Of a stretch of DNA of 64,000 nucleotides, positions 1 to 64,000 are shown one piece after another. Where the stretch lies: the NCBI GenBank assembly GCA_000384935.1, contig ARRA01000003.1:124001-188000 (forward strand), given 5' to 3'. Within the stretch, counting starts at the first letter, position 1. Every line of letters begins with the position of its first letter. A program made the translations under genes and the position numbers. Under the pieces are notes generated by a model that did no database searches, was not told the origin of the DNA, and saw only the letters and a program-made list of their open reading frames with translations. The DNA is from a gamma proteobacterium SCGC AAA076-P13. GTDB lineage: Bacteria; Pseudomonadota; Gammaproteobacteria; Magnimaribacterales; D2472.

Positions 1-176
1 TTAGTCATGCTAGCTGGTTCTATTTCCAAATCTGAATTAAATTCTGCAATAACAGTATTGGTGTTTGGTTCAATTAGGATATAGCTCTTCAGATCTAACT
101 CAGGAGAATCTGGAACAAAACTCTGTGCTTGAATAAATATTGAAGTTGATAGTAATGTGAATAATAATTTTTTCAT
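1..176 (-). CDS. dacA: D-alanyl-D-alanine carboxypeptidase (PBP5/6 type), N-terminal part
   Basis: The first 58 codons are in the window and the gene runs off its left edge. The protein starts MKKLLFTLLSTSIFIQAQS, a signal peptide, followed by a segment around SYILIEPNTNTVIAEFN and EPASMT. This matches the beginning of low-molecular-weight penicillin-binding proteins of the DacA family, where that segment leads into the SxxK active-site motif (not reached here). The enzyme trims the terminal D-Ala from periplasmic peptidoglycan stem peptides. Its ATG overlaps the mltB stop codon (ATGA, 173-176), so it is the last visible gene of the elongation operon. Assignment to dacA rather than dacC cannot be settled from this fragment. 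Confidence 0.85.
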   Translation of the reverse strand, partial: MKKLLFTLLSTSIFIQAQSFVPDSPELDLKSYILIEPNTNTVIAEFNSDLEIEPASMT

Positions 177-1060
177 TTTTTTAACTCTTCTGATAAGTAA
201 TAAACCGCCATTGCATAGACATCGCTAATATTATACTTAGCAATAGCCCTAAAGTTATCATCACCAATAAAAAAAAGATCCTTTCCATCTTCATTAAAGG
301 TTAAAGGTATGAACCTTGTCAGAGACTCATGAGGTTTATAAAATTTTCTAACATTGTTTGGATAAGTTTTTGTTACGATCTTTCCTTCTCTCTTCCATCC
401 ATGAACATAAAGATAATTTGCAATACTTCCAATTGCATCATCAACAGAATTAAATAAATCAACGTAACCATCTTCATCAAAATCTACAGCATAGGCTCGG
501 TAGCTTGACGAAATAAATTGTGCATATCCCATAGCTCCCGCATATGAGCCTTTTGTTGTTTTGATATCTAAATTATTTTCTCTTGTTAAAAGGAAGAATT
601 CTATAAGTTCTCTTCTAAAAAAATTAGATCTTCGCGGGTCATCAAAACCTAAAGTAGTAAGACTATCTAAAACTCTGTATCCACCTTTATTGCTGCCATA
701 ATTAGTTTCTACGCCTAAAATAGCAGTAATTATTTCTTTAGGAACTCCAAATTCTTTCTCAGCCCTCTCTAAAGCATTAATATTTTTTTTTATAAATTTT
801 TTGCCTTCTGAAACTCTTTTTGTTTTTATAAAGATAGCCCTATATTCATCCCATGTTTTTGTTTTTTCAGCAGGATTAGCAACAGATTTAAGCATCTCAT
901 CACGCTTTTTTGCATTTTTTAAGATTGCAGTAACATAAGATTCCTCAAAACCGTGTTTTGTGACGAGTTCATTTATTACCATTTGGCTATCTTTATGATT
1001 CGAATAATCCGCAGTAATTGAAATAGTGAATATTAAAGTTATAAATATAATTTTTTTCAT
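173..1060 (-). CDS. mltB: lytic murein transglycosylase B
   Basis: A 295-residue periplasmic lytic transglycosylase that cleaves the MurNAc-GlcNAc bond of peptidoglycan. A signal peptide covers about residues 1-17 (hydrophobic, ending SITA). The SLT_2-type core contains GVETNYG, with Glu118 as the expected catalytic acid, then the family-typical DDPRRSNFFR and GSYAGAMGYAQF blocks. No lipobox cysteine is present, so this copy looks soluble rather than membrane-anchored like E. coli MltB. It overlaps rodA by 4 bp upstream and dacA by 4 bp downstream, so it is translationally coupled to both. Its place between rodA and dacA is the usual gammaproteobacterial arrangement, although rlpA, often found here, is missing. 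Confidence 0.93.
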   Translation of the reverse strand: MKKIIFITLIFTISITADYSNHKDSQMVINELVTKHGFEESYVTAILKNAKKRDEMLKSVANPAEKTKTWDEYRAIFIKTKRVSEGKKFIKKNINALERAEKEFGVPKEIITAILGVETNYGSNKGGYRVLDSLTTLGFDDPRRSNFFRRELIEFFLLTRENNLDIKTTKGSYAGAMGYAQFISSSYRAYAVDFDEDGYVDLFNSVDDAIGSIANYLYVHGWKREGKIVTKTYPNNVRKFYKPHESLTRFIPLTFNEDGKDLFFIGDDNFRAIAKYNISDVYAMAVYYLSEELKK

Positions 1061-2157
1061 CTTTGCATTAATTTTTTATGTGTTGCCATAGAAATTATAA
1101 TCCCAAAAGCTATATAAAAGGATAGCAAAGATGAGCCGCCTTTGCTGATAAATGGCAGAGGCATACCAACTACAGGAACTACGCCAATAACCATTGCTAA
1201 ATTAATAAATAATGTAGAGGCAAAAACTAAACTTAGGCCTCCTATAGTTAACCTGCAAAATCTATCTCTTGCATTAAATGCTAAATATAAACATCTGAGT
1301 AATATAAAGAAAAATACTGATAACAAAATACAGACTCCAATAAAACCAAACTCTTCAGCAATAACAGCAAAAATAAAATCTGTTTCTGTCTCTGGTAAAA
1401 AATCAAGATGGGCTTGGGAGCCCTCCTGATAACCTTTTCCATTAATTCCGCCTGATCCAATTGCTATTTTTGATTGAGTTATATTCCATGCAGTACCATA
1501 AGGGTCTGCGTCTGGGTTCAAATAAGTTAAAACTCTCTGTTGTTGAAATGGCTCTAGAAAGTTATTCCATAAAAAAGGTAAGGATAATAAAAATAAGGCT
1601 ATTGCAGATCCAATAAATCTCCAGCTTAATCCTGCTAAAAATAATACATAACCCCCTGACATAAATACTACTAAACTGGTTCCCAAGTCAGGTTGTCTAG
1701 CTACAAGTGCAAATATAAAACCTATTAATATCAATGTAATAAAAGTATGCCTAGTGCTTATTGGAAGTGGCTTATTATATAAATATGATGATAAAAAAAT
1801 TGGCAATGATATTTTAATAATCTCAGAGGATTGCAGGGTAAAAAATCCTAAATCAAGCCATCTTTTGGCTCCATTTATTTCTTTACCAAAAATCATAGTT
1901 AGAAAAATCAATACAAGTGAAAAAATTAAAAATAACCCAGAAAATGTATTATAAAAATCAGGATCTGGTTGGCTAACTACAAACATTAACAGCAAACCAA
2001 AACCAACGAATATAGCTTGCTTAGCAACAGTGCTGATATCTTCTTGTGATGCGCTATATAAAAAAAATAAACCCATGACCGACAACAGGGTTATTGCAAT
2101 AAATAAATATTGATCAAAATAAATGCTAAAGTTTTTAAAGTCTAATTTTTTCTTCAT
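1057..2157 (-). CDS. rodA: rod shape-determining SEDS glycosyltransferase
   Basis: A 366-residue polytopic inner-membrane protein of the SEDS family, which polymerises lipid II during cell elongation together with PBP2. Visible family signatures are about ten hydrophobic segments, the ARQPDLGTSLV block, and the C-terminal GVVPVVGMPLPFISKGGSS block that is nearly invariant in RodA and FtsW. Location directly after mrdA identifies it as RodA rather than FtsW. Start and stop codons overlap neighbouring genes by 4 bp on both sides. The length is normal for the family and nothing looks disrupted. Confidence 0.95.
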   Translation of the reverse strand: MKKKLDFKNFSIYFDQYLFIAITLLSVMGLFFLYSASQEDISTVAKQAIFVGFGLLLMFVVSQPDPDFYNTFSGLFLIFSLVLIFLTMIFGKEINGAKRWLDLGFFTLQSSEIIKISLPIFLSSYLYNKPLPISTRHTFITLILIGFIFALVARQPDLGTSLVVFMSGGYVLFLAGLSWRFIGSAIALFLLSLPFLWNNFLEPFQQQRVLTYLNPDADPYGTAWNITQSKIAIGSGGINGKGYQEGSQAHLDFLPETETDFIFAVIAEEFGFIGVCILLSVFFFILLRCLYLAFNARDRFCRLTIGGLSLVFASTLFINLAMVIGVVPVVGMPLPFISKGGSSLLSFYIAFGIIISMATHKKLMQR

Positions 2158-3992
2158 TTATTGATAAGCTCATTTAAAACAGCTATAGCAACAGGACCTG
2201 CAACAGAACCGCCGCTTTCACCATTTTCAATAACAACACTTACTGCATACTCTGGATCAGGCATTGGACCAAAAGCCACAATGATTGCATGGTCTCTGTT
2301 ACCAATATTTTGCCTTACTAGTTTGTAATCTTCCTTTGTTTCTGTGCTGACAAGCTCAACCGTTCCAGATTTTGCAGCAACAACATATGATTTCAAAGGT
2401 TTTAATCTTTTAGCAGTTCCTCTCGGATCTTCAATAACCCCAATCATGCTTGAGTGAATTTGATCCCAGTCTGAGTTATCTATGCTTAAATTATTTATAA
2501 AAGCAGTATTGCTTATGCTGTCACTCTCGACAAATGATAGCTCTTGAAGATTTCCTTTTTTTGCCAGAAATGCAGAGTAATATGCTAATTGAACTGGAGT
2601 GGCACTCATATAGCCCTGACCAACACCTAAATTAACGGTATCTCCTTTAAACCAACCAAAATTAAGATTATTCATTTTCCATTCAGGCGTAGGCAATAAT
2701 CCAGAATCTGGATTAAAACAATCTTTACAAACATTCCTGCCAAAACCAAACTCAGAAAGATGGCTGATTAAATTATTAATATCAGCCTTATAAGCAAGAG
2801 AAAAGAAAAAAGTATTAGAACTTTCTATGATTGCACCCTTCATATCAATTGTTCCATGTCCTCCTTTCTTCCATCCCCTATAAATCCTTTGATCCTCTGG
2901 TAATACAAAAAATCCAGGATCTTTAAGTGTAAAGTTCCAGTCTACTATTTTTTCTTTAATACCAAACAATGCTATTGCTGGCTTTATTGTAGAAGCTGGA
3001 GAGTATCGACCTTGACCGGCCCTATCAAAAAATGGCTTGTCTACATCATTAATAAGTTTTTCGAACTCTACCGACGACATGCCATTAGAAAGGCCATTTA
3101 CATTAAAGCTTGGAGTACTTAGGTAGGTAACTATAGAACCAGATTTAAGCTCTAAGGCAACAACAGCACCCCTTCTATTATTCATTTGTTCAAAAGCTTT
3201 TTTTTGTGAATTTAAATCTAAATGAGTAAAAAGGCTTTTTCCATTAATAGGTTTTTCAAAACTTAGCTCTTTTAAAAGCCTTCCCGTTGCATCAACTTCA
3301 AATAATTTTTTTCCAAAGGACCCTCTTAAGGCTGAATCATAAATATTTTCCAATCCTGTTTTTCCAGCAATAAAACCACCTGAATACTTAAAAGTTGTTT
3401 CAGATTGCTTCAAATCTTGATTTTTTAAAATTGATAAAACCTTATCATTACTTACACCACCCACATAACCGAGTGCGTGTGAAAATAAGTAAGGGTATTT
3501 ATTCTCTCTGCTATACCTAACATCTATGAATGCATTCTTAAATTGGTAGCTTCTTACTTCAAATTTTGCTATTTCTTCTTTCGAGAGATCTTTTTTAATT
3601 GTTAGCTCTCTATTATAAGTTGCTCTCCTTTTAAAATTTTTATTGATGTTTTCAATTTCTGAATCTGATAGCTCTATTATTTTAGAAATATTAATAATGA
3701 AATCATCTAAGTTTTTAATTTTTGATGGTTGGATTATTAGGTCATATGTAGGGACATTATTAACTAGGATATTTCCATTCCTATCATAGATGACTCCTCG
3801 AACAGGCTGAACTAGCACTTCTTTTGTTTTATTCTTTAGTGCTGCTAGTTCATAGTCAGAATAGCTAGAAACCTGTAAAGAATAGGTTTTGAAAAGCAAG
3901 AATAAAAACAGGGCCCCAAAGAAAAAATATATAAGCAACAATCTATTGAAAAAGCTTCTTTTTTCAATAAACCTCTCATTCAGATCAATCAT
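2154..3992 (-). CDS. mrdA: penicillin-binding protein 2 (elongasome transpeptidase)
   Basis: A 612-residue class B penicillin-binding protein that cross-links peptidoglycan in lateral-wall synthesis as the partner of RodA. One membrane anchor lies at about residues 18-36. It is followed by the dimerisation (pedestal) domain beginning VRGVIYDRNG and by the transpeptidase domain. All three active-site motifs are present: STIK at 334-337 (nucleophile Ser334), SSN at 391-393 and KSGT at 541-544. It overlaps rlmH upstream and rodA downstream by 4 bp each. Length and motif spacing are normal for PBP2. Confidence 0.95.
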   Translation of the reverse strand: MIDLNERFIEKRSFFNRLLLIYFFFGALFLFLLFKTYSLQVSSYSDYELAALKNKTKEVLVQPVRGVIYDRNGNILVNNVPTYDLIIQPSKIKNLDDFIINISKIIELSDSEIENINKNFKRRATYNRELTIKKDLSKEEIAKFEVRSYQFKNAFIDVRYSRENKYPYLFSHALGYVGGVSNDKVLSILKNQDLKQSETTFKYSGGFIAGKTGLENIYDSALRGSFGKKLFEVDATGRLLKELSFEKPINGKSLFTHLDLNSQKKAFEQMNNRRGAVVALELKSGSIVTYLSTPSFNVNGLSNGMSSVEFEKLINDVDKPFFDRAGQGRYSPASTIKPAIALFGIKEKIVDWNFTLKDPGFFVLPEDQRIYRGWKKGGHGTIDMKGAIIESSNTFFFSLAYKADINNLISHLSEFGFGRNVCKDCFNPDSGLLPTPEWKMNNLNFGWFKGDTVNLGVGQGYMSATPVQLAYYSAFLAKKGNLQELSFVESDSISNTAFINNLSIDNSDWDQIHSSMIGVIEDPRGTAKRLKPLKSYVVAAKSGTVELVSTETKEDYKLVRQNIGNRDHAIIVAFGPMPDPEYAVSVVIENGESGGSVAGPVAIAVLNELINK

Positions 3993-4453
3993 TTGTGGTA
4001 GGGGAGATTTTTAAGAATTGAAAATGACCTATAGATTTGCTCTATGAGAACAATTTTGAAAAGTCTGTGAGGTAGGGTGAAACTTGAAATCGAGATTATC
4101 TTATTAGATTTATCAAGAATATCTCGAGGTATGCCGAATGAACCACCAATTACAAAGTAAAGCTTCATATTTTCCAGCATGGATTTTTCAAAAAATTTAC
4201 TAAATTCAAAATTATTCAACGACTCGCCACTTGAGTCCCAGCAAACAATATATCCATTAGAATCTATTTTGGACGAGATTAACTTAGATTCAAGTTTTAA
4301 GACCTCTTCTGTAGATCTTTTCGGGTGTTGCTGCCCTTTTACGTTAATAAAATTTAGACTTATTTCTTTAGGGATTTGCTTTGTGTAATATTCTATTCCT
4401 GTTGACTCCCAAGATGAAGGTGAGTTTCCAACACTTATAATATTTAATAGCAT
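3989..4453 (-). CDS. rlmH: 23S rRNA (pseudouridine1915-N3)-methyltransferase
   Basis: A 154-residue SPOUT-class methyltransferase that modifies helix 69 of 23S rRNA. The SAM-binding knot is recognisable in FVIGGSFGIP followed by SISSFTLPHRL, and the C-terminus ends ILKNLPYHK, close to the NHPYHR-type end of RlmH proteins. It starts one base after the rsfS stop and overlaps mrdA by 4 bp, which is the standard rsfS-rlmH-mrdA order. Confidence 0.93.
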   Translation of the reverse strand: MLLNIISVGNSPSSWESTGIEYYTKQIPKEISLNFINVKGQQHPKRSTEEVLKLESKLISSKIDSNGYIVCWDSSGESLNNFEFSKFFEKSMLENMKLYFVIGGSFGIPRDILDKSNKIISISSFTLPHRLFKIVLIEQIYRSFSILKNLPYHK

Positions 4454-4798
4454 TTATTTCGAAGAATCGATGAGGGTATTTTCACCCCAAAGACCTTCTA
4501 AGTCATAAAACTCTCTTATGTCATTCTTCATAATATTTACTACAACCTCACCACAGTCTACTAATATCCAGCCTGATTCTGTCTTGCCCTCTACGCCCAT
4601 AATACTAATTTTATTGGCTTTTATCTCTTCAACTAACTTTTCGGATAAAGACTTTGCATGCCTATTCGAATTTGCAGTTGCAATAATGATGTTATCAGCA
4701 AAAGAAGAAATACCTTTGATATCAAGTGATAGAACATTTTCGGCTTTATTATCACTGAGAGTTTCAGTGCAAATGTCATTTAGGGCTTTTTTTGGCAA
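4454..4798 (-). CDS. rsfS: ribosomal silencing factor
   Basis: A 114-residue Iojap/RsfS-family protein that binds ribosomal protein uL14 and blocks subunit joining in starved cells. Family features are LDIKGISSFADNIIIATANS and, later, GWILVDCGEVVVNIM. The start codon is TTG (4796-4798). No in-frame ATG lies nearby, and the resulting N-terminus (MPKKALNDI) aligns with the MQGKALQDF start of E. coli RsfS as I remember it. It is the first gene of the minus-strand elongation operon. nadD and holA, which usually precede it in gammaproteobacteria, are not here. Confidence 0.92.
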   Translation of the reverse strand: MPKKALNDICTETLSDNKAENVLSLDIKGISSFADNIIIATANSNRHAKSLSEKLVEEIKANKISIMGVEGKTESGWILVDCGEVVVNIMKNDIREFYDLEGLWGENTLIDSSK

Positions 4799-4845
4799 AA
4801 CTATTGTATATTTATTTAATGTTTAAATTTATTTTTAGACATTGC

Positions 4846-4851
4846 TATACT
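4846..4851 (+). promoter_or_regulatory. extended -10 promoter element
   Basis: TATACT preceded by TGC forms an extended -10 box, with only a weak -35 about 17 bp upstream. Transcription would begin near 4858, about 12 bases before a strong ribosome-binding sequence (AAGGTGG, 4870-4876). This supports translation of the next gene starting near 4880 rather than at the ATG at 4994. Confidence 0.35.
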
Positions 4852-4993
4852 AAATCATTATTAAATAAAAAGGTGGGTAATTATCGAATTTAATACTCTT
4901 AATGCCATCATAATTTTTTTTGAATCTTATAAAGTTCTTATATTTTGGCTGAGCTCAATATCTTTATTTATTTTTTTATTTAGTCTCATTAGT

Positions 4994-5311
4994 ATGAGGT
5001 GGCTTGCTGGATTAATCCCAAGTGACTATTTTATAAAGAAAGATGTCTCGAAATTTAAGATCAATAACCCGTTGTTGTGGTATTTAGTTTTACTAATTAA
5101 AAATATTTTAGGTTATTCCCTTATTATTGGGGGAATCATGATGCTAGTGTTACCTGGCCAGGGTTTGTTCACTATTATTATTGGGTTAATGCTTAGCAAC
5201 TATCCAGGTAAATACTATATTGAAAAAAGGTTTGTAGAAATCCCTGCGGTTTTTAAATCCATCAATTGGCTTAGAGCAAAATCTAATAAGCCGCCAATAA
5301 TATTAAAATAA
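4994..5311 (+). CDS. small PGPGW-like inner-membrane protein, probably starting further upstream
   Basis: The ATG-initiated frame gives 105 residues with one clear hydrophobic hairpin (about 32-60) containing MLVLPGQGLFT, then NYPGKYYIEKRF and INWLRA. This resembles a family of short bacterial membrane proteins with an LPGQG or PGPGW turn whose function is unknown. I recall family members carrying an additional transmembrane helix before the PxDYF motif. The same frame here is open back to 4865 and encodes such a helix (FWLSSISLFIFLF), but it has no ATG, GTG or TTG. A strong Shine-Dalgarno sequence at 4870-4876 points to ATT at 4880 or ATC at 4883. The coordinates given are the conservative canonical-start model. 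Confidence 0.7.
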   Translation: MRWLAGLIPSDYFIKKDVSKFKINNPLLWYLVLLIKNILGYSLIIGGIMMLVLPGQGLFTIIIGLMLSNYPGKYYIEKRFVEIPAVFKSINWLRAKSNKPPIILK

Positions 5312-5316
5312 ATAAT

Positions 5317-5919
5317 TTATGTAGTAGATATTCTTTCAATACAGTCTGAAAGAATTCTCATCCGCTGTGCTGCATCAAATGCTTCTAATAGTTTTTGTTT
5401 CTCATTTGAGCTAAGAGGTATAAGGCCTGCTAAGTGATATGCAACTGAATCAGCAGAGCTAAAGTCGACCTGGATGGGCAGATCGCTGATCTTAGGATGC
5501 TTTATAAGCTGAGAAAGAATGCTAGATATCTCAGGATATTCTGCCAAAACAGCTTGATCATCTACCTCTGGATCTATCTGCGCCTTAATATCAGCAATAT
5601 GCAGTCCATCTTCTAATTGACATATGTTACTGACTATCACCTTATTTATAGATTTTACAGTTATCCCAAGAAGGCCATTTGGCAAATTATTAAAGTCTAT
5701 GATTTCAACAAAACTTCCCTTCTTAGAAAAAGTGAAATCGCCTTGAGATTCATTATTGGCATTAAAGACAATTACAAATCCGTGGTTCTTGGATAGACAT
5801 GTTTTAACCATTTGTATGTACCTAGGCTCAAAAATTTGAAGAGATTGGATGCTACCTGGCAGGGCAACTATTCCTAAAGGAAAAACTGGTAAATTATTAT
5901 TTTTCAAAGTGATCTGCAA
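5317..5919 (-). CDS. LON substrate-binding-domain protein
   Basis: A 200-residue protein made only of the LON N-terminal domain: it starts with LPVFPLGIVALPGSIQSLQIFEPRY and has no ATPase or protease part. Such stand-alone domains occur widely in proteobacteria, and their function is not established. It overlaps the end of mpl by 23 bp and is probably co-transcribed with it. Convergence with the small membrane-protein gene leaves only about 5 bp between stop codons. Confidence 0.85.
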   Translation of the reverse strand: MQITLKNNNLPVFPLGIVALPGSIQSLQIFEPRYIQMVKTCLSKNHGFVIVFNANNESQGDFTFSKKGSFVEIIDFNNLPNGLLGITVKSINKVIVSNICQLEDGLHIADIKAQIDPEVDDQAVLAEYPEISSILSQLIKHPKISDLPIQVDFSSADSVAYHLAGLIPLSSNEKQKLLEAFDAAQRMRILSDCIERISTT

Positions 5920-7207
5920 TGGGTTTTAATATTTTTTGACTGTCTTTGTTGGTCATCAAAATAACAATATCATAATCTGATAAAGCGGATAGCGCTGCAG
6001 AAATAAAATCTTCAGTGGTGTTAGTAGATTCAATACTAGAATTCTCTGATAAAACATTATTGTGATCTAGCCAGATAACATGAGTTAAAGATTTTGTAGA
6101 TTCTACTAAAGATAAACCATGAGAACCCCCAGACATAGTGTTTGAACCTAGCTCAATGAGACCAAGTATTTTTTTTGATGGGTTTTTTGCTACAAGGGCA
6201 TTAGAAGAAAATTCTATTGCGGTTGGATGATGAGCAAAATCATCATAAATTTCTATGCCATCAAAACTTCCTTTATATTCCAACCTTCTTTTTACGCCAT
6301 CAAAGCTTGCTAATGATTTGATAGAATCTTGAATTTGAATTCCATCTGTCTTTGCCGCCAAAATAGCCGAAATGTAGTTTTTAAAATTATGTTCGCCTAT
6401 TAAAGGTAACTCATTTAATGAATAAGTACTTTCTTCATATTTTAGAGTCTTATCAGAATAAACTGCCTCAATTGAATGAGCATTATTATTGATTGCTATC
6501 TGATTTGACCAAATTCCCATATCAATAAGATCTTTTATATTTTTATCATCAGCAAAATAAACAACATTTCCATTTGATGGAATTATTTTAATTAGATGAT
6601 GGAATTGTCTTTTAATGTCATCTAAATTATTAAAAATATCAGCATGATCGAATTCAATATTATTGATGACTAGAGTGCTTGGTGAATAGTGAATAAATTT
6701 TGACCTTTTATCAAAAAATGCAGAATCATATTCATCTGCCTCAATCACAAAAGTTCTATCTGATCCAAGAGATGCAGAGCCAGATATATTATATGATATT
6801 CCACCAACTAGAAAACCGACATCCCTCCCCTGATCTAACATAATATGAGTCAACATATATGAAGTTGTTGTTTTGCCATGTGTTCCAGATATAGCCAATA
6901 CCTTTTTATTTTTTAAAATTTCTCCAAGCATTTCAGGGCCTGACTTAAACGGGAGAGAATTGGACAAAATATGCTCAACGGATTCATTTCCTCTAGAAAG
7001 TGCATTACCAATCACATACAAGTCGGCATTTGGCATGCTTTTTATGTCATAGCCCTTTATCATTTCAATATCAAAGCTATCAAGATAGTCTGACATGGGA
7101 GGATAAAATTGAATATCTGATCCAGATATTTCATGCCCTGACTCTTTAAGTATCTGAGCAAGGCCACCCATAAAGGTTCCACAGATTCCTAAGATATGTA
7201 TTCGCAT
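5897..7207 (-). CDS. mpl: UDP-MurNAc:L-Ala-gamma-D-Glu-meso-DAP ligase
   Basis: A 436-residue Mur-ligase-family enzyme that reattaches recycled murein tripeptide to UDP-MurNAc in the cytoplasm. The N-terminus (MRIHILGICGTFMGGLA) and the ATP-binding loop AISGTHGKTTTSYML are diagnostic of Mpl and separate it from MurC. EADEYDSAFFDKRSKF and DDFAHHPTAI are further family blocks. It pairs functionally with anmK at 46.6 kb, another cell-wall recycling enzyme. It is divergent from the phosphofructokinase gene, and a TATAAT at 7214-7219 lies in the 53-bp gap. Confidence 0.94.
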   Translation of the reverse strand: MRIHILGICGTFMGGLAQILKESGHEISGSDIQFYPPMSDYLDSFDIEMIKGYDIKSMPNADLYVIGNALSRGNESVEHILSNSLPFKSGPEMLGEILKNKKVLAISGTHGKTTTSYMLTHIMLDQGRDVGFLVGGISYNISGSASLGSDRTFVIEADEYDSAFFDKRSKFIHYSPSTLVINNIEFDHADIFNNLDDIKRQFHHLIKIIPSNGNVVYFADDKNIKDLIDMGIWSNQIAINNNAHSIEAVYSDKTLKYEESTYSLNELPLIGEHNFKNYISAILAAKTDGIQIQDSIKSLASFDGVKRRLEYKGSFDGIEIYDDFAHHPTAIEFSSNALVAKNPSKKILGLIELGSNTMSGGSHGLSLVESTKSLTHVIWLDHNNVLSENSSIESTNTTEDFISAALSALSDYDIVILMTNKDSQKILKPIADHFEK

Positions 7208-7260
7208 ATTAGTTATAATACTTTACATATTTTTATTTCAGTACATTTGATGGAGAAAAA

Positions 7261-8511
7261 ATGAAAAAAAATGCATTTTATGCGCAATCCGGCGGCGTTA
7301 CCGCAGTTATAAATGCTACAGCTGGTGCTCTGATTTTAGAGGCTAAGAAGCATAAAGACATCGGTAAAATTTATGCAGGCAAGAATGGAATATTGGGTGC
7401 GCTGAATGAGGAACTAATAGATACATCAAAAGAATCAATATCTGCATTAGAGTCATTGAAATATAGGCCTGGTGGGGCTTTTGGGTCATGTAGGTTTAAG
7501 TTAAAAGATCTTGAATCAAGCGAAAGAGATTACAAAAGGCTTATTGATGTTTTTAAGGCGCACAATATAGGGTATTTTTTTTACAATGGCGGTAATGATT
7601 CAGCTGATACTGCATTTAAAGTTTCGCAGATAAGTAAAAAATTAAACTATCCGATTAACTGTATAGCCATCCCAAAAACTGTCGATAACGATTTGGTATT
7701 AACAGACTGCTGTCCTGGATTTGGGTCGGCGGCTAAATATATAGCAACATCAACTCTAGAAGCCTCATTAGATGTTCAGTCAATGGCAGCGACATCAACA
7801 AAAGTTTTTATATTAGAAGTTATGGGCAGGCATGCTGGATGGATGGCGGCCGCATCTTCTCTTGCAAGAAAAGAAAAAGGAGATGCGCCTCATATAATTT
7901 TATTACCTGAAATAACCTTCAATCAAAAAAAATTTCTAGCAGAAGTTAAAAGTGTTGTTAAAAAAAATGGCTACTGTGTTGTTGTGGTATCCGAAGGGTT
8001 GAAAAATAGTAAGAACAGATTTCTTTCTGAATCAGCAACAAAAGATGCATTTGGTCATGCTCAACTTGGTGGAGTTGCGCCTTACATTGCCAACTTAATT
8101 ACTGATAAATTAAAACTAAAAAATCATTGGGCTATTTCTGACTATCTGCAAAGAAGTGCACGACATATTGCCTCCAAAACAGACCTTGAGCAAGCTATGG
8201 CTGTTGGGGCCAAGGCAGTTCAGTATGCGGTAGAAGGCATGAATGGTGTTATGCCCATAATAGTTAGAGGTAAAACTAAAAAATATAGGTGGAAAATTGA
8301 GCCAGCTCCACTGGCAAAAATAGCTAATTTAGAAAAGAAATTACCAAAATCTTTTATAGCTAAAAATGGAATGGACGTTACCCCAAAGGCAATTGCATAT
8401 CTTATGCCATTAATACAGGGAGAATCATTTCCAAATTTTAGAAATGGCATCCCTGAAATAAAAGAATTAAAGCTAAAAGAGGTTAAAAAGAAATTAAAGC
8501 TCTGGATTTGA
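7261..8511 (+). CDS. pfp: 6-phosphofructokinase, pyrophosphate-dependent type
   Basis: A 416-residue phosphofructokinase A-fold enzyme of glycolysis. The phosphoryl-donor site reads GGNDS (110-114), with Asp in place of the Gly found in ATP enzymes (GGDGS). The catalytic segment is PKTVDND (138-144), with the Lys typical of pyrophosphate users. Both indicate PPi as donor, which makes the step reversible, but this is inferred from residues only. A GGAG ribosome site sits 6 bases before the ATG. The 3' end overlaps the convergent DUF2244 gene by 18 bp. Confidence 0.85.
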   Translation: MKKNAFYAQSGGVTAVINATAGALILEAKKHKDIGKIYAGKNGILGALNEELIDTSKESISALESLKYRPGGAFGSCRFKLKDLESSERDYKRLIDVFKAHNIGYFFYNGGNDSADTAFKVSQISKKLNYPINCIAIPKTVDNDLVLTDCCPGFGSAAKYIATSTLEASLDVQSMAATSTKVFILEVMGRHAGWMAAASSLARKEKGDAPHIILLPEITFNQKKFLAEVKSVVKKNGYCVVVVSEGLKNSKNRFLSESATKDAFGHAQLGGVAPYIANLITDKLKLKNHWAISDYLQRSARHIASKTDLEQAMAVGAKAVQYAVEGMNGVMPIIVRGKTKKYRWKIEPAPLAKIANLEKKLPKSFIAKNGMDVTPKAIAYLMPLIQGESFPNFRNGIPEIKELKLKEVKKKLKLWI

Positions 8512-8994
8512 GAAGGAATCGAGATTTAATGTATCTATGATCTGAGTTAGCTCTTCTATTAATACATTTTTATCATCTTCATTTAGAAAGCTGCCAACCT
8601 CAACATCCTCGCCTTTAGACCTAAAGCTTAGCTTAAGAAGATCTCTTCTGTCTTTTGAAACCTGGAAAGAGGTAAATGACCTGAACTCTTCCCATTTATA
8701 TTCAGCATAATTAGAGCCTTTTTCAATAGTTACAAGATCTTGAGAAATAAATATTTTTTCTTTTTTATCACTCCATTTAAAACTTAAATAGAATGCAGTG
8801 AATAGAATGCCAAGCTCTAAACCAGCAAAAGGCAAAATGAGCGTTGCTCCAAAAAAGAAAAATATCAATGCTATGCCACCGCATACAATAGATATACTAG
8901 AAATAAATATTATTCTATTAATACCAATGAGTGAGCTGTTTGGTTTTAAAGATACTAGAAATTTTTGGTCATTTAATTTTTGAACTGAAACCAC
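8494..8994 (-). CDS. DUF2244-family membrane protein
   Basis: A 166-residue protein with two adjacent transmembrane helices (about 25-70) containing LILPFAGLELGILFTAFY, a DUF2244 hallmark, followed by a cytoplasmic beta-rich domain (YAEYKWEEFRSF). The function of the family is unknown. I recall DUF2244 genes being found near respiratory-chain genes in other proteobacteria, but none is present here. It is divergent from the aminotransferase gene with only 14 bp between start codons. Confidence 0.8.
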   Translation of the reverse strand: MVSVQKLNDQKFLVSLKPNSSLIGINRIIFISSISIVCGGIALIFFFFGATLILPFAGLELGILFTAFYLSFKWSDKKEKIFISQDLVTIEKGSNYAEYKWEEFRSFTSFQVSKDRRDLLKLSFRSKGEDVEVGSFLNEDDKNVLIEELTQIIDTLNLDSFSNPEL

Positions 8995-9008
8995 GATACA
9001 ATATATTT

Positions 9009-10208
9009 ATGAAAGAGATAATTAAAGAATATACTAATTATATGGTGCCTTTTTACGCTCCTGCAGATTTTGTTGTAAAAAAAGCGAGTGGATCTCATGT
9101 ATGGGACCTAAATAATAAGAAATATATTGATTTCACAGCAGGCATTGCCGTCACTAACCTTGGACATTCAAATAAAGATCTAATAAAAATTCTTAAAAAG
9201 CAATCTGAGGAGCTTTGGCATTTATCAAATCTCTACATAAATGAGCCCTCAGTTACTTTGGCAAAAAAGTTATGCAAGAATTCTTTTGCAGATAAAGTAT
9301 TTTTTTGCAATTCAGGGGCAGAATCAATTGAGGCTGCAGTTAAGATAGCAAGAAAATTTTGCTCATCAACAGTTAATAAAAATAAAAATGAGGTCATTTC
9401 ATTTTCAACGTCATTTCATGGAAGAACTATGCTTGGTATAGCTTTAGCTAAAGCTAAGCATCTTACAGACGGTTTTGCGCCTCTGCCTAGAGGAATAAGA
9501 AATCATCCATATAATGATATTAGTAATCTAGAAAAGGTTTTTTCAGATAAGACTGCAGCGGTTATACTAGAACTGGTTCAATGGCAATCTGGAATAACAA
9601 AAGCAGATAAAAAATTTATAGCAAAAATAAAGAAACTTGCAAAAAAACATAAGGCACTTGTCATAATTGATGAAGTTCAATCCGGGATTGGCAGGACTGG
9701 AACACTCTTTGCTTATGAGCAATTTAACATTACTCCTGATATTCTTTGTTTTGCTAAGGGTATATCTAATGGCTTCCCACTAGGAGGCATTCTTACTTCA
9801 GATAAAGTTTCAAAACATATGTCGGCAGGGTCTCATGGCACGACTTTTGGAGGAGGTCCAATTGCATGTGCCATAGGTAATGAAGTTATAGATACCATTT
9901 CTAAAAAATCATTTTTAAATAAGGTTTTAAAGAAAGAAGTCAGATTTATCAATTTGTTGAATAAAATAAATGAGAAGCATAAATGTTTTGAAAAAATAAG
10001 TTCTGCTGGTTTATGGATCGGAGTGGAAGTAAGCAAGGATAGCAAAATTAAAATAGATGATTTAATAAAAAAATCCCATCATAATGGGTTAATGATTCTT
10101 AAGGCGAATGCATCTACTGTTAGGTTTTCTCCAAGCCTAATAATAGAAAATGAGCTAGTTGATGAGGGATTAAAAATTTTTGAGAAATCTATAATCAGTC
10201 TTCTTTAA
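9009..10208 (+). CDS. argD: class III aminotransferase, acetylornithine aminotransferase-like
   Basis: A 399-residue PLP enzyme. Strong ArgD similarity runs from the N-terminus ([29 protein letters not shown]) to the C-terminus (VRFSPSLII), with the PLP lysine in [14 protein letters not shown]. ArgD transfers the amino group between N-acetylornithine and 2-oxoglutarate in arginine synthesis. The conserved GEGG loop after VEPIQ is replaced by [10 protein letters not shown], so substrate preference could differ (for example 4-aminobutyrate or succinylornithine). The start at 9009 was chosen over an upstream in-frame ATG at 8931 because it gives the family's normal N-terminus and clears the divergent gene. 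It overlaps parC tail to tail by 14 bp. Confidence 0.82.
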
Positions 10209-12444
10209 CTTCTAGCTCAACCTCTTCAATCATTTTATCTACCTTCCTATATCCTTGTGGAAGCATATTTCCCCTTTTTGCTCTTGTAGAAATATAGTTT
10301 TCCAGATCTTTAAGTTTTAAAGTGAGGAATCTCTTTCCGCTTTCAATCCTCAAAGAGCTAGCCTCAGAAACAAGTTGCGCATGGGTCATTAACTCTTCTT
10401 TTGCTATAAATTTAGCGGTTGGTATATTTATTATTTTATTCCCTTTGCCCTTTCCAAGAATTGGCAATTCATCAATCTTAAAAATTAAAAGTCTGCCAAT
10501 ATTTGAAACTGCTGCTATATACAAATGATCGTCTCTTACTTTAATGGCTTTAAGAAGGTCTGCTTCATGAGGGATTTTCATAAATGCTTTTCCTGATTTC
10601 TTATTAGAAACCATATTTTTAAACTCTGAAATATAGCCATATCCAGCAGTATTCATAATCATGAATTTATCTTCATCATTCCCAATCAATGAAGAAATGA
10701 ACTTTACTCCAGAATCTGCAGATACCCTTCCTGTAATAGGATCACCCATTCCTCTAGCAGATGGAAGAGAGTGACTTGCAAGTGAGTAAGCCTTCCCATT
10801 TGAGTCAAGAAAAACTGAAACTTGATTGCTCTTTCCTCTTCCATAATCTTGAAGTACATCTTCTCCTCTATAGGAAAGTGAGCTGGGGTCTATCTCATGG
10901 CCTTTTGCACTTCTGATCCAGCCAGCTGCAGACAAGACTACTGTAATAGGCTCAGTGACAAGGGTTTCCTCTTCAGAGAAAACTTTAGCTTCTGTTGCTT
11001 CTTTTATTGGAGATTTTCTTTCTTCTCCAAACTCATCTTTTATCTCAATAAGCTCATTTTTAATTAATGTTTTAAGTCTTGTCTTAGAACTTAGTATTTT
11101 TTCAATATCTGTTTGTTCTGCTACCAAAGTATCTCTTTCTTGCTCTAACTTGATTTGTTCTAGCTTGGCTAGTTGCCTTAACCTAATCTCAAGGATTGCA
11201 TTTGCCTGGATATCAGAAAGTTTAAAAGCTGTAATAATATCTTTTTTTGGCTCATCTGACTCTCTAATGATCTTTATTACTTTATCCAAATCTAAATAAA
11301 CAATTAATAACCCCTCAAGGATATGTAGCCTATCGTTTACCTGGTCGAGTCTATGTTCTAGTTTTCTTATTACAGTTTCTTTTCTAAAGACTAGCCATTC
11401 TTTCAATAAATCAACTAGGGAGAAAACTTTTGGCCCACCTTTCAGTGAAATCAAATTCATATTTACTCTATAATTTTTTTGTAAATCAGTTGATGCAAAA
11501 AGATGATTCATTACATCTTCAGCATTTACTCTGTTCGATTTTAAAGTTATGACAAGCCTTACTGGCTCCTTGTGGTCTCCTTCATCAGTAAGATCAACCA
11601 CCATTGGAATTTTTTTCTTAAGCATTTGATCAGCTATTTGCTCTAAAATTTTAGACCCAGATGCTTGATAAGGTAATGCGTTGATAATGATTTGATTCTT
11701 ATCCTGCGCCCATTGGGCTTGAGCTTTGAAACCGCCTTTTCCAGTCGAATAAATTTCATTCAGCTCATTTTTGCTAGCAATTATTGGCGAATTATTTGAG
11801 AAATCTGGACCATTAATTATCATCAGTAAATCAACCAACTGTGATTTTGGATTATCAATAAGATGTACTGTGGCATCAATAATTTCATTAATATTATGAG
11901 ATGGAATATCTGTTGCCATTCCTACAGCAATTCCAGAAGTGCCATTCAATAAAATAGATGGGAGTTTGGCTGGAAAAATTACTGGCTCTAAAAGAGAGCC
12001 ATCAAAATTAGGCTGCCAATCGACTGTTCCAGACTTCAATTCAGAGATTAAAAGATTTGCAAATTTAGTTAACTTAGATTCTGTATACCTCATTGCAGCA
12101 AAAGATTTTGGATCATCCTGAGAGCCCCAGTTACCTTGACCATCTACAAAAGGATATTTGAATGAGAAATTTTGAGCCATTAAAACCATGGCTTCATATG
12201 CAGCGCCGTCTCCATGGGGATGAAATTTTCCTATAACATCTCCAACAGTTCTTGCTGATTTTTTGTACTTTGAGCCAGCATCAAGCCCAAGCTCTGACAT
12301 TGCATAGAGTATTCTTCTTTGAACAGGCTTAAGGCCATCTCCAATATTAGGCAAAGCTCTATCTAAAATGACATACATTGCATAGTTAAGATAAGACTCT
12401 TCAGCATATTGCTTGAGGCTAATTGACGTTATTTGTTCTTTCAT
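10195..12444 (-). CDS. parC: DNA topoisomerase IV subunit A
   Basis: A 749-residue type II topoisomerase A subunit that separates linked daughter chromosomes. The breakage-reunion domain shows [29 protein letters not shown] and AAMRYTES, the last containing the catalytic Tyr. About 740 residues and adjacency to parE indicate ParC rather than GyrA. Residue 80 is Gly where E. coli ParC has Ser80, the main quinolone-contact position; Glu84 is retained. The gene starts 2 bp after the parE stop. Confidence 0.95.
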
Positions 12445-12446
12445 AT

Positions 12447-14342
12447 TTATATTTTTGCTAGAGACCCTTTCTTTTCAAGCCATTCTTTTCTTGCTGGTGC
12501 GTTCTTTTTGGACAAAAGTAAGTCCATCATAGAATTTGCATTATCGCTTGAGCTGATAGAAAGCTGAACAAGCTGACGAGTAGCAGGGTCCATCACAGTC
12601 TCTCTTAGTTGCGGTGGATTCATTTCACCCAGCCCTTTAAACCTTTGAATGTTTACTTTAGGCTTGCCCTTCTTCTTTTTAAATTCAGTAACTATTTCAT
12701 CTCGCTGTTTATCATCAAGTGCATATAGAACATCTTTACCAGAATCGATTCTATATAGAGGAGGCATTGAAATATATATCCTTCCCTCTTGAACTAAAGA
12801 TTTATAATGCCTTAGAAACAATGCACAAAGTAAAGTTGCAATATGCAGACCATCTGAATCAGCATCTGCAAGAATACAAATTTTTCCGTATCTTAGTGAT
12901 GAAAGGTCCTTATTTCCTGGCAGAACCCCAATTGCAGTTGAGAGGTTTTTTATCTCCTGAGATTTTATTATTTCTGCACTTTCTAAGTCCCAAGTATTTA
13001 AAATCTTCCCTCTCAAAGGCATTATTGCCTGAAAAGATCTTTCTCTTGCTTGTTTTGCGGATCCTCCGGCTGAGTCCCCTTCAACTAAAAAAAGCTCTGT
13101 TTCATTTAAGTCCTGACTATTACAGTCGGAAAGTTTTCCAGGTAAGGCTGGGCCTCTAAAAGTTTTCTTTCTTTCAACTATATTGGAAACTTTTGCTCTC
13201 GTCTGAGCAGACATAATTGCAAGTTCTGCTATTTTTTCGCCCTCTTCTGTATGAGTATTAAGCCAAATACTTAAAATGTCTTTTGTGGTACTTGAGACGA
13301 ACGACATGTGATCTTTTGAATCTAGTCTTTCCTTGGTTTGCCCTGCAAATTGAGGATTCTGAAGCTTAGATGAAATTATGAAAATTGCATTATTAAGAAC
13401 ATCATCTGCATTAATTTTTAAACCTTTAGGCAATAGATTTCTGTATTCACAAAATTCTTTTAATGAGTCTAAAAGACCAGCCTTAAAGCCATTTAAATGT
13501 GAACCACCCTGAGCAGTGGGTATGAGATTTACATAGGTTTCATCGAGTTTATTTTTTGGGGGTCTTAATGACCAATTGATTGCAAACTCAAGCTCCTGAG
13601 CTTGAGATTTTTTAGAGCATACAATTGAATCTAGTAAAACCAAGTCTGCTCCCTCGGAAGAATCAATCAGATAACTTTTGAGCCCATCTTCAAAATACCA
13701 CTTTTGTTTATCATCAGTCTTTTTTTCATTAACGAACTCTATCGTTAATCCAGGACAGAGCACTGCTTTGGCCTTTAATAAATGCTTAAGCTGTTTTATC
13801 TGAATCTCAATAGTTTCAAAATATGTAGGATTTGGTTTGAATTTAATTGATGTCCCAGAATTTCTGAGCCCTACTTCTCCAATTGGCTTTAATTCAGAAG
13901 ACTTATCTCCATTATTAAAAGTGATTTGGTATTCTTTAGAATCTCTTTTTACTCTGACCTCTAATTCATCAGATAGAGCATTTACAACAGAAACTCCAAC
14001 ACCATGAAGGCCGCCAGAGAAATTATAATCATCTCCAGAGAATTTCGCTCCAGCATGAAGTTTACAAAGGATGAGCTCAACACCTGAAACTTTATGTTCT
14101 GGGTGCTCATCAATTGGCATACCCCTTCCATCATCAGAGACCTTAATAAAGCCATCTTTTAGAACAGATACTTTTATGTTTGAACAATAACCTGATAGAG
14201 CTTCATCAACAGAATTATCAAGAACTTCTTGAATTAAATGATTTGGGTTAGATGTATCCGTATACATCCCAGGTCTTTTTTTGACAGGATCTAGTCCAGA
14301 TAAGACTTCAATTGCCTGAGCGTCATATGAATTTTTAGCCAA
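12447..14342 (-). CDS. parE: DNA topoisomerase IV subunit B
   Basis: A 631-residue ATPase subunit of topoisomerase IV. GHKL ATP-binding motifs are visible (DNSVDEA, DDGRGMP, GGLHGVG), as are the TOPRIM signature EGDSAGGSA and the metal-binding DADSDG. The length fits ParE, which is shorter than gammaproteobacterial GyrB because it lacks an insertion. It is co-transcribed with parC. The 139 bp upstream separate it from the divergent tolC gene. Confidence 0.95.
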
Positions 14343-14439
14343 TTTTTAAAGCCTTTTTATTATAAAAAATTATTGAACTTGTTACAGATATTCTACTCTA
14401 AGAAATATAAAATAAATTCAATAAAATTAAAAAAAATTA

Positions 14440-14460
14440 AATGTTTGCACTGCAAACATT
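14440..14460. promoter_or_regulatory. 21-bp perfect palindrome upstream of tolC (candidate operator)
   Basis: Ten-base arms AATGTTTGCA and TGCAAACATT flank a single C, with no mismatch. It lies 21 bp before the tolC start codon and is the only GC-containing block in an otherwise A/T intergenic region. No T-run follows on either strand, so a terminator is unlikely. Size and symmetry fit a dimeric TetR-like or similar repressor site; the regulator is unknown and no regulator gene is adjacent. Confidence 0.5.
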
Positions 14461-14481
14461 ATTAATAGGTTAAAATAGGCT

Positions 14482-15810
14482 ATGAAAATTTACACAAAAT
14501 CATTTTTAGCACTTTTTATCTCATTTAATATTTCATCTGAAAGTCTTTTGGATATCTATAATGAGGCGCTTGAGAATGACCCTACATATAAAGCAGCGGA
14601 ATATTCGTATTTAGCAGATAAAGAGCTTAAGGTTCAAGGAAGAGCTGCGCTTCTCCCGAGTATTACCTTGAGTGGATCAACTAACTGGAACGAATACTAT
14701 CAAAACAAAGAACTGCAGCAGCAATATAACTCTTTTTCTTCATCTGCCAGGGTTACTCAACCGCTCTTTAGACTAGATACATGGTTTCAATATAGGCAAT
14801 CTAAATCTCTTACAGATGCTGCTGAAGCAGACTTTGCATTTGAGCAGCAAAATCTTTTAGTCAGAACTGCTGAGCTTTATTTTGGCGTACTTAGAGCTAT
14901 TGATAATTTAAATGCGGCAATATCAGAAGAAAAAGCTATTAAAAAACAACTTGATCAAGCAAAACAAAGATTCGAAGTTGGGTTATCAGCCATAACTGGA
15001 GTTCAAGAGGCTCAATTGGCATTTGATCTAAGTAAAGCCTCAAGAATTAGAACAGAAGGATCACTTTATTCTGCAAGAGAGTCTTTAAATGCTCTTATTG
15101 GTAGAGAAATATTTAGCTTAAATGAATTGGGGGATGGTTTGCTTATTGACCTGCCGACACCAAGCTCAAAAGAGAAATGGGTTGAATTAGCATTGGAAAA
15201 TAACTACAAGTTAAAAGCAGCATATTTGAGAAAAAAAGCAGCAAAAAGTAGTGCAAGAAGTGTAGCTTCAAATCATTTACCTAAGATAGATATTGTTGGA
15301 AGTCAGTCAGAATCTGAAACAAACCAATTTAACTATGAAGGTTTTAATATTGATGGCCAAGGCATTCCAGTTCCATCAGTAACAGGAAGAAGAAATTATG
15401 CAATTCAGCTAAGTATGCCACTCTTTCAAGGCGGGGCTGTTAACTCAAGAAGGAAGCAGGCATATTCACAATATGAAAGAGCAAATGAAAATACACTATT
15501 TACAGAAAGAAGTATTATTCAAGAAGTCAGATCCCAGTTTTCAAATGTTTTAACATTAGTTGCAAATGTAAATGCTCAAAAACAAGCAGTGATTTCGGCC
15601 ACTAGTGCCTTGGAAGCCACTCAAGTTGGCTACAGAGTTGGAACAAGAAATGTTGTTGATCTCTTGCAAGCAGAAAAAAACTTATACAGTGCGGAAAAAA
15701 ATCTTGCTAATGCAAAATATGATTATATTCTTGCCAACCTAAGACTTGGGCTTGCATCGGGAACAATTACTCCAGCTGACATAGTAAAAATTAATAATTT
15801 ACTCAGTTAA
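14482..15810 (+). CDS. tolC: TolC-family outer-membrane efflux channel
   Basis: A 442-residue outer-membrane channel for tripartite efflux and type I secretion. A signal peptide covers about residues 1-20. Two OEP repeats follow, each with long coiled helices and the LxxAExxYF-type segments (LLVRTAELYFGVL near residue 130; later VGTRNVVDLLQAEKNLYSA). LDIYNEALENDPTYKAAEY is the typical mature N-terminus of proteobacterial TolC. mutM follows 2 bp after its stop. No adaptor or inner-membrane pump gene lies next to it, so it probably serves several partners. Confidence 0.92.
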   Translation: MKIYTKSFLALFISFNISSESLLDIYNEALENDPTYKAAEYSYLADKELKVQGRAALLPSITLSGSTNWNEYYQNKELQQQYNSFSSSARVTQPLFRLDTWFQYRQSKSLTDAAEADFAFEQQNLLVRTAELYFGVLRAIDNLNAAISEEKAIKKQLDQAKQRFEVGLSAITGVQEAQLAFDLSKASRIRTEGSLYSARESLNALIGREIFSLNELGDGLLIDLPTPSSKEKWVELALENNYKLKAAYLRKKAAKSSARSVASNHLPKIDIVGSQSESETNQFNYEGFNIDGQGIPVPSVTGRRNYAIQLSMPLFQGGAVNSRRKQAYSQYERANENTLFTERSIIQEVRSQFSNVLTLVANVNAQKQAVISATSALEATQVGYRVGTRNVVDLLQAEKNLYSAEKNLANAKYDYILANLRLGLASGTITPADIVKINNLLS

Positions 15811-15812
15811 AA

Positions 15813-16625
15813 ATGCCCGAACTTCCAGAGGTTGAAACAACCCTGAGAGCAATTAAAAAATTTAAAGGCTCTTTGCTAAAAGAGGCAAAGATACACAACA
15901 GAGACCTTAGATGGAAAGTGTTAGATAGCTTTGAAACCTCAGTAAAAGAACAAGTTGTCGAAAGTATAGAAAGAAGAGCAAAATATATAATTTTTAAACT
16001 ATCTAATGATAAAAAAATTATTCTTCATTTAGGAATGTCTGGGAGTCTTAGAATTGCAAAAAATAATGAAAACTTCTTTATCAAACATGATCATGTTGAA
16101 TTAATTTTTGACGAGGAAAGAATTATTTATAATGATCCCAGAAGGTTTGGATCGATGCATCTTACTTCTGATATCGAAAAACATAAGTTAATAAAAAACC
16201 TTGGGCCTGAGCCTCTTTCTAAAAATTTTAATGCAAAGGATTTTTTTTCAGGATGCAGTCACTCTAAAACAAATATTAAAAGCTTTTTAATGAATCAAAA
16301 AAATGTAGTCGGTATCGGCAATATTTATGCGTCTGAAAGCCTTTTCTTGGCTAAAATTCATCCGCTGAAAAATGCCAATGAGTTAGATTTAGATGCGTGT
16401 AAAAGATTAGTAGCTGCTGGAAAAAAGATACTAGAACAAGCAATAGAGGTTGGAGGAACTACATTAAAAGACTTCTATTCAGCTGATGGTAGTCCAGGAT
16501 ATTTTAAATTTAAGTTAAATGTATATGGAAGAGAAGGCGAACCCTGCAATAAATGTAAAGGCACTGTTTGTAAAACGACCGTCAATCAAAGAGCTACTTT
16601 TTTTTGTGGAACTTGTCAGAGCTAA
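15813..16625 (+). CDS. mutM: formamidopyrimidine-DNA glycosylase
   Basis: A 270-residue bifunctional glycosylase/AP lyase that removes 8-oxoguanine. The N-terminus MPELPEVETT supplies the catalytic Pro2 and Glu3. RRAKYIIF carries the conserved Lys, NIYASE is the helix-two-turn-helix marker, and a four-Cys zinc finger (CNKCKG and CGTC) closes the protein. It is probably co-transcribed with tolC (2-bp gap) and overlaps coaD tail to tail by 4 bp. Confidence 0.95.
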   Translation: MPELPEVETTLRAIKKFKGSLLKEAKIHNRDLRWKVLDSFETSVKEQVVESIERRAKYIIFKLSNDKKIILHLGMSGSLRIAKNNENFFIKHDHVELIFDEERIIYNDPRRFGSMHLTSDIEKHKLIKNLGPEPLSKNFNAKDFFSGCSHSKTNIKSFLMNQKNVVGIGNIYASESLFLAKIHPLKNANELDLDACKRLVAAGKKILEQAIEVGGTTLKDFYSADGSPGYFKFKLNVYGREGEPCNKCKGTVCKTTVNQRATFFCGTCQS

Positions 16626-17104
16626 GTATCTAGCTTCGCTCGAAGTGCCTGTTCTACTATAGGGTGAACAAACTTCGATATATCGCCTTTTAAGTCTGAT
16701 ATTTCTTTAATTAGGCTAGAAGATACATAAATGAGACTTTCTTTTGGTGTTAAAAAAATGCTTTCAATATTGGGAGCCAGCGACCTATTCATTGTTGCTA
16801 ACTGAAATTCATATTCAAAATCAGAAACTGCTCGTAGGCCTCTTATAATTGCACAAGCTCCATAGTCTTTTGCAAGATCAACTGTTAACTTTCTTGGAAA
16901 ACCTACAACCTCTACTTTTTCATTTCCTTTAAAAATAGACTGAGCTAAATTAATTCTATCCTCTAGGCTAAAAAGAGGGTTTTTAGATTCACTCTTAGCT
17001 ATTGCAACAACAACCTTGTCAAAGAGTCCACAACCCCTATCAATAATATCCGTGTGACCATTGGTGATGGGGTCAAAAGAACCAGGGTAAATTGCAACTT
17101 TCAT
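16622..17104 (-). CDS. coaD: phosphopantetheine adenylyltransferase
   Basis: A 160-residue enzyme that converts 4'-phosphopantetheine and ATP to dephospho-CoA. The nucleotidyltransferase motif YPGSFDPITNGHTDII and the C-terminal ISSSLIKEI are diagnostic. The start at 17104 (MKVAIYPG) was preferred to an upstream in-frame ATG at 17125 because it gives the canonical N-terminus. In many gammaproteobacteria coaD and mutM are neighbours, as here. Confidence 0.95.
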   Translation of the reverse strand: MKVAIYPGSFDPITNGHTDIIDRGCGLFDKVVVAIAKSESKNPLFSLEDRINLAQSIFKGNEKVEVVGFPRKLTVDLAKDYGACAIIRGLRAVSDFEYEFQLATMNRSLAPNIESIFLTPKESLIYVSSSLIKEISDLKGDISKFVHPIVEQALRAKLDT

Positions 17105-17260
17105 GTTAAACATGATACTAAACAAGCCTACATATGCAAAATAAATATTAATTTGAAATATGGTGTTTTATTACACATATTTTATACTAAAAAAATAGAT
17201 GCTTTTTATTTGTAACCTCTAATAATATTGGTTACTATTAAATTTCATATTTAATTAGGG

Positions 17261-17288
17261 GGGAGCAATTATGCTTCTTTATCATTAA
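17261..17288 (+). other. candidate leader mini-ORF upstream of proteorhodopsin
   Basis: A strong purine-rich ribosome-binding sequence (AGGGGGGAG, about 17257-17265) is followed at normal spacing by ATG (17271) and a five-codon frame encoding MLLYH, ending in TAA at 17286-17288. The proteorhodopsin gene then has its own AGGAG and ATG 15 bases later. Such an arrangement could couple or modulate translation of the main gene. There is no evidence beyond the spacing and the unusual G run. Confidence 0.35.
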
Positions 17289-17302
17289 TATAGGAGTTAT
17301 AT

Positions 17303-18052
17303 ATGAAATTATTACTGATATTAGGTAGTGTTATTGCACTTCCTACATTTGCTGCAGGTGGTGGTGACCTTGATGCTAGTGATTACACTGGTGTTTCTTT
17401 TTGGTTAGTTACTGCTGCTCTATTAGCATCTACTGTATTTTTCTTTGTTGAAAGAGATAGAGTTTCTGCAAAATGGAAAACATCATTAACTGTATCTGGT
17501 CTTGTTACTGGTATTGCTTTCTGGCATTACATGTATATGAGAGGAGTATGGATTGAAACTGGTGATTCGCCAACTGTATTTAGATACATAGATTGGTTAC
17601 TAACAGTTCCTTTATTAATATGTGAATTCTACTTAATTCTTGCTGCTGCAACTAATGTTGCTGCTGGCCTGTTTAAGAAATTATTGGTTGGTTCTCTTGT
17701 TATGCTTGTGTTTGGTTACATGGGTGAAGCAGGAATTATGAACGCTTGGGGTGCATTCGTTATTGGGTGTTTAGCTTGGGTATACATGATTTATGAGCTT
17801 TGGCTTGGAGAAGGAAAAGCTGCGTGTAATACAGCAAGTCCTGCAGTTCAGTCAGCTTACAACACAATGATGATGATCATCATCTTTGGTTGGGCAATTT
17901 ATCCTGTAGGTTATTTCACAGGTTACCTAATGGGTGACGGTGGATCAGCACTTAACTTAAACCTTATCTATAACCTTGCTGACTTTGTTAACAAGATTCT
18001 ATTTGGTTTAATTATATGGAATGTTGCTGTTAAAGAATCTTCTAATGCTTAA
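17303..18052 (+). CDS. proteorhodopsin, green-absorbing light-driven proton pump
   Basis: A 249-residue seven-helix retinal protein of the inner membrane with a cleavable signal peptide (about 1-18). Retinal binds Lys231. Asp97 is the Schiff-base proton acceptor, Glu108 the proton donor and His75 the Asp97 partner, all at the numbering of the original SAR86 proteorhodopsin. Leu105 is the residue associated with green rather than blue absorption. The DTE triad (Asp97, Thr101, Glu108) indicates outward proton pumping. The gene is monocistronic: it has its own AGGAG ribosome site, a terminator directly after it, and no carotenoid or retinal-synthesis genes nearby, so retinal must come from elsewhere. 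The C-terminus (AVKESSNA) is what I remember for SAR86 types. Confidence 0.97.
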   Translation: MKLLLILGSVIALPTFAAGGGDLDASDYTGVSFWLVTAALLASTVFFFVERDRVSAKWKTSLTVSGLVTGIAFWHYMYMRGVWIETGDSPTVFRYIDWLLTVPLLICEFYLILAAATNVAAGLFKKLLVGSLVMLVFGYMGEAGIMNAWGAFVIGCLAWVYMIYELWLGEGKAACNTASPAVQSAYNTMMMIIIFGWAIYPVGYFTGYLMGDGGSALNLNLIYNLADFVNKILFGLIIWNVAVKESSNA

Positions 18053-18078
18053 CATTAGATAACTTTAAATAGTTAAAT

Positions 18079-18108
18079 AAAAAACCCAGCTTAGGCTGGG
18101 TTTTTTTT
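18079..18108 (+). terminator. rho-independent terminator of proteorhodopsin
   Basis: The stem CCCAGC (18085-18090) pairs with GCTGGG (18095-18100) around a TTAG loop and is followed by eight T. A run of A on the left arm makes it work on the minus strand too, so it may also end the convergent acyl-CoA synthetase transcript. Confidence 0.92.
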
Positions 18109-18121
18109 AGCTTATAAAATA

Positions 18122-19636
18122 TTACATATCTCTTAATGTTCTTTTTAAAACTTTACCTGTAGCATTTCTTGGAAGAGCTGCAATAAACTCAACTTTCTCT
18201 GGAATTTTGTACTTTGCTAGATTTTTTAAACAATGATCTATGACTTCTTCTGCCGTCAATTCATGATCGGGCTTTAAAGCAACAAAGGCTTTACCAGTCT
18301 CACCCCACTTAGGGCTATCAATACCAATAACTCCAACTTCTGCAATTTGTGGTAACTGATAGATAACATTTTCAACTTCAGCTGGATAAACATTCTCTCC
18401 ACCTGAGATATACATATCCTTCCATCGATCAACTATGTACAAAAAACCCTCGTCATCAAAATAAGCAGCATCACCTGTTTTTAACCACCCGTCTTCAAAA
18501 GAATCTCTTGTAGCTTCTTCTTTCTTCCAATAGCCAGGTGTAATATTTGGGCCCTTAATATAAATCTCGCCTACTTCTCCAGCAGGCAGTTCATTCCCAT
18601 CATCTCCAACCACCTTGACCTCAGTATGAAGAAGCGGCTTTCCAGCAGATCCTATTTTTCTTTCAGCCTCCGACGATTCAAGACCAGTAGCACCTGGACT
18701 AGTTTCTGTCATACCCCAGCCTTGCTGCATCGAAACTCCCTTGCTTATATAAGTCTTCAAAATAGCCTCTGCACAAGGTGCGCCGCCAACTCCAGCATAC
18801 TTAACTCCTGATAAATCTGTTGATTCAAAATCTGGATGATTCATCATAAATTGATAAGGGGCTGGAACTGCAAACAGATGGGTGACTCCATAGTCAGAGT
18901 TGCCGATAATTGATAAAACTTTTCCAGGTTCAAATTCTTTAAGTAATATTAACTCGCCACCTGCATGAAGAATTGGATTTGAATAACAATTCATTCCACC
19001 AGTATGAAATAAAGGAAGGACAACTAAATGGACTGATTCGGGGGTAACGGCTGCTGAAATACCTAAATTAATAACATTAAAAAGCTGCATTTTGTGAGTG
19101 ATCATTGCGCCTTTAGGGTGACCAGTTGTTCCAGAGGTATACATAATCATAATGTTATCTTCTAGATCGACTTCTTCCTGAAGATAGATGTCCGAAGCAT
19201 TGCTCAAAACTTTTTCATAATCACTTTCTTGGTCAGATTGATCAAGAGCTATGATTTGAGAGATATTACATTCTTCTTTTAGCTCTTTCACCATTTCTTC
19301 AAACTGAACATCATAAATTAAAGTTTTTGGCTCACTATCATTAAGAATATAACTGAGCTCGGGTTTTGTTAATCTCCAATTTAATGGTATTTCTATTGCC
19401 CCAATCTTTCCGCAAGCAAACTCTAGCTCAAAAAATTCTGAACAATTTAGCGATAATATCGCAATACGATCTCCTTTTTTTATTCCTGAACTTTGAAGAT
19501 GTGATGCAAGCCTTGATGATCTTTTATCCAATTCTCCGTAGGTATAGATCTTGTTATTATCTAGCTCTCTTATGGCAACTTTATTTGGCCTAGTGTTGGC
19601 CTGAAATTTAGACCAGTCATAATATTTAATACTCAT
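18122..19636 (-). CDS. AMP-forming acyl-CoA synthetase
   Basis: A 504-residue adenylate-forming enzyme of the medium/long-chain fatty acyl-CoA ligase group. It shows the P-loop-like motif MYTSGTTGHPKG, the GWGMTE adenine site, the hinge TGDAAYFDDEGFLYIVDR and the C-terminal catalytic Lys in RNATGKVLK. It activates a carboxylic acid to its CoA thioester; the exact substrate is not readable. It lies downstream of, and in the same direction as, a short-chain dehydrogenase gene (48-bp gap), and converges with proteorhodopsin across a shared terminator. Confidence 0.88.
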   Translation of the reverse strand: MSIKYYDWSKFQANTRPNKVAIRELDNNKIYTYGELDKRSSRLASHLQSSGIKKGDRIAILSLNCSEFFELEFACGKIGAIEIPLNWRLTKPELSYILNDSEPKTLIYDVQFEEMVKELKEECNISQIIALDQSDQESDYEKVLSNASDIYLQEEVDLEDNIMIMYTSGTTGHPKGAMITHKMQLFNVINLGISAAVTPESVHLVVLPLFHTGGMNCYSNPILHAGGELILLKEFEPGKVLSIIGNSDYGVTHLFAVPAPYQFMMNHPDFESTDLSGVKYAGVGGAPCAEAILKTYISKGVSMQQGWGMTETSPGATGLESSEAERKIGSAGKPLLHTEVKVVGDDGNELPAGEVGEIYIKGPNITPGYWKKEEATRDSFEDGWLKTGDAAYFDDEGFLYIVDRWKDMYISGGENVYPAEVENVIYQLPQIAEVGVIGIDSPKWGETGKAFVALKPDHELTAEEVIDHCLKNLAKYKIPEKVEFIAALPRNATGKVLKRTLRDM

Positions 19637-19684
19637 TTTTTCCCCTAAAAATTTATTCTAATATGAAAATATATTCATAACCAA

Positions 19685-20398
19685 CTATGGCTGAATCTCT
19701 TCCCCATCCCAAGAAATTAGTTTGCCTGAATCAGATGGACTTGCTGTATCAATAATATTTTTTAGCTGCAATACACTATATTCTGGAGTAAATAAATTAC
19801 CTTCTTTTACATTTCTTTTAAAAGGTTCGCTTAATTCACTATCTACTGTTCCTGGCTGTAGACCAAAAATAATGGCATTTGGATTGGTTCTTCGTAATTC
19901 AATACTAAAACTTTTAATGATTTGATTAAGTGCAGTTTTACTCGCTCTATAGGCATACCAACCACCTGTTTTATTATCAGAAATGCTGCCGACTCTTGCA
20001 CTTAAAAATGCTAAGACGCTTTTTTCTTTTTTATTTAGCAATGGAATGAAATACTTTCCAACAATTGTTGGGCCGATCGTATTAACCTTAATGACCTTTA
20101 AAAGGTTATCTGCATTTAAATCTCTAATACTTTTTTCTGGCCCAAAATCTTTATTATGAAGTATTCCACTTGCGACGATAATTTCGTCTATTGAGGACTT
20201 GTCTATCTTCTTTGCGGCATCACAAATACTAGTTTCATCCTCAATATCAATAAAAAAACTATGGAGTTTTTTATCCTCAATGGAAAGGCCTGTTCTTGAA
20301 AATGAAAATATATTTTCAACATCATCATCTTTGATATAGCTATCAATAAAGGCTTTTCCTATTGCCCCGGACGAGCCAATAACAACAACATTCTTCAT
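19685..20398 (-). CDS. short-chain dehydrogenase/reductase
   Basis: A 237-residue Rossmann-fold SDR. The NAD(P) motif is GSSGAIG near the N-terminus and the active-site pair is YRASK, with Ser in FLSARVGSIS. Overall form resembles the short CsgA/C-factor-like SDRs. The start at 20398 (MKNVVVIGSSG) was chosen because the open frame upstream adds a hydrophobic, non-homologous stretch. The substrate is unknown. It is followed by the acyl-CoA synthetase and is divergent from a second SDR gene. Confidence 0.82.
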   Translation of the reverse strand: MKNVVVIGSSGAIGKAFIDSYIKDDDVENIFSFSRTGLSIEDKKLHSFFIDIEDETSICDAAKKIDKSSIDEIIVASGILHNKDFGPEKSIRDLNADNLLKVIKVNTIGPTIVGKYFIPLLNKKEKSVLAFLSARVGSISDNKTGGWYAYRASKTALNQIIKSFSIELRRTNPNAIIFGLQPGTVDSELSEPFKRNVKEGNLFTPEYSVLQLKNIIDTASPSDSGKLISWDGEEIQP

Positions 20399-20549
20399 AT
20401 TAAATTCCAATATTTCATTTTCTAGCACTAATAATAGCAATAAATTTATAAAGATGGGTGTGCGATTTTGCAATATTAAGTATTGTTGTTTTGTAATAAA
20501 CTATCAAAGCAATAAAGTTAAATAAAAAATTAAAAAGTAAGGTCAATTT

Positions 20550-21338
20550 ATGAAAATTAATAATAAAAGAGTTGTGGTTACAGGGGCTGCTAGTGGAATT
20601 GGCAAGGCTTTATGTAAAGAGTTCCATGCATCTGGGGCAAGTTCTATAGTGTGTGTTGATATGAATTTAAATGGGGCGGAGGAAACAGCCAAGAGTGTTA
20701 ATGGGCTTGCAGTAAGTGCTGATGTTTCTAAAGAAAGCGACATTATAAATGTTATACAAAAAGCTAATGAATTTTCTGGTGGAATCGATATATTTTGTTC
20801 AAATGCAGGTATCGGTGGAAAGCCAGGATTTTTTGAAGCAGATACTTCAGATTGGGACATGATATGGGGTGTAAATGTTCAGTCTCATATTCATGCTGCA
20901 AAACATGTGCTGCCTCAAATGATAGAACAAGGTGAAGGCTATCTTATGAATACATCCTCAGCAGCCGGTCTTTTAACTCAACTAGGTGCAGCTGGATATG
21001 CAGTTACAAAAGCTGCAGCTGTAAGTTTTGCTGAATGGATAAAAATTACATATGGAAATAAAGGTATCGGCGTTTCCTGTTTATGCCCTCAAGCAGTCAG
21101 AACTGCTATGACTGCAAATGGTCCTGGCGTAGCAGGAGTTGATGGAATGATGGAAGCTGATATTGTTGCAAAAGATGTTCTTAACGCCATAGAGGAGGAG
21201 AGGTTTTTAGTAACTCCTCATAGTGAGGTTCTAGAATATGTTAAAAGAAAAGGGAATGACAGAGATAGGTGGATAAGCGGCATGCAAAGACTTCAAACTC
21301 AATATGAAGATTTTTTAACCCCAATGGAAGATAAATAG
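20550..21338 (+). CDS. short-chain dehydrogenase/reductase
   Basis: A 262-residue classical SDR with TGAASGIG for cofactor binding, CSNAG, the active-site Ser in NTSSAAG and YAVTK. PQAVRTAMT follows, typical of the substrate loop. The conserved Asp after the second beta strand (CVDMN) favours NAD over NADP. It is separated from the next gene by 9 bp, where a GGAGAG ribosome site lies, so it forms a two-gene unit with the nitronate-monooxygenase-like protein. The substrate is not identifiable. Confidence 0.85.
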   Translation: MKINNKRVVVTGAASGIGKALCKEFHASGASSIVCVDMNLNGAEETAKSVNGLAVSADVSKESDIINVIQKANEFSGGIDIFCSNAGIGGKPGFFEADTSDWDMIWGVNVQSHIHAAKHVLPQMIEQGEGYLMNTSSAAGLLTQLGAAGYAVTKAAAVSFAEWIKITYGNKGIGVSCLCPQAVRTAMTANGPGVAGVDGMMEADIVAKDVLNAIEEERFLVTPHSEVLEYVKRKGNDRDRWISGMQRLQTQYEDFLTPMEDK

Positions 21339-21347
21339 GAGAGTATT

Positions 21348-22316
21348 ATGAAAACTAAAATAACTGAATTATTTGGTATAGAGCATCCAATTATTCAAGG
21401 CGGAATGCACCATGTTGGTTTTGCCGAGCTTGCAGCGGCAGTATCAAATGCGGGTGGGCTTGGAACAATTACTGGTCTAACACAGGGTACGCCTGAGAAA
21501 TTAGCAAATGAAATTTCCAGATGTAAAGAAATGACCAATAAGCCATTTGCTGTTAATTTAACATTTTTACCATCACTAACACCTCCAGACTATCCTGGTT
21601 TAATAAAAGTAATTATTGATGCAGGAGTTCCTGTCGTAGAGACTGCTGGAAGAAATCCTGCAGAATATTTACCAGCTTTAAAAGAAGCAGGAATAAAGGT
21701 TATTCATAAATGCACCTCTGTAAGGCACTCATTAAAAGCACAAGCAATAGGTTGCGATGCAGTTTCTGTAGATGGTTTTGAGTGTGGGGGACACCCAGGA
21801 GAGGATGACATTCCTAATTTCATACTCTTACCTAGAGCAGCGGATGAGCTTGAAATACCATTTGTTGCTTCGGGTGGAATGGCAGATGGAAGAAGTTTGG
21901 TTGCTGCTATGTCGCTAGGCGCTGAGGGGATGAATATGGGAACTAGGTTTATTGCTACTCAAGATGCACCTGTTCATCAAAATGTGAAGGAAGCAATCGT
22001 AAATGCTTCTGAGTTAGACACTAGACTTATCATGAGATCATTAACAAATACAGAAAGGGTTCTTAATAATGAAGCTGTTGAGAGATTGATTGAAAAAGAA
22101 AAAGCTCTTGGTGATGAATTAACTTTTGCTGATATTGTAGATGAGGTTGCAGGAGTCTATCCAAAAATTATGCATGAAGGAACTATGGAGGTTGGAGCCT
22201 GGTCATGTGGAATGGTTGCTGGGCTAGTTAATGACATCCCAACAGTGGAAGAATTAATGCATAGCATTATGGCAGAGGCAGACTCTATTATTAAGGAAAG
22301 GCTAAGTAAGTTCTAA
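21348..22316 (+). CDS. nitronate monooxygenase-like FMN enzyme
   Basis: A 322-residue TIM-barrel flavoprotein of the 2-nitropropane dioxygenase/NMO family. Markers are HPIIQGGMHHVG at the start, AGGLGTITG, the central SVDGFECGGHPGE and ASGGMADGRSL, the phosphate-binding part of the FMN site. Members oxidise alkyl nitronates or act as enoyl-ACP reductase-like (FabK) proteins, and the sequence alone does not separate these. The pairing with an SDR and an acyl-CoA synthetase hints at a fatty-acid or propionate-nitronate-related role. Confidence 0.82.
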   Translation: MKTKITELFGIEHPIIQGGMHHVGFAELAAAVSNAGGLGTITGLTQGTPEKLANEISRCKEMTNKPFAVNLTFLPSLTPPDYPGLIKVIIDAGVPVVETAGRNPAEYLPALKEAGIKVIHKCTSVRHSLKAQAIGCDAVSVDGFECGGHPGEDDIPNFILLPRAADELEIPFVASGGMADGRSLVAAMSLGAEGMNMGTRFIATQDAPVHQNVKEAIVNASELDTRLIMRSLTNTERVLNNEAVERLIEKEKALGDELTFADIVDEVAGVYPKIMHEGTMEVGAWSCGMVAGLVNDIPTVEELMHSIMAEADSIIKERLSKF

Positions 22317-22319
22317 AAC

Positions 22320-23516
22320 TTATTTTTTATACTTAGCGGCCTCTTCTGAGCCATCTGTGGCTGTACCCTTTGTGTACGAGTGTGCACCCATACCTGCAAG
22401 ATCACCATTTTGAACAATCAAATATGGGTCTCTAATTGGTTCGCCTGCAAAATAACATTCTAGAATTTCTCTAACCCCAGCGGCATATCTTGTTTGAGCA
22501 GATAGCGAAGTACCTGAAGTATGAGGAGTCATGCCATGGTTAGGCATTGTTCTCCATACGTGATCATTTGGAGCTGGTTGTGGGAACCAAACATCACCAG
22601 CATAACCACTTAGCTGACCTGACTCTAAGCCTCTTGCAATAGCATCTTTATCACAAATCTTGCCACGAGCAGTATTGATGATATATGCACCTCTTTTCAT
22701 TTTACTAATCATTTCATCATCGAATAAGTGCTCAGTTTTAGGATGCAATGGGCAACTAATATTAACTACATCACACACAGAAACTAGTGACTCTACAGAA
22801 TCATGATAGGTGAGGTTTAGTTCTGCTTCTATTTCATCAGAGAGTTTATGAATATCAAAGTAATGCAAATGCACATCAAAGGGTTTCATTTTTCTTAACA
22901 TATCAATACCAATTCTGCCTGCAGCTACAGTACCAACATGCATGCCCTCTACATCATATGACCTTTGTACAGCATCAGCTATATTCCATCCGCCCTCTTT
23001 TACAATTCTATGTTGGGTATGATAATCACGAACCATTGATAGGATCATCATCACAATGTGTTCGGCGACTGAACGAGAATTACAGTAAGTAACTTCAACA
23101 ACATCCACGTTATTATCCATGGCTGCCTGAAGATCAACATGATCAGACCCAATGCCAGCTGTAATTGCCATTTTTAAATTAGGCGCTGTTTTCATCTTGT
23201 CTCTTGTTAAATAATATGGAAAGAAAGGTTGTGATATAACAATATCAGCATCTACTAACTCTTTATCAGCCTCACACCCATCTCCATCCTTATCAGAAGT
23301 AACAACTAGTGTATGGCCAGCATCTTCAAGAAACTTTCGAAGCCCTAGCTCTCCAGATACACAACCAAGTAACTCACCAGGAGTAAAATCTATAGCTTTT
23401 GGGGATGGAAGTGTCATTCCATCAGGGTACTTATCTAACTTTGGTAAATCATCTCTTGCATACCTTTCTGGCATACCTGTTTTTGGATCATCATATAAGA
23501 CACATAAAATTTTCAT
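22320..23516 (-). CDS. fdh: NAD-dependent formate dehydrogenase (metal-free, D-2-hydroxyacid dehydrogenase family)
   Basis: A 398-residue enzyme oxidising formate to CO2 with NAD. It closely follows the Pseudomonas sp. 101 FDH pattern: MKILCVLYDDP start, TPKAIDFTPG-like block, VISQPFFPYYL, AGIGSDHVDLQ, VTYCNSRSVAEH (formate-binding Asn), GTVAAGRIG (dinucleotide loop), NTARGK (catalytic Arg), TPHTSGTSL (catalytic His) and a GAHSYTKGTATDGSEEAAK-type tail. Asp in HYFDIHKL favours NAD over NADP. It probably supplies NADH from formate produced by C1 metabolism. It lies 75 bp downstream of the thiamine operon with its own leader. Confidence 0.95.
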   Translation of the reverse strand: MKILCVLYDDPKTGMPERYARDDLPKLDKYPDGMTLPSPKAIDFTPGELLGCVSGELGLRKFLEDAGHTLVVTSDKDGDGCEADKELVDADIVISQPFFPYYLTRDKMKTAPNLKMAITAGIGSDHVDLQAAMDNNVDVVEVTYCNSRSVAEHIVMMILSMVRDYHTQHRIVKEGGWNIADAVQRSYDVEGMHVGTVAAGRIGIDMLRKMKPFDVHLHYFDIHKLSDEIEAELNLTYHDSVESLVSVCDVVNISCPLHPKTEHLFDDEMISKMKRGAYIINTARGKICDKDAIARGLESGQLSGYAGDVWFPQPAPNDHVWRTMPNHGMTPHTSGTSLSAQTRYAAGVREILECYFAGEPIRDPYLIVQNGDLAGMGAHSYTKGTATDGSEEAAKYKK

Positions 23517-23557
23517 ATCAAACCCCCATTTAAATGTAAATTTCTTACATAATAGTA

Positions 23558-23593
23558 AAACAACAACTAAAGAATGCGCAATACTTGTTGTTT
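23558..23593. repeat. inverted repeat between kinase and formate dehydrogenase genes
   Basis: Nine-base arms AAACAACAA (23558-23566) and TTGTTGTTT (23585-23593) enclose an 18-base spacer with a central TGCGCA. The repeat touches the stop codon of the upstream kinase and lies 42 bp before fdh. It could be an operator for fdh or a weak transcript hairpin; no T-run follows in the direction of transcription. Confidence 0.35.
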
Positions 23594-24419
23594 AAATAAT
23601 ATTTTTTAATTTTTTCTCTAATTTCTTTAGATTTAGGATTTTCTTATCAATTTTTCCATTTTGTATCAGCGAAAGACTCCACATGTATTCTAAATAATGA
23701 CAAAAAAGCATCCATTCTCTAAGATTTGTATCATTTAATGCTGAATATTCATTATTTGTATAAGCTTTCCATAAAATTGTCCTATCAACTTTTGATAAGT
23801 TATAAGCATTCGATATCGAGGCAATATCAAAAAAAGGATTGTTAAAACTCGAGTACTCCCAGTCTAAAAAAAATAATCTATCTCTCCAAAGAAGGTTCGT
23901 CTTATTTAAATCATTATGAGAGAAAACATAATCATCAGAGTTATTGAGTTTGTCATATAAATCAAATCCTCTGTGAAGAATTATATTCTCAGGAGCCTCG
24001 TTTAGTAAATTTCTGTAAAAATTTATGTCATTGCTAAAATATTTTTTCTTACTTTTGGGGAGATTAATTTCATGAATTTTTTTTAATTCGGCTCCAAGTG
24101 TTTTTAAAAAAACTTTATTGGAATCCTCATCAAGTGAAAATTCAATACCCTCGATGTATCTCCATACTAAAATTCCATAAGACAAATCACTAAATAAAAC
24201 CTCTGGACTAAAATCTAAAATTTTTAGTTGGCTGAGTATAAAAATTTCATTTTCTCGATCTACATTTATTTTACCGACGCATGGATAATCAATTCTTAGG
24301 ATTGCTTTGATGTTATCAAAATTACAAATAGATATTTCAGATATAGGGCCTGATTTAATTGTTTTAATAATCTCTAGATTATGATTTTTTATATCTAGAT
24401 TGTTATGAAGATTCTGCAC
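23592..24419 (-). CDS. choline/thiamine kinase-fold phosphotransferase, candidate thiamine kinase
   Basis: A 275-residue aminoglycoside-phosphotransferase/choline-kinase-fold protein. The catalytic loop is FSHNDLNKTNLLW (HxDxxxxN) and the metal-binding loop FLDWEYS. It overlaps the PnuT-like permease gene by 17 bp and is the last gene of a TPP-riboswitch operon. I therefore infer that it phosphorylates the imported thiamine (or a precursor), as E. coli ThiK/YcfN of the same fold does. The fold alone would equally allow choline or another small alcohol. Confidence 0.7.
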   Translation of the reverse strand: MQNLHNNLDIKNHNLEIIKTIKSGPISEISICNFDNIKAILRIDYPCVGKINVDRENEIFILSQLKILDFSPEVLFSDLSYGILVWRYIEGIEFSLDEDSNKVFLKTLGAELKKIHEINLPKSKKKYFSNDINFYRNLLNEAPENIILHRGFDLYDKLNNSDDYVFSHNDLNKTNLLWRDRLFFLDWEYSSFNNPFFDIASISNAYNLSKVDRTILWKAYTNNEYSALNDTNLREWMLFCHYLEYMWSLSLIQNGKIDKKILNLKKLEKKLKNII

Positions 24420-24999
24420 TAATATCGTCTCTTATTTTTACCCATGACATGTAACCAAAATATATTATTACAAGATAAATAAAGAATAATCCTGAGGTTA
24501 AAAAAAGTCCTCTGGACATGAATAAAAAGATAGAAATAAAATCTATAACAAACCAATATATCCAATTTTCAAGAAGTCTTTTAGCAACCATATATGTCGC
24601 AACTATTGCTCCCCATGTTGTTAGTCCATCTATGAAAGGCAAGATAGCATTGGTATATTTTTCTAATAAAAATCCAGAGATTAAAGTCATGATAACTATT
24701 AATACAATGATCTTAATATGCATCCTTTTATTCCATGTTCTAACAATAAATTGAGGAGCGTCAGTATTGACACTTCTCCACTGTTGAAGCCCATAAAAGG
24801 CCATCATGATATAAAAAATTTGCAGGTAAGCTTCCATATATAAGCCTGCATCATACATAATATAGAAATATAATATTGAACTAATTATAGCCGCAAACCA
24901 ACACTTTACGTCTTGTTTTACAGCAAGTAATAAATAAATAATAGCAAATACAACAGCTGCTATTTCCATCCAAAATTCACTTATAAAGTTAGAAATCAT
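24403..24999 (-). CDS. pnuT: PnuC-family permease, probable thiamine transporter PnuT
   Basis: A 198-residue inner-membrane protein with about seven helices. PnuC-family signatures are present: YMEAYLQIFYIMMAFYGLQQW and, near the C-terminus, RLLENWIYWFVIDF. PnuC proteins facilitate entry of nicotinamide riboside; members controlled by TPP riboswitches and adjacent to TonB receptors are assigned to thiamine (PnuT). Its start overlaps the receptor gene by 11 bp and its stop overlaps the kinase gene by 17 bp, so the three are tightly coupled and metabolic trapping by the kinase is a natural reading. Confidence 0.85.
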   Translation of the reverse strand: MISNFISEFWMEIAAVVFAIIYLLLAVKQDVKCWFAAIISSILYFYIMYDAGLYMEAYLQIFYIMMAFYGLQQWRSVNTDAPQFIVRTWNKRMHIKIIVLIVIMTLISGFLLEKYTNAILPFIDGLTTWGAIVATYMVAKRLLENWIYWFVIDFISIFLFMSRGLFLTSGLFFIYLVIIYFGYMSWVKIRDDISAESS

Positions 25000-27100
25000 A
25001 TTGGACCATGACTCCTATGTGCCTTGGATCTCCATGTCTTCTATAAAGTGTATCTATGAAATTAGGTGCCTCATTACCAAAGTAAAAACCTCTTACTGAA
25101 TAATACTTATCAAAAATATTTCTTGCCCATAATGAGTAAGTCCATTGTCCATGTTCATATCCATAATTAATGTTTGTTAAGTTGTATGACTTAGAAGTAT
25201 TGTTATGAGAATCAGAGTAATAGAACTCACTTTTACCAACAACATTCAATGATAAATAAGATTGGTTTGTTGGCTTCCAATTGATGCCTATTGAAAAACT
25301 ATTTTTTGGGGCATGCGCCTGTTCTCTACCTTCTATATCTGGTCTCGAAATCCAATTTTTTATTTCTGTATTTAGCAATCCAAGATTAGCAAATATACCT
25401 AGAGATTTATTCAATGCAAAATCTATATTTAACTCTAAGCCATTATTAATTCCTTCTGCAGCATTTTGGGTTAAGTATAAAAAAGTGTTGGGATCTGAAG
25501 GATCAACCTGGGTTGAAATTAAGACCTGTTGATCTTTTCGATCAGAATAAAAAAGGACTGCTCCAAGATTTAATTTTGACTGGAAAAATTTACTATTAAT
25601 TCCAACTTCATAATTAGTTAAAAATTCTGGATCGTAATATAAATTTCTATTTGATGAATTTTTATCAAGACCAAGCCCTAAATTAAATCCACCCTGGTTA
25701 TAGCCCTTAGCAATATTAAAATAAATATTAGAATTATTATTAAGAGTTTTAACTAATGATAATTTTCCACCAGACATTTTATTTGATGGTGAAAATGATT
25801 CGTCATAAGAATCAAAATAATTAGATTTAAAATTCTCCCATCTTCCACCAATTGAAATTTTGATTGTCTCATTAATTAAATAATCAATATTTCCAAATAT
25901 AGAATAGCTTGAAGAGGAAAAGTCACTCAAAGAAGAAGAGTTACTAAAATAAGGACCATATGGATCTGATGGATCTCCATAAATACCAGTATCTTTTTTA
26001 GCATTTGTTTCATTTATATCTACAAAACTAGCTCCAAGGACCCATTCGATGCTTTTTTCTGTATTTTTATCTGCAAATTGGGATACAAGTCTAAATTCTT
26101 GACTAAAAGTATCTCTTTTTCTTATAGTTTCTGAAAAATAGTCATAAATGAAGGGCGAATGGGACTCAGGATTGCCCCAATCAGCATCATAACTAAGAAT
26201 GACATCAGTATTTGTTACACTTGATAGGCTTTGAAACTCAAATTTTTCAAATTGATGATAAATTTTTACTCCATAGGCATTACTTTTTTGAGAGTCCATT
26301 CCAGGCCTATCAGATAATGTATTAAGACTACCATCTATAGTCCATATATCTGCAGGATCATCTAACTCTATTTGAGATATAAGAAACTTATAAGTGGTTT
26401 GGTTATCAGTTACCCAATTCACTTTTAATCTAAATGTGCTCTCATCTTTTTTAGAAGTATCAGACTTGTTAAGAAAAATATTCTTCCTAAATCCGTCAGA
26501 ATAATCTTTTTTTATAGCTAACCTATAAGTGAGGTCTTTATTAAGATTTACAGGACCACCAAAAGCAATTCCAGTATTAAAAGTTCCATATGACCCCATA
26601 ACTATTTCACCCTTCCCTTCAAAGTTTTCTGTTGGATCTTTTGTAGAAATATATATGAGCCCCGCCATTGCGCTAGATCCTATTCTTGCTCCTTGGGGGC
26701 CTCTGTGAACTTCAATTTGATCAACATCAAAAGTTGTGGCAATTCCCCCTTGCCCAGAAAAGTCTATATCATCAATCAGTAAACCTACTGCAGAGTTTGG
26801 AGTTCTTTCATAGCCAGATCTTTCTCCAATTCCTCTTATCTGGAAATGTCTTGCCCTAGAATCACTTGCAGCAAAATTCAAATTTGGTACTAGGTACGAA
26901 AGGTTTTCAAAGTGCTTTAAAGCCTGGGATTCTATTAATTTACTGTCAAGGACTGCAATGCTTGAGTCTTCTGCTGACAGGCTAGTTTCTCTCCAGTCTC
27001 CTTTGATAATAACTTCTTCTATAGCTTGAGAGCTCATCTCTAGACTAAAAAAATATAGTAAGATTATTGAATAAAATAAATTATTTTTAATGATTTTCAT
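24989..27100 (-). CDS. TonB-dependent outer-membrane receptor, probable thiamine uptake
   Basis: A 703-residue TonB-dependent receptor. It has a signal peptide (about 1-26), a TonB-box-like IEEVIIKG just after it, a plug domain (LSYLVPNLNF, IRGIGERSG, VEVHRGPQGA-like IEVHRGPQGA) and a 22-strand barrel ending in Phe (MVQYDF), as outer-membrane insertion requires. The ligand is inferred from the TPP riboswitch overlapping its ribosome-binding site and from the following PnuT-like gene. By sequence alone it belongs to the broad FecA/FhuA-like group, so thiamine, a thiamine precursor or a phosphorylated form are all possible. Confidence 0.88.
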   Translation of the reverse strand: MKIIKNNLFYSIILLYFFSLEMSSQAIEEVIIKGDWRETSLSAEDSSIAVLDSKLIESQALKHFENLSYLVPNLNFAASDSRARHFQIRGIGERSGYERTPNSAVGLLIDDIDFSGQGGIATTFDVDQIEVHRGPQGARIGSSAMAGLIYISTKDPTENFEGKGEIVMGSYGTFNTGIAFGGPVNLNKDLTYRLAIKKDYSDGFRKNIFLNKSDTSKKDESTFRLKVNWVTDNQTTYKFLISQIELDDPADIWTIDGSLNTLSDRPGMDSQKSNAYGVKIYHQFEKFEFQSLSSVTNTDVILSYDADWGNPESHSPFIYDYFSETIRKRDTFSQEFRLVSQFADKNTEKSIEWVLGASFVDINETNAKKDTGIYGDPSDPYGPYFSNSSSLSDFSSSSYSIFGNIDYLINETIKISIGGRWENFKSNYFDSYDESFSPSNKMSGGKLSLVKTLNNNSNIYFNIAKGYNQGGFNLGLGLDKNSSNRNLYYDPEFLTNYEVGINSKFFQSKLNLGAVLFYSDRKDQQVLISTQVDPSDPNTFLYLTQNAAEGINNGLELNIDFALNKSLGIFANLGLLNTEIKNWISRPDIEGREQAHAPKNSFSIGINWKPTNQSYLSLNVVGKSEFYYSDSHNNTSKSYNLTNINYGYEHGQWTYSLWARNIFDKYYSVRGFYFGNEAPNFIDTLYRRHGDPRHIGVMVQYDF

Positions 27101-27181
27101 GCAATTCCTCCGCCATTATTGTATGGATCAGGTTCAAAGAGTTTCCAAGGATCTCAGGCCGAAATGGCCACCCCTTTGCAA
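27101..27181 (-). promoter_or_regulatory. TPP riboswitch (thi-box) controlling the thiamine uptake operon
   Basis: Read on the minus strand, the conserved TPP aptamer elements occur in order: GGGGTG, CTGAGA, AACCTGATC, ATAATG and GCGGAGGAA. These correspond to the pyrimidine- and pyrophosphate-binding arms. The final conserved block contains GGAGGA (27106-27111), which is also the Shine-Dalgarno sequence 6 bases before the receptor ATG at 27100. The closing stem (TGCAA with TTGCA) reaches the start codon. Binding of TPP would therefore hide the ribosome site directly, so control at translation initiation is expected. There is no separate expression platform or terminator. Confidence 0.93.
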
Positions 27182-27283
27182 TTAAATTAGATATTAATAT
27201 GTTTAAAAAATAAAATCTAGCAGATAATAGATTTGCTTAGTTTTAAAAATTAAATTAACTAAAAGCTGTTATTATCATTTAAA

Positions 27284-27311
27284 GATTCGTGAATCCTGAG
27301 AACGTGTTCTC
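27284..27311. promoter_or_regulatory. two adjacent palindromes upstream of the MATE gene
   Basis: GATTC-GT-GAATC (27284-27295) and GAGAAC-GT-GTTCTC (27298-27311) are separated by two bases and share a GT centre. They lie about 45-70 bp before the MATE start codon and just downstream of a possible -10 (TATTAT, 27270-27275). They could be tandem operator sites or two small hairpins in the 5' leader. No T-run follows, so a terminator is unlikely. Confidence 0.4.
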
Positions 27312-27353
27312 TTTCACCCTTTAACCAAATAGATATTAATAAATGAGAAGGTT

Positions 27354-28700
27354 ATGGATAAGAGAACAGAGCAATTTTTAAAAGATCCAATATTTCCTTT
27401 GCTGATTAAAATGTCAGCGCCTAATACTGTTGCATTTTTAATAAATGCTGTGGTTGTTCTTGCTGAATTCTGGTTTATTAGTCAACTTGGTATAACTCCA
27501 TTAGCCGCTGTTACTTTGGCATTTCCTGCAATCATGCTAACTCAGCAGATGGCATTTGGGGCTCTTGGAGGAGCAGTCACTTCTTCTATTGCAAGAAGTC
27601 TTGGAGCTGCAGACAAGTCTAGGGCTGAAAAATTATTATGGCATTCTTTGTATATATCTTGCTTTGGAGCTTTAGCTTTTTTAATTATCTTTTTTATTTT
27701 TGGAGAGCCTCTATTGAGAATATTAGGTGGCACAGGTGCATTATTAGAGGAGTCTTTAGCTTATTGTTTTGTCTATTTATTGGGAGCGATAGTTGTTTGG
27801 CTATCAGGTAGCTTAACCGCGGCCCTCAGAGGGATGGGAGATATGCAATTTCCTGCAGTCCTAACGGTAATTTGTGCTGGTATACAAGTTTTTTTCTCTG
27901 CTGGATTTATATTAGGATCATTCGGTCTACCTAAACTTGGGCTTGTGGGATCTGCTTGGTCAATGATAGTTACTTCAGGATTTATGACATTAATAACTTT
28001 AATAAAAATTTCGAGCCCTTCATCGCCTGTAAGGCTTAAGCTCAAAAGACTAACAATTGAAAGAGAGTTATTCGAAGATATTTTTTCTGTTGCCTTGCCC
28101 GCATCTCTTTCGCCAATAATGACAGTTGCAACAGTTCTTTTACTGACAGGACTCATTGGTCAATTTGGAACATCTGCTATTGCCGGTTATGGAATTGGTT
28201 CAAGGGTAGAGTTCTTATTAATTCCTATTGTGTTCGGCATTGGGACTGCTATGACAGCTATGGTTGGAACAAATATAGGTGCCAAAAATATAGAGCGAGC
28301 AGAAAAAATAGGCATGGTTGGTGCAACAACAGCTGGATTGCTTTCGGCTGTTATCGGTCTAGCTTTAGCACTAACACCAAATCTTTGGATTGGTATTTTT
28401 ACATCAGATCCAGAGACCTTATTAGTTACAAAACAGTATATTCAAATTCTTGGTGTATGTTATGTATTTCAAGGATATGGACTTTCCCTGTATTTTGCAT
28501 CTCAGGGAGCCAATGCAATGAAATGGCCAATTATAATCACGGCCATCAGGCTTATAGTATTTTCTGTTTTGGCATTGGTAGCTGTTTACTGGCTCTCATA
28601 CGGGCTAGTTAGTATTTTTTATGCATCCGCTATAGCTATGGTTATTTTTGGAATTCTGATGGTGATTTCATTGAAAATGGGAGCTTGGAGAAATAACTGA
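27354..28700 (+). CDS. MATE-family multidrug/metabolite exporter
   Basis: A 448-residue inner-membrane antiporter with about twelve helices in two homologous halves. Typical MATE segments are IKMSAPNTVAFLINAVVVLAE at the N-terminus, ALRGMGDM, and the second-half start VALPASLSPI. These proteins export cationic compounds using Na+ or H+ gradients; the substrate is not readable. A GAGAAGG ribosome site precedes the ATG. It is divergent from the thiamine operon across 253 bp, but no riboswitch faces in its direction, so a link to thiamine is not supported. Confidence 0.88.
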   Translation: MDKRTEQFLKDPIFPLLIKMSAPNTVAFLINAVVVLAEFWFISQLGITPLAAVTLAFPAIMLTQQMAFGALGGAVTSSIARSLGAADKSRAEKLLWHSLYISCFGALAFLIIFFIFGEPLLRILGGTGALLEESLAYCFVYLLGAIVVWLSGSLTAALRGMGDMQFPAVLTVICAGIQVFFSAGFILGSFGLPKLGLVGSAWSMIVTSGFMTLITLIKISSPSSPVRLKLKRLTIERELFEDIFSVALPASLSPIMTVATVLLLTGLIGQFGTSAIAGYGIGSRVEFLLIPIVFGIGTAMTAMVGTNIGAKNIERAEKIGMVGATTAGLLSAVIGLALALTPNLWIGIFTSDPETLLVTKQYIQILGVCYVFQGYGLSLYFASQGANAMKWPIIITAIRLIVFSVLALVAVYWLSYGLVSIFYASAIAMVIFGILMVISLKMGAWRNN

Positions 28701-28714
28701 AATTAATTTATAAT
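28685..28714 (+). promoter_or_regulatory. promoter of the metal operon
   Basis: -35 TTGGAG (28685-28690, inside the end of the MATE gene), 18-bp spacer, -10 TATAAT (28709-28714). The predicted start near 28721 lies a few bases before the CsoR/RcnR-type operator and about 14-20 bases before the first possible start codons. Confidence 0.6.
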
Positions 28715-28725
28715 TTTATGGTAAG

Positions 28726-28742
28726 ATACCCCCCATGGGTAT
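28726..28742. promoter_or_regulatory. CsoR/RcnR-type operator
   Basis: The sequence ATACCCCCCATGGGTAT has inverted arms ATACCC and GGGTAT and an uninterrupted six-C tract. This is the feature known from FrmR, RcnR and CsoR operators (an A/T-flanked G/C tract). It sits just downstream of the promoter of the operon that encodes a CsoR/RcnR-family repressor (30136-30396), so autoregulation by that protein is the natural inference. It also covers the first candidate ATG (28735). Confidence 0.65.
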
Positions 28743-29340
28743 GTATAAAATAATAATTTTAGTTTTTTTAATGGTCTTTAATGCAGATGCAAGACCAATA
28801 TCCTACTCTGGTGGAACAACCATAATGTATAAATCAGATACCTTTAATGATTCTATTTACCTCCACTACTCACCAACCTACAAATATTCCATTGGCCTAG
28901 AAAGGGTTAAAAATAAATTTTATAAAAATACAGAAAACTATTTTCGTTTTACTTATTTGGTTAATAGAAAAAATACTGATATTTCTCAAAGAAATTTATA
29001 TTTCCAATCAGGTGTATTAGTAGATGATGCTGCTGGTTTTTTTTATGGCATGCATGGTGACTGGGAAACACGAAGATGGTTTTCTGGATTTGGCTACAAA
29101 GATACAAAGAATACTTTTGGTCAGGATTATACGGATCAGTATATCCAACTAGGTGTTGCGCCATATGTTGGTGACTATGGAGACCTGCACACATGGATAA
29201 TGATCAAAACAAAGAAAAACTCACTTACAAATACTCAGTCTACTTATCCAGAATTGAAGTTTTTCAAGGGCCCTACTCTAGTTAAGTTTGGTTATAGCGA
29301 TAAAACAGAATGGGATTTACACCTTATGTACAGATTTTAA
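28735..29340 (+). CDS. uncharacterised exported protein, first gene of the metal operon
   Basis: A 201-residue protein of no family I recognise. It has a signal peptide (cleavage near NADA), and the mature part has many alternating aromatic/polar strands ending in Phe (LHLMYRF), so a small outer-membrane barrel or a periplasmic beta protein is likely. Two in-frame starts are possible, 28735 and 28741; both lie in the CsoR/RcnR-type operator and neither has a clear Shine-Dalgarno sequence. It is followed 15 bp later by a metal-binding periplasmic protein, so a role in metal handling or export across the outer membrane is inferred from position only. Confidence 0.7.
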   Translation: MGMYKIIILVFLMVFNADARPISYSGGTTIMYKSDTFNDSIYLHYSPTYKYSIGLERVKNKFYKNTENYFRFTYLVNRKNTDISQRNLYFQSGVLVDDAAGFFYGMHGDWETRRWFSGFGYKDTKNTFGQDYTDQYIQLGVAPYVGDYGDLHTWIMIKTKKNSLTNTQSTYPELKFFKGPTLVKFGYSDKTEWDLHLMYRF

Positions 29341-29355
29341 AAAAAAGGAGAACTT

Positions 29356-29763
29356 ATGAAAAAAATATTATTAACTTTGTTACTTGCCAGCCCACTTGCT
29401 TGGGCTGAACAGGACCATGCCAATATGCATGATCATTCTCATGAAGGACATCTTCATGACACCATGGTTGACGGCAAAAATCTTGATGTTAGTGCTGAAA
29501 GGTTTGACGCATTTATGAATGAACTAACCAATGTTAATGTTGCTGTTGTTAGCGTTAAAGGGATGGTTTGTGATTTTTGTGCACGAGGTATTGCGAAAAC
29601 ATTTGAAAAAGACAAAACCGTACAAAAAATAGATGTTGATCTAGATAATGGAAAGGTATTGATTGCTTACTCTAAATCAAAAGACATTAATTACAGTGAA
29701 ATTGAGAAAAAAATTCTATCTAATGGACAGAGTATGTCAGATTTGCAAATACTAGAAATTTAA
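29356..29763 (+). CDS. periplasmic heavy-metal-associated (HMA) domain protein
   Basis: A 135-residue exported protein. A signal peptide (cleavage after PLAWA) is followed by a His-rich stretch (HANMHDHSHEGHLHD, about residues 21-35) and then one ferredoxin-like HMA domain with the metal-binding loop MVCDFCARG (CxxC). It resembles MerP or copper chaperones with an added His-rich arm. A strong AAGGAG ribosome site precedes the ATG. It probably binds a soft or borderline metal (Cu, Hg, Zn, Ni or Co) in the periplasm and hands it to the MerT-like membrane protein encoded next. Confidence 0.85.
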   Translation: MKKILLTLLLASPLAWAEQDHANMHDHSHEGHLHDTMVDGKNLDVSAERFDAFMNELTNVNVAVVSVKGMVCDFCARGIAKTFEKDKTVQKIDVDLDNGKVLIAYSKSKDINYSEIEKKILSNGQSMSDLQILEI

Positions 29764-29768
29764 TAGTT

Positions 29769-30134
29769 ATGGATGATAAGACTTCGAATTTCTTTTCTTT
29801 GTTTGCATCTTCTTCTACGCTGATATGTTGTGCCTTGCCAGCTATTTTTGTAGCGCTTGGAGCTGGAGCAAGTTTTGCGAGCTTAATAACAGTATTTCCA
29901 TTTCTAATTACCCTGTCCCAATATAAAACCTACATAACCTTATTAGCTTTTTTATTGATACTTCTAGCTGGCTATATCAACTACAAAACATACTATATGC
30001 CTTGTCCTGCTGACCCAGAACTAGGCAGAGCATGTTCGGAAACTAGAAAAAAATCTAGGTATCTGTACTATGCGTCTGTAGCAATTTTTTTATTCGCTAC
30101 AATTTTTACATATATAGTTCCGAGGTTTTTATAA
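29769..30134 (+). CDS. MerT-like small inner-membrane metal transport protein
   Basis: A 121-residue protein with three hydrophobic helices. The first helix carries the adjacent cysteines typical of MerT (LICCALPAIFVALGAGA). A later cytoplasm- or periplasm-facing loop holds two more cysteines (MPCPADPELGRACSE), as in MerT. MerT imports Hg(II) received from MerP, but no mercuric reductase (merA) or merR lies here, so mercury detoxification is not supported and another metal is likely. It starts 5 bp after the HMA gene and ends 1 bp before the repressor gene. Confidence 0.75.
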   Translation: MDDKTSNFFSLFASSSTLICCALPAIFVALGAGASFASLITVFPFLITLSQYKTYITLLAFLLILLAGYINYKTYYMPCPADPELGRACSETRKKSRYLYYASVAIFLFATIFTYIVPRFL

Positions 30135-30135
30135 A

Positions 30136-30396
30136 ATGAAACATCCATGTCATAAAGAGCAATTAACAAGCTTAAAAAGAATAGAGGGCCAGGTGAGAGG
30201 CGTTCAAGGAATGATTGAGGAAGGTCAATACTGCGTTGATATTCTTAATCAAATAAAAGCACTTAAGAATTCAATTATTACTGTTGAGGGCAAAATTCTA
30301 AAAACTCATTTGCGTGAATGCATTAAGGAATCTCTAAAAGGTGATGACGAATTTGATTTAAAAATTGATGAGATAATGAAGATTATGAAAAGATGA
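30136..30396 (+). CDS. CsoR/RcnR-family metal-sensing repressor
   Basis: An 86-residue all-alpha DUF156 regulator. LKRIEGQVRGVQGMIEEGQYCVDIL is the family core. Candidate metal ligands are Cys33, His58 and Cys62 (the C-H-C set of CsoR, with the same 25- and 4-residue spacing), plus His3 at the position used by RcnR and additional Cys5 and His6. The HCHC set is reminiscent of nickel sensors such as InrS as well as copper sensors, so the metal is undecided. It is expected to repress its own operon through the C-tract operator at 28726-28742 and to release it on metal binding. Confidence 0.9.
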   Translation: MKHPCHKEQLTSLKRIEGQVRGVQGMIEEGQYCVDILNQIKALKNSIITVEGKILKTHLRECIKESLKGDDEFDLKIDEIMKIMKR

Positions 30397-31070
30397 ACTT
30401 TTTAGTTAGGAAAGTTCATAAGTACCTAAGTTTTTTTATCTCTCTTCAGTTATTGCTTTGGACTATCTCAGGCATATACTTTGCTTTTAATAAGATTGAG
30501 CTCGTAAGAGGCGAACAATACCTTAATCATGTTGAAACATCTTTTGATTTAAGTAAGTTAAATTTTAAAATAGAGAAAGCTAAAGAAGTTAAATTCAAAA
30601 AAAGATTAGGTCAAGAGATTGTTATCATCACAACAAAGGACGCAACCAAGTATCTGAATATGCTTGGACAGCCTTTAGCAAAGATTTCTATGGAAGATGC
30701 TATAAATTCAGTTTCAAGCCAAACAGCTCTTTTGCCATTTGCTACCGAAGAAGTTGTGAATAAAAAATCAGGATCTGAATATAGAGGCAGATCATTGCCA
30801 ATTTATAGAGTAAAAAGTAAAAATGTTAAAGGTACTGAATTAAATGTTTACATTAATGTTTATTCAGCAGAGGTTGTGGCCATTAGATCTAATAAATGGA
30901 AAATATGGGATCTGATGTGGGGGTTTCATATTATGGATTGGAAAGAAAGAGATAATATCGACAACCTTCTTTTAAAAATATTTTCTATTTTAGCTTTAGT
31001 GAGCTCAGTGACAGGAATAATGTTGTTCTTTAAAATAGATTTTAAAGACGGCTCTAGGTCGACTAGATAA
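30393..31070 (+). CDS. PepSY-domain membrane protein
   Basis: A 225-residue protein with an N-terminal membrane helix (VRKVHKYLSFFISLQLLLWTISGIYFAF), a periplasmic PepSY-like domain and a C-terminal helix (about 195-215). It resembles one half of the PepSY-associated TM proteins that occur with metal or siderophore uptake systems; some family members are flavin-linked metal reductases, but no flavin motif is visible here. It overlaps the repressor gene by 4 bp (ATGA) and ends the metal operon. Confidence 0.75.
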   Translation: MNFLVRKVHKYLSFFISLQLLLWTISGIYFAFNKIELVRGEQYLNHVETSFDLSKLNFKIEKAKEVKFKKRLGQEIVIITTKDATKYLNMLGQPLAKISMEDAINSVSSQTALLPFATEEVVNKKSGSEYRGRSLPIYRVKSKNVKGTELNVYINVYSAEVVAIRSNKWKIWDLMWGFHIMDWKERDNIDNLLLKIFSILALVSSVTGIMLFFKIDFKDGSRSTR

Positions 31071-31091
31071 TAATAGTCTTGTACAAAAAAC

Positions 31092-31184
31092 TATTTCTTT
31101 TTTTCTTTTTTTGCTGCTCTTTTTTCTTTAAGAGTTTTACCTTTCTTCTTGTCGTTTTTTTGCTTGTCTAAACCTTTAGCCATG
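31092..31184 (-). CDS. 30-residue lysine-rich small protein
   Basis: The frame from ATG at 31182-31184 encodes MAKGLDKQKNDKKKG then KTLKEKRAAKKEKKK. About half the residues are Lys. An AAGGAAAG ribosome site lies 4-5 bases upstream. I recall very similar short Lys-rich proteins (MAKG...KTLKEKRAAK) in other gammaproteobacteria; their function is unknown, and nucleic-acid or ribosome association is a guess from charge. It stands alone between the metal operon and the first tRNA-Ile remnant and is too short for usual ORF cut-offs. Confidence 0.7.
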
Positions 31185-31244
31185 ATACTTTCCTTGCTTG
31201 GTTAGAAATAAGTATAAAGGAAATAAAAGTTAATGTTTAAAGAA

Positions 31245-31289
31245 TGGTGGGTCTGGGTGGACTCGAACCACCGACCTCACCCTTATCAG
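31245..31289 (-). repeat. tRNA-Ile 3'-end remnant (attachment site copy 1)
   Basis: 45 bp identical to 37614-37658, the 3' part of the intact tRNA-Ile(GAT) from the anticodon loop to CCA. The sequence beyond it (31290 onward) no longer forms a tRNA 5' half: the D-arm and anticodon stem do not pair. This is the classic product of site-specific integration into a tRNA 3' end. Confidence 0.9.
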
Positions 31290-31371
31290 AGGGCAGTGCT
31301 ATTGCTGATAAACCCTATAGTAAAGCCTTTTACACAATATGGGAAATTCACTACCCCATTTTTACCCCAAT

Positions 31372-31548
31372 TTAGTCATTAAAAAAAGCTGTGGCTTTTT
31401 CTTGTATCTGTTTTTTATCTTCTTCCTCTATTAGATGTTTGTATGGCTCTAGCCCCTTGTCTGATTTGTGGCGAGTGAATTCTTTAAGCTCATCTTGGTT
31501 CTTACAATTCTTGGCAACTACTGTAGCCGCAGTGTGTCTAAACAATAT
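31372..31548 (-). pseudogene. C-terminal remnant of a tyrosine recombinase (integrase)
   Basis: The frame of about 58 codons, with a stop just upstream (31549-31551), retains the end of a phage-type integrase: LFRHTAATVVA (the second active-site Arg region), then FTRHKSDKGLEPYKHL, in which His and the nucleophilic Tyr stand nine residues apart as in lambda-family recombinases. The N-terminal DNA-binding part and most of the catalytic domain are gone; the truncation point is 8-11 bp from the pstB stop. Two TACCCCA-type direct repeats between it and the tRNA remnant (about 31350-31370) may be old arm-type binding sites. Confidence 0.78.
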
Positions 31549-31558
31549 TCAATTATAT

Positions 31559-32389
31559 TCAGCCTGTTCTACCATGTATATAATTTTTAGTAAGCTCATG
31601 TTCTGGATCTTCAAATATTTTTTTTGTATCTCCCACCTCAATTAAATCGCCTAAATGAAAGTAAGCTGCTCTCTGTGAGACTCTTGCTGCCTGACTCATT
31701 GAATGAGTAACCATGACTATTGCATAATTTTCTTTAAGTTCATTTATTAGCCCTTCTATTTTTTCTGTTGCAATTGGATCTAATGCGGAACAGGGCTCAT
31801 CCATTAGAATCACATCAGGCTTAATCGCAATTGCTCTAGCTATGCACAATCTCTGTTGTTGACCGCCTGAGAGTGATGTACCAGGAGAATGAATTCTATC
31901 TTTTACTTCTTCTAGTAACCCTGCTCTGTCTAAGGATAAGTCAACCAACTCATCTAACTCTCTTTTAGATGATGTTATTCCATGAATCTTGGGTCCATAA
32001 GCAACATTTTCATAGATAGACTTTGGGAATGGATTGGGTTTTTGAAAAACCATACCGACCCTTGCTCTCAATAACACAACATCCATGTCACCAGAATAAA
32101 TATCTTCACCTTCAAGAGAAAATTCTCCAGTAACACGACATGAATCAATTGTGTCATTTAGCCTATTTAAACATCTAAGAAAAGTTGATTTTCCGCATCC
32201 GGAAGGACCAATAAGCGCAATCACTTCTGATTTGCCAACCTCAAGGTTAATGTTTTTCAGCGCTTGGTTTTCGCCATAGAAAACATTGCAGTCTTTTACA
32301 GACATAACAACATCCTTAGATGAGCTTATGCTACCTACTGTTTCAAATTCCTTTTTCTGATTTACATTATGTTGATCGATATTTTTCAT
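31559..32389 (-). CDS. pstB: phosphate ABC transporter ATP-binding protein
   Basis: A 276-residue ABC ATPase energising high-affinity phosphate import. Walker A is GPSGCGKST, the signature [14 protein letters not shown] and Walker [33 protein letters not shown] is specific to PstB, and the C-terminus (NYIHGRTG) is complete despite the adjacent integrase remnant. A roughly 25-residue non-conserved N-terminal extension precedes the domain. It follows pstA by 4 bp. The phoU gene that often follows pstB is absent. Confidence 0.96.
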
Positions 32390-32393
32390 ATTT

Positions 32394-33701
32394 TTACCAT
32401 TTTATTTCGTATTTATTTCTTAACCATATTGCTAATGAGTTCATGAGAAGAAGAAAAGTTAAAAGAACCATAATAGCTGCAGAAGTTTTTTCAACAAATC
32501 CTCTTTCTGGAGAATCAGCCCATAAGTAAACCTGAACTGGTAGAGCTGCTGAAGAGTCTAATGGAGATGAGGGAATGTCAACAACGAATGCCACCATTCC
32601 AATCATAATCAACGGCGCAGATTCACCCAATGCTCTAGCCATACCAATAATAGATCCTGTGAGTATTCCCGGAAGGGCTAAAGGAAGTATATGATCAAAA
32701 ATAGTCTGTATTTTTGAGGCACCAACTCCTAAAGCGGCGTCCCTTATACTTGGTGGGACTGACTGCAATGATGCTCTTGAGGCAATAATTACTACAGGAA
32801 AAGTCATGAGCGCTAAAACTAAGCCACCTACCAGAGGAGCTGAACGCGGCATCCCCAAATAATTAATAAAAACAGCCAACCCTAATAAGCCGTAGATGAT
32901 AGATGGTACTGCAGCTAAATTATTAATATTTACCTCAATAAAATCAATAAATCTATTTTTAGGAGCAAACTCTTCTAAGTATATTGCGGCAGCAACTCCT
33001 AATGGAAAAGCAATCATAAAAGTTATAGACAGCATCAATGCTGAACCAACTAAAGCTCCCAAAATTCCTGCTTGTTCAGATTCTCTAGAATCTCCAGATG
33101 TAAAAAGAGTTGTATTGAATTTATTCTCAATAATTTTTTGCTCTTGCAATTGTTTAATAAAATTAATTTGTGAATCTGATATTCTTCTTGAACTTTCGGG
33201 CAGGTCAACGTCTATATTCCCTTTTAATAGCATATCCACCTCATCATCTAAGGGAAGCCACAAATCAATTTGACTGCCAATCAATGAAATGTCTTCTATA
33301 ACTAGCCTTTGTATTTTTATACCAGCACCGGAACTAAGCAGTTCTCTTAATTCTCTTTTATCTGCTCTTGATTTGACTTTTGGGAACAACTTATAAAAAG
33401 CCTCATATACTATTCCATCAAAATCTCCATACCTTATCTCTTCTATATTGCCTGTTCTATCTGGATCAATATATTCATAATCTAAATTGACGTTTAATCT
33501 AATCTCTGCCTGATTGAATGCGGTATATCCTTTTGAGATTATGCTAGTAAAAAAAATGACTAAGAAAATTATTGCAACAAATATACTAAATTGACCATAT
33601 CTCTGAAATCTAGCCTCTTTCTTATATCTAGTTTTTAGATTTTTATTAACTATTTCTGTAATTGATGATTTATTCATACTGTTCTCTGTATTTTCTGACA
33701 A
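32394..33701 (-). CDS. pstA: phosphate ABC transporter permease A
   Basis: A 435-residue inner-membrane permease. The C-terminal half has the binding-protein-dependent transport fold (six helices, [33 protein letters not shown], the EAA-type loop [23 protein letters not shown]). Between the first helix (about 35-57) and this domain is a long periplasmic insert of about 150 residues, giving a protein longer than the roughly 300-residue E. coli PstA. Such extended forms occur in Vibrio- and Pseudomonas-type systems. It overlaps pstC by 32 bp. Confidence 0.94.
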
Positions 33702-35046
33702 TTTTCAAAGCTATAAAATTTAAAAATAATGTAAAGACAAATAAAGTAAGTCCAAGTGCAAACGCAGCTAATGTTTTTGGACTATCAAACTCCTGATCCC
33801 CTGTCAGCAAGGTAACTATTTGAACTGTGACTGTTGTAACTGCATCTATAGGATTAAAAGATAGTTTTGCAGATAAACCTGCAGCCATTACAACGATCAT
33901 TGTTTCTCCAATTGCTCTAGAAGCTGCAAGAAGTATCCCTCCTATAATGCCAGGAAGAGCAGCTGGTAATATAACTTTCTTAATGGTTTCTGACTTTGTT
34001 GCACCAAGCCCATATGAACCTTCTCTTAAAGACTGCGGAACACTTGAAATAACATCATCTGATAGTGATGATACTAAAGGGATGATCATAATACCCATTA
34101 CTAAACCAACTCCTAAAGCGCTCTCAGAAGCGATATCTAAACCAACTAAAGAACCAACATGTCTAATAAATGGAGCAACTGTTACTACAGCAAAAAAACC
34201 ATATACGACGGTGGGTATTCCTGACAGGATTTCTAAAATTGGTTTGGTTATAGCCCTAACTTTAGTATCTGCATACTCAGATAAATATATAGCAGTTAAT
34301 AAGCCAATAGGGACAGCTAATAACAGTGCTATTAAGGAAATTAATATTGTTCCAGCAAATAACGGCATCGCCCCAAATAAACCAGAAGATCCAACTTGAC
34401 CTTCTCTAATAGCCATTTGAGGGCTCCAGCTCAAACCAAATAAAAAATCACTGAAATTTATAACTTCAAAAAATCTAAGAGCTTCGAAAAGCACTGATAA
34501 TAAAATGCCTGCTGTTACAAAAATCGCTACTAATGCAGAACTAAAAAAAAGAAGGTAGATTGCATTTTCAATGAAATTTCTTGCTCTATAGGTAGCTGTA
34601 ATTGATCTGTATGCATAAATAAAAGTAAGCAACCCTAAAATTAAAGAGCTGTAAAGAACGACTGAATGTATTAAATCATATTGTGCGTTATAGAAATCTG
34701 CAGCCTGCTGGATGCTTGCAAATGATGAACTGTCGGAAATATTACCAACTGCAAAGTTTTTAATATTATTAAGAACAAGAGTTAGTTCATTATCAGAAAG
34801 ATTTTTAATGTTTTCTGGTAGAGAATTAACTAGATTTGATGTAACGAATGATTCTGCAAATAAAGAATATAATAAAACTATACATAGTGTGGGAATGGAA
34901 AACCAAAGGCTTGCGTAAAACCCATAATATTTAGGTAGAGAGTGCAAAAATCCATTCTGCTTTTTAATGTTAATTGCATGTCTTTTGGCTATAAAAAATA
35001 TAGCCAAACAGAACAACAAAATAATTATAAATAAAAAACCAAACAT
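33670..35046 (-). CDS. pstC: phosphate ABC transporter permease C
   Basis: A 458-residue inner-membrane permease partnering PstA. After two or three N-terminal helices and a periplasmic insert, the transport domain has YLSEYADTKVRAITKPILEILSGIPTVVYGFFAV and the EAA loop SSVPQSLREGSYGLGATKSETIKKVILPAA. It is longer than E. coli PstC (about 320), matching the extended PstA. It is separated from pstS by 106 bp that contain a terminator-like hairpin. Confidence 0.94.
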   Translation of the reverse strand: MFGFLFIIILLFCLAIFFIAKRHAINIKKQNGFLHSLPKYYGFYASLWFSIPTLCIVLLYSLFAESFVTSNLVNSLPENIKNLSDNELTLVLNNIKNFAVGNISDSSSFASIQQAADFYNAQYDLIHSVVLYSSLILGLLTFIYAYRSITATYRARNFIENAIYLLFFSSALVAIFVTAGILLSVLFEALRFFEVINFSDFLFGLSWSPQMAIREGQVGSSGLFGAMPLFAGTILISLIALLLAVPIGLLTAIYLSEYADTKVRAITKPILEILSGIPTVVYGFFAVVTVAPFIRHVGSLVGLDIASESALGVGLVMGIMIIPLVSSLSDDVISSVPQSLREGSYGLGATKSETIKKVILPAALPGIIGGILLAASRAIGETMIVVMAAGLSAKLSFNPIDAVTTVTVQIVTLLTGDQEFDSPKTLAAFALGLTLFVFTLFLNFIALKIVRKYREQYE

Positions 35047-35062
35047 TTAAGTAGTATTTAAA

Positions 35063-35092
35063 GAAAAAGCATGGGCATAAGGCCCATGCTTT
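35063..35092 (-). terminator. attenuator/terminator between pstS and pstC
   Basis: On the minus strand, AAGCATGGGC and GCCCATGCTT form a 10-bp stem with a five-base loop, followed by a T-rich run (TTTTTC). Located after pstS and before pstCAB, it would terminate part of the transcripts, giving more binding protein than membrane components. Confidence 0.8.
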
Positions 35093-35152
35093 ATATGCAA
35101 TATATTTAAGTTTTTAGGGGATAAATTAGTCAACTTAAATAAATACCTTTTT

Positions 35153-36205
35153 TTATAGTCCCATTAGCGGTGTTAGCTTTTTACCAGCAGATGCAAATTC
35201 TTTGTACTCTGAGTTTGGCATTGGAATTAAGCCTTTATCAGACAAGTATCCACTTTGACCAATAGCACCCTTACTTGTAAATTCTCTGACGTATTGCTTG
35301 ATCCCTGGTATTGATGAGGCATGGGCATTTTTTACATAGAAATATAATGGTCTTGATACTTTATATGTACCATCTGCAATATTTTCAAATGTTGGCAAGG
35401 CACCATCAACCATTGAGCCTTGGATAGTATCTGAGTTTTGGTCCAAGAAACTATACCCGAACACACCTAATGCATTTGGATTTGCGTTCAATTTTGAAAC
35501 AATCAAGTTGTCATTCTCTCCAACTTCAATATATGGTCCATCTTCTCTAACTGACCTACAGATGCTTTTGTATCTATTTTTATCTTGTTTTTTAATATCT
35601 GCTAGCCATTTGAAAGTCTTGCAACCACCTTCCATGGCAAGTTCAGCAAATGCGTCTCTTGTTCCAGATGATGGTGGAGGACCAAGAACTTCGATAGCAA
35701 TATTTGGCAAAGAGGCATCTACATCACTCCATGTTTTATTAGGATTTGCAACTAACACTTCTTTTCCTGAAGGGCTTGGAATCATGGGAGATAATGCCAA
35801 GAAAATTTGACGCTTCGTTAAACTTAGGTTTTGTCCTTTTCGTGAATTAGCAATAACAATTCCATCATAACCAATCTTTATTTCAGTAATTTCATTGATT
35901 CCTGCTTTTGCACAACTGTCAATTTCACTTTGTTTAATTCTTCTAGATGCATTAGTTATGTCTGGATGCTCAACGCCAATTCCTTTACAGAATAACTTAA
36001 GACCACCACCAGAACCTGTTGATTCAATTACCGGGGTGTTAAATTCTGTTTTTTTACCGAACCTTTCAGCAACAACTGTTGCAAAAGGATAAACAGTTGA
36101 TGAGCCTACTATTTTAATAGTGTCTCTCGCAGCTGCCTGAGCTAAAGTTGAGATAGAGCTTATGATTATAAATGTCACGTATAAGCTTAAAATTTTCTTC
36201 ATCAT
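35153..36205 (-). CDS. pstS: periplasmic phosphate-binding protein
   Basis: A 350-residue ABC solute-binding protein. A signal peptide covers about 1-24 (cleavage near AQAAA). Phosphate-site motifs are GSSTVYPF, ESTGSGGG, NASRRI and SSGTRDAF, corresponding to the Ser/Thr/Arg/Asp ligands of PstS. An AGGAGA ribosome site precedes the start; two tandem ATGs (36203-36205 and the next codon) are possible. It is the first gene of pstSCAB and carries its own upstream region between it and the second tRNA remnant, so the operon was a self-contained passenger of the island. Confidence 0.95.
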   Translation of the reverse strand: MMKKILSLYVTFIIISSISTLAQAAARDTIKIVGSSTVYPFATVVAERFGKKTEFNTPVIESTGSGGGLKLFCKGIGVEHPDITNASRRIKQSEIDSCAKAGINEITEIKIGYDGIVIANSRKGQNLSLTKRQIFLALSPMIPSPSGKEVLVANPNKTWSDVDASLPNIAIEVLGPPPSSGTRDAFAELAMEGGCKTFKWLADIKKQDKNRYKSICRSVREDGPYIEVGENDNLIVSKLNANPNALGVFGYSFLDQNSDTIQGSMVDGALPTFENIADGTYKVSRPLYFYVKNAHASSIPGIKQYVREFTSKGAIGQSGYLSDKGLIPMPNSEYKEFASAGKKLTPLMGL

Positions 36206-36343
36206 ATTTCTCCTGTTGAAATGAAGTTATCTTTGATGAACTTATGATAAAAAAATATTGCAACTTTAAAGCTACAGCTATGAAAATATTAGTGAAGAGT
36301 AATCAACGCAATTATGACAATTGTGAACTTTTAGATTGCAGAG
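36206..36343 (-). promoter_or_regulatory. upstream region of pstSCAB
   Basis: 138 bp between pstS and the second tRNA-Ile remnant that must hold the pst promoter. On the minus strand TTGTCAT near 36314-36320 resembles one half of a Pho box, but a second half-site at the required 11-bp spacing is poor, so PhoB control is only suspected. No hairpin or other gene is visible. Confidence 0.3.
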
Positions 36344-36388
36344 TGGTGGGTCTGGGCGGACTCGAACCACCGACCTCACCCTTATCAG
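36344..36388 (-). repeat. tRNA-Ile 3'-end remnant (attachment site copy 2)
   Basis: 45 bp matching the 3' part of tRNA-Ile(GAT) with one mismatch (GGGCGG instead of GGGTGG). Beyond the anticodon loop it continues into TCGTTCGTTCG rather than tRNA sequence. The flanking 36389-36460 has short tandem TTCG units, an inverted repeat AAACCTT/AAGGTTT (36408-36428) and a near-duplicate ACTAGTG...GTTCAT (36433-36458). These could be leftover integration-protein binding sites. Confidence 0.88.
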
Positions 36389-36495
36389 TCGTTCGTTCGT
36401 TTCAAGAAAACCTTTAGGTATAAGGTTTAACGACTAGTGTGTTCATACTAGTGTTCATGTTATCAAATAATTTACTTATATTTAAGGGATGAATT

Positions 36496-36579
36496 ATGAA
36501 CAGAAGAGTAGTTGAAAATGGAATCAAACTTGGTCGTAAGACTTATATTAACTGTGGAGATATGACATTCTATTTATAA
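36496..36579 (+). CDS. possible 27-residue small protein
   Basis: A short frame beginning MNRRVVENGIKLGRKTY and ending in TAA, with AAGGGATG about 8 bases upstream as ribosome site. I recognise no family. It lies in the roughly 210-bp gap between attachment copy 2 and the HxlR gene, which otherwise contains only short repeats. It may equally be the 5' or 3' remnant of a lost island gene. Confidence 0.3.
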   Translation: MNRRVVENGIKLGRKTYINCGDMTFYL

Positions 36580-36601
36580 TAAAAGAAACTACTAAAATAA
36601 A

Positions 36602-36931
36602 TCAGTTTGTTAATAGTTCTATGATTTGTTTTTTATTTTTTTTACCAAAATCTTGATACTGATTAATAATGCCAGATAAAGATTTACCAAAATTTGTAAG
36701 AGAATACTCTACCTTTGGAGGTATGGTTTTAAAGTCGTTTCTTAGTATTAAATTATGATTTTCAAGTTCTCTTAATTGTTTGGTTAGCATCTGTTCCGTT
36801 ATTGGAGATAAAGTTCTCCTTAATTCACCAAATCTTTTTGGTCCTGATTGAATGACATACATCAATGGCATTTTCCACTTACCACCGATTAGTTTTGTAA
36901 CTTCGTGTATTGGACAATATTCTTCTTTCAT
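36602..36931 (-). CDS. HxlR-family transcriptional regulator
   Basis: A 109-residue winged-helix regulator. CPIHEVTKLIGGKWKMPLMYVI contains the conserved N-terminal Cys (residue 5) and the GGKW motif; ELRRTLSPITEQMLTKQLRELE is the recognition region. In YodB/HypR-type members that Cys senses quinones, diamide or similar electrophiles. It is divergent from the DoxX gene across 103 bp that contain two TTAGTACT repeats, so it probably controls DoxX and itself. Confidence 0.9.
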   Translation of the reverse strand: MKEEYCPIHEVTKLIGGKWKMPLMYVIQSGPKRFGELRRTLSPITEQMLTKQLRELENHNLILRNDFKTIPPKVEYSLTNFGKSLSGIINQYQDFGKKNKKQIIELLTN

Positions 36932-36953
36932 AAATTTTACGCTATGTTTTTAG

Positions 36954-36979
36954 TTAGTACTCATTAATAATTTAGTACT
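36954..36979. promoter_or_regulatory. candidate HxlR operator in the hxlR-doxX intergenic region
   Basis: Direct repeats TTAGTACT at 36954-36961 and 36972-36979 are spaced 18 bp start to start, on nearly the same helix face after two turns. The 3' repeat abuts a doxX promoter candidate (TTGTTA 36979-36984, 16 bp, TAATAT 37001-37006). YodB-like HxlR regulators are known to bind TACT/AGTA-containing sites. Confidence 0.45.
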
Positions 36980-37034
36980 TGTTAAATTCATTGTATATAT
37001 TAATATTCCCTTTTTCAATCAATAGAGATTACAA

Positions 37035-37439
37035 ATGAATAGATTAAATGAATATATTAACGAGACTTTTGAAAAGGTTTCATTTATTGGACCTTGGTTC
37101 CTTAGAATTATTCTAGGGGTATCTTTTTTCTTATATGGTTATGGCAAGTTTCCACTGCCCTCAGAAATGCTAATAGGATTTGGATTCCCCAATTCAATTG
37201 CAACACTAGTTCCCTTGGTAGAGGTTATTGGTGGAATTGGAATTATCCTATCGGGTTTTATAAGTGGATTATGGGGTCAGTTGTTAACTAGAGTCTTTGC
37301 TTTGGTTTTAACGGTGTTTATGGTTTTCGCAATTGTTCTTGCTCATTCAGATTGGTTAATCACTGCCGACCTGTTCAAAAATATACAAATTTACTTGCTG
37401 GGTGTATCTTTGTATTTTGTATTTAAACCAAAAAATTAA
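37035..37439 (+). CDS. DoxX-family membrane protein
   Basis: A 134-residue protein with four transmembrane helices. The DoxX signature is FLRIILGVSFFLYGYGKF with PLVEVIGGIGIILSG following. DoxX-like proteins are linked to thiol or redox stress handling in several bacteria, though their biochemistry is poorly defined. Regulation by the divergent HxlR protein is likely. The next gene, a 42-residue Cys protein, starts 21 bp downstream and is probably co-transcribed. Confidence 0.87.
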   Translation: MNRLNEYINETFEKVSFIGPWFLRIILGVSFFLYGYGKFPLPSEMLIGFGFPNSIATLVPLVEVIGGIGIILSGFISGLWGQLLTRVFALVLTVFMVFAIVLAHSDWLITADLFKNIQIYLLGVSLYFVFKPKN

Positions 37440-37460
37440 TTATTAATATAGGAGATGAAT

Positions 37461-37589
37461 ATGGAATGTGGTTGCGGAAGAAGTCCAACTGGCAAATGTA
37501 TTGGTTGGCACAACCTCTCTGAAGAGGAGTATCAAGAAAAACTCAAAGAGTATAAAGACAAAGATAGTAAAAATGATGAAAAAGTCTGA
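37461..37589 (+). CDS. 42-residue Cys-rich protein with CDGSH-like signature
   Basis: The frame starts MECGCGRSPTGKCIGWH and continues NLSEEEYQEKLKEYKDK to a charged end. A strong GGAGATG ribosome site precedes the ATG by 6 bases. The CxC...S...C.G.H order matches the iron-sulphur ligand pattern of CDGSH proteins (CxCxxS...CDGSH) but is one residue shorter and has IGW for DGS. A small 2Fe-2S or zinc protein acting with DoxX is possible. I do recall similar short proteins in databases as hypothetical. Too short for most ORF callers. Confidence 0.65.
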   Translation: MECGCGRSPTGKCIGWHNLSEEEYQEKLKEYKDKDSKNDEKV

Positions 37590-37613
37590 CAGTGTTGGTT
37601 TTAAAGGGAAAAA

Positions 37614-37691
<78 letters not shown>

Positions 37692-37737
37692 AAAGTTGTT
37701 TGCATAAATTAACAAAGTGCAAATCTTCGGAGGAAGG

Positions 37738-37766
37738 ATTATAAGAGTGGTGTGTTTTTTTGTAAA
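37738..37766 (-). promoter_or_regulatory. promoter of tRNA-Ile
   Basis: On the minus strand: -35 TTTACA (37761-37766), 17-bp spacer, -10 TATAAT (37738-37743). Near-consensus, as expected for a stable-RNA promoter, with a leader of about 40 nt before the mature tRNA. Confidence 0.7.
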
Positions 37767-37803
37767 CGAAAAGCTTCGTATTAATTTGTTCTAGTTAACC
37801 TGC

Positions 37804-38478
37804 TTAATGTCTTTTTAATGACTTGTATAAACTAAAATACACATAGCCCCATGGAATTACTATTACATATTCAATAATTGCAAGAACAACTAATTGCGTT
37901 AATCCTGGACTTATAATGGATTGGGCAACTGATGCAAAAATCATTGTTAAAGAAAAGAATGCGATGGTAAGCCCAAACAAAGTGGTGCCATGCTCATCCG
38001 TTTTTTCCCAAGATAATTTAAGAGATTCTATAGCTCCTTTGTCTTCGAGCATAATAAATGCAGGAAAAATGCAAAGCCTTGCTGCCACATAAAAAGCTGG
38101 GAGTATTAATAATAAGATACCAAAAAAGACACCAACTGAAGCTATAAGATAAGCCCCTAGTAGTGGAAAGAATTTTCTTATGCCTAAAAATAAGGTGTTT
38201 AGCGGCTCAATCTCATTTTCTGATTCTATGGATGCATACGAAACAAAAAGCGCTCCCATAAAAGCCATACTTAAAACTACGCCTAAGAGACTAACAGAGC
38301 CTAGAAAGGCTATATTCTCATTGAAAAATTCTAGAATATCCTCAGGCTGAGTAACGTTTTGTATTGGCGTTATCATCGATGCCATTGCTATTTCAAGCAT
38401 CATGATGGGTGCCGCAAGTACAATAAAAAACTTCCAATTTTTTGCGTAAAAGTTCCATGCTCGATTGAATTGATTCAT
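37804..38478 (-). CDS. YciC-like (UPF0259-type) inner-membrane protein
   Basis: A 224-residue polytopic membrane protein with about six helices. The segment ARLCIFPAFIMLEDKGAIESLKLSWEKT resembles the core of YciC/UPF0259 and related proteins, whose function is unknown. The start at 38478 (MNQFNRAWNF) is preferred over an upstream in-frame ATG at 38529 that would add a cysteine-containing, non-family leader and run into the divergent gene. The 3' end faces the tRNA-Ile promoter. Confidence 0.72.
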   Translation of the reverse strand: MNQFNRAWNFYAKNWKFFIVLAAPIMMLEIAMASMITPIQNVTQPEDILEFFNENIAFLGSVSLLGVVLSMAFMGALFVSYASIESENEIEPLNTLFLGIRKFFPLLGAYLIASVGVFFGILLLILPAFYVAARLCIFPAFIMLEDKGAIESLKLSWEKTDEHGTTLFGLTIAFFSLTMIFASVAQSIISPGLTQLVVLAIIEYVIVIPWGYVYFSLYKSLKRH

Positions 38479-38497
38479 AAGGCAATTGTAAAGTATT

Positions 38498-40612
38498 ATG
38501 ATTTTTATGCACAATAAATATATATACATGGCAGCTCTATTAATTCTAGTTAGTTGCTCAAATCAAACAGATAATTTTGAATACCCTGAATCAAATAAAG
38601 TTCCTTTTAGTGAAGAGGTTCATGGATACGTAATCGAAGATGCTTATAGATGGATGGAGGATTTTACAAGTGAGGACTCAACAGACTGGGTCGAAAGACA
38701 AAATAATTTCACACAAAAATTTATAGGCAAAAATAAATATAAAAAATCTATTGCTAAGAATCTAGATGAGGTTTGGGATACAGATTCGATAAGCATGCCC
38801 TATCAGGTTAACAAAAAAACTTTTTACTATTTCAATGATGGGTCATGGCAACAGAGCAAGCTGATGATTAAGGACTGTGATGAATGCTCAGAGAGGGTTT
38901 TACTTGACCCAAATAAGTTCTCAGAAGATGGAACTATCTCTCTTGCAAGTACCAGCGTTAGTAATGATGCATCTCTTCTAGCTTTCTCAATATCAGATGG
39001 TGGGTCTGATTGGAGGTCCTGGAAAGTACTTGATATTGAATCGGGAAAAACTCTTGATGATAGGATTGAATGGGCTAAATTTTCTGGTGCTTCATGGGAA
39101 AATGATGATTCTGGATTTTATTACCAAAAATACGACGAGCCGTCGGAAGAGCTCTTAAAAGATATCAATACTGCTCCAAAGTTAATGTTTCATAAAATTG
39201 GTACTGCTCAAGATGAAGACGTTATTGTTTATGAAAATCCTGAAAAGCCAAGATGGAGTTGGGGAATAAGTGTTGTAAAAGATTCTAAGATTAAATTTCT
39301 ATCTATCGGTGAAGGCACAGATGAAAGAAATAGACTCTATGTTCAGCTAAGCCCTGATCAGCCTTTTATTCCTTTAATAGATGAGCTAATAGGCGCTTAT
39401 AGCTTTTTAGAAAGCAAGAATGATACTTTTTGGTTTTACTCAACTGAAAATGCTGCGAACGGAAAAGTAGTATCACTTACAATAAAAAATGGCTCATTTG
39501 TTTGGAATGAAGTCGTTGGTGAAAGTACTAATTCCATTAGTAGTGTTAACTTTATAAATAATTCTATTGTAGTTTCTTATCTCGTTGATACTTTTACTGA
39601 GGTTCACTTCTTTGATTTAAAAGGAGTATATAAAAATAAGCTAGCAACAGAAAGAAAAGGAACAATGGGTGGTTTTGGTGGTGAAATTGAAGATGAGGTA
39701 TCTTATTTTTCATTTACAAATTTTGTAACTCCTCGAGAAATATACAAAATTAATCTAACTGATATGTCACAAGAACTTTTTTGGAAAGAAGATCTTAAAG
39801 GACACGATTCAACTTTATTTACATCTGACTTCAAATTCTTTCCATCCAAAGATGGAACACAAATACCCATCCATCTTAGTTACAAAAAGTCCTTAAAAAT
39901 AGACAGTAATACTCCAATACTTTTATATGGATATGGTGGCTTTAATATCTCAAGACTACCTGGCTTTAGTAAAAGCTACCTCACGTGGATGAACCAAGGG
40001 GGAATAGTTGCTGTAGTTAATCTAAGAGGTGGCGGTGAATATGGTGATAACTGGCATGATGCAGGCAGGCTTTTTAATAAACAAAATGTTTTTGATGACT
40101 TTGCATATTCTGCTAAATTTTTACACGCACAAGAAATTGGTTCTCCGTCATCAACCGCTATTCAAGGTGGCTCTAATGGAGGTTTACTAGTGGCTGCGAC
40201 CATGTTGCAAAATCCTAATTTATTTAAAGTCGCAATTCCACAAGTTGGCGTCTTGGACATGCTTAGATTTCATAAATTTACTATAGGCTGGGCCTGGGAA
40301 AGTGACTATGGCTCTCCAGATAAGAAAGATGAGTTTGAAAACTTATTAGCCTATTCGCCTCTGCATAATATTGTTGAAGGTGAGTGCTATCCAACTACTC
40401 TGATTACCACAGCCAAAAGAGATGATAGAGTAGTACCCTCTCATTCATTCAAGTTTGCAGCAAAGCTTCAAGAGTCCCAGGGGTGTGATAATCCAATATT
40501 AATTAGAATTGAAGGAAGAGCTGGTCATGGAGCCGGAACACCTAAAAATAAAATTATTAACCAGGTTGCTGAGGTTTATGGATACGCTCTATCAGTTATA
40601 GATAAGGGTTAG
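38498..40612 (+). CDS. prolyl oligopeptidase (S9A), lipoprotein
   Basis: A 704-residue serine peptidase that cleaves after proline in short peptides. The N-terminus has a lipoprotein signal ending LVSC, so the enzyme is anchored facing the periplasm. Typical POP sequence follows at once (PFSEEVHGYVIEDAYRWMED). After a beta-propeller, the alpha/beta-hydrolase domain has the nucleophile in GGSNGG (about residue 557), Asp in KRDDRVVP (about 641) and His in RAGHGAG (about 676). Starts at 38498, 38507 and 38528 are all possible, the middle one giving the most ordinary signal peptide. It faces fkp tail to tail with a 4-bp overlap. Confidence 0.92.
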   Translation: MIFMHNKYIYMAALLILVSCSNQTDNFEYPESNKVPFSEEVHGYVIEDAYRWMEDFTSEDSTDWVERQNNFTQKFIGKNKYKKSIAKNLDEVWDTDSISMPYQVNKKTFYYFNDGSWQQSKLMIKDCDECSERVLLDPNKFSEDGTISLASTSVSNDASLLAFSISDGGSDWRSWKVLDIESGKTLDDRIEWAKFSGASWENDDSGFYYQKYDEPSEELLKDINTAPKLMFHKIGTAQDEDVIVYENPEKPRWSWGISVVKDSKIKFLSIGEGTDERNRLYVQLSPDQPFIPLIDELIGAYSFLESKNDTFWFYSTENAANGKVVSLTIKNGSFVWNEVVGESTNSISSVNFINNSIVVSYLVDTFTEVHFFDLKGVYKNKLATERKGTMGGFGGEIEDEVSYFSFTNFVTPREIYKINLTDMSQELFWKEDLKGHDSTLFTSDFKFFPSKDGTQIPIHLSYKKSLKIDSNTPILLYGYGGFNISRLPGFSKSYLTWMNQGGIVAVVNLRGGGEYGDNWHDAGRLFNKQNVFDDFAYSAKFLHAQEIGSPSSTAIQGGSNGGLLVAATMLQNPNLFKVAIPQVGVLDMLRFHKFTIGWAWESDYGSPDKKDEFENLLAYSPLHNIVEGECYPTTLITTAKRDDRVVPSHSFKFAAKLQESQGCDNPILIRIEGRAGHGAGTPKNKIINQVAEVYGYALSVIDKG

Positions 40613-41073
40613 TTTTTTTGGATATCTAATAACTCAATATCAAAAATAAGAATTGAGTTTGAAGGTATCCCAGGCCGGCCCTCATCGCCATAGGCCATAC
40701 TTGGATCGATATAAACTCTCCATTCATCACCTTTCTTCATCATAGAGATTATTTTTTGGCACCCAACTATTAGACCTGATAGTTCGACTGTTAAGGGCTC
40801 ACCCATTTCAACAGAACTCCAAAAAACCGAGCCATCAGTGAGAGTGCCGTGAAAATGAGCTGTAATTGTATCCTGCAGCAATGGTGATTCAGAACTTTGA
40901 TCTCCACTTTGAATAATTGAGTATTGCAAGCCTGGTTCAACAGAATAGATTCCTTCCCTTATTTCATTATCGATAAAATACTGCATATTACTAATTTGTT
41001 TAATATTAGGGCTATCCTGATTACACGCAACTATAAAAAGAAGAAGAAATATTTGGACTAATTTATTTTTCAT
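40609..41073 (-). CDS. FKBP-type peptidyl-prolyl isomerase, lipoprotein
   Basis: A 154-residue protein with a lipobox (LFIVAC) and one FKBP domain: TAHFHGTLTDGSVFWSS, the GLIVGCQKIISMMKKGDEWRVYI block, and YGDEGRPGIPSNSILIFDIELL. It resembles FkpA/Mip C-terminal domains without the long dimerisation helix. It should assist folding in the periplasm. It starts exactly at the tyrS stop codon (1-bp overlap), so it is co-transcribed with tyrS. Confidence 0.88.
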   Translation of the reverse strand: MKNKLVQIFLLLFIVACNQDSPNIKQISNMQYFIDNEIREGIYSVEPGLQYSIIQSGDQSSESPLLQDTITAHFHGTLTDGSVFWSSVEMGEPLTVELSGLIVGCQKIISMMKKGDEWRVYIDPSMAYGDEGRPGIPSNSILIFDIELLDIQKN

Positions 41074-42260
41074 TATGTTTTAATTTTTAAAAATTTTCTT
41101 TTGCCAACCTGATAAATAGACTCCTGACCTTTTGAAATTAGCATTTTAGGATCTTCTATTTTTACAGAGTCGATTTTGACTCCGCCTTGTTTAACAAGTC
41201 TCATCGCCTCAGATGTACTTGATGTCATCTCACAATTCTTTAAAAGGTTTACTAATGGAATGCCCTCAGCCCCAACATCAACGGACATGGAAGGAATGTC
41301 ATCAGGCATTTGACCTTTTTGAAATCTTTGAAGAAAAGCTTCCTTGCATTTCGAACCATCACCTTCTGAATGGAATCTATCTACTAACTCTTCTGCTAAA
41401 AGAAACTTAATATCTCTTGGGTTGGTCCCTTCTTCCATTTTCTTCTTAAGAACTCCTATTTCTTTCTCTGAGGTAAAGCTAAGTAACTCAAACCATCTCC
41501 ACATTAACTCGTCTGAAATAGACATTATTTTACCGAACATATCATTAGGCTCTTCATCTATTGCTATAAAGTTATTTAATGATTTGGACATTTTATTTGT
41601 TCCGTCCAGGCCCTCTAGAATGGGTACAGTTAAAACAACCTGAGGGTCTTGACCATAGGATCTTTGTAGCTCTCTCCCTACTAGCAAATTAAATTTTTGA
41701 TCTGTTCCTCCGCATTCGACGTCAGCCTCTAGGGCTACAGAGTCATATCCTTGAACAAGGGGGTATAAAAATTCATGAATAGCTATGCTTTGATTTGCGC
41801 TATAACGTTTATTAAAATCATCACGCTCCAGCATTCTTGCAACATTATATTTTGATGCAAGACCAATCAAACCATCTGCACCAAGCTTGTTGCACCACTC
41901 AGAATTAAATTTAACTTCTGTTAATTCTTTTTTAAGAATTTTAAAAACTTGTTTCTCATATGTTTTTGCATTTGAAATTAATTCTTCTGAAGTAAGTGTT
42001 GGCCTAGTTTTATTTTTACCAGAGGGGTCTCCAATTTGACCAGTAAAATCACCAATTAGAAAAATTACTTTATGCCCAAGATCTTGAAAATGTCTTAGCT
42101 TATTTAACAATACAGTATGGCCTAAGTGAAGGTCTGGAGCTGTTGGATCAAACCCCGCCTTAATGATTAGCTGTTTTCCAGAATCTAATTTCTTTTTTAA
42201 ATCAGACTCTGTGAGGATCTCGTCGGTTCCTCGTTTAATTAATTTAAGTGCATCACTCAT
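41073..42260 (-). CDS. tyrS: tyrosyl-tRNA synthetase
   Basis: A 395-residue class I aminoacyl-tRNA synthetase. It shows [14 protein letters not shown] (HIGH motif), [13 protein letters not shown] for tyrosine/ATP positioning and KMSKS in [11 protein letters not shown], with an S4-like RNA-binding C-terminal domain ([12 protein letters not shown]). Length and the HLGH form place it in the TyrZ/TyrRS group common in gammaproteobacteria. It is divergent from putA across 78 bp. Confidence 0.96.
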
Positions 42261-42338
42261 ATGACTATCATAATGTTTTTAAGTCATTAATAGAATCAGT
42301 AAGTTGATACTTGGCACTATAAGATTAAAATAACAGCT

Positions 42339-45300
42339 ATGACATTAACAAGTAACAAGTTTTATCCTGAACAAGAAATAGTTTCAGATCTCATTAATAA
42401 TTCTGATTTTTTAAATGACCCTTCGATTTCAAAAAATGCTCAAAAAATAATTGATGCTTGCAGAGAGAATAAGAGCGAGAGAACAAAACTAGATGCATTT
42501 CTAAGCGAATATGGGCTAGATAATAAAGAAGGTGTTGCTCTGATGTGTTTAGCTGAATCAATACTAAGAATTCCAGACAAAAAAACAAGGGATCTAATAA
42601 TATCTGAGAAGCTATCTGAGGGTGCATGGATAGAGCATTTAAACAAAGCGGATAGTGTTTTCGTTAATGCATCAACATGGGGTCTTCTTCTTGCAGGCAA
42701 GGTAGTTTCTACACCCGATGAGTGGACCAAAAACCCAAGCGCCCTATTAAGTTCTTTAATCTCTAAATCTGGCGAGTTTCCAATTAGAAATGCTGTAGTT
42801 GGTGCCATGCATATTCTCAGTCAAGAATTTGTTATGGGCAGAGATTTTGATGACATAAAAAAAATTAAGAATATAGAAAATGAAATTTATTCATTTGACA
42901 TGCTTGGAGAGGCAGCAAGAAACGCTGAACAAGCAGACACTTATTATCAGTCTTATAAAAATGCCATAGATGAAGTCGGCAAGATAAATCTGACAAAAAA
43001 TACAATTAATGGTGTCTCAATAAAAATATCAGCATTATCTCCTAGGTATGAAATGAAAAAGGTAAAAGACATAAAGTCTGATCTACTTCCAAAACTTATT
43101 GAGCTTACAGAGTATGCAAAGTCTAAAGATGTAGAAATTACAATCGATGCTGAGGAGCAAGACAGGTTAGCCGTTAGTTTAGAGATTATTAAAGAAATGG
43201 CCCTTTCACCAAATATTAAAAACTGGAAAGGATTTGGTATTGCTGTTCAGGCATATGGCAAAAGAGCTATAGCTTCAATAGATTGGTTAGAAGAGCTACT
43301 AGAAAACAGAGCACCCATGCATGTTCGGCTCGTAAAAGGAGCATATTGGGATTATGAAATTAAGCATGCTCAAATCTATGGCTATGATGGTTATCCTGTC
43401 TATACAAAAAAATCTGTTACAGACTTAGCTTATTTAGCCTGTGCAAAAAGAATTTTTAATGTGGAAAAGATTTACCCTAAATTTGCTACACATAATGCAC
43501 ATACCATTTCTGCAATCCATCATCTTGGCTCAAATAAGGATTATGAATTTCAAAGACTATTTGGAATGGGAGAGCTGCTTTATAAGTCCGCAAACAAAAT
43601 CTTAAATACTGAAAAAAATACCTCAATTTATGCGCCAATTGGCAAATATAAAGACTTGCTACCCTATCTTGTAAGAAGGCTATTAGAAAATGGAGCAAAC
43701 AGCTCATTTATTAATAGGTTACTTGATCCTGAAACAGATTCTGCTTGGCTTGCCAGAGGGCCCCATTTAAAAATTGAGGATGAAAAAAAAGAGATACCAA
43801 TGCCAAGAAATATATTTAATGACAGACCAAACTCTAAAGGATTTGATTTAAGTGAAAGGGTAAATTTAGAAATGCTTGAAGAGGAGCTTGGAAAGTTTGA
43901 TTCAAAAGAAATAAAGGCTTCATCAATTTATAAGGCAAAGGGTTATAAGAAAACTAATACTCATGACATAACATCACTTGCAGATGGAAGAAATATTGGT
44001 ACAGCCTCTTATGATGATTTAGATAACATAAAGAGCAGCCTTGAAGAACAAAATATTAGTGAATGGTCTTTGATGCATGTTGAAAAAAGAGCATCCATTT
44101 TAGAAAAAATTGCAGACGACATTGAAGCAAACCCTTCTGAGCTAATTTATTACCTTATGAATGAGGCCGGAAAAACAGTACAAAATACTATTGATGAAAT
44201 TAGAGAAGCTATAGATTTTCTCAGATACTATGCAAAACAAGCTGTTGGCCTCCAAAAAGAAGACCATATTCTTGAGGGTCCCACCGGTGAGATCAATGCT
44301 CTATCTTACTCACCAAAAGGCCATATTTTATGTATTAGTCCATGGAACTTTCCTGTTGCAATACTTATAGGGCAAATAAGTGCAGCCCTTGCATGTGGAA
44401 ATAAAGTAACAGTTAAGCCCTCAGAACATACTTCAATTCTTGGCTACATCATTGTGAACAAATTTCATGAGATTGGGGTTCCAAAAGATGCTTTAAATTT
44501 AATCCTAGGAGACGGCATTCATGGTGACATGCTTTCAAAGGTTAATAACATCAAAGGGGTTGCATTCACTGGATCTTTGAAAACAGCAAAAAAAATTCAA
44601 AGCAACCTTGCAAGTAACCATGAATCAATTATTCCTTTGATTGCAGAGACAGGAGGCATAAATTCAATGATTGTTGATTCAAGCGCACTTCTCGAGCAAG
44701 CAACCGATGATATTATTCGTTCAGCATTTGATAGCTCTGGACAGCGATGCTCTGCCCTGAGAGTTCTATGTGTACAAGACGAAATATATGACGATCTTTT
44801 ATCAATGATTAAGGGTGGTATGAAAGAACTAAAAATTGGAAACCCTCAAAATCTTGACACAGATATCGGCCCAATAATTAGCAAGACATCTCTTGATAGT
44901 CTCAATGCTTACGTGGAAGGTTTTGAAGATAATAATTATTCTATTTTTAGGTCTGCTGATGATGTGGATGAAAATTTTGTAGCTCCAACAATAATTGAGA
45001 TTGATAATATTTCTGATCTAAAAGACGAGCAATTTGGACCAATACTTCATATCGTTAGATTTAAATCAAATGAAATCGATGCACTAATTGAAAATATTAA
45101 TGATAGTGGCTTCGGCCTTACAATGGGTATTCATACTAGAGTAGAAAAAAGGGCCGACATATTTAGTGACAAGTGTAATGTCGGGAATATTTACATAAAT
45201 AGAGATATGGTGGGAGCTGTTGTTGGTTCTCAGCCTTTTGGTGGACAAAATCTATCCGGCAGTGGCTATAAGGCTGGTGGGCCTAATTACCTTCTGCAAT

Positions 45301-45380
45301 TTCTTAACGAAAAGGTTGTCTCAAAGAACTCGGTAGCATTTGGTGGCAACACTGAACTCTTAAATATTCAAGAGGACTAA
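42339..45380 (+). CDS. putA: bifunctional proline dehydrogenase / P5C dehydrogenase
   Basis: A 1013-residue enzyme converting proline to glutamate. The FAD-dependent proline dehydrogenase barrel covers about 160-460 (VSIKISALSPRYEM, VRLVKGAYWDYEIKHAQ). The aldehyde dehydrogenase part covers about 540-1000 (SPWNFPVAI, FTGS, GQRCSA with the catalytic Cys near residue 802). It is shorter than the roughly 1300-residue E. coli protein. The N-terminus lacks a ribbon-helix-helix DNA-binding domain, so it is not expected to autoregulate, and the extra C-terminal domain is absent. It overlaps the peptidase gene by 1 bp. Confidence 0.95.
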   Translation: MTLTSNKFYPEQEIVSDLINNSDFLNDPSISKNAQKIIDACRENKSERTKLDAFLSEYGLDNKEGVALMCLAESILRIPDKKTRDLIISEKLSEGAWIEHLNKADSVFVNASTWGLLLAGKVVSTPDEWTKNPSALLSSLISKSGEFPIRNAVVGAMHILSQEFVMGRDFDDIKKIKNIENEIYSFDMLGEAARNAEQADTYYQSYKNAIDEVGKINLTKNTINGVSIKISALSPRYEMKKVKDIKSDLLPKLIELTEYAKSKDVEITIDAEEQDRLAVSLEIIKEMALSPNIKNWKGFGIAVQAYGKRAIASIDWLEELLENRAPMHVRLVKGAYWDYEIKHAQIYGYDGYPVYTKKSVTDLAYLACAKRIFNVEKIYPKFATHNAHTISAIHHLGSNKDYEFQRLFGMGELLYKSANKILNTEKNTSIYAPIGKYKDLLPYLVRRLLENGANSSFINRLLDPETDSAWLARGPHLKIEDEKKEIPMPRNIFNDRPNSKGFDLSERVNLEMLEEELGKFDSKEIKASSIYKAKGYKKTNTHDITSLADGRNIGTASYDDLDNIKSSLEEQNISEWSLMHVEKRASILEKIADDIEANPSELIYYLMNEAGKTVQNTIDEIREAIDFLRYYAKQAVGLQKEDHILEGPTGEINALSYSPKGHILCISPWNFPVAILIGQISAALACGNKVTVKPSEHTSILGYIIVNKFHEIGVPKDALNLILGDGIHGDMLSKVNNIKGVAFTGSLKTAKKIQSNLASNHESIIPLIAETGGINSMIVDSSALLEQATDDIIRSAFDSSGQRCSALRVLCVQDEIYDDLLSMIKGGMKELKIGNPQNLDTDIGPIISKTSLDSLNAYVEGFEDNNYSIFRSADDVDENFVAPTIIEIDNISDLKDEQFGPILHIVRFKSNEIDALIENINDSGFGLTMGIHTRVEKRADIFSDKCNVGNIYINRDMVGAVVGSQPFGGQNLSGSGYKAGGPNYLLQFLNEKVVSKNSVAFGGNTELLNIQED

Positions 45381-46633
45381 TGATAGGTTTTAAAAAGGTT
45401 CCAAAAAGAGCGGTACTTGTTTCTTTTGCTGTTTCTATTGTCTTAATATTAATGCTTTATGTTGATATAGAAACATATGAATCTTTGCCAGTTGAAGAAA
45501 TTGAGTTTACTGAAAAATTCTCTACACCTCTCGAGCAAACGAAAACATATCAGATGCATGAGGTGCAAGATGGAGAAAATCTTTCAATAATTTTTGAAAA
45601 TTTTTCAGTGCCTTTGAATACTGCTTATAAAATTTTTAGATTAGACTCCAAAAATATTATTGCTAACATTAAACCAGGGGAAAAAATGCTCTTTGAATAT
45701 TCTGGCGAGGAGCTAAGCGGAATTGAGATCATGAAAGATCAAATAAATTCTATTTCAATTAGCCTTACTCCAGAAATAGTATTTAAGAATATAAGCAAAA
45801 GTATTGAGTTAATTGAATCTTACAATAGCGGGATTATTCAATCCTCATTTTATGAGGCAGCTCTAGATGCAAATATTCCCGAAAGTGTAATTATGGACTT
45901 TGCTTATATCTTTGGCTGGGATGTAGACTTCGTTTTTGATATTAGAGAGGGTGACGAATTTCATGTAATTTATGAAACTCCTTATAGTGATGGAGAGAAA
46001 GTAAAAAATGGCGATATCGTAATTGCTAAGTTTATTAATAATGGTAATACCTATTTTGCAAATAGGTTTTTCACTGAAGCCAGTAAAAAACAGTACTTTG
46101 ATGAAAATGGAAATAATATGCAAAAGGCCTTTTTAAGAGCCCCTTTAGATTTTGCATATATTAGTTCTCATTTTAATCCAAACAGAATGCATCCTGTTCT
46201 TCATACAATAAGAGCTCATAATGGAGTCGATTATGCAGCCAAAAGAGGATCGCCGGTGAGAACTACAGGCGATGGGATTGTTTCTTTTTCTGGTCAAAGG
46301 AATGGGTGTGGTAATGAGATAGTTATAAATCATACAAATGAGTATTCGACTAGATATTGTCATTTAGAAAAATTTAGTAAGGATATGAGAAAAGGCAAAA
46401 AAGTTTCTCAGGGCGATACTATTGGTTTCGTTGGGAGCTCAGGACTGGCAACAGGGCCTCATTTACATTATGAGTTTAAGATAGGTAATAAAAGAATAGA
46501 TCCTATAAAAGTGAAATTGCCATCAGCTGAACCAGTACCAAAAAATTTAAGGGTAAGTTTTGATACACTATTAAAGAATAATAAATTATCCATGGAGGAG
46601 TTCAATAAGCTTTCTCCAAGTAGTAATGAGTAA
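45380..46633 (+). CDS. mepM: M23-family peptidoglycan endopeptidase, MepM-like
   Basis: A 417-residue protein. It has an N-terminal membrane anchor (about 12-30), a LysM-like/OapA-type segment (MHEVQDGENLSIIFENF), a middle domain, and a C-terminal LytM domain with the zinc ligands in HPVLHTIRAHNGVDYA and GPHLHYEF. It hydrolyses D-Ala-meso-DAP cross-links in the periplasm, allowing insertion of new wall. It overlaps anmK by 8 bp, and in many gammaproteobacteria these two genes are neighbours next to tyrS and erpA, as here. Confidence 0.9.
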   Translation: MIGFKKVPKRAVLVSFAVSIVLILMLYVDIETYESLPVEEIEFTEKFSTPLEQTKTYQMHEVQDGENLSIIFENFSVPLNTAYKIFRLDSKNIIANIKPGEKMLFEYSGEELSGIEIMKDQINSISISLTPEIVFKNISKSIELIESYNSGIIQSSFYEAALDANIPESVIMDFAYIFGWDVDFVFDIREGDEFHVIYETPYSDGEKVKNGDIVIAKFINNGNTYFANRFFTEASKKQYFDENGNNMQKAFLRAPLDFAYISSHFNPNRMHPVLHTIRAHNGVDYAAKRGSPVRTTGDGIVSFSGQRNGCGNEIVINHTNEYSTRYCHLEKFSKDMRKGKKVSQGDTIGFVGSSGLATGPHLHYEFKIGNKRIDPIKVKLPSAEPVPKNLRVSFDTLLKNNKLSMEEFNKLSPSSNE

Positions 46634-47720
46634 AAAGATCTATATTGGAGCAATGACAGGAACTAGTCATGACGCTATTGATATTTCTTTTCTTAGCATT
46701 GGTACAACAATAAATCTTGAGTATTTCCATTCAATTAAATTCCCAAAATCTCTAAGATTAAAAATAAAAAAACTTATTGAAAATAACGAAAGCTCGTTGT
46801 CAGATTTAGGTACTATTAATAAAGAGATAGGGTTCTTATTTTCAAAATCCATTAATCAAGCGATTGAATTGAGTAAAATTAAGAAATCATCTATAGAGTG
46901 TGTTGCCATTTCTGGGCAAACCATTAGGCATGAAATTAATAAGAGATTTCCATTTTCTATGCAAATTGGTGATCCGAATATTGTTGCAAAAGAGACAGGT
47001 CTTATGGTGGTAAGTGATTTTAGAAATATGCATATTGCGCTAGGCGGCGAAGGCGCCCCTCTTGTTCCAGAATTCCATAATCAATTATTTTATAAAGCTA
47101 AAAACCCACGAATTATTTTAAATATCGGAGGCATTTCAAATTACTCATTTGTAAAAAATAGAAATGGCGTATGGGGAACTGATGTGGGCCCTGGTAATGC
47201 AATTTTAGATGCATATTGTAGTGACTTTCTTAAGATTCCTTTTGATAAAAATGGCGCGATTGCAGCCAAGGGGAAAGTAGATCACATTGAATTAAAAACA
47301 TTGTTTCAAAATAATTTTTTTAAAAGAAAATGCCCAAAATCAACAGGCAAAGAGCTTTTTAATATAAAAATGTTGTCCAAGAAATTTTTAAAAAAGAAAG
47401 CTGAAGATATTCTATGTACCTTGGTTGAATTTTCAGCAAAATCTATAATAAATTCAATCCATAAAAATGGTCATAATGATTGTGACATTATCATTTGTGG
47501 CGGTGGTGCCCATAACAAATATCTGGTAAAAAGAATTTCTGAAATGGCTAGTAGTAATGTCGTCCTCTCAAGTGACTTAGGCCATGATGTTTTTGCTATT
47601 GAGTCCATGGCATTTGCCTGGATGGGATATAAAAGAATCAATAATGAGGCTCTGATAGTTCAGACATCAAGCAAGAATATAAAAGGACTTTTGGGTTCAA
47701 TTACAAAATCTAGACTGTAA
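46626..47720 (+). CDS. anmK: anhydro-N-acetylmuramic acid kinase
   Basis: A 364-residue sugar kinase of cell-wall recycling that opens and phosphorylates 1,6-anhydro-MurNAc. The family start [35 protein letters not shown] and [13 protein letters not shown] are all present. The phrase usually reading SLDGID is SHDAID here, a mild deviation in the substrate loop. It overlaps erpA tail to tail by 11 bp. Its product would be consumed by MurQ, which is not in the window. Confidence 0.93.
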
Positions 47721-48048
47721 ATGACTCTCCGCACCCGCATGTAGTTTTGGCATTTGGGTTTTTGATAACAAATTTAGCTCCTGAAAGATCCTCAACAAAA
47801 TCTAGCGTTGATCCATAAAGATAGGGGTACGACATAGAATCAACTAAGAGTGAAAACTCTTTAAAGTCTATAACATCATCATCGAATGCCTCGTCCTTAT
47901 CGAACTTAAAACCATATTGAAACCCCGAGCAACCTCCCCCAGTTACAAAAACTCGAAATTTAGAACTATCACTGGTTTCTAAAACGCTCATGATTCGCGC
48001 TGAAGCGGAATCAGTTAACTCTATTGATCTTTTATATGTATCTTCCAT
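47710..48048 (-). CDS. erpA: iron-sulphur cluster insertion protein
   Basis: A 112-residue A-type carrier that delivers Fe-S clusters to apo-enzymes. The three ligand cysteines are in [11 protein letters not shown] and the C-terminal [19 protein letters not shown] is the typical start. The neighbourhood (hemL, hemG nearby, anmK convergent) is the usual gammaproteobacterial one for erpA. A TTGACA at 48095-48100 on the minus strand may be its -35 element. Confidence 0.93.
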
Positions 48049-48213
48049 TGCTATTTTATTCTCTTAACCTTAATTCTTGAATTTGTTTATGTATTGTCAA
48101 TTGATAAACCACTCCATCCTTGCTTTTACTAATTTAATATTTGAATCTTTTTTAAATATACTATATTTGTTGTTCGTCATGAAATTTATTGGCTAACAAT
48201 ATAAAATATATTT

Positions 48214-48735
48214 ATGAAATCAACTTTAATAATCTACTCTACTACTGATGGGCAAACTCTAGAAATTTGTAATAAGATTTTCTCTAAATTAAATGTTTCT
48301 GAATCTTCTCAAGTAATTCATATTTCAAAAGCAGAAGGTCTAGATTTAAATCAATTTGATAAAATCATTATTGGTGCGAGTATAAGATATGGCAAACATA
48401 AACCAGAACTGTATGAATTTATTAAAAAAAATGTTGCCTGCCTTGAAGCAAAAGAAAATGCCTTCTTCTCAGTGAATGTAGTTGCAAGAAAGCCTGAAAA
48501 AAATATGCCTGAAACAAATCCATATATGCAAAAATTTTTAGAATTATCTCCTTGGATTCCAAAGAAATTAGCAGTTTTTGCAGGCAAAATAGATTATCCA
48601 AAATATAAATTTGTAGATAAACATATGATTAGACTGATCATGTGGATTACCAAAGGCCCCACAGACATTAAAAATACTTACGAGTTCACTGATTGGAATC
48701 ATGTGGATGAATTTTCAAAACAATTAAATACATAA
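48214..48735 (+). CDS. hemG: menaquinone/ubiquinone-dependent protoporphyrinogen oxidase
   Basis: A 173-residue flavodoxin-like FMN protein, the HemG type of protoporphyrinogen IX oxidase. YSTTDGQTLEICNKI binds the FMN phosphate, and IIGASIRYGKHKPELYEFI and FAGKIDYPKY follow as in HemG, including the long insert not found in ordinary flavodoxins. It is followed by hemL in the same direction (51-bp gap), supporting a role in haem synthesis. Confidence 0.88.
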   Translation: MKSTLIIYSTTDGQTLEICNKIFSKLNVSESSQVIHISKAEGLDLNQFDKIIIGASIRYGKHKPELYEFIKKNVACLEAKENAFFSVNVVARKPEKNMPETNPYMQKFLELSPWIPKKLAVFAGKIDYPKYKFVDKHMIRLIMWITKGPTDIKNTYEFTDWNHVDEFSKQLNT

Positions 48736-48786
48736 TAAGAATTAAATTGATATCATATCGAAATTAAAAATTAAGAAGAATTAGCT

Positions 48787-50094
48787 TTGACACATAATAA
48801 AATTGATAAATCTATAGCCTTGTTTAAAGAGGCCAAAACTCTTATGCCTGGAGGAGTAAATTCCCCAGTAAGGGCATTCAAAAACATCAATGGCAATCCT
48901 ATATTTTTTGAAAGAGCATCTGGTGCATACCTTTATGATGCTGACGATAATGAATATATTGATTACATTGGGTCTTGGGGTCCGATGATAATGGGTCATT
49001 CACACCCAGACATAGTAAGTGCAATCAAAAATCAAGTTGAGCTTGGGACTAGTTATGGCGCCCCGACAAGCCTTGAATCTGATGTAGCCAGACTAATTAG
49101 AAAATGCATTCCTTCGATTGAAAAAATAAGAATGGTTAATTCAGGCACTGAAGCAACCATGACAACAATTAGATTGGCTAGAGGCTTTACAGGAAGGAAT
49201 AAAATTATTAAATTTGATGGCTGCTATCACGGCCATGTCGACTCTCTTCTAATTAAAGCGGGTTCTGGAGTTGCTACTTTTGGCTTACCTGACTCTCCAG
49301 GGGTTCCTGCAGATTTGGCAAAATATACATTTAGTTGCGAATACAACAATAAAGAACAGTTTTTAGAAATATTTAATGAGATAAAAGATGACTTAGCGGC
49401 CGTAATAGTCGAACCAATAGCTGGGAATATGGGTTTTGTTCCAGGGCATGAAGATTTCTTAAAGTTATTGAGGGAAACCACCTCAGCCAATGATTGTGTT
49501 TTAATATTTGATGAGGTCATGAGCGGCTTTAGAGTTTCGCTAGGCGGAGCTCAAGAAATTTATAATATTACTCCAGACTTAACCGCTTTAGGAAAAGTAA
49601 TAGGTGGTGGTCTTCCTGTTGGAGCTTTTGGAGGCAAAGAAGAAATCATGAACTATCTTGCCCCTTCTGGTCCTGTCTACCAGGCAGGAACTTTGTCTGG
49701 TAATCCACTGGCTATGGCTGGAGGGACTGCTTTGTTGCAATTGTTGATTAAAGAAAATCCATTTAAAGACTTAGAAAGAAATGCATCTATGCTTTTAAAT
49801 GGGATGAAAACCTTAATGATTGAGTCCGGTATTCCGTTTTCTGTAAACAAGATTGGTGGAATGTTCGGATTCTTTTTTTCAGAAGAGCTCCCAAATAACA
49901 TTAATGATGTTGCAAAAACTGATGATGTACTATTTTCAAATTTTTTAAATTCATGTATTAGAAGTGGAATATACTTTGCACCCTCTAAATATGAAGCAGG
50001 CTTCATTTCAGCAATGCATAAGGATGAAGAAATTAATAGAACGCTAGAAACAGTAAAACAAATAATACAAAAAGGAATAACAAATGAAATATGA
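48787..50094 (+). CDS. hemL: glutamate-1-semialdehyde 2,1-aminomutase
   Basis: A 435-residue PLP enzyme making 5-aminolaevulinate for haem in the C5 pathway. It has AKTLMPGGVNSPVRAF, DYIGSWGPMIMGHSHP, MVNSGTEATM and the PLP lysine in TALGKVIGGGLPVGAFGG. The start codon is TTG (48787), with AAGAAGAA upstream; no better in-frame ATG precedes the conserved N-terminus. It overlaps the next gene by 11 bp. Confidence 0.95.
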   Translation: MTHNKIDKSIALFKEAKTLMPGGVNSPVRAFKNINGNPIFFERASGAYLYDADDNEYIDYIGSWGPMIMGHSHPDIVSAIKNQVELGTSYGAPTSLESDVARLIRKCIPSIEKIRMVNSGTEATMTTIRLARGFTGRNKIIKFDGCYHGHVDSLLIKAGSGVATFGLPDSPGVPADLAKYTFSCEYNNKEQFLEIFNEIKDDLAAVIVEPIAGNMGFVPGHEDFLKLLRETTSANDCVLIFDEVMSGFRVSLGGAQEIYNITPDLTALGKVIGGGLPVGAFGGKEEIMNYLAPSGPVYQAGTLSGNPLAMAGGTALLQLLIKENPFKDLERNASMLLNGMKTLMIESGIPFSVNKIGGMFGFFFSEELPNNINDVAKTDDVLFSNFLNSCIRSGIYFAPSKYEAGFISAMHKDEEINRTLETVKQIIQKGITNEI

Positions 50095-51085
50095 TATCAG
50101 CGCCCTTGGAAATGCTTTAGTAGATACTCAATATAAAGTCAGCCATGAATTCTTATCAAGCGTAGGTCTTGTAGCTGACTCTATGACTCTTTCATCCTCT
50201 GAAGAACAGGCACCTATAATTAGCAAGCTTATCGAAATGGGAGCCGAATCAATTTCTGATTGTGGTGGCTCTGCAACCAATTCTCTTGTTGCTGCAGCAA
50301 ATTATGGTTCGAATTGCCATCATGTATGCAGAGTTTCTGATGATGAAGATGGAAGAAATTATCTTGATAGCCTCAGGTCAGCTGGAGTCAAACATATTGG
50401 TGTCAGCTCTGAAAATACAGATCAACCAACTGGGAAATGCTTAATTTTAGTTACTCCTGACGCTAAGAGAACTATGAGCAGCATGCTTGGAGTGAGTGCG
50501 TATCTTGGTAAATCAGATATAGATTTTGATGTTGTAGAAAATTCAAAAATTTTTTATATAGAAGGTTACATGGTAACAAGTGACGATAACTTTAGTGCTG
50601 TTATTTCAGTCTTAGAGCACCTTAAAGATAAGGATGTAAAGAAAGCCTTGTCTCTTTCTGATGCAGGTATTGTGCATGGCTTTAAAGAAAAATTTGATTT
50701 AATAGAGTCATATGGAATAGATATGATCTTCTGTAATGATGATGAAGCAATTGCTTTTTCTGGTAAAGAAAACCTTGATGATGCTGTTAACTTTTACAAA
50801 GAAAAGCCCTATATGACTGCTATTACAAAAGGCGCCGAGGGAAGTGTTGTTATAGATAAAGGGGTTGAGAAGCATGCGCAAGCAGAAGAAATAACTCCAA
50901 TAGACACCAATGGAGCAGGTGATATGTTTGCCGGATCGTTTATGCATGCCTACCTGCAAGGAAATAATATTGAAGCATGTGCTAAGTTTGCAAACTATGC
51001 ATCTTCCAAGGTTGTTGAGACATTTGGGCCAAGACTTAGCTCGGATGGGTACTTGAAAGTATTAAATAAATTAAAAAATGACTAG
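50084..51085 (+). CDS. PfkB-family carbohydrate/nucleoside kinase (adenosine kinase-like)
   Basis: A 333-residue ribokinase-fold kinase. An N-terminal GNALVDTQ and GGSATNSLVAAANYG form the sugar site, and DTNGAGDMFAGSF contains the catalytic Asp and anion hole. The overall type is the one commonly annotated as adenosine kinase or sugar kinase in proteobacteria; ribokinase or inosine kinase activity cannot be excluded. It is translationally coupled to hemL by an 11-bp overlap, though no functional link is known. Confidence 0.82.
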   Translation: MKYDISALGNALVDTQYKVSHEFLSSVGLVADSMTLSSSEEQAPIISKLIEMGAESISDCGGSATNSLVAAANYGSNCHHVCRVSDDEDGRNYLDSLRSAGVKHIGVSSENTDQPTGKCLILVTPDAKRTMSSMLGVSAYLGKSDIDFDVVENSKIFYIEGYMVTSDDNFSAVISVLEHLKDKDVKKALSLSDAGIVHGFKEKFDLIESYGIDMIFCNDDEAIAFSGKENLDDAVNFYKEKPYMTAITKGAEGSVVIDKGVEKHAQAEEITPIDTNGAGDMFAGSFMHAYLQGNNIEACAKFANYASSKVVETFGPRLSSDGYLKVLNKLKND

Positions 51086-51140
51086 CTAATTTTGTCAGTA
51101 TCTGATATTTTCACCACCCTAAAATTCTAAAAAATCTTAC

Positions 51141-51698
51141 ATGGTCGAAAAAAAATCTAAGACAGTAAAAAAAGCTCCAGTTAAAAAAACTGTTGCCAAA
51201 AAAGCTCCAGTTAAAAAAACTGTTGCCAAAAAAGCTCCAGTTAAAAAAGTTGCAGTCAAGAAGTCTTCAAAAGCAACAATAGCTAATAATAAATCCAAAA
51301 TTGCACCTTACAAATCTAAGAAAGGTGAAAAATATATGAGCGCAGCAATGAAGAAACATTTTGTTGCCGTTCTTCTTCTTTGGAAGGAACATCTTAAGGA
51401 TGAAATGCAAAAAACTTTTGATCATCTTAGAGCTAAAGGTGAAACCTATGCAGACCCAGTAGACAGGGCTTCTCAAGAGGAAGAGTTTGCTTTTGAATTA
51501 AGAACCAGAGATAGAGAGAGAAAACTTATCAGCAAAATAGGTCTATCTATAGAACAAATTAAGCAAGATGATTATGGTTGGTGCGAATCCTGTGGAGATG
51601 AAATTGGAATTAAGAGGCTTGAAGCTAGACCAACTGCAACCCATTGCATTCACTGCAAAACACTTGACGAAATTAAAGAAAAGCAGCTAAATGGCTAA
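51141..51698 (+). CDS. dksA: DksA, RNA polymerase-binding transcription factor with Lys/Ala-rich tail
   Basis: A 185-residue protein. The C-terminal 120 residues are typical DksA: a coiled coil whose tip carries DPVDRA (Asp105, Asp108, Ala110), and a zinc finger with Cys148, Cys151, Cys169 and Cys172. With ppGpp it retunes rRNA and biosynthetic promoters. The N-terminal 65 residues are unusual: a ten-residue unit KKAPVKKTVA repeated about three times and rich in Lys, Ala, Pro and Val, like histone H1 or AlgP tails. DNA binding by the tail is inferred. Position just before pcnB is the common arrangement. Confidence 0.94.
   Translation: MVEKKSKTVKKAPVKKTVAKKAPVKKTVAKKAPVKKVAVKKSSKATIANNKSKIAPYKSKKGEKYMSAAMKKHFVAVLLLWKEHLKDEMQKTFDHLRAKGETYADPVDRASQEEEFAFELRTRDRERKLISKIGLSIEQIKQDDYGWCESCGDEIGIKRLEARPTATHCIHCKTLDEIKEKQLNG
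51167..51249 (+). repeat. 30-bp tandem repeat inside dksA
   Basis: Two exact 30-bp units (51181-51210 and 51211-51240) are flanked by partial copies on both sides. Each unit encodes ten residues (VKKTVAKKAP in phase). Exact identity, including third positions, indicates recent slippage-type expansion, so copy number probably varies among relatives. Confidence 0.9.
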
Positions 51699-51731
51699 TG
51701 CCTTTAAATCATAAAAAATTCATAATTAGAT

Positions 51732-52964
51732 TTGATAGATAATAATAAGATAAGTAAATTTGCTATATCTGTCGTCCAAGACCTTCAAAAAAATAATTTT
51801 CAGGCCTATCTGGTTGGTGGGTGCGTTCGCGATGCACTAACGGGACTAGAGCCAAAAGATTTCGATATAGCCACTAATGCCACGCCTGAGCAGATCAGGA
51901 AAACATTTAAAGCTTCAAGAATAATTGGCAAAAGATTTAAATTGGTTCATGTTTTTAATAGGAGTGAATTGCTTGAAGTAGCAACTTTTAGATCAGGGAG
52001 TGATCAAGAAGATGGTGAAAATATTGTTACTGATTCAACAGGAAAGATTCTTAGAGATAATAATTGGGGCACTCTTGAACAAGACTGTCATAGAAGAGAT
52101 TTTACTGTGAATGCCCTTTACTACTGTCCTGTTACAAAAAAAATAGAAGATCATAACGATGGGCTTAAACATATACACAAGAAGGTTATTGTATCTATTG
52201 GAGATCCCCAAAGACGATTCGAAGAAGATCCGGTGAGAAGCTTAAGAGCTATAAGATTTAGTAACAAACTTAATTTTAAGATAGATAATCTGGTTAAGGA
52301 TGCCATCTATGATAAAGGCCATCTTTTATCAGGCATCTCAAACGCTAGATTGTTTGATGAGTTCTGCAAAATATTTTTGAATGGAATGGGTGAAAAGAAT
52401 TTTGAAAAACTCTGCTCATTTCATTTAAATAAATATCTTATCCTTTCTGATCCAAACAGAAATGACTTTGCCAGCAATGTTATGACACATGCTCTAAGAA
52501 ATACTGATGATAGGGTTAAAAACCAACAGTCAATTACACCAGGCTTCCTTATGGCTGCATTGTTATGGCCCTCTTTATTGAAGAAGTGTTCTAAGAATGG
52601 GGAAATTAATGTGAGAAAATTTTTCCGATCTATGGATGGTGTACTTCGCGAACAACAAAAAATTACAGCAATACCAAGAAAATTTTCAAGCTATATTAAG
52701 GATATTTGGGTACTTCAATTAAAACTTCATAGCAGAATTGGTAGCCAGCCATATAAAACTCTTCGACATCCAAGGTTTAGAGCTGCATATGATTTTCTCC
52801 TTGTAAGAGAGAGAGCTTCTGGAGATAAGAGTGGTATTGGGAAGTGGTGGACTGATTTCCAAAAAAATGATGACTCATTGAGAGGAACCATTATTGCTGA
52901 GATGAATGAAAAAAGTGATGAAGAATCTGCAAAAATATTTGGCTTCTATAACGAGTTGAGATAA
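51732..52964 (+). CDS. pcnB: poly(A) polymerase I
   Basis: A 410-residue class II nucleotidyltransferase that adds A-tails to RNA and promotes its decay. Motifs are YLVGGCVRDALTGLEPKDFDIAT (catalytic carboxylates) and RRDFTVNALYY, followed by RFEEDPVRSLRAIRFSNKLNF, which favours PcnB over the CCA-adding enzyme. The start codon appears to be TTG (51732) with no clear Shine-Dalgarno sequence. It follows dksA as in most gammaproteobacteria, but the folK gene that usually comes next is missing. Confidence 0.9.
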   Translation: MIDNNKISKFAISVVQDLQKNNFQAYLVGGCVRDALTGLEPKDFDIATNATPEQIRKTFKASRIIGKRFKLVHVFNRSELLEVATFRSGSDQEDGENIVTDSTGKILRDNNWGTLEQDCHRRDFTVNALYYCPVTKKIEDHNDGLKHIHKKVIVSIGDPQRRFEEDPVRSLRAIRFSNKLNFKIDNLVKDAIYDKGHLLSGISNARLFDEFCKIFLNGMGEKNFEKLCSFHLNKYLILSDPNRNDFASNVMTHALRNTDDRVKNQQSITPGFLMAALLWPSLLKKCSKNGEINVRKFFRSMDGVLREQQKITAIPRKFSSYIKDIWVLQLKLHSRIGSQPYKTLRHPRFRAAYDFLLVRERASGDKSGIGKWWTDFQKNDDSLRGTIIAEMNEKSDEESAKIFGFYNELR

Positions 52965-52990
52965 TCTAGGATAAAAACTATACGTTACAA

Positions 52991-53656
52991 ATGAACCCAG
53001 CTATTAAAGAAGTCCCACTTCCAAAATATATCGCAATTGAAGGACCGATAGGTGTTGGGAAAACTACTTTAGCAAATAAGATAGCCGAAACATTTAATTA
53101 TGATTCTTTTTTAGAACAACCGGCAGAGAATCCTTTCTTAAAGAATTTTTATAAAAACCCAAGCCAATCAGCTCTAGCTACTCAGCTTTTCTTCTTGTTT
53201 CAAAGAATGCAGCAAATTCAAGACCTTAAACAAAGAAGCCTTTTTGAAACAGTGAGGGTTGCTGATTTTTTAATAGAAAAGGATAGATTATTCGCTGAGG
53301 TTACTCTTTCTAACGAGGAAATGGATTTATATGACAAAGTATATGACCATCTAACCTTGGACGCGCCAACACCTGACCTGGTCATCTATCTTCAGGCACC
53401 TATTGATGTGTTAAAAGACAGGATTACTAAGAGAGGAAATATTAACGAACAATATCTAACTCTTGACTACTTGGAAAGACTGAATGATGCATACTCAAGG
53501 TTTTTCTTAGACTATAGTTCTGCACCTTTATTAATAATTAATGCTGCAGATATTAATTTAGAAACCAATGATAGCGATTATGAATCGCTCATTACAAAAA
53601 TAATGTCCAATCCCAAAGGAAAGAATTTCATTAATCCCCAACCTTCAATTATTTAA
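52991..53656 (+). CDS. deoxynucleoside kinase family protein
   Basis: A 221-residue P-loop kinase of the deoxyadenosine/deoxyguanosine kinase type. [16 protein letters not shown] is the Walker A loop, [11 protein letters not shown] the substrate-binding segment and [14 protein letters not shown] the DRx-like region. It would salvage deoxynucleosides to monophosphates. It sits between pcnB and acs, at the place where folK and panB/panC are often found. The family is frequent at this locus in marine gammaproteobacteria as far as I recall. Confidence 0.85.
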
Positions 53657-53658
53657 GA

Positions 53659-55584
53659 ATGTCTCAAAAGCTTTATAGCCCAAAACATTCAAGCAATCCT
53701 TACATAAAAGACTTTGATGAATACAAAGAACTTTACAAGCAATCCATAGAAGATCCTTCTAAATTTTTTAAAAATCTAGCAAACGAAAACATAAGCTGGA
53801 TGGAAGACTTCAAAACAACATTCAATAATCAATTTAATAATGCGAAGTGGTTTGAGGGTGGTAAAACAAATATTAGCTTAAACTGCATCGATAGGCATTT
53901 AGAAAATGATCCAAACAAAATAGCATTAATATGGGAAGGGGATGACCCTGCTGATTCTAAAGAATTGACCTACAAAGAGCTCCATGACGAAGTATGTAAG
54001 TTCGCTAATGTTTTAAAAGACCTGGGTGTTGAAAAGGGCTCGAGAGTTTGTATTTATATGCCTATGATCGTTGAGACTGCGTTCGCAATGCTTGCTTGCA
54101 CGCGAATAGGTGCCGTGCACTCTGTTGTCTTTGGTGGCTTTTCTCCAGAATCACTCAAAGATAGAATTCTTGATGCTGATTGTAAAATTGTTATAACTGC
54201 TGATGAGGGTTTAAGAGGCGGCAAAAAAGTGCCACTTAAATCTAATGTAGATGAGGCTCTTCTGGGCTGTCCAGATGTTAAAAATACACTGGTTATAAAA
54301 AGAACTGGTGGCGAAATTAATTGGGATGATGAAAAAGATGTTTGGTATGAAGATCTTGTTAAAGATGTTTCTAATAAGTGTGCTCCAGAGCCTATGGATT
54401 CGGAAGATCCTCTTTTCATTCTCTATACATCAGGCTCTACAGGCAAGCCAAAGGGTGTTCTTCATACTACTGCAGGTTACCTATTAGGCGCTCATATTAG
54501 TTTCAAATACCTTTTTGGAATAAGGCCAGAGGACAAATACTGGTGTACTGCAGATGTGGGATGGATAACAGGACATACTTATATCTTGTACGGACCTCTT
54601 TCAAATGGAGCAACAACACTTATGTTTGAAGGAGTGCCCACCTACCCTTCGGCATCAAGGTGTTGGGAGATATGCGATAAGCATGACATTAGTATTTTTT
54701 ATACAGCTCCAACTGCCATTAGAGCTCTAATGGCCCAAGGCGATGATCCTGTTAAAAAGACAAAAAGAGATAGCCTAAGAATTTTAGGTACAGTTGGAGA
54801 GCCAATTAATCCAGAGGCGTGGGATTGGTACTACAGTGTTGTCGGTAAATCTAATTGCGAGGTTATTGATACTTGGTGGCAAACCGAAACTGGTTCTGTA
54901 CTTATCTCTCCAATAGCGGGTATTACTCCAACAAAACCTGGGTCAGCAACTCTGCCCTTCTTCGGGGTTAAGCCAGCTCTCTATGACGAACATGGAAATA
55001 CGCTAGAAGGCTCTAATGCAGGTAATTTAGTTATTGAGCAATCTTGGCCTAGTCAAATTAGAAGTATTTATGGTGATCACCAAAGAATGATCGACACCTA
55101 TTTTGGTATGTATAAAGATATTTACTTTACTGGTGATGGAGCCAGGCGAGACGAGGATGGATACTTCTGGATAACCGGAAGAGTTGATGATGTTCTTAAT
55201 GTTTCTGGCCACAGACTAGGAACGGCTGAAATTGAAAGTGCTCTTGTGCTCCACCCTAAAATTGCTGAAGCAGCTGTTGTTGGTTTTGACCATCCAATTA
55301 AGGGGCAAGGAATATATGCTTTTGTTACTTTAATGATAAATGAATTATTTGATGACAACTTTAGTTATGAATTGAAACAATTTGTTGCTAAAGAAATTGG
55401 AGCTATTGCAAAGCCAGATTTAATTCAAAATGCTCCAGGCTTGCCTAAAACAAGATCAGGAAAAATTATGCGCAGAATTCTTAGAAAGATTGCTGAGAAT
55501 GATCTATCTAATTTAGGAGACACGACAACCCTTGCCGATCCTTCGGTTGTTGAGTCTCTTATAGAAAACAAACAAAGTTTGTGA
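53659..55584 (+). CDS. acs: acetyl-CoA synthetase
   Basis: A 641-residue AMP-forming ligase converting acetate to acetyl-CoA. It has the family N-terminus, the ATP loop [23 protein letters not shown], the hinge [22 protein letters not shown], and the C-terminal [10 protein letters not shown], whose Lys is the known acetylation control site. The length is normal. It starts 2 bp after the kinase stop and overlaps the small lipoprotein gene. Confidence 0.96.
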
Positions 55585-55964
55585 AAAGACTCTTAGCGCC
55601 ATTTATTCTATTTGGAATTATTGGTTGCTCAATATCACCAAAAGAACTTGATAAGTTATATTCTAATGATGATTACTACTCATCAGTTGCTACTATTAAA
55701 TGCATGCAAATGGGCCCTCCCCAAAGACCCTTTCCCATTAATGATAAAGGAGAGACCCGTGAAGCATATGATCAAGATGACTGTGTTGAGGATACTATTT
55801 CAAAAAATGTAAGGGAGCTAACTTTTGATCTTGGAGTCTCCCCTATCGACCTTAAAATTGAAAAAGATGTAAAAAAGATACCTGATAATAACGAAGATTC
55901 AATTGATGATATTGATATAGAAGCTATTGAGGAGAAAGTCTTACATAAAAATAAAAAGGATTAA
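55581..55964 (+). CDS. small lipoprotein of unknown function
   Basis: A 127-residue protein starting with GTG (55581) that overlaps the acs stop. The signal peptide ends in the lipobox GIIGC. The mature part contains two cysteines (IKCMQMG and DDCVED) that could form a disulphide, then an acidic, low-complexity C-terminal tail ([16 protein letters not shown]). I recognise no family. The overlap suggests translation coupled to acs. It overlaps the convergent hydrolase gene by 4 bp. Confidence 0.72.
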
Positions 55965-56758
55965 ACTATTTCAAATAGATCTTTATCTAATTTAACTTTC
56001 TTTTCATCTATAAGCTTTAATAAATGTGCTTCTAGACTATATTTAGCTATAGGATGGAGCATCTCTGACACATCATCATAAACAAGCTCAGTTAGTTTAT
56101 CTAACGATGAGATTCCTGCCTCTCCTAGCTTTCTAAGAGCTTTTCTTTCTCTTGTTAGTCTGTGCCTAATGATTGATTGAATGGCTTTCTCAGGCTCGTG
56201 AATATAATTTCCATGCCCAGGCGCAAAACAATCAATATCAAAATCTAGTAACTTTTCTAATGAATTGATATAGCTTTTCATATTGCCGTCTGGTGGTCCA
56301 ATAACAACCGTAGACCCGTCCATAATGTGATCGCCTGTTAGAAGGCATTTCGTATCTTTTATTAAAAAGCATAAATGATTAGATGCATGCCCAGGAGTAT
56401 GTATTACTTCTAACGTATATTCGTCTGTCTCAATAATATCTTTATCATTTAAAACAATATCTGGGATAAATGTTTCATCCTCCCATAAGGATTCACCATC
56501 TACTAGCCTTCCGTACATTGGAACATTAAGAGTTTTTGATAGAGGCAATGCAGCTGGGGAATGATCTGTATGGGTATGAGTAACAAAGATTCTTTTTATT
56601 TTCCCATCCCCTGCTTTGATAATTTCATCTAGATGCTCAGATATATTTGGACCAGGGTCGACAAGGGTTATATCATCTTTGCCAATCAAATAAGTATTAG
56701 TCCCGCCCCCAGTAAAAACACCTGGATTTGGAGCTGTTATTTTAGTAATTAAGTCCAT
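55961..56758 (-). CDS. metallo-beta-lactamase-fold hydrolase (LACTB2-like)
   Basis: A 265-residue MBL-fold protein. The zinc motif is VTHTHTDHSPAA, with further ligands in HTPGHASNHL and LLTGDHIMDGS. The C-terminal winged-helix-like extension (RERKALRKLGEAGISSLDKL) and N-terminus (NPGVFTGGGTNTYLIG) match the LACTB2/beta-lactamase-like protein 2 group, some of which are nucleases or thioesterases. The gene is 5 bp downstream of a NUDIX gene in the same direction. Confidence 0.85.
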   Translation of the reverse strand: MDLITKITAPNPGVFTGGGTNTYLIGKDDITLVDPGPNISEHLDEIIKAGDGKIKRIFVTHTHTDHSPAALPLSKTLNVPMYGRLVDGESLWEDETFIPDIVLNDKDIIETDEYTLEVIHTPGHASNHLCFLIKDTKCLLTGDHIMDGSTVVIGPPDGNMKSYINSLEKLLDFDIDCFAPGHGNYIHEPEKAIQSIIRHRLTRERKALRKLGEAGISSLDKLTELVYDDVSEMLHPIAKYSLEAHLLKLIDEKKVKLDKDLFEIV

Positions 56759-56763
56759 ATTAT

Positions 56764-57558
56764 TTAATGATCCTCATATCCCTTATCTCCAGGCAATAGA
56801 CCCCTCCACTCACCATCTTCTTTAAAAAACTTTGGCAGGATTGGTGGGATATCCTCATTTGAGAGATTCCTCTGATTTTCTAAAAGCTTAGAACCTGAAT
56901 CAAATTGTGCACATTGTTCTAAATTTTTTATTGTAGGCATAATCATAGGCATCTCACCTGAACGAGATTTTTTAAGCGCTTCTTTTGGAGAAATCCAAAC
57001 ACTGTCTATGAGCTCACTACCATCATGTTCTCCGGTCTGATGTTTGGGGAGGTGGGCAATAAAAAAACGTGTATCAAATCTCCTAGTTTCTATTTCAGGA
57101 GTTATCCAATGCGAAAAAGGAGCTATTTGTTGAGGCATTAAAATTAAATTTTCTTCTAAACAAATTTTATATAAATCAATTTCATTATTTAACAACATCT
57201 CTCTATATTTTTGATATTTATGTTTATCGACTCCATCTAGATCAAGATCTTCCCCACTCTTTTTTTTAGCAAGTAAAATTCCAACCTCCTCAAAGCATTC
57301 TCTAATGCATGCAACCCAATATGCTAGACCTCCAGAATCTAATCCAAGATTTATGGAGGCCTCTTTATCAGTCACGCCCTCACAAAAATCTTCTATCTTA
57401 TTATTGAAATCACCTTCGTCAATCTTGCCGCCCGGGAAAACAAAAAGGTCTCCGAAGGGAGGCCTACTAGATCTTTTTACCATCAAAACTTCCATCCCAT
57501 CAGGAGAATCCTTTAGGACTAAAACAGTTGCTGCTGGCGTTAAATTAAGTTTATTCAT
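56764..57558 (-). CDS. NUDIX hydrolase, NUDT19-like
   Basis: A 264-residue NUDIX protein. The box is split by an insertion: FVFPGGKIDEGDF first, then about 35 residues later ACIRECFEEVGILLA, which holds the metal-binding REx2EE. This expanded box is typical of the NUDT19/NUDT8-type CoA or acyl-CoA diphosphatases, so hydrolysis of CoA esters is the best guess. It pairs with the LACTB2-like gene. Confidence 0.83.
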   Translation of the reverse strand: MNKLNLTPAATVLVLKDSPDGMEVLMVKRSSRPPFGDLFVFPGGKIDEGDFNNKIEDFCEGVTDKEASINLGLDSGGLAYWVACIRECFEEVGILLAKKKSGEDLDLDGVDKHKYQKYREMLLNNEIDLYKICLEENLILMPQQIAPFSHWITPEIETRRFDTRFFIAHLPKHQTGEHDGSELIDSVWISPKEALKKSRSGEMPMIMPTIKNLEQCAQFDSGSKLLENQRNLSNEDIPPILPKFFKEDGEWRGLLPGDKGYEDH

Positions 57559-57590
57559 ATTTTTATTTTTTATAGCTTAGAATACTGTTT

Positions 57591-58484
57591 ATGGAAATAA
57601 CTAACAATCTAAATCAAGACATTATTCATGCCCCACAGTGGTTCAAAGATGCCATTGAGGACAAGCCTAGCTCAGAGATTATCAAGAATCCTCATGGGGA
57701 TATATCCTATTCTAGCTGGAACTCCAAAGATGAAAGCAAAGATTTAATAATTCTTATTCACGGAACAGGTGCTCATAAAAAATGGTGGGATCCTATTGCG
57801 CCCCACTTTAGAGACTGCGCAAATATAGTTGCAATAGATCTTCCTGGCATGGGTGACTCTTCTTTTAGAGATTCATATGGCATTAAAGATTTTGGAGAAT
57901 GTATTGTCTCTGTAATTGAAAAGGAAAAGGATAAAAAAAATATTTCAAATATTTTTATTGTTGGACACTCCCTCGGCGGACATGTTGCTGGTTACGTTGC
58001 ATCTGAAAGAAAGGATCTAATAAATAATATTATTATTATTGATACATTTATAAGACCACCGGATTATGACCCGAATCAACACTCTTCTCCTCTCAGAATG
58101 ATCAAGCACTATCAAGACAAGACAGATATTATTAAAAGGTTTAGGTTAATGCCTAAGCAAGATTGTACGAATGATTGGTATTTACGATATATTGCTGAGT
58201 ACTCAGTAAAAAATATTGAGGCTGGGTGGAGATGGAAATTTGATGATGTCATGTTTAGCAGTCTTGAAAGGTTATTCGGTTACACATTTTCATTTGGCTG
58301 CCCTGCTTTGTTCATCCACGGTGAAGACAGCTTATTAACCTCCGGAAGTATCCTGGACAATATTAAAAATACATATGGTGACATTATGACTTTTGAGGGG
58401 GTTCCTGGAGCTGCTCACCATGTTCCATTGGACAAGCCCTTAGAACTTGTTAGTATTATTAAGGAGCATTTATATAAAAACTAA
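57591..58484 (+). CDS. alpha/beta hydrolase
   Basis: A 297-residue alpha/beta-hydrolase-fold enzyme. It has the oxyanion region LIHGTGAHKKWWDP, the nucleophile in VGHSLGGH (about residue 126), the acid near FIHGEDSLL and the His in GAAHHVPLD. The substrate is unknown; esterases and C-C hydrolases look alike at this level. It is divergent from the NUDIX gene across 32 bp and followed 3 bp later by the paraoxonase-like gene, so these two may act together on lactone or ester compounds. Confidence 0.82.
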   Translation: MEITNNLNQDIIHAPQWFKDAIEDKPSSEIIKNPHGDISYSSWNSKDESKDLIILIHGTGAHKKWWDPIAPHFRDCANIVAIDLPGMGDSSFRDSYGIKDFGECIVSVIEKEKDKKNISNIFIVGHSLGGHVAGYVASERKDLINNIIIIDTFIRPPDYDPNQHSSPLRMIKHYQDKTDIIKRFRLMPKQDCTNDWYLRYIAEYSVKNIEAGWRWKFDDVMFSSLERLFGYTFSFGCPALFIHGEDSLLTSGSILDNIKNTYGDIMTFEGVPGAAHHVPLDKPLELVSIIKEHLYKN

Positions 58485-58487
58485 CTT

Positions 58488-59855
58488 ATGAATTACTACT
58501 TAGCATTCTTTTTCTTGGCCTGTGGTTTACTAGTTCTTATAAAGCCTCTTTATACATATCTCTTTTCGAAATTTGTTGGATCGAAAGTCAAAATCTCAGG
58601 CTATTTAGCTTTATTCTTTGGGATAATTCTTTTTTTAACTGGTCTTCTTCAGCCGGAATGGTCTGACAGGCTATGGTCAGTAATTTTTGTTGTTATGGGG
58701 GCTCTATCTTTTTTAAAAGGGGTTTGGCTGATCGCACTTCCAAATCATGCTTCAAAGATTTTAGAAATTTTTATAAAGCACTATTATAAGATTACCGTCC
58801 CGGTTTCTATTCTTTATTTATTTATTTCTGTAACTGTCGTATCTACTGACTATATAGGCCCCCAAAAGGATATTAGTAAGTGTGAATCCGATGACCGTAT
58901 CAAGGTTATTTGTGGTTTCTCAAACCCAGAAGATATTGTGATTACGCCTGATAATAAATTCTTCTTTATTTCTGAATTTGGAGGGATCGGTCCATATGCA
59001 GAACATACCCCTGGTTACTTTGCCTTAATGGATTTAAATACCTATGAAAAAAAGGTACCAAAAATTACTTTTGGAGAAAGCTCTTGGGGTGACGCTTCAT
59101 GCATAAGAGGCGAGCTAGACATATTCAATCCCCACGGAATAGATCTTGTTGAAAATGATGAAGGCTTCTATCAACTAGCTGTAATTAATCATTCGCCATT
59201 TGAGTCGATTGAAATGTTTGAAATTATAAAAAATGAATCTTCATGGGATATGATATGGCGGGGCTGTATTAGGGTCCCTGACCAATATTATTTCAATGAT
59301 GTTGCCCTTAAAAAAGATGGAAGTTTTTATGCATCTCATATGTATAAAAGAGATATCAGCATGGAAGAATGGTTAATGAATTCATTATTTAAAAGTATTT
59401 CAGGGCATGTAGTACTTTGGAGTGACAATAATTTTAATAAAGTTGATGGAACAGATGGAAGTGGGCCTAATGGAATTTTGCTAGATGAGGGCTCTGGACT
59501 TCTTTATGTTAACTATAATCAAGGTGACAATTTATCTGTTTACGATATTAATCAAAATACTAAAACAGGTAGTTATTTTATTCAGAGTCCAGATAATATC
59601 TTTTTAAAAGACGGTTCGGTTTGGTTAACTTCTTTAGATTTACAGGCTAATGATTTTGGTGATTGTGCAGAAAAAACAAATTGTTCTCTACCCTTCTCCA
59701 TTCATAAACTTAATCAAAAAACACTTAAGAGAGAAGATAAGTTTTCATTTTCTAGAACAGTTTTTGGCCTACCCACTATTGCAGTGCCTCATGACGAAAA
59801 AATTTTTATGGGATCATTCCATTCCGATAGGATTGGTTATTTCGCTGAAGAATGA
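58488..59855 (+). CDS. membrane protein with paraoxonase/SMP-30-like beta-propeller
   Basis: A 455-residue protein with two parts. Residues 1-120 form about four transmembrane helices (FFLACGLLVLIKPLY, GYLALFFGIILFLTG, VIFVVMGALSFLKG, PVSILYLFISVTVV) resembling small DUF-type four-helix proteins. Residues 130-455 look like an arylesterase/paraoxonase propeller: SNPEDIVITPDNKFFFIS, NPHGIDLVEND, LAVINHSPFESIEMFEI, FNDVALKKDGSFYASH, NGILLDEGSGLLYV, matching the PON order including the Asn and His calcium-site positions. Lactonase or esterase activity on the outer face of the membrane is inferred. Confidence 0.72.
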   Translation: MNYYLAFFFLACGLLVLIKPLYTYLFSKFVGSKVKISGYLALFFGIILFLTGLLQPEWSDRLWSVIFVVMGALSFLKGVWLIALPNHASKILEIFIKHYYKITVPVSILYLFISVTVVSTDYIGPQKDISKCESDDRIKVICGFSNPEDIVITPDNKFFFISEFGGIGPYAEHTPGYFALMDLNTYEKKVPKITFGESSWGDASCIRGELDIFNPHGIDLVENDEGFYQLAVINHSPFESIEMFEIIKNESSWDMIWRGCIRVPDQYYFNDVALKKDGSFYASHMYKRDISMEEWLMNSLFKSISGHVVLWSDNNFNKVDGTDGSGPNGILLDEGSGLLYVNYNQGDNLSVYDINQNTKTGSYFIQSPDNIFLKDGSVWLTSLDLQANDFGDCAEKTNCSLPFSIHKLNQKTLKREDKFSFSRTVFGLPTIAVPHDEKIFMGSFHSDRIGYFAEE

Positions 59856-59893
59856 ATTTTTAGCATTCAACATAATTTAGCTTAAGTAATTTC

Positions 59894-60751
59894 ATGTCTA
59901 TATTGCAAAGTTTTACCTTTCAAGAATTAAAAAATCTTCTGCCCAATAGAGCAAAGGATAGCCATAAAGGTAATTTTGGAAAAGTTTTGATATGCGCTGG
60001 CTCCCCAGGCATGGGTGGCGCCGGAATACTTGCATCTGAGGCAAGTTTATTTTGTGGCTCTGGACTAGTAACTCTCGTCACAGACACGTCTAATGTAAGC
60101 CCATCTTTATTAAGAAACCCTGAGGTAATGGCAATTGGTGTTGATATGGTTGAAGGGGTCGATATAGATTTAAAAATTAAAGATCATAGCGTTATATTGT
60201 ATGGACCAGGAATTACTAATACTGCTTTTGCAAAAACTATATTGGGTAAAATATTAAAGTCTGCAAATAATTCAAAAATTATATTAGATGCAGGTGCTTT
60301 GCACATCGCGGCATCATCAAAATCTTTAATCAAAAAATCCAATAAAACAATCTTGATGACGCCCCATCCAGGAGAGGCCGCTATATTACTAAACATATCT
60401 ATTGAAGAAGTTCAAAGAGATAGGCTTTCTGCTGCCAAGCAAATTGCAGACACTTATGGGGCTTCTATTGTCATATTAAAAGGAATGGGAACGGTGGTCT
60501 TTGACTCAACAAATAACAAGTCTTTTATATGCGCGTGCGGCGGACCTGAACTTGCTACAGGAGGAACTGGTGACGTTCTGGCTGGTGTTTTGACTGCTCT
60601 TCTTGCCCAAGGTCTTGATATAAGAAATGCGAGCATTATTGCTGTTGCTGTTCATTCGGAGGCAGGTTTAAAATTTAAGGAAGAAATTGGTGAAATAGGC
60701 TTAAATGCCTCAAGTTTAATACCTATAATAAGACAATTAATAAATCGATGA
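59894..60751 (+). CDS. nnrD: ADP-dependent NAD(P)H-hydrate dehydratase (stand-alone)
   Basis: A 285-residue ribokinase-like enzyme repairing hydrated NAD(P)H. Family blocks are SHKGNFGKVLICAGSPGMGGA, TPHPGEAA and GTGDVLAGVLTALLAQG. In most gammaproteobacteria it is fused to the NnrE epimerase (YjeF); here only the dehydratase half is present and no epimerase is next to it. It overlaps tsaE by 4 bp, which keeps the usual yjeF-tsaE-amiC order. Confidence 0.92.
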   Translation: MSILQSFTFQELKNLLPNRAKDSHKGNFGKVLICAGSPGMGGAGILASEASLFCGSGLVTLVTDTSNVSPSLLRNPEVMAIGVDMVEGVDIDLKIKDHSVILYGPGITNTAFAKTILGKILKSANNSKIILDAGALHIAASSKSLIKKSNKTILMTPHPGEAAILLNISIEEVQRDRLSAAKQIADTYGASIVILKGMGTVVFDSTNNKSFICACGGPELATGGTGDVLAGVLTALLAQGLDIRNASIIAVAVHSEAGLKFKEEIGEIGLNASSLIPIIRQLINR

Positions 60752-61209
60752 AAAAACTTACTCTTATAAATGACGAGGCTACAAACCAACTAGGGTCAAA
60801 AATAGCTATGGAGATACTTAAATCTTCTTCGCAAGAAATTGAAATACATCTTGAGGGAGACTTAGGAGCAGGCAAAACCTTTATATCTAGATCTATTATA
60901 AAAAATTGTGGATGGAAGGATCTTGTAAAAAGTCCAACTTACACTCTCTGCGAGGAATATGATTTTAATAATTTAATGTTTTTGCATATTGATCTTTATA
61001 GAACTAACGAAGCAGAAGATATTGATATATTTGATCTAAGTAGAAAAATAAACTCTAAGAAAGTAGTGCTAATTGAGTGGCCTGAAAGGCTTCAACATGA
61101 AAGAAGTTTTGATCTAAAAATAATTTTCAGCCATCTTCCTGAAGGAAGAGAGGTTTCTTTAATTTCTGGCGACAATGGCTTTAAAGAATGGTTAAAAACT
61201 TATGAATAG
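60748..61209 (+). CDS. tsaE: tRNA threonylcarbamoyladenosine biosynthesis ATPase
   Basis: A 153-residue P-loop ATPase required for t6A37 modification of ANN-decoding tRNAs with TsaB and TsaD. LEGDLGAGKTFISRSII is the Walker A loop, SPTYTLCEEYDF and HIDLYR are family markers, and LIEWPERL is the Walker B-like region. It overlaps nnrD by 4 bp and amiC by 8 bp. Confidence 0.95.
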   Translation: MKKLTLINDEATNQLGSKIAMEILKSSSQEIEIHLEGDLGAGKTFISRSIIKNCGWKDLVKSPTYTLCEEYDFNNLMFLHIDLYRTNEAEDIDIFDLSRKINSKKVVLIEWPERLQHERSFDLKIIFSHLPEGREVSLISGDNGFKEWLKTYE

Positions 61210-62452
61210 ATTGGCAATCCTTGGTTTTCTATCTTTTTTTATCAGCGGAAATGATGTTTTCTTCGATGAAATACAAGACATGGGTAACAATGAAATTAGT
61301 ATTAACTTTAATCTAGATAAAGTTTCATTGGTAAGGTCTTATTCTTTAGAAAATCCCTCTAGAATTGTCATGGAAATTAATCAATCGAGCCTTCCGACCG
61401 AGATAAATGTTCCATACAACTATCCAATCAAAAAAGTAAGAGCATCTCAGGATGGAAGTCTTACCAGAATCGTTGTTGATTTATATGAATCAGTCCATTG
61501 GCAAAACCCAACTCAGACTATAAATACAGAAAATATAAAATTAAAGCTTAAGGTGAAAAGAAATAAAAACCTCAATAAAAGTATTAGAGATATTGTTGTT
61601 GCTATAGATGCGGGTCACGGTGGTAAATACCCTGGTGCGGTTGGCCCAAATAATATTTTAGAAAAAGATGTGACGTTACTTATTGCAAAGGAGTTAGAAA
61701 GAACCTTAAGAGATACTTATGGGTACAGACCGGTGATGATTAGAGATGGAGATGAGACATTAGATTTAAATAATAGGTACCAGGATGCTAGGAAATATGG
61801 AGCAGATATTTTTGTTTCAATCCATGCTGATGGGTTTAGATTATCTTCCGTAAAGGGTGCTTCTGTTTTTATATGGTCAGATGAAGCTTCAAGCACTGTT
61901 GCTAGTAACTTATCTAAAAAACAAAGGCAAAGAATACAGGCTGATATAAAAAATCTAAAGCCAGTTGATTTTGATGAGGATGCGGCAAGACAAACCTATC
62001 CAGAAATATATAAGAAAAAAATTTCTGAAAGTAAAATTTTAGGAACTAAGATATTGGATCAACTTAAAAGAGACCCTTTCACAAAAATCCATAAAAAGAA
62101 TGTTGAGTACGCTGATTTCAGAGTTCTTAAGTCTATTGATATACCTTCTGTATTGGTTGAGTCAGGTTTTATAACCAACCCTGAAGACGCACAAAGATTA
62201 AAGGGCAAGCCAGGGAGAAGAATGATTGCAAGATCTGTTTTCCTAGGAATACATAACTATTTTAAGGACAAACCTAAAGCAAATACCTTTATGAGTATTG
62301 ATCCCGGCTTTGTGACTTACAAAATACAAAAAGGGGATGTCTTGTCAGAAATAGCGATAAGATTTGGGGTGACTGTAGAAGAAATTAATACAGAGAATAA
62401 ACTAAACAATAAACCAATATACCCAGGACAATTAATTAAGATTAATATTTAG
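61202..62452 (+). CDS. amiC: N-acetylmuramoyl-L-alanine amidase with AMIN and LysM domains
   Basis: A 416-residue zinc amidase that separates daughter cells. It has a weak signal sequence, an AMIN targeting domain (about 25-120), and an Amidase_3 domain with zinc ligands in AIDAGHGGK, LEKDVTL and SIHADG and the catalytic Glu in VLVESGFITNP. A C-terminal LysM repeat follows (VTYKIQKGDVLSEIAIRFGVTVEEI). It follows tsaE as usual; the LysM favours AmiB over AmiC of E. coli, so the symbol is indicative only. mutL, commonly next, is replaced by convergent priA. Confidence 0.88.
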   Translation: MNRLAILGFLSFFISGNDVFFDEIQDMGNNEISINFNLDKVSLVRSYSLENPSRIVMEINQSSLPTEINVPYNYPIKKVRASQDGSLTRIVVDLYESVHWQNPTQTINTENIKLKLKVKRNKNLNKSIRDIVVAIDAGHGGKYPGAVGPNNILEKDVTLLIAKELERTLRDTYGYRPVMIRDGDETLDLNNRYQDARKYGADIFVSIHADGFRLSSVKGASVFIWSDEASSTVASNLSKKQRQRIQADIKNLKPVDFDEDAARQTYPEIYKKKISESKILGTKILDQLKRDPFTKIHKKNVEYADFRVLKSIDIPSVLVESGFITNPEDAQRLKGKPGRRMIARSVFLGIHNYFKDKPKANTFMSIDPGFVTYKIQKGDVLSEIAIRFGVTVEEINTENKLNNKPIYPGQLIKINI

Positions 62453-64000
62453 CTTAAGTCTATTGGATCAATGTCGAAAGACCACTTAACCTTATTAGAT
62501 TCCGGCCATTTTTCAAACTCTGTTGTCAAAAACTTTAATACCTTATTTAAAAAAGTTTTCTTTGGTGCATGGATATAGACTTGGTGCCTATAATTTCCTT
62601 TCGACTTCGAAACTAATGAAGGCAAGGGGCCAATAACATTTATATCAGTCCTATTGGATAGAATTAAAACAGCTTTCTCTAGGAAATCTACATTACTCTT
62701 TTGAGTTGGTGATGAGCACCTAAGCAGACATAAAGTAGTAAATGGAGGTAAGTTCATTTGCTCATTGGTACTTAGGCATTGAGAAGCAAATTTCATATAA
62801 TCTCCTGTCTTAATTTTATTAAGATTTATATCATCAGGATATCTTGTTTGAATAATAACTTTTGCAAGATTATTATTTCTTCCTGCTCTTCCTGAGACTT
62901 GAATAAGCAATTGAGATATTTTCTCTAATGCATTAATTTCTGGGCTTATAAGGCCATTATCAGCATTTAAAATAACGCTTAAGGTGACTTTAGGAAAATC
63001 ATGTCCTTTTGCAAGCATTTGAGTTCCAACTAAAATTGCTGCGTCTGAGGAATGAATTTTTTTAACTATAGCCTCCATAGCTCCCACTTTTTTTGTTGAG
63101 TCATGATCAACTCTAATTATTGGAGTCTTTACAAAGCTGCTTTTAAGAACTTCTTCAACTCTCTCTGTTCCAGCTCCATACATATTAAAGTCATTAGACT
63201 TGCATGCCGGACAAGACAAATTAACAGAGTAGGCAGATTCACACCTATGACAAATTAATCTATTTCTTGCCTGGTGGAAGACTAAATTTGTATCACAAGA
63301 TTTACAATCTGCTACCCACCCACAACTACCACACTGATAGAGTGGAGCGAATCCTCGTCTATTAATAAAAACTAGAACCTGTTCTCCTCTGTCTATGGTT
63401 GATTGCATTGCTTCAATTGTCTCTTTAGCAACTCCGCCTATTAAAGGGCTGTTATTGATATCTAAGGCTATTAATTTAGGAGGCTTGTTTCCATCAACTC
63501 GATTAGGAATATCAACTCTTATAAATTTATTTTCTTTTACAAGTTTTAAAGTTTGCAGCGAAGGGGTTGCTGACCCCAAAATAATTGGAATATCTGCAAG
63601 CTGTGCCCTTTTTATACCTAAGTCTCTAGCAGAGAATTTAAACCCTTCTGACTGCCTAAATGATTGGTCATGCTCTTCATCGATAATTATTAAACCAATC
63701 TTATCTAAAGGCACTAAAGCCGACGATCGAGTTCCTACTATTATTTTTATAGAACCAAATTTAGCTTTTAGCCAAGTCTTTAATCTCTTAGCTGCTGTTT
63801 GCTTAGAATGATATATGCCAATTTCACCATTAAATCTATTCTCAAATCGCGAGAGCAATTGGGGGGTTAAATTTATTTCTGGAACTAAAACTAATACTGA
63901 CTTATTATTTTTAATAAAAGTTTCGGCAACTCTTAAGTAAACTTCTGTTTTTCCAGACCCTGTAACTCCATATAATAAAGTGGGTGAAAATCCTTTAGAT
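62449..64000 (-). CDS. priA: primosomal protein N' (replication restart helicase), C-terminal part
   Basis: The last 517 codons are in the window and the reading frame stays open to its right edge. It is a 3'-to-5' superfamily 2 helicase that reloads the replisome at stalled forks. The Walker A loop YGVTGSGKTEVYL is at the edge, DEEHD and GSATPS follow, then the zinc-binding cysteines (CGSCGWVADCKSC, CHRCESA, CPACKS) and the motif QVSGRAGR. The 3' end overlaps amiC by 4 bp. An ATG at 63858 is internal and not the real start. Confidence 0.95.
   Translation of the reverse strand, partial: SKGFSPTLLYGVTGSGKTEVYLRVAETFIKNNKSVLVLVPEINLTPQLLSRFENRFNGEIGIYHSKQTAAKRLKTWLKAKFGSIKIIVGTRSSALVPLDKIGLIIIDEEHDQSFRQSEGFKFSARDLGIKRAQLADIPIILGSATPSLQTLKLVKENKFIRVDIPNRVDGNKPPKLIALDINNSPLIGGVAKETIEAMQSTIDRGEQVLVFINRRGFAPLYQCGSCGWVADCKSCDTNLVFHQARNRLICHRCESAYSVNLSCPACKSNDFNMYGAGTERVEEVLKSSFVKTPIIRVDHDSTKKVGAMEAIVKKIHSSDAAILVGTQMLAKGHDFPKVTLSVILNADNGLISPEINALEKISQLLIQVSGRAGRNNNLAKVIIQTRYPDDINLNKIKTGDYMKFASQCLSTNEQMNLPPFTTLCLLRCSSPTQKSNVDFLEKAVLILSNRTDINVIGPLPSLVSKSKGNYRHQVYIHAPKKTFLNKVLKFLTTEFEKWPESNKVKWSFDIDPIDLS

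Follow-up and report, generated by a model that had tools for sequence, protein, structure and literature searches.

An operon headed by a TPP riboswitch in a bacterium that appears unable to make thiamine very probably serves to scavenge intact thiamine and is repressed by TPP. This reading builds on features seen directly in the sequences: the aptamer, the order and families of the genes, the missing synthesis genes, the presence of ThiL, and the conservation of the operon. The operon is encoded by the minus strand of the window, a stretch of 64,000 nucleotides (contig ARRA01000003.1, positions 124,001 to 188,000) from gamma proteobacterium SCGC AAA076-P13, whose genome assembly (1.31 Mb in 39 contigs) is 87% complete. 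The receptor shares 98% identity with one from a genome that bears the label SAR86 cluster bacterium, and most of its 80 best relatives in named genomes are likewise labelled SAR86 or Gammaproteobacteria. Because of these labels we assign the window to SAR86, and judged by the same relatives the source genome is a member of this marine clade.

The first gene (24989 to 27100) encodes a TonB-dependent receptor of 703 amino acids with plug and barrel domains (PF00593, 97.9 bits; PF07715, 43 bits), a predicted outer-membrane thiamine receptor in the role of Omr1/OMthi. The second gene (24403 to 24999) encodes a permease of 198 amino acids that belongs to the PnuC family (PF04973, 161 bits) and is predicted to be the thiamine transporter PnuT. 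The third gene (23592 to 24419) encodes a predicted thiamine kinase of 275 amino acids, placed in the choline-kinase/APH superfamily by Choline_kinase (PF01633, 55.7 bits), APH (PF01636, 46.1 bits) and its motifs. The receptor and permease genes overlap by 11 nucleotides, and the permease and kinase genes by 17 nucleotides, provided that the GTG start is correct. The original prediction of a TonB receptor, a PnuT-like permease and a kinase in succession, each gene overlapping the next, agrees with these Pfam matches and overlaps. A TPP riboswitch, a TonB receptor and a PnuC-family permease are thus found together in one operon.

The riboswitch model RF00059 matched positions 27088 to 27185 of the minus strand, from P1 to P5, with 61.6 bits, above the gathering score of 54.3 (E value of 1.1e-9 over the window), and no further TPP element was found in the 1.31-Mb source genome. 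When 25 distinct SAR86 aptamer sequences were compared, pairing was held in 98.1% of cells, and sliding the 3' partners lowered pairing to 31-55%. Both sides were changed in five pairs, and the cells with both sides changed numbered 21 vs 6.3 in shuffles; P3a was excluded from this count as too variable. In P1, five sequences carried U-A in place of C-G, a double change; covariation was also found in P3 and P5. The TPP aptamer that had been proposed is therefore upheld both by the RF00059 score and by helices supported by covariation. An exact-pattern search for the aptamer core in viral contigs returned none.

The aptamer had been described as directly preceding the receptor gene. The two are indeed adjacent, but they also overlap: the Shine-Dalgarno sequence and the A of the ATG lie inside the aptamer. 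When the Rfam structure was projected onto the sequence, the GGAGG at positions 27111 to 27107 formed the 3' strand of P4 together with adjoining bases, and the A (27100) of the receptor start codon (27098 to 27100) was the final base of P1, where it pairs with 27180. No space is left between the aptamer and the receptor start for a separate expression platform. A search for an intrinsic terminator around the operon found no terminator-like site, and sigma-70-type promoter-like sites were not in excess there (22 vs 21.3 in shuffles); hence nothing points to an expression platform that terminates transcription. With the ribosome-binding site and the initial A of the start codon both enclosed by the aptamer, a direct block of translation by TPP is expected. 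GGAGG was present in all aligned SAR86 aptamers, and the Shine-Dalgarno sequence and start codon were recognised within the aptamer in 71 of the 77 named SAR86 riboswitch loci. TPP riboswitches in which the ribosome-binding site is the purine-rich 3' part of the aptamer core, and which have no separate expression platform, have been described (PMC2258182); the SAR86 aptamer is an ordinary example of this arrangement, conserved through SAR86, and nothing of substance differs.

We then analyzed the thiamine genes by profile searches over 61 SAR86-order genomes, in which the control genomes were matched each time. Neither ThiC nor ThiE was found in the source genome, and ThiG and ThiD were not found except for partial matches of 18.8 bits and 36 bits, respectively. 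Both partial matches belong to other proteins and cover the models only in part (the thiD-like match is at C3:184308, about 60308-60643 of the window). Thiamine pyrophosphokinase (TPK; PF04263) was found in 0 of the 61 genomes, the source genome included, although the controls matched. TenA was likewise absent from all 61, the source genome included, which rules out TenA-based salvage. ThiL was present in the source genome (TIGR01379; G000:C4:106287-107153), with 232.1 bits against a cut-off of 184.15. Among the genes that the original prediction had singled out for checking (thiC, thiG, thiE and thiL/tenA), only ThiL was found (232 bits), and the full de novo synthesis that it had named as evidence against itself was not found in the source genome. 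At 87% completeness of the source genome, any one absence counts for little by itself, but another 17 genomes of the same genus were likewise without the synthesis genes, and because they show identical absences, incompleteness does not explain the missing genes.

The original prediction had left open whether thiamine or a precursor is scavenged. Dependence on thiamine stands; the precursor is dropped, since without ThiE, ThiD and ThiG imported pyrimidine or thiazole would be unusable, so that the scavenged compound would have to contain the whole thiamine molecule. ThiL requires thiamine monophosphate as its substrate. Without ThiE, a kinase acting on whole thiamine would be the sole route to this substrate, which makes it the likeliest job of the third gene; with neither TPK nor ThiE, a thiamine kinase would be the missing step ahead of ThiL.

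The operon was conserved across SAR86. The riboswitch reads into a receptor ortholog in 37 of 37 riboswitch genomes (source genome counted), and the permease gene comes next on every contig that extends far enough. The kinase gene follows in families f1 and f4 and not in family f2. The PnuC-family gene occurs once per genome and is confined to this operon. Among 80 named SAR86 loci, the riboswitch was found in 77; two of the other three end at a contig edge, and the third has the Shine-Dalgarno-plus-start motif and missed the aptamer pattern. The permease was present in all named loci that were not cut, and the kinase was strong in 55 loci and weak or broken in another 2, whereas 14 had none and 9 were cut there. 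Mean column identity fell from 69% in the receptor to 64% in the permease and 44% in the kinase. Seven genomes of family f2 keep the riboswitch, receptor and permease, and have neither the operon kinase nor an assigned thiamine kinase. Family f2 also has an APH-family kinase of 297 amino acids directly after panC (L225:2-2381 in G040 and L226:235-1961 in G043), and in G040 it comes after panB and panC. We weighed this protein as the thiamine kinase that family f2 lacks; given its position right after panB/panC, it may instead be a kinase related to pantothenate.

In 20 aligned orthologs of the operon kinase, the motif HND-L-x3-N was invariant and DWE was near-invariant; H168, D170, N175 and D186 were invariant, and the D of DWE was conserved throughout. 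Because HND-L-x3-N and the DWE aspartate are conserved, the kinase should be an active phosphotransferase. The thiamine kinase model TIGR02721 (ThiK) gave 51.6 bits against a cut-off of 299.45, which none of the 61 genomes passed, and the pre-guanitoxin kinase model NF041256 (GntI) gave a higher score, 75.7 bits, against a cut-off of 357. Both profiles were matched by 20 of the 20 orthologs. BLAST of the kinase against E. coli ThiK gave no meaningful match, and a profile comparison with ThiK yielded about 18% identity, a weak match at the superfamily level. The closest solved structure was choline kinase 4r77 (84 bits); the fold itself does not discriminate between thiamine and choline as substrates. 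By its profile scores, the kinase is not ThiK; judged from its context, it most likely works like ThiK.

Against a role as thiamine kinase are the score far below the ThiK cut-off, the higher GntI score and the choline kinase as nearest structure. The kinase could instead have choline or a similar small alcohol as its substrate and be merely co-transcribed, with another enzyme phosphorylating thiamine. The best solved relative and the low ThiK score fit this alternative, as does family f2, which does without the operon kinase. We nevertheless consider it unlikely: the kinase gene shares nucleotides with that of the permease and remains part of the operon in families f1 and f4, the 61 genomes have no TPK, and no ThiE remains to supply the thiamine monophosphate for ThiL. 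We rather lean toward the third gene encoding a thiamine kinase of a separate, non-orthologous family, nearer to the bacterial choline kinases than to ThiK. It would have been recruited into the receptor-permease operon where Bacteroidetes have the thiamine pyrophosphokinase, in a lineage that repeatedly switched between synthesis of the thiazole half and import of whole thiamine.

The operon and the synthesis genes were mutually exclusive. The riboswitch was found in 37 of the 61 genomes and thiG with thiE in 20; none had both, and the 4 with neither are incomplete (71-78% completeness). The exclusion between riboswitch and thiG gave a Fisher p of 1.7e-12 (n=61), a naive value, as the genomes are not independent. 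The permease obeyed the same rule as the riboswitch. Of the 20 thiG/thiE genomes, 13 had thiC and 7 did not. The clade thus appears to include three classes: makers, precursor users and users of whole thiamine. The seven genomes with thiG and thiE but without thiC or the TPP riboswitch (G022, G023, G029, G036, G042, G045 and G060) are predicted to be HMP auxotrophs.

Could the operon import a thiamine precursor, such as HMP, that is joined in the cell to thiazole? Precursor scavenging is common in marine bacteria, and SAR11 without thiC has thiV beside a TPP riboswitch, according to passages of PMC10881298; the seven SAR86 genomes with thiG and thiE but without thiC also indicate that precursor users probably exist in the clade. 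However, there is no intact ThiE or ThiG in the source genome or in any of the 37 riboswitch genomes, and the precursor-dependent SAR86 genomes are wholly without the riboswitch and PnuT. Import of a precursor by the operon is thus very improbable.

It is still less credible that the operon serves NAD salvage, with a permease that is a genuine PnuC transporting nicotinamide riboside: the NCBIfam name PnuC (TIGR01528, 83 bits, over the cut-off) comes from a model that we take to be too broad to separate PnuT from PnuC, and although the sole solved relative of the permease is PnuC, a TPP aptamer heads the operon and the permease gene is confined to genomes without thiamine synthesis.

On a ThiL tree of 52 genomes, the operon label required 6 changes, compared with 15.6 in shuffles, with at least 5 changes on the starred branches. 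The genus g13 includes both operon genomes and thiG genomes. On this tree, built from a single gene by a quick search and by itself unable to separate gain from loss, the mutual exclusion reflects at least five switches between the operon and thiazole synthesis in the lineage. The operon genome G052 retains a thiD remnant of 58 amino acids and a broken thiE remnant in the same place (L230:3472-3648). These remnants, in a genome that now has the riboswitch operon, suggest that the synthesis genes were lost in G052. A search with permissive filters at nine SAR86 synthesis loci (L031-L034, L037 and L039-L042) found no TPP riboswitch near thiC, thiG, thiE or thiD, so that thiamine synthesis in the SAR86 genomes with these genes may be free of regulation by this riboswitch class.

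For intact thiamine as the scavenged compound, we infer what each transporter binds, what the kinase phosphorylates and how the operon is regulated as follows. At low TPP, the aptamer would be loose and the ribosome-binding site free, so that the receptor would be translated, followed by the overlapping permease and kinase genes. The TonB receptor would carry thiamine across the outer membrane, and thiamine would then diffuse through the PnuT-type permease into the cytoplasm. The kinase would convert thiamine to thiamine monophosphate, trapping it, and ThiL, encoded elsewhere, would convert thiamine monophosphate to TPP. Binding of TPP to the aptamer would in turn lock P1 and P4, which would cover the start codon and the Shine-Dalgarno sequence, and translation would stop.

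The closest known system is that of gut Bacteroidetes, in which OMthi (Omr1), PnuT and Tnr3 often form one TPP-riboswitch operon and import by PnuT and OMthi is genetically supported (PMC5613172). The two share a TPP riboswitch, a TonB-dependent receptor, a PnuT permease and a phosphorylating enzyme. They differ in that the Tnr3 pyrophosphokinase is absent in 61 of 61 SAR86-order genomes; in the SAR86 operon, a kinase of the choline-kinase/APH type would stand in for Tnr3, with ThiL needed as the second step. Bacteroides thetaiotaomicron also makes thiamine (PMC5613172), whereas the source SAR86 bacterium, judged by its gene content, makes none. With E. coli ThiK (YcfN) and ThiL, the SAR86 enzymes share the superfamily and the predicted two-step route from thiamine through thiamine monophosphate to TPP; unlike E. 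coli ThiK, the SAR86 kinase is encoded in a transport operon.

Passages of PMC10881298 report omr1 near a TPP riboswitch in two SAR86 population clusters and describe SAR86 members as B1 auxotrophs. The clade, the receptor role and the riboswitch are shared with our operon; those passages describe neither the permease nor the kinase, and they do not mention that the aptamer overlaps the start codon or that operon and synthesis genes exclude each other. In a recent SAR86 genome study, a word search finds thiamine named only as an additive to the medium (PMC11582366). Three points are new as far as the open-access literature goes: the swap of the kinase combined with ThiL, the mutual exclusion and the repeated switches. 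The operon and thiG/thiE could serve as a clean genetic marker sorting SAR86 populations into whole-thiamine users, precursor users and makers, classes that can be compared with thiamine and HMP levels measured in seawater. Confirmation of the kinase would add a third enzyme type that traps thiamine, beside TPK and ThiK, and the annotation "choline kinase" or "phosphotransferase" could then be corrected across the clade.

Two further features lie near the operon in the window. A gene of the D-isomer 2-hydroxyacid dehydrogenase type (398 amino acids, 22320 to 23516, minus strand), perhaps an NAD-dependent formate dehydrogenase, is located 75 nucleotides past the kinase gene; because a reading frame of 398 amino acids is more distant downstream or not seen in many relatives, the gene is probably outside the operon. 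On the plus strand (29356 to 30396), a small cluster resembles metal handling, judged by reading the sequences, with a predicted heavy-metal-associated-domain-like protein, a MerT-like membrane protein and a CsoR/FrmR-like repressor.
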